From Candidatus Saganbacteria bacterium (GTDB lineage: Bacteria; Margulisbacteria; WOR-1; O2-12-FULL-45-9): a stretch of DNA of 36,771 nucleotides. Positions 1-36,771 of this stretch are shown piece after piece (position 1 is the first letter of the stretch; each line of letters starts with the position of its first letter). The position numbers and the translations under genes are program-made. The notes beneath the pieces are model-generated. The model saw only the letters and a program-made list of their open reading frames with translations, was not told where the DNA came from and searched no databases. The stretch covers positions 1 to 36,771 of the forward strand of contig JACRKQ010000005.1 of assembly GCA_016219705.1 (NCBI GenBank). The letters run 5' to 3'.

Positions 1-2315
1 AAAGACGGTTTTGCCTCTCTGCTACTGCTTTTGACTGTTCCGGAGAGGGCTTGTTCCAGCGCCTCTTTGAATTCTTTCATTGAACGATAATTAGCGCTGG
101 GTATTGGGGCAAGAGCTTTGATTAGGATTGGTTGCAGATAGTCGGGGACGGTGATTAGATTGGAGCCTGAGTTCTTCATCCAAGTTTCCCATTGTCCAAT
201 ATCCATCCGTCCGCCGATAGCTAATTCATAAAGCAGTATGCCGCAGGAGAAAATATCCAAACGGGCGTTAGCTATAGAATCTGAAGTATCAGCTGTTGCT
301 TTGTTTTGATAAATTAATGGCGCGCAGTAACCTATAGAAATAGCTGCATCGGTGGTGCGTGTCGGCCCGTCTATGTGTTCGTATCTGGCGATGCCTAAAT
401 CGATGATTACTGGCCTGGCAATGCCTCTCCCATCTTCGGTAACAAGAATATTTTTGGGTTTTAAATCACGATGATAAACTCCATTATCGTGTAAAAATAT
501 CACACCGTTAAGAATCGGCAAAAATATATCTGCTATTTGCTGTTGGTTAAGAGGAGCTCTCACTTCTTTAGAATCTTTCTTTTCCGTGAAATACGCAAAA
601 AGATTAGGAGCAGACTCCGAAGAGCCCGTTTTCTTAGGTAAAAACGGCGAGATAACAAAGATCGGCTCTTTAACCTCAAAGGCTAGAATGTTTCTCTCTT
701 CCTCTGTGGTAGGAGGATGTTTTAAATTAAAAAGCCTTTCAATTGCATCGATATTGACGATTCCAGAATCAATATTGGTATCTTCTGCTGGATTAATGTT
801 CCTATGAGGCGTGCGCGGAGGAGAAACTCTCTGTAGGGTTTTAAACTCGTTATTTGTCCTGTAAATTAAATCGGCACACTTTCTATTAGGGTCTTTATCC
901 TTTAGGCCATCATGATATCTCACTAAGTCAACAAATTTAAAGGCTTTTAAATTGCCGGCTGAATCTTCAGCTCGAAAAACAACGCCCATGCCGCCGACGG
1001 CAATTTGTTCCTTCAGCGTATAGGTAACCGGTGGTTTGCCAACAGCGAAAGTGGCGCCAATTGCGGGAAGAGCGGGAAAGCGCCCTTTTGGTGTCAACCT
1101 TCCTACCGCTACCTCTAAAGCCGCTTTAACATCCGCCGCTCGCTTTTGATACTGTTGAACAAAATCATCAACCACCTGCCTGGCGGTACTAGTGACATTT
1201 TCAAAACCAGAGAGAACGGCTCTACTGGGCCGGACTTTAGCCGCCTTATTTCTATTAATAATCTCCTGCATTTCGGTTACGGCTTTTGTAGCAGCGGCAA
1301 TATAATAATTTTGTCCCAGTTCCTTATCTTTCCCCTCTATTAATTCTTGATATATTCTAAGAGTATCTTGCGCGGTCTTTAGATCCGAAGGTGATTGGTT
1401 AATTTTCCGAATAAGCCTATCAGACGATTCCATTTGCTTTAAGGCGGCTATCGCGCTATCACATTCACCCCTTATTTGTGCGCGCAAAACTTCTTCGGCC
1501 GCTAAAACTTTGGCTTTGTTGTTATGCCAGAGGTGAAAGCCGCCAATAATAACGGATAACACAGCCCCAGCAATGTAATTGAGATAATTAAGTTCAAAAT
1601 TCCCTGGGTGAGGAAGAAGTACGCCAATATTAATTGTAAAAAAGTGAGTGGTAATATATCCTGCGCCCAAAGAAAGGCCATAAGCAATCTTAAAAGGGCG
1701 TGTGGTTTTAAAAATCAGCTGGCGTGATGTTTGAACCAAATCGCTAAGTTCATTAATAGATTGAATCTTAGTGTTTAAATTAATCGTGGAGGAAGAAGAG
1801 GACGTTAAGGACTTATTGACGTCACCACCACCACCCTTAGTAGTAGTTTCCGCAGTAATAATAGTTTCCGCTTCCATCCCTACGCGATATTTTGATATAA
1901 GTTGTGTAACGAGGAGCCCAAGGGTCGCTATTCCTGCGCCAATACCAATTGCCGGTACGGTGGAGACAAAAGCTGTGGCGATGGAGGCGCCAACAAGGGC
2001 CGAAATAATAATAGTCAGTATTTCGGTATTAGTTGCGCCTGTTTGTCCAGGGTATCTCCTGGCTGTCCGCCTTATGGGTGGTTGGGCAGATTTGGGAAGA
2101 GCAATGTTTGAAATTGATGTTGCGGTGGCGACAGTACCGGGAGCGATATATTCAATTTGGTCTGCTCGCAGAGGAACGCTCACTACCGGGGGATAAATAG
2201 TTTGGGCAGTCGCAGCGACCGAAGATCTCCTGGCTGTTATGGGCTGAAGCGGCCGCACCATCCGGCCATTTCTAGCTGCAGTTTTAAAGGTAAAGTCAAG
2301 CGAAAACAAATTCAT
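1..2315 (-). CDS. Membrane-anchored Ser/Thr protein kinase (3' end beyond window)
   Basis: Hanks-type Ser/Thr kinase. The reading frame is open from the ATG at 2315 to the left edge (771 codons) with no stop, so the C-terminus is missing. It begins with a Pro/Arg-rich cytoplasmic-looking segment, then has hydrophobic spans at about residues 92-135 and 208-267 and a helical linker. The kinase domain starts near residue 440. Visible motifs are a glycine-rich loop (IAVGGMGVVF), the ATP-binding lysine in AFKFVD, the catalytic loop HRDLKPKNIL (H at ~615) and the metal-binding motif as DLG instead of DFG (~639), followed by DIFSCGILLYELA. All catalytic residues are present, so an active kinase is expected. 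GGGAGGAG lies just before the ATG. It follows a PPM-like gene on the same strand and has its own sigma-28-type promoter. The likely role is phospho-signalling for the neighbouring envelope cluster; the substrate is unknown. Confidence 0.88.
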   Translation of the reverse strand, partial: MNLFSLDFTFKTAARNGRMVRPLQPITARRSSVAATAQTIYPPVVSVPLRADQIEYIAPGTVATATSISNIALPKSAQPPIRRTARRYPGQTGATNTEILTIIISALVGASIATAFVSTVPAIGIGAGIATLGLLVTQLISKYRVGMEAETIITAETTTKGGGGDVNKSLTSSSSSTINLNTKIQSINELSDLVQTSRQLIFKTTRPFKIAYGLSLGAGYITTHFFTINIGVLLPHPGNFELNYLNYIAGAVLSVIIGGFHLWHNNKAKVLAAEEVLRAQIRGECDSAIAALKQMESSDRLIRKINQSPSDLKTAQDTLRIYQELIEGKDKELGQNYYIAAATKAVTEMQEIINRNKAAKVRPSRAVLSGFENVTSTARQVVDDFVQQYQKRAADVKAALEVAVGRLTPKGRFPALPAIGATFAVGKPPVTYTLKEQIAVGGMGVVFRAEDSAGNLKAFKFVDLVRYHDGLKDKDPNRKCADLIYRTNNEFKTLQRVSPPRTPHRNINPAEDTNIDSGIVNIDAIERLFNLKHPPTTEEERNILAFEVKEPIFVISPFLPKKTGSSESAPNLFAYFTEKKDSKEVRAPLNQQQIADIFLPILNGVIFLHDNGVYHRDLKPKNILVTEDGRGIARPVIIDLGIARYEHIDGPTRTTDAAISIGYCAPLIYQNKATADTSDSIANARLDIFSCGILLYELAIGGRMDIGQWETWMKNSGSNLITVPDYLQPILIKALAPIPSANYRSMKEFKEALEQALSGTVKSSSREAKPS

Positions 2316-2336
2316 CTTTCTCCTCCCAACAAATGA

Positions 2337-2363
2337 TTATCCGCAGTTCCTGGAAAAAATTTC
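2337..2363 (-). promoter_or_regulatory. Sigma-28-type promoter of the kinase gene
   Basis: On the minus strand, GAAATTTT (2363-2356) is followed by exactly 11 bases and then GCGGATAA (2344-2337). The kinase ATG lies ~20 bases downstream, with a GGGAGGAG ribosome site in between. An A-tract sits just upstream of the -35 box. It is one of five sites in the window with the same boxes and spacing; the 11-base spacer shares CCAGnAACT with the site before the 567-aa gene. Confidence 0.62.
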
Positions 2364-2398
2364 AGTCAATTTTAAAAAACGCCACAAGGACGCTTTAC

Positions 2399-4102
2399 TC
2401 ATGAGACTTTTAATACAGCCAGGCTGATATCATTCATGGCGATATTTTTATCGCCGAGCGCCAGACCGAGTTTCTGGGCAAAAATTTTTGGTTGTAAATC
2501 GTTATCAATCAAATTATTAACCAATGTTGTCATTGCAGTATCGTCTAATAACGTCGATTTCGTTATGACAACTATCCACCCTTCACCCGACAAGTTGTGA
2601 ACGGGAGTTGTTGTGACCAGCGGGGTAAAGATTTTATCGTCTTTCTTGATAAAAAGAATCGAAAAGGCGGTGTTGTCGCCAGCCAATTTAATTGTCAAAT
2701 TTCTCCCTTCCAGCGAGACGGCCGCCAAGTTTGCGCCGCTATTTTGATGGAGCCGCTTCTCATTGACTACCTGGAAAATGTCCATGCCATACCTGGCGGC
2801 TTCGAGCACCCTGTCAACAGTAACAGGATCTGTAGAAGAAGCGCTAAGAATCCGATTAGCGGCGAAGACAACTGCATGGCCGGCGATTTCAGCCCCGCAT
2901 GGATACTCGTATTTTCCGGCAAGTTTTTCCCGCAGCAATTTTTTTAATTCAGCAATTTTAGGTTTTGCTGAATCACTTGGCAGCGCCATTTCTATAGCAA
3001 CATGAGTAATGTTAGGTTTGAAAGCAAGCTTTCTATCATTTGGCTCCTTAAATAATGCCCGGACATCGTCGATGTAAAGTTCTCTTGGAATATCTGATCT
3101 AGCAACACCTTCTTCTTGAAGTAAGGAGTCTGTTGAGCCGCTGGCCATGACAACGGTATTGGCAGTCAAAAAGAGCGCCTGCTGCGGCGGTAGATTTCCC
3201 CGATGCCCGCAGAAAGCGCCGGCATTATCGCCGAATTTGATTGGATCACCATCATGAGAGTTAAGATGATGGGTTATGCCGCCAAAGACGGCTAAAAAGC
3301 CTGCCGGCGGAGTTCCTATAGTATTAGCGAAACTTTCTCCCACCGAAACGGCTGACAGTCTGTCATCCATCCCTCTTGGAGGAATATGCTTCATCGGGGG
3401 GGAATTAATCTCTTCTCTTAATTTCTCACTGGCTACTTTATGATCATGTTTTAATATTTGTTTCTGGCTTCTGTAGATGCCGACGGTTAAACCAGCCGCC
3501 GTGCCTATGATCGCGCCAAGGAGCTTGTTCCCTTGGGCAAGAAAATAAAAAACTGTTCCCCCGAAAGCGGTGAAAAAAGAAGTGCTTACCGCGTTCCAAC
3601 CTCTAACGCCTAAGGAGGCTGCCCGTGGCAGAAGATAATTTAAACCGTATCCTAGGCCGAGTCCGATGCCGGACAATGCCAGTGTGGCGACAGGAGCGAG
3701 CGGCAGTGAAAATAATCTGACAACAGGAATAAAAAGATTTTTGATGGATGAAGAAAAGCTAGCTAAGAAGCCTAGAATGAAGGGGGCGCCTATGATTATT
3801 AGCTGCTTTTGATCCATGGCGCCAGAAGAATCTCTCCATAAATCGCGGTTATTTATTTTTGCTTTTACCGGCGCAATTGGGGGCGTTGCACCAGCAGGGG
3901 CTACGGCCGCGACCTGGACAGCGGCTGTATTTGGATCAACTACCGGGATATCACCAGGGCGAATTGGCGTTGCGGAAAGAGGGGCTGGCGTAGTCGGCAA
4001 AGTAAGACGAGCCGGTACAGGCGGTAAATTAGGCCGAGCGTTTCTCCTTGAACTTGTCGGACTTGTCAGCTTTGCAGTTGTTCCGAATAATCTAAAAAAC
4101 AT
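2399..4102 (-). CDS. Membrane protein with degenerate PP2C/PPM-phosphatase-like domain
   Basis: 567 aa. Residues 1-90 are Pro/Ala/Thr-rich and low in complexity. Residues ~98-210 hold about four hydrophobic spans rich in Gly and Ala. Residues ~240-567 form a soluble domain whose layout resembles PP2C/PPM phosphatases: GFLAVFGGITHH sits where the family has aVfDGxGGH, LTIKLAGDNTAFSILF resembles the central GDSR strand, and the end NDISLAVLKV resembles the final DNiTvvvv strand. The metal-binding Asp of the DG motif is replaced by Gly, so catalysis is doubtful and a pseudophosphatase or sensor role is possible. The N-terminal layout (Pro-rich, then spans, then a soluble domain) mirrors that of the kinase encoded next to it. 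AGGAGGAG precedes the ATG and a sigma-28-type promoter lies ~58 bases upstream. The PPM call is by eye only. Confidence 0.55.
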   Translation of the reverse strand: MFFRLFGTTAKLTSPTSSRRNARPNLPPVPARLTLPTTPAPLSATPIRPGDIPVVDPNTAAVQVAAVAPAGATPPIAPVKAKINNRDLWRDSSGAMDQKQLIIIGAPFILGFLASFSSSIKNLFIPVVRLFSLPLAPVATLALSGIGLGLGYGLNYLLPRAASLGVRGWNAVSTSFFTAFGGTVFYFLAQGNKLLGAIIGTAAGLTVGIYRSQKQILKHDHKVASEKLREEINSPPMKHIPPRGMDDRLSAVSVGESFANTIGTPPAGFLAVFGGITHHLNSHDGDPIKFGDNAGAFCGHRGNLPPQQALFLTANTVVMASGSTDSLLQEEGVARSDIPRELYIDDVRALFKEPNDRKLAFKPNITHVAIEMALPSDSAKPKIAELKKLLREKLAGKYEYPCGAEIAGHAVVFAANRILSASSTDPVTVDRVLEAARYGMDIFQVVNEKRLHQNSGANLAAVSLEGRNLTIKLAGDNTAFSILFIKKDDKIFTPLVTTTPVHNLSGEGWIVVITKSTLLDDTAMTTLVNNLIDNDLQPKIFAQKLGLALGDKNIAMNDISLAVLKVS

Positions 4103-4159
4103 TTTTTTTCTCCTCCTAATTTCTTGTCAATCAAGGGATACAGCCATTCCGTCAGATAT

Positions 4160-4186
4160 TTATCGACAGTTACTGGCAAAAATTTC
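4160..4186 (-). promoter_or_regulatory. Sigma-28-type promoter of the PPM-like gene
   Basis: On the minus strand, GAAATTTT (4186-4179), 11 bases, then GTCGATAA (4167-4160). The -10 box is one base from the FliA consensus GCCGATAA. The preceding context AAAATAACCT is close to that before the kinase and ilvE-like sites. The expected leader is about 50 bases before the AGGAGG and ATG at 4102. Confidence 0.65.
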
Positions 4187-4204
4187 AGGTTATTTTTGGG
4201 ATTT

Positions 4205-7200
4205 TTAATGAGAGGTCGTCCAAACGCCGGCGTCATAAAGGAATCTTTCTCTCTCTTCCTCGGATGTGGTGGAGCGGGAATTATGCTGTAAGCCGTTCCC
4301 ATCTAGATAGAAAGTAGCCAGAGCTCCGAATTGCTGGAGAATATAACCCCAACTGCCGCCGCCTTGTATTGCCCAATTGGCGCCAACTTCACCCCATGGC
4401 CATTGTACGGCGGCCCTAACGGCCAACTCGTAACCAAACTGCCAGCCAAGCAGAGGAAGATCGTCAACAATAGTCAATGATGTCTCACTGCGCTCATTTG
4501 TTCTGCCGCCCTGGTCATTAAAAACACGCACCCCGGCGGAAGCGGAAAGCGCCAGCGGCGGTAAATTTCTGTCCACGCGGTCGCGATATTCAAGGGCCGC
4601 TCCAGCGGCGGCCGAAGAGACACGCAGTCTATGTCCCTGGTAAACAAAAGGATAACTAGCCGCATTGACGTATCCTCCGATTTGGAACGGCGTCTCATAG
4701 CCAGAAATACGAAGAGGGCGGGGAGAATAAAACAGACTGAATCTGCCGGAATATGCGTGCAGATATGGGTTTGCCGTATTAAAAGCGGCAAAAATTGTTT
4801 CGCGAGCGGACAAGGAGCCTGTTAACCTTTGTGAGCCGCCGCCAGCAACACTCCAATTATGATTAATGAAAAATTGACTGCTGGCCCGGCTTTCATTCAA
4901 TCCGCGGCTGCCAGATGCTGCCAGCCAGAAATTATCCCCTCGATAAATGGCGCCGAGAGAGAGCGATGAGATCCCACCGCCATTGCCGACATCGTGGCGA
5001 AATTGCAGCTCGATTGCCAGTCTGCGGAGACAATTAGTAATCGCTTCGAACGGGATACTTAAAGTTGCTCTGACACTGCTCTCGCTGGCGCCGTTAGAAT
5101 CACGGAAACTGACAAATTCGCCTCGCAATAATATTGACATCCTCTCCCTGATCGTCGGCTGTGCCGCCAGATCTCTGACGCTGTGTTCAACTGTCGGTGG
5201 AAGAGGAATGTTGAGAGTATTCAGGTTATGAATCTGGTCGACAGCCAGGCGCAGCGGCCGCCAGATTTCGTCCCAGCCGCGCTGCTGCTGCAAGACTCGT
5301 TGAGCTTGGCCCAAACGGACATTGGTCATAATCAGATAGCGGTCAGAAGAGCCGGCGCTTAAACGTTGGGCATGTTCAATAGCCAAGCGATATTCTGCCT
5401 CCGGACTGGCGTCGCTGTCGCTGTCGTCAAGATGGCGGTGGGCATGCGAATAATTATAAATATCTCCCAAACCAAGATGGGCTTTTGCCAGCAGTGTTTC
5501 CCAGCCCTGGGTCGGATGGGCTTGTAAGCTGGCAGTGGGATGAACCGCGCGAAAGATGTTCAGAGCGCGGTTGTAATGTCTTATTGATTCGGCCCAACGT
5601 TGTTCTGGTCCGGCAAAGCGGCGGATATCGCCCAAGCGTAATGCAGTTTGCGCTTCCAGCTGAAGCGCAAAAGGTTCGCCAATAAGCCGGCGCAGAGAGT
5701 GTTCATCGTTAGGAGCGATTAGACCAGAAAGATGATTCAGTACGGCCAGCGCGGCAGGATAGGTTGTTTCGCGGGTCCGGGAGGCGTCAAAAGCCAGGTT
5801 GTCCGCCAGGTTGAGCAGGAGCCGCAACTGGTAGCGGGCAAAAGAAATCGGGCGGTGTTTGAAAAGCAGCTGTATTTCCTGCGGGGCCTCGTCGAGCTTA
5901 AATGTGACGCGAGTCAGCGCCGCGCGGATATTTTCCGGCGTTAAATTGGCGGGATCAAGAGCTTGTTGACCACTGATGGTTTCATTAAGTCTTTCAGCCA
6001 GAAAAGAGGCGGCTTGAGCGAAGTGGCGTTGGCGCGAATGGGTTTCCACTTGCAGGGAGACAAGCCGGCCGTAAAGATCGGGATCACGGGCATCATGTTT
6101 CACTAGTTGGACAAGGGAAGTATTTTCAAAGGGGAGTGTTTCTGGATTCTCTCCGCGGCGCAGAGATAATTCACAATCTAAAATTTTATAGAGAGCCCGG
6201 GCGCGTGAAATGGCGCGGGTGGGACGAGGATTGCCTCTTTGGTCGATCCAAGGGAAAGAGCTTCTAATATTATTCAGGGTTTGTTGTGCTTGCGCCTGTT
6301 GATCAACCCAGCCCCAGGAGAGGGCATCAGCGGCTTGGAGTCGAAGATAGGCTTTTGTGCTGGAGGGGAGGATCAGGCGATTAGAAGACAAGCGGCAGCG
6401 CAAATTATTTATTGCTCCCTCAAGTCCTAGATGAGCGGCAAGCTCTCTGGGAGTTGTGGGGAAAGGAATTTCGGTCCCCAGTAATTTTCCGACCAGCCAC
6501 CAGATTAAAGGGTGTGTTTCCGGACGCGTGCCGTAAAGTTCGATTAAATCATTGAGCCCGCGGACAATCAATGAAGAATCATAGGGATCAGAAGGGCGAT
6601 TAAAAATATTGAAAATACGTTCTTCCAATTTTCTGACATTATCAATTTCGGCATTATCTGTCGAAGAAATCTCTGGATAGACCTCTCCTTGTCTGACGAT
6701 AAATTCACCATGCCAAAGAGCGGATTCTTCGAGCATCATCTGCGCCCGCTGTCGCGTGCCACCTCGCAAGATCTGCAAATTAATAGCGCTATTTACCTGT
6801 TCTTGAGCGGCGGCCACAACAGTATTAGCCTCGGTCGAAGATTCATCCAATTGTTCAGACATGAGAAGGGAAGCCAGCCAGAGTTTAGCAGTGGCCAGAG
6901 TGAGACTGTCTGGACCCGGCAGGTCAGCGGCCTGATCGCTGATTATCGCATCATATTCGGGGTGAGCGGCAGCAGCGTGAGGTTCAAGAGCAGGCATGGT
7001 TACTCTGCTCCCGCCGCCAGCTTCGACAATTTTATTGAGCATCCGATAAGCGGCGGCCATCCTGCCGCGCACTTCAGGGCTATCTTCTTCTGCTTCTCCC
7101 AGGCCGCGGGCGATAAAGGCCTGGCGGATAAGGGTTTCGGCCATAGCTAGATAAACACTGTAGCGTTGGACAAGGGATAACAGTCGCGGCCGTGAAGAAA

Positions 7201-8959
7201 GACCTGTTTGGTCGTAGAGACGATTGCCAATATCAATAAGCTTGTTGAAGGAAAAAGCTAATAACTGATCCTGAAAAACGGTAACAAGATATTCATCAAA
7301 TGACCGGCGTGCCTCTGGTCCGTTTAAATTCGGAGCGGCGATATTGGTATAAGGGCGAAGAATATATTCGTCAAAATAAGGAGGGATAAAACCTTCTCTG
7401 ATTCTGCCGGAGAGAGCATTAATTGTGTTGGCGAGTGTCAGCTCTCCTTGGGCGATAGTTGTCTGCAGCCAGCGATGGACTAAGTTTGTGGCCAAGGGTG
7501 ATCGAGGATGGCATCTGGTAACGGGGAGATTGCCCGATGTGATTCTATTCCTATTTTCTTGCCCCCAGTGTAGGACATTTCTCAAGCGGTGCAGACCTCG
7601 AGTGAAATTGTCATCATACGGTTGTTCATAATGGACAAGAAACTCTCCTAGGAAAGCGAACTGAATAGAATTGCCTGCTGCCGCCTGCCGTCCGGCTGAA
7701 AAAGCGAGGCTTTGATCAGCCGACGGCCGGGTATTGCGCAAGTAAGTCTCCGCCTCTTGCCACAAGCGTTGGGCTTCGGCAAGTTCTGCTTCCTCACTGG
7801 TGAAAGATTGGCCATTGGCATTGCTAAGAATTGATAAACTCTCCGCCCTCGTAGTCAATATTGAAGCCATAAAATAATTGACAAAAGCAAAGTTACCTTT
7901 TAAATTCCTTATCATCCGCGGGATTACTCGAGACCGTTCTCCTGGAGGCAGGGAAGCTAGATTGGTGGGAGATTGATATTGTATGGGATCGAGGTACTGA
8001 CGGCGGTCAGTCGGTTCTGATCCAGAGGGATTAAAATCATGCAACAGCTGATTTACCGACAAATAATAAATGTCATGTTCTCTTGCCATTACTGAACGCC
8101 CATTTGCGGCAGTTCTTGAAACAAGACGATCATCGGCTGGAATGGCGATAGCTAGACGACGAAAATAAAATTCGGCCTGACCAAGCAATTCTCTGAAGCG
8201 GTGGGAATTTGCTTCCCCTCCCAGTTCTTTATAAATAAGCGCCTGGCTGTATAAGTTCTCGCCGATTAGAGCAGAGAAGCGCGGGTTGGGCTGGCCATTC
8301 AATACCAGATAACGCTGATAAATCTCCTGCAGGGCATATAATCGACGGAGTGAATGATTATTGACAACTGTTCGCCAATTATCTTCTACCCCGGGATGTT
8401 CTTCGTATGAGGGGCCCAACATACTTCTTGCCTGTAATGCTTGACGATATTCAAGGATATCAGAATTATTAGCCAGGATAGTGGCAATTTGAGGTTGCCA
8501 GCGATGATATCTGGCTGTGCCGTTATAACCTGGCCTAGTACCGCCTAATTGCCTAACAAATTCTGGCGGCGATATCAGATAGCCCATGTTTTCATTGAGC
8601 AGAGATAAAATTAAGTTATACTCTTCTCTTTCTCCTGTAGCGCTGGCGATCGATTGTGAACCAGGCGGAGGATCCGTGAATCTTCGATCACCCGGCGGGC
8701 GAAAAATAGGTAAAGTATCGCTACGTTCGCACGTAATTGCAATTTCAACTTGAAGATTAAGAAAAAAATCATCTATAGCGATAGGCATATCGTCATCATC
8801 TGATGAACCGATTATTGTTTCCGGTTGTTGCTGCCTAGGACAAGTTGAGCCGGTAACTTGAAGCGGCAGGCTCGCATTTATAAAAAATAAAATAGGGCTA
8901 ATGGACACGACAAACCTCCTCAGCTGCCAATAAATAATAGTTGCGCCTAATGTACTCAT
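4205..8959 (-). CDS. Giant helical-repeat protein with C-terminal outer-membrane beta-barrel (BcsC-like layout)
   Basis: About 1584 aa. The N-terminus reads as a possible export signal (an Arg-Arg region followed by VVSISPILFFI). Roughly residues 100-1270 are helical, TPR-like repeats with recurring Ala/Leu/Tyr patterns such as AEYRLAIEHAQRLSA. The last ~305 residues change to alternating polar/hydrophobic strands with Gly-rich turns (at least 12-14 strands), typical of an outer-membrane barrel. TPR superhelix plus C-terminal barrel is the layout of the polysaccharide exporter BcsC, and the gene directly follows a GH8-domain gene as BcsC does BcsZ in cellulose operons; sequence homology to BcsC was not established. 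Start choice: the ATG at 8959 has AAGGA 8 bases upstream and gives the signal-like N-terminus, but overlaps the previous gene by 62 bases. A GTG at 8908 has a better GAGGAGG site and an 11-base overlap. Either way translation is coupled to the upstream gene. Confidence 0.72.
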   Translation of the reverse strand: MSTLGATIIYWQLRRFVVSISPILFFINASLPLQVTGSTCPRQQQPETIIGSSDDDDMPIAIDDFFLNLQVEIAITCERSDTLPIFRPPGDRRFTDPPPGSQSIASATGEREEYNLILSLLNENMGYLISPPEFVRQLGGTRPGYNGTARYHRWQPQIATILANNSDILEYRQALQARSMLGPSYEEHPGVEDNWRTVVNNHSLRRLYALQEIYQRYLVLNGQPNPRFSALIGENLYSQALIYKELGGEANSHRFRELLGQAEFYFRRLAIAIPADDRLVSRTAANGRSVMAREHDIYYLSVNQLLHDFNPSGSEPTDRRQYLDPIQYQSPTNLASLPPGERSRVIPRMIRNLKGNFAFVNYFMASILTTRAESLSILSNANGQSFTSEEAELAEAQRLWQEAETYLRNTRPSADQSLAFSAGRQAAAGNSIQFAFLGEFLVHYEQPYDDNFTRGLHRLRNVLHWGQENRNRITSGNLPVTRCHPRSPLATNLVHRWLQTTIAQGELTLANTINALSGRIREGFIPPYFDEYILRPYTNIAAPNLNGPEARRSFDEYLVTVFQDQLLAFSFNKLIDIGNRLYDQTGLSSRPRLLSLVQRYSVYLAMAETLIRQAFIARGLGEAEEDSPEVRGRMAAAYRMLNKIVEAGGGSRVTMPALEPHAAAAHPEYDAIISDQAADLPGPDSLTLATAKLWLASLLMSEQLDESSTEANTVVAAAQEQVNSAINLQILRGGTRQRAQMMLEESALWHGEFIVRQGEVYPEISSTDNAEIDNVRKLEERIFNIFNRPSDPYDSSLIVRGLNDLIELYGTRPETHPLIWWLVGKLLGTEIPFPTTPRELAAHLGLEGAINNLRCRLSSNRLILPSSTKAYLRLQAADALSWGWVDQQAQAQQTLNNIRSSFPWIDQRGNPRPTRAISRARALYKILDCELSLRRGENPETLPFENTSLVQLVKHDARDPDLYGRLVSLQVETHSRQRHFAQAASFLAERLNETISGQQALDPANLTPENIRAALTRVTFKLDEAPQEIQLLFKHRPISFARYQLRLLLNLADNLAFDASRTRETTYPAALAVLNHLSGLIAPNDEHSLRRLIGEPFALQLEAQTALRLGDIRRFAGPEQRWAESIRHYNRALNIFRAVHPTASLQAHPTQGWETLLAKAHLGLGDIYNYSHAHRHLDDSDSDASPEAEYRLAIEHAQRLSAGSSDRYLIMTNVRLGQAQRVLQQQRGWDEIWRPLRLAVDQIHNLNTLNIPLPPTVEHSVRDLAAQPTIRERMSILLRGEFVSFRDSNGASESSVRATLSIPFEAITNCLRRLAIELQFRHDVGNGGGISSLSLGAIYRGDNFWLAASGSRGLNESRASSQFFINHNWSVAGGGSQRLTGSLSARETIFAAFNTANPYLHAYSGRFSLFYSPRPLRISGYETPFQIGGYVNAASYPFVYQGHRLRVSSAAAGAALEYRDRVDRNLPPLALSASAGVRVFNDQGGRTNERSETSLTIVDDLPLLGWQFGYELAVRAAVQWPWGEVGANWAIQGGGSWGYILQQFGALATFYLDGNGLQHNSRSTTSEEERERFLYDAGVWTTSH

Positions 8960-11900
8960 CAACGCTTTCCTTAAGTTGACCGTTGTTTAAAATGCGTGCT
9001 AGGTAAGAAGGCCGTTGCCCTCGGGAATAATAATCCGAAGCTTCCTGGCACCAATAAAGAGCTCGAGTTGTATAGTCCCAACTTAATGAGCTGATTGCCC
9101 AAGATTGGTAGACTTGAGCCAAAAGCGAGGCGGGTTGGAAACCAAGAATATCGCGTTCTCTCTGTGCTTCATCAGTGTTTACTGCAAAAGAATAAGGATT
9201 TGTTGGAGTTGTTAAACATCGAAGGTCAGGATCAAATTGGCAGGCGATGCCGTTGGCCAAAGTAATGGCTCGCTGGCGCCATCTGTTTTCCTCCGCTGCG
9301 GAGATACGGGCGCGGCTAAAATATATGTCGGCTTGCAGGAGATCAACCTGAAGCCGGAAATAGGCGGGAAAAGGATTGTCTAAACTGGGAGCTAGGCGGC
9401 TGACTTCATTAAGATAACGCTGGGCGCGATCTAAATGAATATGCCGGAAACGGCGGTGGTGATTATTGGCAAATGAGACCTCCGTCTGGGCAAGGATATA
9501 AGCTACTTGGACACGGCGAAAAGCACGAGGAGACATGGCGCAAATTACTGAAGATGATGGATTGTCACAGAGAGGATATTGGGCGCCAGCTAACGGGAGG
9601 AGCGAAGAAAAAGAGGCAAATTCATTGGTAATAGAACGACCGGTGCGGAGACCGATTTCTGCCAAAGCGATTTGAGTATCAGCATACAAATAGCTGAACG
9701 AAGAAGAAACTGCTCGATATTGCCTGGCAGCTTCTTCGATAATAATAGAGCTAAGGCAAGATAAGCGACTCCGGCGTTGGGCACTTTCACTGGGAAGAAG
9801 AGAGGGGCGAACCCCAGGTTGCGGAGGTGGCGACGCTATCGATTGGCCGAGGGAATCGAGTGCTTCCAGTAGATTGGATTGTGAGCTGAAGATGTGGCTC
9901 TCTCGAATTATTTGTCTACCTTCAGCGATATCGGCAAAAGCTTCTCTTTTTCTCTGTTCATAGGCGTCGTTTGTCTCTCCGCTGCCTTGCGGGCGAAGTA
10001 GATAGGTAATTATGTCTGCCAACATAAGTAATAGCTGACCCCGGGTAGCCGCGAGAGCGCTATAAGTATAAGTTTTCTGGAGAGTTGGGATGCTTGCCTC
10101 TGGCTGGTCAAGGGTTACGCCTCCCCCTTGCAGTACTGCTCGGCTGCGATCATAACTGGCAAACTGGCTCAAATTATAATTCCGGGCGGCCGGCTCCAAG
10201 TTTCTCAAGATCACTTCTGCCTGATCGAGCTGGGCTAATCCGGCAAAAATTTCATCCAGGCCTTGCGCCCCCTGGCGCTGGGGAATAAGACCAACCTGGC
10301 GCACCAGGATTTCTGCTGGCATCCGCCGCATCGACAGGATCATTTCCCTGGCCTGGGAGGGGGAGAGAGAGGCTCTCCTCTGGTTAAGGCTGATGGCTCC
10401 TTCCAGGTCTTGCCAGCTAAATTGAACATTGTCAATGGCTGGAGCGGTGATGCCGGTGGCCGTAAAGATATTAGAATGGCTAGAGCCAAAATCTCTAAAA
10501 TTTATGTCGATAGGATGACCCTCATTAAAATTTTGCAATGCCCTATATAGCTCATTTGATAAATTCAAGAAATGGTTATCGATCCTCCCCTGATCGTTGG
10601 GCGGCAGGGCAGCTTGATAGCGGGTGATTAAATCTGCCACAGTTAAAAGTGCGCGATAGATCGTAGCATAGTCAGGTCGGCTGGTTTCATAACCACCGGT
10701 AAGGACTTGCCCAACATTACTAAATCCATTAATGCTTTGCAGGGCTAATTCAATTCCCCGGCGGTAAAACGCTTGAGCTCTTCCTTGGTCTAAACTAACT
10801 TGTCTGCTGGCGGAATAATCGCTCCCTTCAGCGGGGATTTGCAGACGCAGTCCCGCTTCTGCAAGATTGAGGGCGGCTTGATTATAAGGATTGGCATTGG
10901 TGAAATCCGAGAGGTCATTAGAAAATAATATTCTTAAATATTCGCAAAAATCGATAGCGTCTCGCATCTCGGGATAAGGGCGATTTTCTGTCATGAGTCG
11001 TTCACTATAGGCTGAAAGCAGGATCGTCAATTGGTCCAGTAAAGTTTGCGGCGCTCCACGCAAATATGACCAGATGTAGTGAGGATTGGTTGGCCAGCGA
11101 TGGCTATCATCCGGTCCGAAATTTTCTTCATCATGGCGAATTTGGACTAAAGCCTGGGAAAGACTGGCTAATGCGGCGTCTCGGCCGGCTCTGACTAGTG
11201 CAGCATCTCGGCTGGCTGTGGTAGCTGTGGTCTCATTGCCGCGCAGGGCAGTGAAAGCAGCTCTGACCACGTGTTGCAGGTGATGGAAGTTTACCCGCTG
11301 GACGAGAGTATCGCGATTAATAGTTGTTAGGCCAAGGGTGCGGCCATGGACTGTCTCCCGGGGAGCGACGCAAGCCAATGGTTTAGTTTGAGTCGTGGTT
11401 GCCGGAGGATTGTAACCAAGAAATTGGGAAATCGGCTCTAAAAAATACGAATTTATCCAGCCGATTACTGTGTTTAGCTGTCGGCTGATAATATCTGGTC
11501 GACCATTATTCCGGTAGACTGGCAGTGAAGGAGCTGGGCTTACAGGTGCAGCGGGAGGATGAATTGCTGGTCGAAGACCCTGACAAATTTCGGCGCGTTG
11601 TCCGGGGGTAAGCAATCGATCACGTACTAGAGCAACAAGACGATGAACGCCGCTCCCTTCCGGGTCAGCTTGGGCAAGAGCCTGGGCGATCACTTGTTGG
11701 ACATAATATTTGCTAGTGTTTCTCCAAAATCCTGCACGAGGATTCAAGTTGGTTAGTTGTTGCTGGGCGTTTCTCCTGATAGCCGGGTCAGGTGAATAAA
11801 GCAAAAATGACGCAACTGTGGCAGTGGTTGCCAGGCGCATTTCGCTAGCTGATGAATCAGCTGGGGTTCCTCCGCTATGACTATAGCCGCCTTGCATATT

Positions 11901-13160
11901 ACTGAGATGCTGGCTCAAAAAGGTAATTGGGCTAAAGCCGGGATCAGTTAGATATCTTGTTGTTAAAAGAGGGAAATTACCATCGCAAATAACGTGAGAG
12001 TAATATAAATCTTCTGCTACGCGCAGTGGAATACGGGCGGCATCCCAGGAAAAGTCAGATTCATTATGATTGCCGCCGGAGCCAAAAACCCCCGCTTCAT
12101 AGTAACGAGAAATATTTGGATCCACCATGCCATTTTGAATATGAGGGAAAAAATCGACAAAATTTGATGGTAGTAGAGGCAAAGCGGCATTGTTGGGTAT
12201 ATTGAGCCGGGCGGCGCTGGCTTCATGCATAGATAGATAATAAGCATCAGCTAGGTCTGCCCATGGGCCGCTGGGATCAACAACAGGAAAAATAAAACGG
12301 AAGAAAGCCGGGAAATAGTAGCTATGGTTCATCCGGCCGGTAGTTACATGTTGATCGCCAGCGAAGAGATAAGGGCGAACAGAGGCATCTCTTTCTTCAA
12401 ACCAGCGGACATAAGCGCGATCGGCATCACGTAAAATAGCATGGGCATCACAATAGAATAAATTATGCGGCGAATTAGGGTCTGTTAAACAAGCTTGGTC
12501 TGCTGGATTGCCTGCTTCGGGACTGCGATCCCAACCTTGCAGATAGGCAAAAATAAGGTTAGCGGCTCGAAACAGATCGGCGTCTGGAGCGCCATAAATA
12601 CCGCCGCGATCAGTTTCATTTGACCATCTTAGCTGATAGCTCAAAATTCCACCTCTTGAAGGAGCTGGAGTATAATTAACGCCATCGAAATTGAAATTGG
12701 GTATGCTTGGTACAAAACGCCAAAACATATTATTATCACGGAAGCGATCCGGAAGAGTAATTTTAGTCCAGTGTCGTTGTGAAATGGTAAGCGAAGCAGC
12801 TTCCTGCCAAAATGTGGCAGGATGTAGACCAAATACGCGAACGTTTGGTGAATTACGGACCAAATTATTTCTCGTCCAATTTTCCAGGGCAAGGAAATCT
12901 TCCCTGCGATTTTGAGTAATTAGAAGCCAGCCGAGATAAGCGATAGTTTCCGAAACAGTGGTGCATTCTGTTAGGTTGCCATCGTGATCTATATCAGGAT
13001 CGTTACTAGGGATATTATCTAGATTACCACAAGGGCGCACGTCTTCTAACGTGTTCTCGTCTCCGGCGCCGTTGTGAGCTCGGCTGTAGGCGATATAATA
13101 ATTAACAAAAGCCGGTATCTGTAAACTGGCGCCGGGAACGCTGCTTATTACTGGCCCCAT
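8898..13160 (-). CDS. GH8 (BcsZ/cellulase-like) domain fused to a long helical-repeat region
   Basis: 1420 aa. Residues ~1-490 carry the glycoside hydrolase family 8 signature in order: VSETIAYLGWLL with LENWTRNNL (70-100), APDADLFRAANL (191-202), MNHSYYFPAFFRF (277-289) and SWDAARIPLRVAED (371-384). These line up with BcsZ SEGQSYGM, TWTQNNL, ASDGD, FNPSYLPP and YDAIR. The expected catalytic pair, Glu71 (general acid) and Asp373 (base), is present, so a beta-glucan hydrolase or trimming role is plausible. A Pro-rich linker (~530-550) leads to ~830 residues of TPR-like helices. The start is secure: AGGAGG lies 8 bases before the ATG, and a sigma-28-type promoter lies 26 bases upstream. No classical signal peptide is visible, which is odd for a GH8 protein. 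It overlaps the downstream TPR/barrel gene and forms an operon with it. A GH8 domain fused to a giant repeat region is unusual. Confidence 0.78.
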   Translation of the reverse strand: MGPVISSVPGASLQIPAFVNYYIAYSRAHNGAGDENTLEDVRPCGNLDNIPSNDPDIDHDGNLTECTTVSETIAYLGWLLITQNRREDFLALENWTRNNLVRNSPNVRVFGLHPATFWQEAASLTISQRHWTKITLPDRFRDNNMFWRFVPSIPNFNFDGVNYTPAPSRGGILSYQLRWSNETDRGGIYGAPDADLFRAANLIFAYLQGWDRSPEAGNPADQACLTDPNSPHNLFYCDAHAILRDADRAYVRWFEERDASVRPYLFAGDQHVTTGRMNHSYYFPAFFRFIFPVVDPSGPWADLADAYYLSMHEASAARLNIPNNAALPLLPSNFVDFFPHIQNGMVDPNISRYYEAGVFGSGGNHNESDFSWDAARIPLRVAEDLYYSHVICDGNFPLLTTRYLTDPGFSPITFLSQHLSNMQGGYSHSGGTPADSSASEMRLATTATVASFLLYSPDPAIRRNAQQQLTNLNPRAGFWRNTSKYYVQQVIAQALAQADPEGSGVHRLVALVRDRLLTPGQRAEICQGLRPAIHPPAAPVSPAPSLPVYRNNGRPDIISRQLNTVIGWINSYFLEPISQFLGYNPPATTTQTKPLACVAPRETVHGRTLGLTTINRDTLVQRVNFHHLQHVVRAAFTALRGNETTATTASRDAALVRAGRDAALASLSQALVQIRHDEENFGPDDSHRWPTNPHYIWSYLRGAPQTLLDQLTILLSAYSERLMTENRPYPEMRDAIDFCEYLRILFSNDLSDFTNANPYNQAALNLAEAGLRLQIPAEGSDYSASRQVSLDQGRAQAFYRRGIELALQSINGFSNVGQVLTGGYETSRPDYATIYRALLTVADLITRYQAALPPNDQGRIDNHFLNLSNELYRALQNFNEGHPIDINFRDFGSSHSNIFTATGITAPAIDNVQFSWQDLEGAISLNQRRASLSPSQAREMILSMRRMPAEILVRQVGLIPQRQGAQGLDEIFAGLAQLDQAEVILRNLEPAARNYNLSQFASYDRSRAVLQGGGVTLDQPEASIPTLQKTYTYSALAATRGQLLLMLADIITYLLRPQGSGETNDAYEQRKREAFADIAEGRQIIRESHIFSSQSNLLEALDSLGQSIASPPPQPGVRPSLLPSESAQRRSRLSCLSSIIIEEAARQYRAVSSSFSYLYADTQIALAEIGLRTGRSITNEFASFSSLLPLAGAQYPLCDNPSSSVICAMSPRAFRRVQVAYILAQTEVSFANNHHRRFRHIHLDRAQRYLNEVSRLAPSLDNPFPAYFRLQVDLLQADIYFSRARISAAEENRWRQRAITLANGIACQFDPDLRCLTTPTNPYSFAVNTDEAQRERDILGFQPASLLAQVYQSWAISSLSWDYTTRALYWCQEASDYYSRGQRPSYLARILNNGQLKESVDEYIRRNYYLLAAEEVCRVH

Positions 13161-13185
13161 TTAGCTTGCCTCCTATCTCTCTTAT

Positions 13186-13212
13186 ATATCGTCAGATTCC
13201 GACCGAAATTTC
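13186..13212 (-). promoter_or_regulatory. Sigma-28-type promoter of the GH8-TPR / TPR-barrel operon
   Basis: On the minus strand, GAAATTTC (13212-13205), 11 bases, then GACGATAT (13193-13186). The stretch AATCTGACGATATAT is shared with the promoter of the 2164-aa gene. A-tract AAAA lies just upstream of the -35 region. The ATG at 13160 is 26 bases downstream with AGGAGG between. Confidence 0.65.
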
Positions 13213-13287
13213 ACCTGACTTTTGCTATTGGGACAGGATAAAATACCTGGCAATATCTCTAATGGCACAAATAATCTCTGATAGACA

Positions 13288-14308
13288 CTAATCCGAAGAG
13301 CTCGAAAGATCTTGCGGAGAAATATTTATCGCGTTTTTTACTTCTATGGCCCTAAACATATTATCGCCGTAAATAACAAAGTCGACTTCATTCCCGGAAA
13401 TTGTCCGCCAGAAAAAAAAGCTTGGCCTTCAGATTGCTGTAATCGATCCAGGCGCGTAAATGTTGGACGACCAGCTCTTCTAATGCTGGTCCGTGCCTTT
13501 CTTCCTGGCGATCAAGAGGCTCGAATGGCCGCAACGCTTGAAATACCCCGGCATCAAAAAAATAAAATTTTGGATGGTTGGCCAAAACCCGTTTGGCTCT
13601 GTGGGCAAAAACCGGTATGCGGAAGGCCAGTAAAAGGTCCTCCAGAATCCCGATGTAGCTATTAACCACCTTCCGATCAACCTGACATTCCCTGGCGACG
13701 TTACTGGTATTAAGAACTGACCCGTGAGAAAAACTGATCGCTTCCAGAAATCGGGAAAAATCGCCGATGTTCCTGGTCAGTCCTTCCATTTGTACTTTCT
13801 CTCTTATGTAAAGATCAATATAGGCTTGGAGAGATGCCGCGGGGTCAGGGCTGTTCAGAACGACCGGAAGCAACCCGTTTTTTAGGGCTGAATCCAGGGT
13901 AAACAGCTCCTTAAGCTCGGCGGCCAAAAAAGGATGAAGATGTTTAATTAACGCCCGGCCGGCCAGCAGATCCACGCCTACTTTTTTTAATTTTCTGGCG
14001 CTGGAACCAGTTAAAACAAAGAGCCAGCCTTTTTTTTCTTCTATTAAGCTATGGACCACGTCGAGCAGTTCAGGTACCTTTTGGACTTCGTCTAAAATAA
14101 ATATTTTTTTTGTTTCGTTTCCGTGGACATAGTCAATAAAACGTTCTGGTCGGGCTTTATAATTTCTGAAAACGTCCGGCAACAATAGATCGATATATGA
14201 GGCTTCTGCAAAAAGCGCTTTGATAAGCGTTGACTTGCCGGTCCCGCGAGGGCCAAAGAGAAAGAAGCTTTGTGATGGCGCCTCAAATAATCTACTTATT
14301 CTTTCCAT
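13288..14308 (-). pseudogene. AAA/DUF4143-family ATPase, frameshifted at an 8-base homopolymer
   Basis: AAA ATPase of the AAA_14/DUF4143 type. Walker A is GPRGTGKST (residues 19-27) and Walker B is KIFILDEVQ. A DUF4143 region follows (YIGILEDLLLAFRIPVF, KFYFFDAGVFQAL). The frame ends early at 13388 after ADNFRE. If one base of the run of eight A (13412-13419 on the plus strand) is removed, the frame continues FWRTISGNEVDFVI...AIEVKNA to a stop at 13288. That sequence is the conserved EVDF/EVK nuclease-like end of the family, so a single-base expansion broke the gene, unless it is a sequencing error or programmed slippage. Beyond 13288 a third frame contains LEILPGILSCP, possibly a further remnant of the family tail. 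The gene sits between two parts of the giant-gene cluster and has its own promoter and palindrome. It looks like a selfish accessory insertion rather than part of the system. Confidence 0.82.
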
Positions 14309-14317
14309 TATTAGTCC

Positions 14318-14344
14318 ATATATGGAATATCATATTCCATATAT
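14318..14344. promoter_or_regulatory. 27-bp perfect palindrome upstream of the AAA/DUF4143 gene (candidate operator)
   Basis: Two perfect 13-base arms (ATATATGGAATAT and its complement) are separated by a single base. The palindrome begins ten bases before the ATPase ATG at 14308 and covers the expected transcription start. Its placement suggests autoregulation or repression by an unidentified factor. Confidence 0.5.
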
Positions 14345-14345
14345 T

Positions 14346-14373
14346 ATATTATAAAGTGAAATAATGAAGTCAA
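14346..14373 (-). promoter_or_regulatory. Sigma-70-type promoter of the AAA/DUF4143 gene
   Basis: On the minus strand, TTGACT (14373-14368), a 16-base spacer, then TAATAT (14351-14346); an overlapping TATAAT is also present. The -35 box overlaps the stop codon of the upstream 933-aa gene. The type differs from the GAAATTTY/GNCGATAW promoters of the surrounding giant genes. Confidence 0.45.
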
Positions 14374-17171
14374 TTGATTCCCCACAATCCCGCCGGAATT
14401 TCAGATAAAACGATAGGGGGACGGGGGGCCTGTGGTAAAGGTTGAGGTGGTGGCAGTGTCCCGTCCGGCCTGTCCGCAATATAGTCCAGCCAGCCTTGAG
14501 CTTCCGTATGCATAGTTTGTAGCAGAGGAGATATCCTTCCTCTAGTGGCTGATAATGTCCTCTCTAAATAGTTACGGGCGGCGGCATTATCATGAAGAGC
14601 AATATGTGATTTGGCCAGCATCAGCCAGGCGCGCAACATGGTTAAATTGGGAGTGTGGGGCGGGATGACCAGATGCAGGGCGGCTTCTTCTGTCCGCCTG
14701 ATGGTGTTGGCAAAATCAATGTTAGTAAAGTTCCCGGAGAGGTAAAGAGCCAGTTCGATCTCACCTTTGCGTACCAGAGTTTCCAAATAATAATTCCGTT
14801 CTTCGTCGCGACTCGACCAGAAAGCGCTTTCGTCTCTCTGCCTGATTTCATCAAGGTCAGCTATGGCCGCGTTAATCTCCCGAAGAGCGGTCTCCATCTC
14901 GATTATTTGCCCATTCGGAGGCGCAGTTGCCGCCCGGAGCTGGTGGCCATAGGCCGAGCTTAAATGGCGGCGGGCGTTAAAATAGGTAAACATCCGAGGG
15001 TCGATTTGGGAATTGAGGATAAATATTCCAAAATCCCAGCGAGTTTGACGTAAAAATTGATCTCGGACGCGGAAAGAGAGACTAGCCGCATCATCACCAA
15101 AATGAAGGGATATCCACTGATCAATCCCTGGAGCAAAAGGTTGGGCGGCAAATGGCTGGCGTGTTTCGAGCCCCCCCCAGGCGGGATAACGATTGTTAAT
15201 GATACCGATGATATTTTCTACGTGGTGGAGCATTCTGTCAGCGTTGTCAAAGTCCGGCAGCGAAAAATAATAATCAGCAGCGCTTAAGAGAGAGCGCAGC
15301 GCCAAGAAATTATCGACGTATAGTGGGAAATAGGGATAAAGGGCCTGGTTCAGATAACTGTGTACGTCTCTGGGAGAACAAAGATTAATCAGTTCTGGCG
15401 GACAGGGGACGGTATTTCTCCATCCCGAAACCGGTGGCCGTATACACGATGGGAAAACCATGGCGGCATAAGAGCAAATCCCTAATTCAGTTGTGGCAAT
15501 GGTGACGCGGTAACCGACTTCGCCGCTCATCAAGCGGTCCTGGCTTATTCTTGAAGCCGTCATTGCCCTTTGCAGCCATATTGGCTCATTACGGAGCAGC
15601 GCACGCTGCGCATAGATATTGGCTTCGTCATTATAAGCTTCAGTGGCGAACTGTGGCCGCCGGCTGGTAACAGAGAGCGGAGATTCCTCGATTCTATGTA
15701 ATTCTCCCACCGCTTCATCATAATGGCCGAGCGCAGTCAGTGTATTGGCCAAGCCCAAAGAGGTTTGATAGCCCAGATCCCTAAATTCTGTTACCCGATG
15801 TCCCCAGAGAGTTCTTTGGGCGGCGATCCGGCGCTCTATTCCTCGAGCCCGATCAACATAATTAGGCCACAGTCCTGTGCCGCTGGCCATGATGTTTGAG
15901 ACGAGGCTGGAAGCTTCTTCGCTAGAAAGTCCATCTGCCAGCGGGTCTAAGAATACCTCCCAGTCAGGACGGATAGCTTCCGGTATATAGGCGGCCCAGG
16001 AACTGACGATAAAAACTCTGTCGCCGAGAGACACAACTCCTCGATCATGGAAGTCTCTGGCGTCAATAGCGCCTCCCAGCCTTGAGGCAGAAGCTTCTGC
16101 CTGGGCGGCTCTGGTTGGTCCCCAGTTGGCTATTAGCGTATCGCTGCACGGCTGGGGCGGATGGCAGGCGGTAACAAAAATTTTTCCAGCGCGAGGCATA
16201 ATCGTAATGCCGCTGTAATAATTTTCATCGATAACCGGCGGATAAAAACGTTGTTTAACGTAGGCGCCGGTATAAATGGCGGTTCCAGCCAAACCTAAAG
16301 CGAATAAGGGGGCAAAGACTTGATTTTTTCTTAACTCTTTCGCTATCATCCCCGGGATTGAAGCAGGAGGCAAGCGATCATAAGTTTCTATGAATGATCC
16401 CGGCCAGTATTTCCGGGAACCTAGTTTAGCGGCTAAAGAGAGAGCTGCCGTGGCGCAGGCAACGACAAAGAGCGGCGGCAAAAATTGCATAGAAGCAGAG
16501 GCTAGAGCCCCCGCGCCGAATACTAGGAGAAGAGACGTAATCTCATTGGATATAGTCTTTAATTCTCCGACACGACCGTTTCCGGCGGTAAAGGCGGCTA
16601 AGAGAGGCTCTGTATTGACGGCGGGGAAATCCGGCAGTGTGCCAAACATGTGGGAATTGGGATCTCTTTCAGCCAAAAAGTCTTTGTCGTCGGCAGCACG
16701 GGTTTTTTTTAATAAATCGTCATTTATGCCTTTAACTTTTTCGGTAAAATCATCAACATCTTTTTTCTCAACTAAAAGCGGGAGCTGGTATTGGTGAAAT
16801 TCAGCAGAATTCCCCGGACGATGGGCGGCGCTCCAATCCACCAGTCCGTATTCTGCCGCTGTCTGAAAAATCATTCGCCGTTTTTCAGCTGCTAGCCAGT
16901 TCCAAGCTTTTTCATGTTTTGGATCGAACCAATTGTCTGGTCTTTCTATTTGAGCTTTAAGTAGAGCAGAAAGCTCTACTGCTAATTTGGCCCGATCGTA
17001 GCCGAGATAGTCTTTGCACAGTTGTGATGCCCAGGGGGAAACTATGTTATGCCAGTGCATTCCTAATCCACCGCTGCTGCGGGAAAAAGGGGAGACAGTT
17101 TGCCGCCAAAACCGTCTAAGCGGCCTGGTGACAGATCTTTTAACTTCTAACGCGCTTTCGTATATGCCCAT
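14370..17171 (-). CDS. Membrane-anchored TPR-like protein, second gene of the 2164-aa operon
   Basis: 933 aa, function not recognised. The N-terminal ~205 residues are soluble and contain LGYDRAKLAVEL (56-67) and FGTLPDFPAV (176-185), which match short motifs in the N-terminus of the 2164-aa protein upstream. Hydrophobic spans lie at ~212-248 (probably two) and ~285-305. The remaining ~600 residues are probably outside the cytoplasm. They begin with a beta-like stretch containing two Cys (VTACHPPQPCSD), followed by TPR-like helices (e.g. SLGLANTLTALGHYDEAVGEL near 470) and a Pro-rich end. GAGG lies 8 bases before the ATG. The gap to the upstream gene is only 11 bases, so the two form one operon. 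A scaffold or adaptor joining the inner-membrane protein to the periplasmic repeat proteins is the likeliest role, by inference. Confidence 0.7.
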   Translation of the reverse strand: MGIYESALEVKRSVTRPLRRFWRQTVSPFSRSSGGLGMHWHNIVSPWASQLCKDYLGYDRAKLAVELSALLKAQIERPDNWFDPKHEKAWNWLAAEKRRMIFQTAAEYGLVDWSAAHRPGNSAEFHQYQLPLLVEKKDVDDFTEKVKGINDDLLKKTRAADDKDFLAERDPNSHMFGTLPDFPAVNTEPLLAAFTAGNGRVGELKTISNEITSLLLVFGAGALASASMQFLPPLFVVACATAALSLAAKLGSRKYWPGSFIETYDRLPPASIPGMIAKELRKNQVFAPLFALGLAGTAIYTGAYVKQRFYPPVIDENYYSGITIMPRAGKIFVTACHPPQPCSDTLIANWGPTRAAQAEASASRLGGAIDARDFHDRGVVSLGDRVFIVSSWAAYIPEAIRPDWEVFLDPLADGLSSEEASSLVSNIMASGTGLWPNYVDRARGIERRIAAQRTLWGHRVTEFRDLGYQTSLGLANTLTALGHYDEAVGELHRIEESPLSVTSRRPQFATEAYNDEANIYAQRALLRNEPIWLQRAMTASRISQDRLMSGEVGYRVTIATTELGICSYAAMVFPSCIRPPVSGWRNTVPCPPELINLCSPRDVHSYLNQALYPYFPLYVDNFLALRSLLSAADYYFSLPDFDNADRMLHHVENIIGIINNRYPAWGGLETRQPFAAQPFAPGIDQWISLHFGDDAASLSFRVRDQFLRQTRWDFGIFILNSQIDPRMFTYFNARRHLSSAYGHQLRAATAPPNGQIIEMETALREINAAIADLDEIRQRDESAFWSSRDEERNYYLETLVRKGEIELALYLSGNFTNIDFANTIRRTEEAALHLVIPPHTPNLTMLRAWLMLAKSHIALHDNAAARNYLERTLSATRGRISPLLQTMHTEAQGWLDYIADRPDGTLPPPQPLPQAPRPPIVLSEIPAGLWGIN

Positions 17172-17182
17172 ACATTTATCCT

Positions 17183-20100
17183 CTACGCCGCCAAAGGCAG
17201 AGGTGGTAAATTATTCTCCACCCTCCTGGCAGTTTCATTCTTAATCCACTTGCTGGGAGATTGCAAACCACGGATACCATGACGTCGGCAAATCTGCAGC
17301 AGCTGCTGGGTAATGATAAATTCTTTAGAAGTCGCCAGCAGGTTGATCACATATTCCTGCGCCGTCTGTTTGCTAGCTTTAACATTCATGTCTCTTTCGG
17401 CTTTGGCCGCTATAGTCATTTCCAGGCCGGACAAGACGTCCAGGATCTGATAGATAGCGTAGCGATAAGGATGGGCAATGCCTTGATGGATATTGCCGTG
17501 TTCGTCCATGCCGTCAATTTTTTGAAGTAGTTTCCAAAGCTCCTCGCGTTGGGACTGCAGTTCTTCGTAAGATGGGGTCTCCTTGGCGGCTGTTTGTCGG
17601 GCCGCCCGCAGAAGAAACGTTTGTTCACGATCTAAATCTCTGTAATAATTATGACGCTCGCTGGTATTGCGTTTGGTGTGTATTTCTAATTCTTTTTCAG
17701 CCTGGCGAATATAGCGGCGTGCGCCCCAGAGTTGCGCCGCGGAATAGAGGCCAAAACCGACGTTGGCCATAATGGCAATATTTAAAGCGCTAATGAGAGC
17801 AGGCAGGCCAACAATGCCCAAAGCAATGCCGCTGGCAGCCAAAAGCCCTATGCCGACTCGGGCGGCTGTCTTTTGCCAGCCTTGCTTCATAAAAGTGGTT
17901 TTGCCCAGGAGAGAAATAGCGACAGGAATAGCGGCGATTCCAAGAGGCAGAGCCAAACAGCCGACGGCGCCGGTTATCATCAGAAGCATTGAAGCGCCGG
18001 CGACGGACAGGCCGCAGCTTAAACCCAGCCCGGTTAAAAGACGGCGATTGACTTTCGGGACGACTTCGCCGGTCGCGCCGGTGGTCATGATAAAATAACA
18101 ATATTGCTGACGCAGTAAAAATTGGTTCATCCCTCGATCCATAAAACCGGCTAGCAAACTTAACCCTATTATTGGATTGCGCCATAGACCAGTGCTAAAT
18201 AGGCCGTATCCCAAGGAAAGGAGTTGACGTCCATAGTTCATGGAAGAGGCCATTGTGCGGAATAACCAGGCGGCTGTAAACATGCTTAAATCTACAGGAT
18301 AGGGTAATATATGCCCTGCGGAACCAAGATAAACAGGAATCCCTAAATGTTTGACGATCTGGGCAATAAAATCAAAATACCAGGTTCGGCCGGCGGAGAC
18401 TTCCGAAATTTCACCCCAAGCCATGGTAATCGGTCTCGTGCCAAGGAAGCGGCCGCGCAATAAATCTGTGGCCGCCAAAATGAAGGGGAGGTAAAATAAG
18501 GCTGTGCTTAAATTATAACGTTTCGAATCTTGAGTGTCGTAACGTCCTAATTCTTTTTCAGCCGCGGCCAGCATGACCGTTTCCCTAATTGCCCACATAC
18601 GGAGTCCCTTAAGCCAGGTACTCAATTCTTTCTGTGTGTCTTCAGAGACTCCAGGCGGACCAAATTCGCACAAGAAATCACAGACTTTTAACCAGTTCGG
18701 GTTGTTTGTTCCCAAAACATCGACAACTGATTCTTTCAGGACATCCCGGAAAGACATTGTATGAGTCCTCCCGCTCTCGACGGCCCGACCGCGCAAGCCT
18801 TTTTGACGGTTGATTGCAAAAATTTCTCCCATGCGCATTAAAACATGAGGCAAGCTTTTGACCACCAGCCCATAAAAATATGGGTCACGAGGATTTTCAG
18901 ATGAAATATTGTTATTTTCGCCAAAACGAGTTTGGGGGCCGATGACAGAAGAGATAAGAGCGCGGACACTGGAGAGGGTGGGATCAAATTGTTGAGAGAG
19001 AGACTCAACTCTTGCGTCCTTACCAAAAACTTTGCCAATCAGCCACCCCAACCCCTCCGGCCTGGCCGATTCTGTCAGGGTGATCGGCACCCAGACAGTT
19101 TTGTCTTTAGCCACGCTTACCTGTGCGGCGGCGTCAGCCCAAGCCGGCGCGATTGTTACCCGCTGGCCTGGGTTGGCTGTCAAGTGGGTTGTTAATTTTT
19201 CTGGACAGGCAACAGTCTGGTGTTCCACGCGGTGGATATATAACCTTAAAACGCCATCCTGCAGATCAATGCGCGGGGCGTAACGCCGGGTCTCGGGGGT
19301 ATAACAGGCGCTCTGATAGAAATCATTCTGTGATGACATCTCTGCCTGGTGATTGTCCAACAGAATTCTATTATCATTGTCTGTAAAACAAGAGGGGCCT
19401 AACGTCAATCTCTTTGATTCTTTTGGCGCTTCTGGAGTGCAATAATGGACAACAACCCCTTTCCTGCTCACGTCAACTCTTCTTATCCAGCTGATGTTGC
19501 CGATCTTGGCTTCGATCTTTTGGGTGGCTTCTTCCGTCAGGTTGTAAATGTAAAGAGATTGGTTGCGGAAGAGGCCGACGGTAGGGCGTTTTCTTCTTAT
19601 GACATCCAACATTCCGTCTTCTCTGCCGCTGGGGACTATCTCAATGACCGATTCGGCAATTTCTTTGCGATCAAACCGGAAATTATCATCAAAAACAACT
19701 ATTTGCCGCTGGCAAACAGGTTTACCATCCTGGCTAATTAGTTTTCCGTCTTGGTCCCGATCATAAGTATGGACCATCCCTAACATCCGGCCTTTGTAAT
19801 TTTTTTGCTCGCCGCCTTCGACTGGAACGGGCGATAAATTTCCGTGGGGATCGAGGTAGACATCGCCGCTATCGTTCACCGCAACGATCTTTTGACCGAT
19901 CTTCGCTTCGTGGCTTTGCGCCCAGCCAGGCGGGACATGAACCATCATGCCGCGGGAGAGGCGGACATCGCTGACAACGACTTCCCCCCCTCTCGTCTCT
20001 ACTTTATAATAAATTGGCGTCGATGTTGCGGTCGCTTGCTGCGGCTTATTATTTAGCAGCGGATATTCGCCGTCGCGGCAGCGGGCGAAAGCGACCAGGC

Positions 20101-23100
20101 CGTCTTCATAAGTCATTTTTACAAAAATAGCGTCGCCCCAGCGGTAGGGATTGCGCATCTGGTTGTTGACCCGCAACGTGTGTTTTCCATCCGGTAAATA
20201 AAGTTCTCTCCAGTATTGGGGTGGGTCAACCGGCAGGGTGCGCACCCCATTTTTGAAGAGATCTTGCACAATTATTCTAATGGCGGGAGCGACAAGGCTA
20301 TCGAATTCATCTAGACCGGCAATAGCGCTGGGTGTGTCCGGATCATATTTTTCAGAGATCATCGCCAAAGTCTCACCTTTAAGCTCGCCTTCGACTTTTT
20401 CATCTTCCAGCATTCCGACGTCGGTCAAAGCATCCCAAACATCTATGCCGCGCGGCGCGCACAGTAATAATTTTTCAACTTCGTGATTGAATACAGATAG
20501 AGCTCCCCCCAGGTCAAACCTGACCGGTCGCTGAATGAATCTATTGGTAATGATCCCTGTTTCGTTGTCTGCTTCAAGATATTTTTGTTTTTTAAGTTCC
20601 TCCCATATCGCTTGCCCATTTGTCTTTTCGAAGGTCTTTTCTAGCTGTGCCAATGAAATAATTCCCTGGCCAAACTTAGCCAGGAATTTGGCTTTAACGA
20701 TCCCGCGGTATATCAGGGTAAATTTTTCGACAGCGCCGCCAACGATTTTAATGACAGCCTGGCGCAAAGCGGGCCAGATGTCAGAGACATCGGGCTTCAG
20801 ACCGACATGGACTTGATCGCGCTGGGAGACATAGGGGATAACAAATTCTTGTTTCACCTGATTTCCGTCTTTATCAGTAACATCCTGTGTAACAGATAAT
20901 TCTAATCCGGCTACCACTGGCTCGCATTGTTTCACGTTGCCGGCGCCAGCCTGATGCGCGCGCGAATTAGCAAAACAATATTTAGTATCGCCAATGAGGC
21001 CAAGCGGAAAACGGAGCATAAGCTGCAGATGGGTATCTTCTTCACAAAGTTTCAGAAGGGCCGCCAGGAGCATGGGATTAACCGGGACATCATTTTTGTC
21101 TATGGTATTAAGCATGGTGGCATCTTTGACGTGGCGAACGGAGAGGAGAGAGACTTTTGGTTGTTTGTCGGTAGGGATAATTTCTCGCGGTTTGGCTGAA
21201 TCCGGTGTCTTAAAGACAGTTGCTTCTTCTTTCCCGTTGATGGCCAGTCTGTGGCCGTTATTTAGATCTTGTGCTTCTTTTCCTTCTCGTAGGACAATAC
21301 TTCTTATGGAGGGGACAGCGCTATCATCAGGATTGACATAATAATCTCCTGGAGCGATGGTTACGGATTCCTCATTAATTTCCACTCTGGCTGGTTGGGT
21401 TCCTATCTTGAAATTTTCTGCTTCAGTAGGTGTGTTGTCGATTGATTCCACAATCGGTGAGGTGGAATCAGAGAGGAGAGATTTTCCATCCGGCCGTTTG
21501 GAATTCTGGATGCCAAAGGCGACGTTCCCCCTTCTTATCCAAATGCGTCGAGCTCTCTTTTCCGCAGGATCAGTAGGGAGGGCGTCATAACGGAAGTTAG
21601 GGTTGTCTATCTCTGTCCAATTACCGATGATCCAGTCTTCATTTGGCGCGCCGCCCCGCGCCGCGCCGGGGACCTCCAGACGATAAAAAGTCGTTCCTCG
21701 ATAGCGGATAAGACTGCAAACGTTTTCGACTTTACGAATTTCCATGTCGTCGCCGGCGATGGCTTTTCTGGTTGCCACCGTAATCGTGACAAATTCCGGG
21801 TCATAGCGGTGGAGCAACTCGTGCCAGTTAGAGTAGAAGTCATCTTCGGAAATTTGTGCGGGTTTTTCCGGAGTATTATCAAGTTGGGCTTCAAGCTTGT
21901 CCGCTCTCCCCTGTAATTCCAGCGCTAATTTTGAGAGCTCTTCCAAACAAGCGCGGCGTGTTTCTAAACCAAAAGCTACTTCGTTACGGGTCTCAAAATA
22001 TGGTTTTTTTTCTAGGGTAAAGATCTTCCCCCTGATGCCTTCTTCACTTGTGTCTTCTAATTTTCGCGCTAATTTTCTCAAGTTAGCGATAAGTTTTTGA
22101 TATTTTTCTTCCAGTGTACTGGAATCAGCCACCCCATCATGAAGAGAGTCAAACATCTCTTGCTGCAATTTTTTGACATTGGCAACCAGATCAAGTTCAT
22201 TGGCAATTTGTGCGGAATTACCAGCGTTGAGGATTCTGTCGTACATGCAAAGGAAACTGGTATCAGGCAGACGGTTAAGGAGTGCGCCAAATAGCAACCC
22301 ATAAACGTGTTCAGCCACGCCGGTGTGGGGGTTGACAAAGAGAACTCTCACGTTTTTAAATAATCGTTTTATCTCCATTTCACCGAGAGGATCGTGTGCC
22401 GAAGCCATCTGGTTGAGCGTATTGCCGGATGAAGTATTGAAAGTGTGGAAGACGCCATGCAATTCACTAAAGAATAGGGTCATAAATGATCCCAGGATTG
22501 TGGCGGCGGCAACGGGGACGATAAGAGAAGATGTAAAATAGCCTACGACGCAGGCAGTAGCCAGCCCGCCAGCGAGAGAGATGGTATTGCCCCAGACCTT
22601 GAAGCTATCGATGAATTTTACCCATTCCGTACTGGAGTAGGTCGCCGGCTTGTAATAATATCTCGTCGCCATGGTCGCCATAAAAGCCACGGCGGGGACT
22701 GCCATGGGGAGATAAGCCCAATTCCCCACTGCGGCAGAAAGATTTAAGAAGACAAAGGCGGCGGCGGCGCCCCAAAGCAGGAGGCGCGTGCCGAAATAAT
22801 TTACTTCAGCGGTGTTAGAGAGGCAGGCAAGCGCCAGCGTCATTTTGACAGAGTCTTTCTCTCCCGGGTCCAATTGTCCGCCGCGGGCCAGAGTATATAG
22901 TTTGAAATTTATTTTTAAATACGAATGAAGCGCCGAACCAAGGCCGCTAAGAAGAGCAACTCTGCCTCCCGGGCCTATTTGATCGAAGACATTGCCGATG
23001 TTGAGATGGTTGTTGACAAAAAGTCTGGTTAATAAGTAACCGTCGATCGCATAGACAATGGGAGAAAAAGTTCGCGCCAGGAGATTTGTAGAAATTTTTG

Positions 23101-23677
23101 CCCCCCGCCAGAAATAGCCAGCGGCCGAATTTTCAGCTTCTGCTGGAATGGCGGTGTTTACTTTAGCGGAGAAGGCGCAAATAGCAGTCAGGCCGGCCAT
23201 AACAGTTGGGAAGCTAAGGGGGACGGTGACGCCGAGCCAGGCGACGCCGGTGACGACGGCGGCGATGGCTAAGGCAGATTTTAGAGAGGAACTAATGACA
23301 TGCGGCATTGATGAATCGGAATAAATAATCCAGCTGTAACCCGCCCGAACAATTTTTTCTAAATGGCTGCCAAAGAGTTCTGTGCGATCAAAATTAAAAC
23401 CAATTTCAATCTCTGGCTCCACTCCTTCTAATTTATGGGGAGTAGCGCCGCGGAGCATATGTTCTTTGATATCACCGAGACTGGGCAGTGAGCCAAAACG
23501 GCTTTTTAGAATACCGTCTTTGACTAATTGTTCTAAAAGGAGGGACTGATCAGGCTGGGTTGCTTCGCGCCTTAATTGCGCCGCCAACTTTGCGCGTTCG
23601 GCATAGCCCAGCCAGTGCAGGGCGCTTGTCCAGGTAGAGGTAAAACAGCTTCTTGTCATTGACGTCCAAGAGATCAT
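17183..23677 (-). CDS. Giant polytopic membrane protein of unknown function
   Basis: 2164 aa, not recognised. Order: a soluble N-terminus (1-130) with GYAERAKLAAQL (24-35) and FGSLPSLGDI (61-70), both shared with the 933-aa protein; about five to seven hydrophobic spans (~134-410); a very large soluble centre (~425-1720), starting with VRVLFVNPHTGVAEH, then a coiled-coil-like stretch (~500-620) and beta-rich segments; further hydrophobic spans (~1722-1745, ~1800-1860, 1880-1924, 1939-1982); and a charged helical tail of ~180 residues. Spans at both ends around a large soluble core recall polymer synthases, and FIMTTGATGE (~1860) faintly recalls the F-V-T-K-G region of GT2 synthases. However, no D,D,D,QxxRW set or other catalytic signature was found, so no enzyme is claimed. 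It is the first gene of a two-gene operon with a sigma-28-type promoter. The ATG at 23677 has only a weak GGGTGG upstream; Met7 is an alternative start. Confidence 0.75.
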   Translation of the reverse strand: MISWTSMTRSCFTSTWTSALHWLGYAERAKLAAQLRREATQPDQSLLLEQLVKDGILKSRFGSLPSLGDIKEHMLRGATPHKLEGVEPEIEIGFNFDRTELFGSHLEKIVRAGYSWIIYSDSSMPHVISSSLKSALAIAAVVTGVAWLGVTVPLSFPTVMAGLTAICAFSAKVNTAIPAEAENSAAGYFWRGAKISTNLLARTFSPIVYAIDGYLLTRLFVNNHLNIGNVFDQIGPGGRVALLSGLGSALHSYLKINFKLYTLARGGQLDPGEKDSVKMTLALACLSNTAEVNYFGTRLLLWGAAAAFVFLNLSAAVGNWAYLPMAVPAVAFMATMATRYYYKPATYSSTEWVKFIDSFKVWGNTISLAGGLATACVVGYFTSSLIVPVAAATILGSFMTLFFSELHGVFHTFNTSSGNTLNQMASAHDPLGEMEIKRLFKNVRVLFVNPHTGVAEHVYGLLFGALLNRLPDTSFLCMYDRILNAGNSAQIANELDLVANVKKLQQEMFDSLHDGVADSSTLEEKYQKLIANLRKLARKLEDTSEEGIRGKIFTLEKKPYFETRNEVAFGLETRRACLEELSKLALELQGRADKLEAQLDNTPEKPAQISEDDFYSNWHELLHRYDPEFVTITVATRKAIAGDDMEIRKVENVCSLIRYRGTTFYRLEVPGAARGGAPNEDWIIGNWTEIDNPNFRYDALPTDPAEKRARRIWIRRGNVAFGIQNSKRPDGKSLLSDSTSPIVESIDNTPTEAENFKIGTQPARVEINEESVTIAPGDYYVNPDDSAVPSIRSIVLREGKEAQDLNNGHRLAINGKEEATVFKTPDSAKPREIIPTDKQPKVSLLSVRHVKDATMLNTIDKNDVPVNPMLLAALLKLCEEDTHLQLMLRFPLGLIGDTKYCFANSRAHQAGAGNVKQCEPVVAGLELSVTQDVTDKDGNQVKQEFVIPYVSQRDQVHVGLKPDVSDIWPALRQAVIKIVGGAVEKFTLIYRGIVKAKFLAKFGQGIISLAQLEKTFEKTNGQAIWEELKKQKYLEADNETGIITNRFIQRPVRFDLGGALSVFNHEVEKLLLCAPRGIDVWDALTDVGMLEDEKVEGELKGETLAMISEKYDPDTPSAIAGLDEFDSLVAPAIRIIVQDLFKNGVRTLPVDPPQYWRELYLPDGKHTLRVNNQMRNPYRWGDAIFVKMTYEDGLVAFARCRDGEYPLLNNKPQQATATSTPIYYKVETRGGEVVVSDVRLSRGMMVHVPPGWAQSHEAKIGQKIVAVNDSGDVYLDPHGNLSPVPVEGGEQKNYKGRMLGMVHTYDRDQDGKLISQDGKPVCQRQIVVFDDNFRFDRKEIAESVIEIVPSGREDGMLDVIRRKRPTVGLFRNQSLYIYNLTEEATQKIEAKIGNISWIRRVDVSRKGVVVHYCTPEAPKESKRLTLGPSCFTDNDNRILLDNHQAEMSSQNDFYQSACYTPETRRYAPRIDLQDGVLRLYIHRVEHQTVACPEKLTTHLTANPGQRVTIAPAWADAAAQVSVAKDKTVWVPITLTESARPEGLGWLIGKVFGKDARVESLSQQFDPTLSSVRALISSVIGPQTRFGENNNISSENPRDPYFYGLVVKSLPHVLMRMGEIFAINRQKGLRGRAVESGRTHTMSFRDVLKESVVDVLGTNNPNWLKVCDFLCEFGPPGVSEDTQKELSTWLKGLRMWAIRETVMLAAAEKELGRYDTQDSKRYNLSTALFYLPFILAATDLLRGRFLGTRPITMAWGEISEVSAGRTWYFDFIAQIVKHLGIPVYLGSAGHILPYPVDLSMFTAAWLFRTMASSMNYGRQLLSLGYGLFSTGLWRNPIIGLSLLAGFMDRGMNQFLLRQQYCYFIMTTGATGEVVPKVNRRLLTGLGLSCGLSVAGASMLLMITGAVGCLALPLGIAAIPVAISLLGKTTFMKQGWQKTAARVGIGLLAASGIALGIVGLPALISALNIAIMANVGFGLYSAAQLWGARRYIRQAEKELEIHTKRNTSERHNYYRDLDREQTFLLRAARQTAAKETPSYEELQSQREELWKLLQKIDGMDEHGNIHQGIAHPYRYAIYQILDVLSGLEMTIAAKAERDMNVKASKQTAQEYVINLLATSKEFIITQQLLQICRRHGIRGLQSPSKWIKNETARRVENNLPPLPLAA

Positions 23678-23711
23678 CTAACACCACCCATTCTTTCTAC
23701 TAATATATAAT

Positions 23712-23738
23712 ATATCGTCAGATTATTAGAGAAATTTC
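23712..23738 (-). promoter_or_regulatory. Sigma-28-type promoter of the 2164-aa / 933-aa operon
   Basis: On the minus strand, GAAATTTC (23738-23731), 11 bases, then GACGATAT (23719-23712). It shares the -10 region TCTGACGATATAT exactly with the GH8-TPR operon promoter. The expected leader is ~28 bases to the ATG at 23677. Confidence 0.65.
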
Positions 23739-23823
23739 ACATCATCTCCGGCCATGTCTACCATCCAAAGGCGGATAAACCGTCAGGCAAGCAGGCGGCG
23801 CTAGAATAAATGTAGAGGCTGTC

Positions 23824-23856
23824 TTGACAAGCACCATTTTTACGGTTAAAATGGTG
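23824..23856 (+). promoter_or_regulatory. Sigma-70 promoter with overlapping inverted repeat, ATPase remnant 2
   Basis: TTGACA (23824-23829), a 17-base spacer, then TAAAAT (23847-23852). An inverted repeat with 9-base arms (CACCATTTT at 23832-23840 and AAAATGGTG at 23848-23856) lies over the spacer and -10 box, as an operator would. The ATG at 23859 is only six bases after the -10 box, so transcripts would be leaderless. The promoter has survived although the gene it serves is broken. Confidence 0.6.
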
Positions 23857-23858
23857 GC

Positions 23859-24447
23859 ATGCTGTACAGAAGAAAATTAATACAGCCAACAAAAGCCTTC
23901 TTCCTTTTTGGTCCTCGCAGCGTAGGCAAATCAACCTGGCTGCGCCAAAACTTCCCTAACGCCTATTCTATTGACCTTTTAGCCAGTCGGATAAACTTAG
24001 AATATCTCAAAAATCCTAGCCGATTGAACGTTTAATTACTTATGGCTCTTTACCTGCCAGTATAAACGCGGCTACTAATGCCGAGCGCGATGATTTTTTG
24101 CGGATTGGAAGGGCCGGTCGCTGGAAACATGGTTATTTCATGAATTGTCTGCTTATCTCCACTATTCCGGTGTTGGCGGGACACTAAGCTATTGGCGCAC
24201 TCCCTCAGGCAGTGAGGTGGATTTTATCTGGCAAAAAGGCAATCGAATAATTGCGATAGAAGCAAAGGCAGCCAAAAATTATACACATAAATTTGGAGCG
24301 GGGATCCGTTCGTTGGAAGAAGGGCTTAAGCTCCATCAGCAGTGGGTTGTATATCTAGGAGAGAAAACGCTAAAAGATGGCCATCTTCATGTGGCGCCAG
24401 CGCTTAAATTTGCCAAGCTATTATCACAAGGAGAAATAATCGATTAA
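23859..24447 (+). pseudogene. Remnant of a second AAA/DUF4143-family ATPase
   Basis: The frame from the ATG at 23859 encodes KAFFLFGPRSVGKSTWLRQNFPN..SIDLL, the Walker A start of an AAA_14/DUF4143 ATPase, and stops at NV after ~57 residues. The family's central region (Walker B and helical part, roughly 200 residues) is absent. Near 24115 a family-typical stretch reads SLETWLFHELSAYLHYSG in another frame and continues SYWRTPSGSEVDFIWQ..IIAIEAKAAK to a stop at 24447, which is the C-terminal DUF4143 end. Internal deletion plus at least one frameshift makes it a clear pseudogene. It lies between the giant-gene cluster and valS, with a promoter and inverted repeat intact upstream. Its relative at 13.3-14.3 kb is also broken. 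Confidence 0.85.
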
Positions 24448-24651
24448 AGAAAATCCAGCTCTTTCTTAAATTGAGTGGGTAAATTAAAATAGGGAGAAAA
24501 AAGAACGAGAAGGGCAAATCAACGCTTCAGTGTTTCCTTATTTGACTCACTGCCAATAAGCCACTCAACAGCGGAAGAAATATTGGGGGCAGCATTAGAT
24601 AGTCAGAAAGCGGCCTTGTTTGCAAAATATATAGAAGGGATAACATTATAA

Positions 24652-27495
24652 ATGGTCGACAATATTTCTAAAGTTTACGACCCGACCGAAGTCGAGCAGA
24701 AATGGTACAAGATTTGGGAAGAGTCCGGTCTTTTTAAACCAGAAGAAGATTCAGCTAAACTTTCTTTTACGATTGTCATTCCGCCACCGAATGTAACCGG
24801 CTCTCTCCACATGGGCCACGCTTTAAATAATTCTATTCAAGATCTGCTCATTCGATATAAGCGGATGAATGGTTTTAATGCCCTCTGGATCCCTGGCACC
24901 GATCATGCCGGTATCGCGACGCAAAATGTCGTTGAGCGTGAACTGAAAAAAGAGGGAAAGACCAAGGATGATTTAGGTCGTGAAAAATTTATTGCCAAAG
25001 TCTGGGAATGGAAAAAAGAATACGGCGGCCGTATTACGCAGCAATTGCGGCGCCTCGGCGCTTCCTGTGACTGGTCGCGTGAGCGCTTTACAATGGATGA
25101 GGGGTTGTCTAAAGCCGTCAGACGTCACTTTGTGCAGCTATATAATGAAGGGCTAATTTATCGGGGCAAACGGATTATTAACTGGTGTCCAAGATGTCAG
25201 ACGGCTCTGTCCGACATTGAAGTTGAACATGAAAATAAAAAATCCCACCTTTGGCATTTAAAATACGGTCCTCTGATTGTTGCCACTACTCGTCCTGAAA
25301 CAATGCTCGGCGATACAGCGGTTGCGGTCAAACCTCACGATGAACGCTATAAACACCTCTGGGAAAAAACCATTGAATTGCCTCTAGTTGGTCGACAAAT
25401 TCCCATTATAAAAGATGATTTTGTGGATATAGCCTTTGGGACGGGCGCGGTTAAAGTTACTCCTGCGCACGATCCCAATGATTATGAAATGGGGCAGCGG
25501 CATAATTTGCCGATGATCAACGTTTTAACACCCGACGGGAAAATTACACTTCAGGAATTTTCGGCAGAGGGAAAAGAGAAACTAAAAGAACTGGAAGGCT
25601 TGGATCGATTTAAAGCTCGTGAACGAATTGTGCAGAGGCTGGAAGAGCAAGGTTTGCTGGTCAAAATCGAAAATTATGAAACTTCGATCGGTCACTGTTA
25701 TCGCTGTAAAACAATTATTGAACCGTATCTTTCAGATCAATGGTTTGTAAGAGTTGGCCCCCTGGCGGAAAAAGGGGTGGCGGCGGTCGAGGAGGGGCAG
25801 ATTAAGTTTGTTCCTGATCGTTGGACTAAGGTTTATTTACAATGGATGACTAATCTGCGCGATTGGTGTATTTCCCGTCAACTCTGGTGGGGCCATCAAA
25901 TACCGGCATACTACTGTAAATCCGAAATCCGAAATCCTAAATCCGAAATAAATTCTAAATCAGAAATACAAAATACTAAACTATGCGAGGAAATTATTGT
26001 GTCGGAAACGAAACCGGAAAAATGTCCGAAATGCGGCGGGACAGAGATCGTTCAGGACCCGGACGTTTTTGACACGTGGTTCTCTTCCGCTCTTTGGCCA
26101 TTCTCAACGCTAGGCTGGCCCGATGAGACGCCAGATCTGAAAACTTTTTATCCGACGGACGTTTTGGTGACCAGCTACGATATTATTTCTTTCTGGGTGG
26201 CGCGCATGATTATGGCGGGACTTCATTTTATGAAGCAGGAACCTTTCCATACTGTTTATATTCATGGTCTCGTCAAAGATATCCACGGAAAGAAGATGAG
26301 CAAGTCGTGGGGGAACGTAATCGACCCGCTGGAAGTGATAAATAAGGCGGGAGCGGACGCTTTGCGCTTTGCTTTTCTCTCCTTAATTGCTGGTCAGGGA
26401 CAGGACGTTAAATTGTCGGAAGATAGAATTACCGAAGCCCGCAACTTTGCCAATAAGATTTGGAACGCTAGCCGCTTTGTGCTGATGAATACCCCCTCTT
26501 CTTTTCTCCCCCTTATTAAGGGGGAGAATGTCGAACGAAGTGAGACAAGTGGGGGTGAAACCCTGGCCGACCAATGGATCCTGGCCCGCTTAAATCAGAC
26601 GATTGCTGATGTTTCTAGAAACATTGAGACTTATGAGTTTGGCCAGGCGGCGCACCAGCTTTATGATTTTATCTGGGGGGATTTTTGCGACTGGTATATT
26701 GAAATGTCGAAGAGCGATCTCTATTCCGACGATAAAAAACGCAAAGAGCAGGCCATAAAAGTTTTAATTTATGTTTTGGAAAAGACTTTAAGATTGCTTC
26801 ACCCCTTTATGCCGTTTATTACCGAGGAGATTTGGCAGACGTTGCTGTCAACGAATCTTCTATCAACGGATGATAAAATGCCGTGCCTGCCGGCCAGACG
26901 GCCCGTATGGGCAGGCAGGAATAAACGAATAGAAACAATAAATGATCAGAAACCGTTTCTCATGAAACAGGCTTGGCCGACGGTGGAAAAACAAAAAGAA
27001 TCAGAAAGTCTGGCAGCTGTTGAATATCTAAAGGCGTTGATTACTGCGATTCGGAATATCAAAGCGAATTATTCCTTACAAACCAAAGAGGTTGATCTGG
27101 TGCTATGTCCGAGTGTTAAGGAAAAAGCTTATTTGCTGGCAGGGCAGGGATATATCAAACAATTAGCCAAAGTTGCTAAGATTGAAATAGTGGATACTAT
27201 TGAAACACCAAAACAATCGTCTTCGCTAATTGTTGGGGAGACCCAAGGGTTTGTGCCTCTCAAAGGTTTGATTGATGTTGAAAAAGAAACTGCCAGACTG
27301 AAGAAGGAGCAAGATAATGTTGTCGGCAGTCTGGAACGATTGAAACAACTTCTTGTTAGTCCCGATTTTCTGGCTAAGGCGCCTCCTGAAGCGGTGGCTA
27401 AGCAGAAAGTGGCCCAGCAAGAGTTAGAGGATAAACTGAAGATAGTCTCTGCAAGGATGAAGGAGCTTAGTTCATCTTTTTACTTGTTCATTTAG
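24652..27495 (+). CDS. valS: Valyl-tRNA synthetase with three in-frame repeat insertions
   Basis: 947 aa class I aminoacyl-tRNA synthetase that charges tRNA-Val in the cytoplasm. The HIGH motif is HMGH (53-56) in PPPNVTGSLHMGHAL and the KMSKS motif is at 548-552. The editing domain (TTRPETMLGDTAVAV), zinc-knuckle cysteines, anticodon-binding domain and C-terminal coiled coil (VEKETARLKKEQDNVVGSLERL) are all present, so it should be functional. Three foreign, repeat-derived peptides interrupt it without frameshift: a 20-residue SEIRNPKSEI-type insert between Cys-Lys and Leu-Cys of a CxxC knuckle, a PLIKGE-type insert before the ADQWILARLN region, and a CLPARRPVWAGR insert near residue ~745. 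A weak GAAGGGA site lies ~11 bases before the ATG. No operon partner is evident; an ATPase pseudogene lies upstream. Confidence 0.96.
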   Translation: MVDNISKVYDPTEVEQKWYKIWEESGLFKPEEDSAKLSFTIVIPPPNVTGSLHMGHALNNSIQDLLIRYKRMNGFNALWIPGTDHAGIATQNVVERELKKEGKTKDDLGREKFIAKVWEWKKEYGGRITQQLRRLGASCDWSRERFTMDEGLSKAVRRHFVQLYNEGLIYRGKRIINWCPRCQTALSDIEVEHENKKSHLWHLKYGPLIVATTRPETMLGDTAVAVKPHDERYKHLWEKTIELPLVGRQIPIIKDDFVDIAFGTGAVKVTPAHDPNDYEMGQRHNLPMINVLTPDGKITLQEFSAEGKEKLKELEGLDRFKARERIVQRLEEQGLLVKIENYETSIGHCYRCKTIIEPYLSDQWFVRVGPLAEKGVAAVEEGQIKFVPDRWTKVYLQWMTNLRDWCISRQLWWGHQIPAYYCKSEIRNPKSEINSKSEIQNTKLCEEIIVSETKPEKCPKCGGTEIVQDPDVFDTWFSSALWPFSTLGWPDETPDLKTFYPTDVLVTSYDIISFWVARMIMAGLHFMKQEPFHTVYIHGLVKDIHGKKMSKSWGNVIDPLEVINKAGADALRFAFLSLIAGQGQDVKLSEDRITEARNFANKIWNASRFVLMNTPSSFLPLIKGENVERSETSGGETLADQWILARLNQTIADVSRNIETYEFGQAAHQLYDFIWGDFCDWYIEMSKSDLYSDDKKRKEQAIKVLIYVLEKTLRLLHPFMPFITEEIWQTLLSTNLLSTDDKMPCLPARRPVWAGRNKRIETINDQKPFLMKQAWPTVEKQKESESLAAVEYLKALITAIRNIKANYSLQTKEVDLVLCPSVKEKAYLLAGQGYIKQLAKVAKIEIVDTIETPKQSSSLIVGETQGFVPLKGLIDVEKETARLKKEQDNVVGSLERLKQLLVSPDFLAKAPPEAVAKQKVAQQELEDKLKIVSARMKELSSSFYLFI
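25921..25980 (+). repeat. In-frame A/T-rich repeat insert in valS (KSEI family)
   Basis: Sixty bases built from variants of an AAATCCGAAATCCTAAAT-like unit, encoding SEIRNPKSEI and ten more residues of the same kind. Removing them restores Cys-Lys-Leu-Cys, the normal CxxC zinc knuckle after the ..HQIPAYY motif, so the insert borders can be placed to within the flanking AAA triplet. The same unit occurs in carA. Confidence 0.85.
26491..26556 (+). repeat. Palindromic G/C-run repeat insert in valS (PLIKGE family)
   Basis: ACCCCC at the left end pairs with GGGGGT at the right end. Inside lies a hairpin with perfect 9-base arms (CTCCCCCTT at 26506-26514, AAGGGGGAG at 26518-26526) and a 3-base loop. 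It encodes TPSSFLPLIKGE...SGG, which is not part of the normal enzyme, and keeps the frame. Confidence 0.7.
26884..26917 (+). repeat. Inverted-repeat insert in valS (TGCCTGCC family)
   Basis: TGCCTGCC (26884-26891) and its complement GGCAGGCA (26910-26917) flank a GC-rich centre with two GGCC sites. The insert encodes CLPARRPVWAGR within the anticodon-binding part of valS and is much more GC-rich than its surroundings. The full insert probably extends a few bases on either side. Confidence 0.65.
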
Positions 27496-27508
27496 TCTTT
27501 TTAGTCGT

Positions 27509-27533
27509 TTGATATCGCAATTTGCGATATCAA
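27509..27533. repeat. 25-bp perfect palindrome downstream of valS
   Basis: Arms TTGATATCGCAA and TTGCGATATCAA are separated by one T, 13 bases after the valS stop. There is no T-run after it and the loop would be a single base, so a Rho-independent terminator is unlikely. It looks like a protein-binding operator, but the nearest start codon (27692) has its own promoter 120 bases away. Confidence 0.5.
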
Positions 27534-27655
27534 GTTTGAATCTTATTGATTGATATTTGAGGTTTATTTGTTATTTGTAGCTTGGAATTTAATCAGGCCG
27601 CCGCCACAATCTTTACAATCCTCTTAATCTCTTTGGCGTGGCCACTGATAAACGA

Positions 27656-27684
27656 TTGACCTTCCGGTCTCTCTAGTCTAATAT
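27656..27684 (+). promoter_or_regulatory. Sigma-70 promoter of the LOG-family gene, giving a leaderless mRNA
   Basis: TTGACC (27656-27661), a 17-base spacer, then TAATAT (27679-27684). The ATG at 27692 begins only eight bases after the last base of the -10 box, and no Shine-Dalgarno sequence precedes it, so the transcript should start at or next to the A of the ATG. Confidence 0.6.
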
Positions 27685-27691
27685 TTATCCG

Positions 27692-28735
27692 ATGGACCAC
27701 AAACAGGAAATCTACTGCACCGGCGATCCGGTCATTGACCGGGAGATTGAAAAATTAGCTGCCCGCTATAGCACTCCTCATTCCCGCTTTTATCTGCGCG
27801 AACTTTTTACCACCGTTATCAAGCTTTATCTGGATGAAGCTGATGAACACAATTTGTACATGGCCAATGTTACCTTAAAAGAGCTGCGCCACATTTTCCG
27901 GACGTTCACTAAATACCGCGGCACGCGCAAAGTTGTCATTTTTGGCTCTCACCGGACGCCGGCTAAGGCGGCTGAATATAAAATGGCCCAGGCTTTTGCC
28001 GAAGAGATGGTCAAGCTGGGCTACATGGTGATCACTGGCGGCGGCGGCGGGGTGATGGAGGCGGGGAATAAAGGGGCGGGGAACCAGGGGTTTGCCATTA
28101 AAATTAAATTGCCCCTGGAAATGGCGCCTAATCCATATGTTATCCGCGGAGAAAAACTGATCAATGTCCGCTACTTTTTTACCCGTAAGCTAACATTTAT
28201 AAAAGAATCGGACGCGACAGTTTTATTCCCCGGCGGGTTTGGCACGCATGATGAGGGCTATGAGGTGTTAACCCTGCTGCAGACCGGACGTTGTCTACCG
28301 CGGCCGGTGATTTTTATCGATCCGCCCGGCTGTTCCTACTGGAAACAATGGCGGCAATTTCTGGAAAAAGCGCTGCTGAAAGATAATTATATAACCAAAA
28401 ATGATTTTGGCATTTTTTCCATCGTAAATTCTGTCCCGGCGGCGGTTAAGGAGATTACAAATTTTTATCGAATTTACAATTCTATCGTCTATGGAAAAGA
28501 TATGACAGTGATCCGTTTAAACCAGCGGGTGTCGGAAAAAGGATTAAAGAATCTTAGCCGCCAATACCGCGATATTATGACAGGAGAGATCAAGCCTTGC
28601 GGGCCGCTGCCGAATGAAGTTCGGACCAAAGAATTTTTAGATCTTCCCCGTATCGGTTTTGATTTTGACCGCAAGAGTTATAATCGACTGATCCAACTGA
28701 TCAAGGATATTAATCAAGCTGGTTTAACAACATGA
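27692..28735 (+). CDS. LOG-family (TIGR00730-type) nucleotide phosphoribohydrolase-like protein
   Basis: 347 aa with the Rossmann-like LOG fold formerly called 'lysine decarboxylase'. Diagnostic motifs are TGGGGGVMEAGNKGA (115-129) and PGGFGTHDEGYE (180-191), the family PGGxGTxxE. Members cleave nucleoside 5'-monophosphates to free base and ribose 5-phosphate (cytokinin activation in plants, purine monophosphate turnover in bacteria). The exact substrate here cannot be read from sequence. About 70 residues precede the core and ~110 follow it, longer than the ~190-aa minimal family members. The gene has a consensus sigma-70 promoter and is probably leaderless. Its 3' end overlaps the convergent ilvE-like gene by 22 bases. 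Confidence 0.88.
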   Translation: MDHKQEIYCTGDPVIDREIEKLAARYSTPHSRFYLRELFTTVIKLYLDEADEHNLYMANVTLKELRHIFRTFTKYRGTRKVVIFGSHRTPAKAAEYKMAQAFAEEMVKLGYMVITGGGGGVMEAGNKGAGNQGFAIKIKLPLEMAPNPYVIRGEKLINVRYFFTRKLTFIKESDATVLFPGGFGTHDEGYEVLTLLQTGRCLPRPVIFIDPPGCSYWKQWRQFLEKALLKDNYITKNDFGIFSIVNSVPAAVKEITNFYRIYNSIVYGKDMTVIRLNQRVSEKGLKNLSRQYRDIMTGEIKPCGPLPNEVRTKEFLDLPRIGFDFDRKSYNRLIQLIKDINQAGLTT

Positions 28736-30255
28736 ATCCACTCCTGCCTGAATCTGGCGATGGCCGCGGCATCAAAGTTCGCCAAAACAGGGGCTTCTCT
28801 TCCCTCCTGAATGGCGGTCAGCGCATCATATAATTCCTGGGTCAGCGGGCCGACTTCATTATTATTGAATATGTGCAAATCACCTTTGTGTTCTATTTCG
28901 CCAACGGGACAGATAACGGCCGCTGTGCCGGTGCAAAAAACTTCTTCGGCACGGAGGGCAAAAGAGAGAGAAAGCTCGCATTCAACCACCTTCAGTCCTC
29001 GCGCCCTGGCCAATTGGATGACGCTGTCTCTGGTTATTCCGGGGAGAATTGTCCCGGAAAATTTTGGAGTATAAAGAGTATCTCCTTTGACAAAGAAAGC
29101 ATTAGCGGCGCCAACTTCTTCAACCAACATCCCTGAACTATCGAGCCACAGCACCTCACCAAAACCGGCCGCTTTGGCAGCGGCGCCGGCCACCATGCCG
29201 GCGGCATAATTTCCGCCCGCCTTGACATTGCCCACACCGCCGGGACCGGCCCGATGATATGCGGTTTCGACGCACAGCCGGATCGGCTTAAAACCGCCTT
29301 TGAAATACGGCCCAACTGGACTGACGTAAATTATCAGCGCTTCTTCCGGCGCCGGTTGGACACCCAGTCCGGCCCCAATGCCAAATTGGATTGGACGTAT
29401 GTAAAGAGCCGCTTGCAGTCCGGGAGGAGGGACAAAATCTTCATTGGCCAAAACGGTCATTATTACGGCGGCAAGGCCGAAGTCAACAGGAATTGGGGTC
29501 ATGGCTAATCTGGCGGCAGTCCTGGCCAGTCTTGATAAATTGTCGCGCGGTCGGAAAAGAACAATGCTCCCATCTTCCTGGCGGAAAGCTTTCATCCCCT
29601 CAAAACTTTCTTGTCCGTAATTGAGAGCAACGGCAGCGGGGTTGATCGGAAATTCCTGAAACGGATATATTGCATCGGCCAATGAAACGGTGGTCCGTTG
29701 CCAATCGCCGCCTTTAGAAATTTTGGAGAAGAACATAGCCCGGCTGGGATTTAAGGCAAAAGGTAAATGCGCCCAGTCAATCTGGGAGATGTGGGAAAAA
29801 GGTTGAACTATAAATTTGTTCCCAAGGGATTGATCTATAAAGCGATCTTTAGCCTCGAATAATTGCGGCCGTTCCTTTAAAAAAGCTCTTCCCCAATCGA
29901 GAGCGCTATTGGAAACATAAGTCTGAACTTCTAGACCAGAGGATAAAACTTGACGTCTTAAGTTATCTGGAAAATCGCTTGTTCTAGCGAGAAAATACCC
30001 TTCCCTCCCCTGGTCTTTGTCAATCAGAAAAATAGCAGTTCCAATCACTCCGCCGACGTCAAGTGAAGCTACTACTCTCATTGTATTAACGTCTAAATCA
30101 CTGAATCCGATTCTATTAGCGAAGTTTGTGGTTGGATCAACTCCCTTTCTTCCCCAATCTTTTGGAGTATACTCTCTCAAAACCATTCCAACATTATGTC
30201 GTGAGACCATAATTTTAAAGACATTTAGCCGTCTTACTCCCCCAGTAATAACCAT
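28714..30255 (-). CDS. ilvE: Branched-chain amino acid aminotransferase with ~150-aa N-terminal extension
   Basis: 513 aa. Residues ~155-513 are a PLP fold-type IV branched-chain aminotransferase of the larger subfamily. They include LNYGQESFEGMKAFR (211-225), FRPRDNLSRL, GNVKAGGNYAAGM with the PLP lysine at 345, and EEVFCTGTAAVICPVGEI. It interconverts Val/Leu/Ile and their 2-oxo acids in the cytoplasm. The first ~150 residues are not part of the usual enzyme (typically 300-370 aa) and I do not recognise them: a mixed alpha/beta segment containing VVASLDVGGVIGTAIFLIDK. The same frame runs through without a break, and AAGGGG lies ~9 bases before the ATG. A start after the extension is not ruled out. 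The gene is divergent from carA and carries the fifth sigma-28-type promoter, linking it to the giant-gene regulon. No other ilv or leu genes are nearby. Confidence 0.86.
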   Translation of the reverse strand: MVITGGVRRLNVFKIMVSRHNVGMVLREYTPKDWGRKGVDPTTNFANRIGFSDLDVNTMRVVASLDVGGVIGTAIFLIDKDQGREGYFLARTSDFPDNLRRQVLSSGLEVQTYVSNSALDWGRAFLKERPQLFEAKDRFIDQSLGNKFIVQPFSHISQIDWAHLPFALNPSRAMFFSKISKGGDWQRTTVSLADAIYPFQEFPINPAAVALNYGQESFEGMKAFRQEDGSIVLFRPRDNLSRLARTAARLAMTPIPVDFGLAAVIMTVLANEDFVPPPGLQAALYIRPIQFGIGAGLGVQPAPEEALIIYVSPVGPYFKGGFKPIRLCVETAYHRAGPGGVGNVKAGGNYAAGMVAGAAAKAAGFGEVLWLDSSGMLVEEVGAANAFFVKGDTLYTPKFSGTILPGITRDSVIQLARARGLKVVECELSLSFALRAEEVFCTGTAAVICPVGEIEHKGDLHIFNNNEVGPLTQELYDALTAIQEGREAPVLANFDAAAIARFRQEWIHVVKPA

Positions 30256-30332
30256 TTTTATTTCCCCTTTCTCTCCAAAATATTTTTATAATATTTTATC
30301 TTTTTTATCTTCTAATTTTTTATCCTAAAATG

Positions 30333-30359
30333 TTATCGGCTGGTAAGTTAAAAAATTTC
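30333..30359 (-). promoter_or_regulatory. Sigma-28-type promoter of the ilvE-like gene
   Basis: On the minus strand, GAAATTTT (30359-30352), 11 bases, then GCCGATAA (30340-30333). The -10 box matches the FliA consensus GCCGATAA exactly. The upstream context AAAATCGCCT resembles the PPM-like and kinase promoters. The leader to the ATG at 30255 would be ~70 bases, A/T-rich. Confidence 0.62.
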
Positions 30360-30413
30360 AGGCGATTTTTCAAAGCCGCAATCCGCGACCTTGAATAGCC
30401 CTCTTTCGCTGGG

Positions 30414-30442
30414 TTGTGCCTCAAGATGAATTCCGCTATAAT
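30414..30442 (+). promoter_or_regulatory. Sigma-70 promoter of carA
   Basis: TTGTGC (30414-30419), a 17-base spacer, then a perfect TATAAT (30437-30442). The start codon at 30460 leaves a leader of only ~11 bases containing AAGG. No room exists for an attenuator or riboswitch, so any pyrimidine or arginine control would have to act at the promoter. Confidence 0.65.
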
Positions 30443-30459
30443 CAACAAGGTCATGAGTT

Positions 30460-31602
30460 ATGACAAAAGCAATCCTCGCACTTGAAGACGGGACAATTTT
30501 CCACGGGCACTCTTTTGGCGCAGAAGGCGAGTGTTGCGGCGAAGTTGTGTTTAACACTTCCCTCACTGGTTACCAGGAAATCTTAACCGACCCTTCCTAC
30601 AAAGGCCAAATTGTAACGATGACTTATCCTCTGATCGGCAATTATGGTGTTAATGCCGAGGATGTTGAGTCGAGCCAGCCTCAATGTGAAGGTTTTATTG
30701 TCAGAGAAAATTCCCGGATTGCTTCTAACTTCCGTTCAACTTTAAAGCTTGACGAATATTTAAATAAAAATAATATTGTTGGCATTGAGGGAATTGATAC
30801 TCGGATGCTGACAAGAAAATTGCGGATCAGCGGGTCGCTCAAGGGGATAATTTCTACAGTCGATCATAATGAAACCAGCTTAGTCAAAAAAGCTAAAGAG
30901 TCGTTGGGGGTCGAAGGGGTTGATCTCGTTAAAGTTGTGACGTGCAGGAAGCCATACTCTTGGAATGAATCTACTTATACTTTAAATTCTAAATCCGAAA
31001 TCCTAAATTCTAAACAAATTCTAAATACTAAATCTCAATTTAACGTCGTGGCTTACGATTTTGGGATCAAATTCAACATATTGTGGAACCTGCAGGCGAT
31101 TGGGGGCAATATAACAGTCGTTCCGGCTGATTTCCCGGCGGAAGAAGTTTTAAAAATGAATCCCGATGGGATTTTTCTCTCCAACGGACCAGCGGACCCG
31201 GCGGCGGTAACTTACGCCATCGAAAATATTAAACAATTATTGGGGAAGAAACCGATTTTTGGAATTTGCTTGGGGCACCAGTTGCTCGGGTTGGCTTTGG
31301 GCGGCAAAACTTATAAACTTAAATTTGGCCACCACGGAGGCAATCAGCCGGTCAAAGATTTAAAGACGGGCAAAGTTGATATCACGGCGCAGAATCACTG
31401 TTTTGCGGTTGATGTTGATTCAATTCCTAAAGGCCTAGTTGAATTAACTCATATCAATCTCAATGACAGGACGGTGGAGGGGATGCGCTGTTTGAAAATC
31501 CCGGCTTTTTCTGTCCAGTACCATCCGGAGGCGGGGCCGGGGCCGCATGATGCGCATTATTTATTTCAACGATTTGCGGAGCTGATGGAGGCGAACGGGT
31601 AA
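30460..31602 (+). CDS. carA: Carbamoyl-phosphate synthase small (glutaminase) subunit
   Basis: 380 aa. It hydrolyses glutamine and passes ammonia to CarB for carbamoyl phosphate, which feeds pyrimidines and arginine. The N-terminal small-subunit domain ([32 protein letters not shown]) is followed by a class I glutamine amidotransferase domain: nucleophile Cys270 in FGICLGHQ, and the His355/Glu357 pair in YHPEAGPGP. Between the domains (~174-192) is a repeat-derived peptide ([11 protein letters not shown]...) of the kind also found in valS, placed in what is normally a short linker, so activity should survive. The ATG at 30460 follows AAGG closely. It is the first gene of a carA-NYN-carB unit; its stop overlaps the next start as TAATG. 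Confidence 0.95.
30982..31040 (+). repeat. In-frame A/T-rich repeat insert in carA (KSEI family)
   Basis: A run of AAATTCTAAATCCGAAATCC-like units, the same family as the insert at 25.9 kb in valS. It encodes [11 protein letters not shown] and similar residues between the two CarA domains. Borders are approximate because the flanking linker is variable in the family. Confidence 0.75.
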
Positions 31603-31632
31603 TGACAAATGTCCAATGTCAAATGACAAATG
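31602..31632 (+). repeat. Left copy of the ATGTCAAATGACAAATG repeat, at the start of the NYN gene
   Basis: Tandem variants of ATGACAAAT / ATGTCAAAT. The reverse complement of 32331-32363 matches about 23 of 24 bases, so this and the right copy form an inverted pair around the NYN gene. Both possible ATG codons of that gene (31602 and 31623) lie inside this repeat. Confidence 0.75.
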
Positions 31633-32156
31633 AAGGAGTTACTTGCGGTGACATTATTTATGCATTTATTGATAGCCAAAACTTAAATTTAGCGATAAAA
31701 AATGATATTCATGGTAAAAATGGGGATCTTTTGCATAAAGGTTGGGAATTGGACTTTGCCAAATTCTATCAACTTTTAAAAAATAAATATAGGGTTAATA
31801 AAGCATTCCTTTTTATTGGTTATAAAGCGGGCAACGAAAACTCGTACACTTATTTGCAGAAAATTGGATTTATTCTTATATTCAAGCCAATATTAATATC
31901 TAAGGATGGCAACGTGGTCAAGGGAAATGTCGACGCAGAACTTGTGCTTCAAGCGATGATTGAATTCGAAAATTATAATAAGGCAATTATAGTTTCTGGG
32001 GATGGTGATTTTCATTGCCTTATTGAATATTTGATCTCCAAAAAGAAGTTTTTTAAGTTGCTTATTCCTAATAAGATAAGATATTCGTCATTATTGCGGA
32101 AATTCGCTAATTATTTTGCTTTTGTGAACTTATGGGAGAAGAGGTTAAAAAAATGA
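31602..32156 (+). CDS. NYN-domain (PIN-like, LabA/DUF88) putative ribonuclease between carA and carB
   Basis: 184 aa. The NYN fold is indicated by YAFIDSQNLN (first acidic residue of the metal site), KGNVDAELVLQAM and AIIVSGDGDFHCLIEYL (the conserved SGDGDF). These give the Asp cluster expected of a metal-dependent RNase. Family members include LabA and DUF88 proteins; the RNA target is unknown. The first ~16 residues ([12 protein letters not shown]...) are translated from a short DNA repeat, which supplies the start codon; the domain proper begins at about residue 19. GGAGG lies ~10 bases before the ATG, and the ATG overlaps the carA stop (TAATG), so it is co-translated with carA. It has no known link to carbamoyl phosphate synthesis and is flanked by inverted repeats, which suggests it was inserted between carA and carB. 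Confidence 0.82.
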   Translation: MTNVQCQMTNEGVTCGDIIYAFIDSQNLNLAIKNDIHGKNGDLLHKGWELDFAKFYQLLKNKYRVNKAFLFIGYKAGNENSYTYLQKIGFILIFKPILISKDGNVVKGNVDAELVLQAMIEFENYNKAIIVSGDGDFHCLIEYLISKKKFFKLLIPNKIRYSSLLRKFANYFAFVNLWEKRLKK

Positions 32157-32275
32157 AAGCAGACATCTGTCAGGGACAAACCCTTAACGTAGTCTGCCAT
32201 CGTGATACTGATAATATTGTATCCTCTGGCCGTATGAATGTCAATAGCCCTACCACATTCATATATCGTATCAAT

Positions 32276-32363
32276 AGTCAAATGACAAATAAAATGATAT
32301 TAACACGACAGATTAGCGAGTCAATACATCCATTTGTCATTTGTCATTTGACATTTGACATTA
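32276..32363 (-). repeat. Right repeat block after the NYN gene, including the inverted copy
   Basis: A direct partial copy (AGTCAAATGACAAAT, 32276-32290) is followed by the inverted copy at 32331-32363. The block ends 16 bases before the carB ATG, whose ribosome site GGGCAGG lies just after it. The 220-base stretch 32157-32379 otherwise shows no recognisable gene. Confidence 0.72.
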
Positions 32364-32379
32364 AAGGGCAGGTTTAGCG

Positions 32380-35300
32380 ATGCCAAAGCGTACAGATATT
32401 CGCAAGATCATGATCATCGGCGCTGGCCCCATCGTGATTGGCCAGGCGTGCGAGTTTGATTACTCGGGATCGCAGGCCTGCAAAGCGCTGCGCGAAGAGG
32501 GCTACGAAGTTGTTTTAGTTAATTCCAATCCCGCAACAATCATGACCGATCCGGAGATGGCTAACCGCACTTATATCGAGCCGATCACTCCGGAGATCGT
32601 CGCTAAAATTATTGAAAAAGAGCGACCCGATGCGCTATTGCCGACTTTGGGCGGGCAAACAGCCCTCAATACGGCAGTTGCTTTGGCGGAAATGGGCGTG
32701 CTGGAAAAATTTAAAATCGAAGTTATTGGCGCCAACATTGCTTCGATTAAAAAAGCCGAAGAGCGCGATCTTTTTAAAACGGCGATGGCTGAAGCGGGAC
32801 TTGATTTGCCGCGCTCTGACTATGCGCGCACGATAGAAGCTGCCTGGACCGTCCTGGAGAGAATCGGCTTGCCAGTCATTATCCGTCCCAGCTTTACTCT
32901 GGCGGGAACCGGTTCCGGGATGGCTTACAACAAAGAAGAATTCGAAAAGATAGTTAAGCTGGGGCTGGAACTCTCGCCGACAACCGAGGTTCTGATTGAA
33001 GAAGATTTAACCGGCTGGAAAGAGTTTGAGCTCGAAGTGATGCGCGACAAGAAAGATAACGTCGTCATCATCTGCTCGATTGAAAATATCGACGCGATGG
33101 GCGTTCATACAGGAGATTCAATCACCGTGGCTCCGGCGCAGACATTAACCGATCGTGAATATCAAAAGATGCGGGATCAGTCAATTACCGTGATGCGGGC
33201 GATTGGAGTGGAGACAGGCGGCAGTAACGTACAATTCGCTGTCCATCCGACAACCGGCCGGATGGTTATCATTGAAATGAACCCGCGAGTCTCGCGCTCG
33301 TCCGCTTTAGCCTCAAAGGCGACCGGTTTTCCGATTGCTAAATTTGCCGCTAAACTGGCTGTGGGCTATACATTAGATGAAATTTCTAACGATATTACCA
33401 GGGAGACTCCAGCTTCTTTTGAGCCTTCGATCGATTATTGTGTCATTAAAATTCCCAGATTTACTTTTGAAAAATTCCCCGACGCGGAAAAAAAGATTGG
33501 GACTTCGATGAAGTCGGTGGGAGAGACAATGGCGATCGGGCGAACGTTTAAAGAAGCGCTGCAAAAAGGTTTACGGTCGTTAGAGATCGGTCGGGCCGGT
33601 TTTGGCGGTGACGGTAAAGATCAATACGATCCAGCGCTTTTACAAACGCGCTTAAGCGTCCCTAACGCAAAACGAGCATTTTATATACGCTATGCGCTGG
33701 AATCTGGAATGTCGATTGAAGAAGTTTATGAATTAACCAAAATTGATCGCTGGTTCCTGGATAATATGCTCCAGATAATTGAAGAAGAGCGAGAATTAAA
33801 GAAAAACAAAACTGAATTGCTTAAATCAAAAGATTTAATGCTGCGAGCCAAACAGTTTGGCTTCTCCGACCGTCAGTTAGCCGTTATGACTGGGAGGACG
33901 GAGATGGAGATTCGGACCATTCGTAAAGATTTGGGAGTGGCGGCGGTCTATAAATTAGTCGATACTTGTGCCGCGGAGTTCGAAGCCTATACGCCTTATT
34001 ATTATTCGACGTACGAACAAGAGTGTGAAGTCCGGACCAATACTGGCAAGAAAAAAGTTGTCATTTTAGGTGGTGGGCCCAATCGCATTGGCCAGGGAAT
34101 AGAATTTGATTATTGCTGCTGTCACGCCTCGTTTGCGCTAAAAGAAGAAGGATACGAAGCGATCATGGTCAATTCTAATCCCGAGACAGTTTCGACTGAC
34201 TACGATACATCGGACCGCCTCTATTTTGAGCCCGTTACGGTTGAAGATGTCTTGAATATTATTGATAAAGAAAAACCCGATGGAGTGATTGTGCAATTTG
34301 GCGGACAAACTCCTCTCAATATTGCGTTAGGCCTTGAAGCGGCCGGTGTTCCCATTATCGGCACATCGCCCAAGTCGATTGATAAGGCCGAGGACCGTAA
34401 ACTTTTCCAGAAGATGCTTAAGAAATTAAAACTGCTGCAGCCGGCCAATGGGACGGCAGTCAGTTTTGATCAGGCAAAACTGGTTGCCAAGAAGATTAGC
34501 TATCCTGTTGTTGTTCGTCCCTCTTATGTTTTAGGCGGGCGGGCGATGCGGATTGTTTATGATGAAGTCGAGCTGGAAGAGTATATGACTAAAGCGGTTT
34601 CGGCTTCTCCGGAGCGGCCGATCTTAATCGATAAATTCTTAAATGACGCGGTGGAGGTTGACGTGGATTGTGTTTCTGACGGCAAAAAAGTTGTTATTTG
34701 CGGAATTATGGAGCACATTGAAGAAGCGGGGATTCATTCCGGCGATTCCGCTTGTGTGATTCCGACGATTACTTTATCAAAAACTATTCTTGAAGAGATC
34801 AGAAAAGCGACCCAGGCGCTGGCCAAAAAATTGAAAGTCATTGGTTTAATGAATGTCCAATATGCTGTCCAGAATGGCCAGCTTTTTATACTGGAAGTTA
34901 ACCCTCGTGCTTCGCGCACCGTCCCCTACGTCAGCAAAGCGACGGGGATTCTCTGGGCGAAGATTGCGACGAAAGTGATGATTGGCAGGAGCTTGAAGGA
35001 CTTGGGGATTGAAAAAGAATTTATACCCAAACATTTTTCGGTCAAAGAAGCTGTTTTCCCTTTCAATCGTTTCCCCGGCGTCGATCCTGTTTTAGGTCCA
35101 GAGATGAAATCAACAGGGGAAGTGATGGGGATGGACGATGATTTCGGGATGGCCTTTATGAAATCGCAGATCGCGGCGGGGCAGAAGCTGACGACTGAAG
35201 GGAAGATTTTTATTTCAGTTAACGATCAGGATAAGCGGAAAATTATTGATATTGCCAAACGGCTGGCCAATTTAGGGTGTGAAATTGTGGCGACTGCCGG

Positions 35301-35589
35301 GACAGCGGAAGTTTTGCGCAAGAGCGGTTTAACCGTGGAAGAGGTGGCCAAGCTGGATAAAGGGCGGCCCGATATTATTGATTTGATAAAAAATCGGGAA
35401 GTCAGTTTATTGATCAATACTCCGGGCGGCAAAGAGACCAAAGCTGATGAGGGAAAAATCCGTTCTCTGGCTATTATGCAAAATTTACCGCTGGTCACGA
35501 CCCTTTCGGGCGCTCGCGCGACGGCAACGGGGCTGGAAGCGGCGAAGAAGAAGGGGTTACCGGTCAAGGCGCTGCAGGATTATCATTAA
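32380..35589 (+). CDS. carB: Carbamoyl-phosphate synthase large subunit
   Basis: 1069 aa, the full family length. It makes carbamoyl phosphate from bicarbonate, ammonia (from CarA) and two ATP. Two homologous ATP-grasp halves are visible: the first with [18 protein letters not shown] (13-30), [11 protein letters not shown] and [19 protein letters not shown]; the second with [26 protein letters not shown] and [19 protein letters not shown]. The linking oligomerisation region lies between them. The C-terminal ~130 residues form the MGS-like allosteric domain ([25 protein letters not shown]...LINTPGG). No repeat insertion is seen, unlike valS and carA. GGGCAGG lies before the ATG. It is the third gene of the carA-NYN-carB unit, separated from the NYN gene by a 220-base repeat-containing gap. 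Confidence 0.97.
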
Positions 35590-35592
35590 GGC

Positions 35593-35624
35593 TTGACTTT
35601 GATAGTATCATATGATACTATCAA
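35593..35624 (+). promoter_or_regulatory. Sigma-70 promoter with a 26-bp palindromic operator upstream of fic
   Basis: TTGACT (35593-35598), a 17-base spacer, then TACTAT (35616-35621). A perfect palindrome with 13-base arms (TTGATAGTATCAT, 35599-35624) covers the spacer and -10 box, so a bound dimer would block polymerase. The ATG at 35632 follows ~10 bases after the -10 box with no Shine-Dalgarno sequence, so the message is leaderless or nearly so. Confidence 0.6.
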
Positions 35625-35631
35625 TAATGAT

Positions 35632-36621
35632 ATGAGCCCACCATTTAAAATTACCGCTGAAATGTTGGACCTTTGCGCTGAGATTGCCCGGTTGCTGGGA
35701 CAGTTTGAGGGCTTAAAAGCTTCTGTCCCCCAACCGCAATTGAGACGGAGCAGTCGGGTCAGGACAATTTATTCGTCCTTAGCGATTGAGGGGAATAAAT
35801 TAACCGAGGATCAAATCACCGATATAATCAATAATAAAAGAGTGATTGGCGCCCAAAAGGATATTCTTGAGGTCAAGAACGCCATTAAGGCCTATGATTT
35901 AATCCATTCCTATAAAAGCGACCAACTTGCTTCACTGCTCAAGGCTCACAAGACAATGATGAATGGCTTGGTTGATGATGCCGGTTCTCTGCGCTCAAGA
36001 AATGTCGGGATTTTTAAAGGGCGAGAGGTTGCCCATCTGGCGCCGAAATATCAAATGGTTCCCAAATTGATGGAGGATCTTTTCGCCTTTCTAAAAAAGA
36101 AAGACAAACTTAATCTCTTGATAAAGTCGAGTGTTTTTCATTATGAGTTTGAATTTATTCATCCTTTTTCTGATGGCAATGGCCGACTAGGGCGGCTTTG
36201 GCAGACGACGATCTTATTTGCCTATCATCCGTTTTTTGAATATATCCCCATTGAGTCAATTGTCAAAGAGAAACAAAAACAATATTATAATGTTCTCTCT
36301 CAGGCAGATAAAATGGGGGAATCCACTAAGTTTGTCGAGTTTATGTTAAAAGTGATCTATCAGGCGGCCAGGGAATTTTTTGCTGATTTTAGGACACAAC
36401 GGCAAACGGCGGAAACTCGTCTGACGCAGGCCCGTGACAATTTTAAAAATAGGGCTTTTTCCAGAAAGGATTATTTAATTTTTCACAAAAACCTTTCTAC
36501 AGCCACGGCGAGTCGAGATTTGCATTTTGGAATTAAGCAAAAAAACCTTAAAAAAATCGGGGATAAGGCGTTGACAAAGTATCTATTTGTTGTGCCAGAA
36601 GAAGAAGGGCTTACCAATTAA
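35632..36621 (+). CDS. Class II Fic-family protein (probable AMP-transferase) with C-terminal winged helix
   Basis: 329 aa from the ATG at 35632. An upstream TTG in the same frame lies in the promoter and is not used here. The Fic catalytic motif HPFSDGNGRLGR is complete (His177). N-terminal to it lies the inhibitory motif SLAIEGN (Ser49...Glu53-Gly54), fitting (S/T)xxxE(G/N), so this is a self-inhibited class II Fic protein. Fic enzymes usually transfer AMP from ATP to Ser/Thr/Tyr of a target protein; the target is unknown. The C-terminal ~45 residues (STATASRDLHFGIKQKNLKKIG) look like a winged-helix DNA-binding segment and could bind the palindrome in the gene's own promoter. The gene follows carB by 42 bases but has its own promoter. 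Confidence 0.9.
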   Translation: MSPPFKITAEMLDLCAEIARLLGQFEGLKASVPQPQLRRSSRVRTIYSSLAIEGNKLTEDQITDIINNKRVIGAQKDILEVKNAIKAYDLIHSYKSDQLASLLKAHKTMMNGLVDDAGSLRSRNVGIFKGREVAHLAPKYQMVPKLMEDLFAFLKKKDKLNLLIKSSVFHYEFEFIHPFSDGNGRLGRLWQTTILFAYHPFFEYIPIESIVKEKQKQYYNVLSQADKMGESTKFVEFMLKVIYQAAREFFADFRTQRQTAETRLTQARDNFKNRAFSRKDYLIFHKNLSTATASRDLHFGIKQKNLKKIGDKALTKYLFVVPEEEGLTN

Positions 36622-36771
36622 TGCGCTGCAACAGCTCTGACGAATAGTATTTCTTCGCACCCGTAAACCCCTTCCCACTTGCCGACGCATCTTTTTATCA
36701 ACCAGGGACCCATTTTCCTCTTGTTCCAAGGGGTTTTCTTCGCAAAGGCAAGTTTTGCTTGATATCATAAC

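Follow-up and report, generated by a model that had tools for sequence, protein, structure and literature searches.

A divergent GH8 hydrolase on a helical scaffold paired with a predicted TPR-barrel protein in Candidatus Saganbacteria

Introduction

What might an overlapping pair of giant genes do when one begins with a GH8 hydrolase, the other ends in a predicted outer-membrane barrel, and the familiar cellulose synthase genes do not accompany them? Well-studied synthase-dependent exopolysaccharide systems consist of a membrane synthase together with Sec-exported periplasmic and outer-membrane parts, though to our knowledge descriptions of such export come from a limited range of bacteria. 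The pair considered here comes from a genome of Candidatus Saganbacteria (WOR-1), an uncultured, deep-branching group near the cyanobacteria, and lies in a window of 36,771 nucleotides, the whole stretch of DNA analysed. Genome-wide counts below come from searches across a set of genomes, in which the genome carrying the window is coded G000 and its relatives G002–G018.

Results

The two genes, P0001 and P0002, are both open and intact and lie in a cluster of large genes (Table 1).

Table 1. Coordinates of genes, catalytic codons, promoters and the predicted barrel in the window
Feature	Position	Strand	Description
P0007	3..2315	minus	paired membrane segments, then a Ser/Thr kinase domain; truncated by the contig end
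P0006	2399..4102	minus	567 aa; paired membrane segments at 102-141; probable downstream unit
FliA-like promoter before P0006	4159..4187	minus	2 mismatches
P0002	4205..8908	minus	1567 aa from GTG 8908; predicted outer-membrane barrel after a run of helical repeats
Predicted beta-barrel region of P0002	4301..5131	minus	~15 strands; Foldseek; family alignment
P0001	8898..13160	minus	1420 aa; GH8 domain at ~residues 1-500, then helical tail
Codon of D373, catalytic base (= CelA D278)	12042..12044	minus	invariant 8/8
Codon of E71, catalytic acid (= CelA E95)	12948..12950	minus	invariant 8/8
FliA-like promoter of P0001	13185..13213	minus	TGAAATT-N14-ACGATATA; 0 mismatches
P0004	14370..17171	minus	933 aa TPR protein; internal membrane segment(s); cluster member
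P0003	17183..23677	minus	2164 aa giant membrane protein; cluster member; conserved with P0004-P0001-P0002 in G008, G009
FliA-like promoter of P0003	23711..23739	minus	0 mismatches

Comparison with known enzymes confirmed the initial annotation of the P0001 N-terminus as a GH8 domain retaining Glu71 and Asp373. E71 shares an alignment column with E95 of CelA, where the E95Q mutant (1KWF) shows Q, and D373 shares a column with residue 246 of the CelA chain, which is D278. This is a very divergent copy, missed by Pfam: GH8 (PF01270) is not recognised in P0001 itself, and the NCBIfam BcsZ model reaches only E=0.029, over residues 65-108. Searched alone against Pfam and PDB sequences, P0001 gave no GH8 and only chance matches, and the link to GH8 came through its orthologues. 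These, from the same and other families, match PF01270 at 1e-12 to 1e-25, and P0001 aligns to PF01270-positive orthologues at up to 1.5e-28. A profile from eight GH8 domains finds CelA (1CEM) with E=5e-29, and hhalign relates the GH8 domain to E. coli BcsZ (97.6%, E=4.6e-12). The GH8 motifs SE..Y, DxD, N-SY and DA-R are found in the P0001 family. The start of the gene is fixed by AGGAGG as ribosome-binding site, together with a stop codon in the same frame just ahead of it. A model of residues 1-1190 is all-alpha at a pLDDT of about 50, in keeping with the helical part of the long helical-repeat tail described initially, but strict TPR was detected only in relatives and not in the tail of P0001 itself. 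Foldseek gave no GH8 match on this model, whose uncertainty is too great for it to reveal the (alpha/alpha)6 barrel of GH8 enzymes.

P0002 probably starts at GTG 8908, where the ribosome-binding site is GAGGAGGT and the N-termini of its relatives line up. The overlap reported between the two genes does exist, though with this start it measures 11 nt rather than 65 nt. Alternative starts further upstream are possible at 8959/8962. Modelling agrees, at low confidence, with the view of P0002 as a protein of helical repeats that closes with a predicted outer-membrane barrel. The last 500 residues were modelled as helices followed by about 15 long strands (strands at 193-469), with a pLDDT of 48, a pTM of 0.32 and a TM of 0.33. 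Foldseek returned three matches below 1e-3 to this low-confidence model, namely BcsC, PelBC and BcsC (E=3.8e-6 for BcsC and 5.2e-5 for PelBC), and PgaA was also listed. The alignments behind the structure models are 3-4 sequences deep and were drawn from the window and related loci. By sequence, hhalign finds no relation between the barrel and BcsC (probability 2.2%). Several orthologues end in a C-terminal Phe, as outer-membrane proteins do. Beta-amphipathicity scores, positive for 8/8 barrels (z 2.0-4.6), were set aside as support because E. coli BcsC itself scored 0.4.

The absence of BcsA and BcsB from the neighbourhood, noted initially, extends to the whole assembly (87% complete), in which BcsA has no match. 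Across 57 genomes there is no BcsB above the cut-off, with one sub-threshold match, and no BCSC_C domain (PF05420). No glycosyltransferase was recognised within the window, and P0003 could not be assigned to a known synthase, having no Pfam match and PDB matches at chance level only. Measured against a synthase-dependent exopolysaccharide system, the locus has the hydrolase, the TPR part and the barrel, the last as a prediction, with no membrane synthase or inner-membrane partner recognised in these searches. P0004 matches TPR_14 in Pfam (2.6e-5), and in G002 and G009 its place in the cluster is taken by orthologues. P0007 matches Pkinase (1.7e-20), and kinase genes also lie downstream in G008 and G013. 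P0006 has no family match, in common with many cluster proteins, and both it and P0007 carry their paired membrane segments behind a disordered-looking N-terminus. A first scan of genome contigs with P0001 found nothing; a scan of viral contigs was likewise empty, so there is no sign of phage origin.

The cluster order proved to be shared by related genomes: a giant membrane protein, then a TPR protein, then a hydrolase with its helical scaffold and lastly a TPR-barrel recur across related genera, with the order conserved in G002, G008 and G009. The hydrolase slot is exchanged among relatives between GH8, GH26 (catalytic GHEMN kept) and GH16 (E-x-D-x-E kept), and in three genera (G010, G013 and G018) GH8, TPR and barrel form a single polypeptide. 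PKD proteins are also present in the cluster. In G008, genes for UDPGP, a nucleotidyltransferase (NTP transferase) and GT5 are the direct upstream neighbours, in the same orientation. In G006 and G008 the contig that carries the locus also bears sugar ABC transporter genes; elsewhere in the phylum such genes adjoin other GH8 giants.

The exchange of hydrolase families, the missing Sec signals and the FliA-type promoters at the locus all go beyond the initial annotation. Among the proteins tested, neither the hydrolases and barrels nor the PKD proteins showed a Sec signal peptide, while ten controls gave clear signals. The GH16 counterpart in G018 carries a lipoprotein-like signal. As the hydrolase and barrel proteins lack a Sec signal, a periplasmic location is not assured. 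The FliA (sigma-28)-like promoter is common to P0001, P0003 and their relatives, and its pattern is enriched genome-wide (39 matches against 5 for the reversed pattern in G000; 95 against 7 in G002). The promoter is found as well before an rpoD-like gene and before a PorV-like gene with a Sec signal, and the regulon is therefore broad. The genome carries the flagellar-type export genes fliK-flgE/G-fliMNOPQR-flhBA, and G010 has the same set with a fliA-like sigma gene adjoining flhA. One Pfam model found no flagellin in 13 genomes. A classical injectisome was ruled out, the apparatus genes (FlhA, FlhB, FliP, FliO, FlgE/G) scoring as flagellar. A needle-like 73-aa ORF in G009 has no family match.

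Discussion

We lean, at a little better than even, towards a polysaccharide processing and export module resembling BcsZ/BcsC or PelA/PelB, the likeness being one of analogy and not of membership. This reading draws on the intact GH8 catalytic pair, the BcsC and PelBC matches of the predicted barrel, the conserved order, the single-chain fusions, the GH26/GH16 exchange that keeps catalytic motifs, the UDPGP and GT5 genes upstream in G008, and the C-terminal Phe of several orthologues. TPR-barrel proteins moreover belong to the PNAG, alginate, cellulose and Pel operons (PMC9384988). It is weakened by the lack of a glycosyltransferase in the window, of BcsB or BCSC_C in the 57 genomes and of BcsA in G000, as well as by the hhalign result, the low confidence of the barrel model, the missing Sec signals and the many orphan proteins. 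We infer the polymer, transport direction, periplasmic location and roles of P0003 and P0004. The GH8 domain may cut or trim a beta-linked glycan crossing the periplasm, likely a cellulose-like or mixed-linkage beta-glucan, while the helical tail of P0001 and the repeats of P0002 would keep enzyme and polymer together. The P0002 repeats would then guide the chain into its C-terminal barrel, with P0003 and P0004 as candidate inner-membrane and scaffold parts.

The missing Sec signals invite a different account, in which the cluster proteins are substrates of a filament-less flagellar-type (type III) export apparatus (FlhA/FlhB/FliPQR) under FliA-like control, and act outside the cell or at its surface, either on that cell's matrix or on the polysaccharide of a partner. 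The promoters before P0001, P0003 and their relatives, enriched in G000 and G002, the export genes of G000 and G010 without detected flagellin, and the architecture of P0006 and P0007 are all consistent with this. We nevertheless think it unlikely: we know of no integral barrels that are type III substrates, in several orthologues GH8 begins so near the first residue that a disordered N-terminal signal would hardly fit, the regulon is broad, and the absence of flagellin comes from one Pfam model. It is a still more doubtful proposition that such an apparatus, under its own FliA-like sigma, places a signal-less machine of glycan hydrolase, TPR and barrel in the envelope and stands in for Sec across an entire polysaccharide-export module.

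Degradation is a common role of the GH8, GH16 and GH26 families, which, with the sugar ABC transporter genes near some relatives, would also suit surface or periplasmic endo-glycanases feeding sugars inward through the barrel. This is improbable given that TPR-barrel proteins of solved function, as matched by Foldseek, are exporters, that no SusC/D or TonB-type signature was seen, and that G008 has genes for nucleotide sugars and GT5 just upstream on the same strand. The lowest probability goes to proteins that act on stored glucan inside the cell, the supposed barrel then not being in the outer membrane at all; the missing signals and the glycogen-synthase-like GT5 neighbour in G008 would fit, but the predicted amphipathic strands, outer-membrane-like C-termini, matches to outer-membrane barrels, PKD proteins and lipoprotein-like signal of the G018 counterpart argue against it.

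Since it lacks both the usual partners for making cellulose and the customary secretion signals, the proposed module would seem to be a new form of polysaccharide export. A hydrolase welded to a scaffold or barrel, its family exchanged while the barrel is kept, amounts to a natural experiment on the interchangeability of exopolysaccharide machine parts, and prompts a question open to testing, namely by what route outer-membrane proteins without signals arrive in the envelope.

Comparison with known systems

Among known systems the closest parallel is E. coli BcsZ/BcsC, with a hydrolase followed by a TPR-barrel protein, overlapping genes (19 nt in E. coli, 11 nt here), the GH8 catalytic pair, and TPR followed by a C-terminal barrel (predicted here). 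The idea of a rebuilt BcsZ/BcsC pair survives as analogy and not as demonstrated descent, since by sequence the barrel does not group with the BcsC family, which it resembles by predicted fold only. E. coli BcsZ has 368 aa and a Sec signal, whereas the GH8 domain of P0001 sits on a 1420-aa scaffold without one, and bcsA and bcsB do not accompany the pair. Relative to the wider GH8 family (CelA, BcsZ; PF01270), family motifs and both catalytic residues are shared, but here the domain is fused N-terminally to a helical solenoid and, in relatives, also to a barrel. The flagellar genes recall Buchnera, which has filament-less flagellar basal bodies (PMC8109811) and likewise keeps basal-body and export genes without a working flagellum; in our case FliA-type promoters stand before glycan-enzyme genes. 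PelA/PelB and PgaB/PgaA also pair a glycan-processing enzyme with a TPR-barrel exporter, PelBC being the second Foldseek match, although their hydrolase families differ and no PelF/PelG/PgaC-type synthase was recognised here. In the PNAG system, the TPR of PgaA stimulates the hydrolase PgaB (PMC9384988).

The GH8 domain and its relatives

The assembly used here (1.47 Mb, 87% complete) contains the window as a complete contig. P0001, the GH8 protein with a helical tail, gives no Pfam match above detection level on its own, but PF01270 is passed by its orthologues in four genomes (G002, G008, G009 and G018) and by standalone enzymes in three others (G032, G039 and G042), all of which, the G018 protein excepted, align directly with P0001 by BLAST. 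In an alignment of eight GH8 sequences E71, D193, D195, D373 and R376 are invariant, and the family profile matches CelA at 5e-29. In the alignment of CelA to this family profile, the catalytic acid is fixed by 1KWF, an entry with the E95Q mutation, and the catalytic base by CelA chain residue 246 (D278), and hhalign relates the domain to BcsZ (E=4.6e-12). The initial annotation of a GH8 domain retaining both catalytic residues, E71 and D373, is thus borne out, and together these matches point to a predicted active enzyme. The AlphaFold model of P0001, built from only four sequences, is too weak to confirm the GH8 fold.

Other GH8 proteins occur in the phylum (Margulisbacteria). Different giants of about 2000-2600 aa (L084-L089), found in other families, begin with a lipoprotein-like signal, in several cases also end in a membrane helix, and adjoin sugar ABC transporter genes; standalone enzymes of about 600 aa (L023-L025) carry Sec signals and a CBM11-like insert. 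G008, which has the cluster, also encodes a separate GH8 of 489 aa next to a BcsA-like GT2 (contig C24); these two may be an ordinary pair of the BcsA/BcsZ type.

Gene order and exchange of the hydrolase

With the GTG start, P0002, the barrel protein, overlaps P0001 by 11 nt.

Positions of genes and promoter-like elements in the window
Feature	Position	Strand	Observation
P0001 start	13160	-	AGGAGG upstream; in-frame stop directly before
P0002 start (most likely)	GTG 8908	-	preceded by GAGGAGGT
P0005, AAA_14/DUF4143 ATPase gene	13300-14308	-	between P0004 and P0001; ends early at 306 aa
P0006 and P0007	3-4102	-	closely spaced membrane segment pair near residues 100-140; kinase domain then in P0007
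TGAAATT-N14-ACGATATA	before P0003 and P0001		0 mismatches
TGAAATT-N14-ACGATATA	before P0006		2 mismatches

The order P0003 (giant membrane protein), P0004 (TPR protein), P0001, P0002 recurs in G008 and G009, and is kept from P0004 onwards in G002, where the contig begins at that slot. The G008 protein in the P0004 slot is shorter, membrane-anchored and without a BLAST match to P0004; UDPGP, nucleotidyltransferase and GT5 genes lie directly upstream in G008 on the same strand, and PKD-repeat and kinase genes follow the cluster in several genomes. Three same-family genomes have loci identical to or overlapping the Candidatus Saganbacteria/WOR-1 records JABMSE010000052, METP01000056 and JAFGDE010000003. 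P0005 looks like a decayed insertion, not found in relatives, because its remaining C-terminal coding continues in a different frame. A 3.9 kb contig labelled Omnitrophota (L094) carries the P0003-P0004-GH8 order, and is probably mis-binned, if not a case of horizontal transfer. In a distant family member (L156), a 2312-aa P0003-like gene lies near a GH8 gene, which suggests that this association predates this bacterial order.

In G010, G013 and G018 a single polypeptide of 1612-1953 aa combines the GH8 domain, the helical region and the barrel. The hydrolase itself varies: a GH26 fusion occupies the slot ahead of the barrel in G011 and adjoins the GH8-barrel protein in G010, the G002 barrel protein has an N-terminal BglS-like GH16 (2.5e-80), and GH16 neighbours are found in G014 and G018, with catalytic motifs intact in the GH16 and GH26 proteins. 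The common denominator across loci is a barrel with an exchangeable endo-beta-glycanase, which argues for processing of a glycan during transport.

The barrel and the missing cellulose partners

In a low-confidence structure model, P0002 has helical repeats followed by about 15 long strands at its C-terminal end. A Foldseek search of 350,542 PDB chains with the barrel model gave just three matches below 1e-3, namely BcsC, PelBC and BcsC, each a TPR-barrel exopolysaccharide exporter; OmpG and PgaA rank further down. Several orthologues end in the Phe typical of outer-membrane proteins. The barrel profile finds one copy per genome in 16 of 74 genomes, all within this order except for one weak match in G025. 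The proposed likeness to BcsC therefore holds for the predicted fold, in that low-confidence model, but not for sequence, where neither a BCSC_C search nor hhalign found a relation.

Among 57 genomes there is no BCSC_C and no BcsB above cut-off, and BcsA-like GT2 matches all fall well under cut-off, with none in the genome of the window, in agreement with the absence of BcsA and BcsB nearby that was noted initially. P0003 has no family match in Pfam or PDB searches.

Signals, a promoter-like element and export genes

A simple hydrophobicity and charge test found no signal peptide in any tested hydrolase, barrel or PKD protein of the cluster, and found one in all ten controls, including standalone GH8 enzymes, the G018 GH16, other Saganbacteria proteins, BcsZ and BcsC. 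Residues 1-17 of P0002 are moderately hydrophobic with zero basic residues; starting from ATG 8959 would give a more signal-peptide-like N-terminus, but its relatives cannot be lengthened to match. An N-terminal membrane anchor is present in one protein of the cluster, the TPR protein in the G008 P0004 slot.

The sigma-28/FliA consensus is TAAAGTTT-N11-GCCGATAA, which the promoter-like TGAAATT element resembles. In other members of the order the element likewise precedes genes of the cluster, usually with 20-45 nt between it and the start codon, and its genome-wide counts are far above those of a reversed control (39 vs 5, 95 vs 7 and 85 vs 7). Saganbacteria genomes have tens of copies each, and many of the genes that follow code for uncharacterised proteins with disordered-looking N-termini. 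FlhA is present in 53 of 57 genomes, and a fliK-to-flhA operon of the window's genome (L042, contig C94) encodes flagellar-type FliK, FlgE/G, FliM-R, FlhB and FlhA; G010 (L046) has such an export operon too, with a FliA/WhiG-type sigma factor gene adjoining flhA; flagellin was found in none of 13 Saganbacteria genomes. The regulon is broad, since the element also precedes an rpoD-like gene and a gene for a PorV-like protein with a Sec signal, and co-regulation is therefore no proof that the proteins of this cluster serve as export substrates.

Comparison with known systems

The paired membrane segments of P0006 and P0007 are reminiscent of the layout of chlamydial Inc proteins. For the cluster as a whole, a mechanism like that of BcsZ/BcsC or PelA/PelB appears most likely. 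In terms of membership P0001 belongs to GH8 but lies outside BcsZ, which its GH8 domain nevertheless matches by hhalign, and P0002 is not a BcsC, resembling it in predicted fold (again from the low-confidence model) without a sequence relation.
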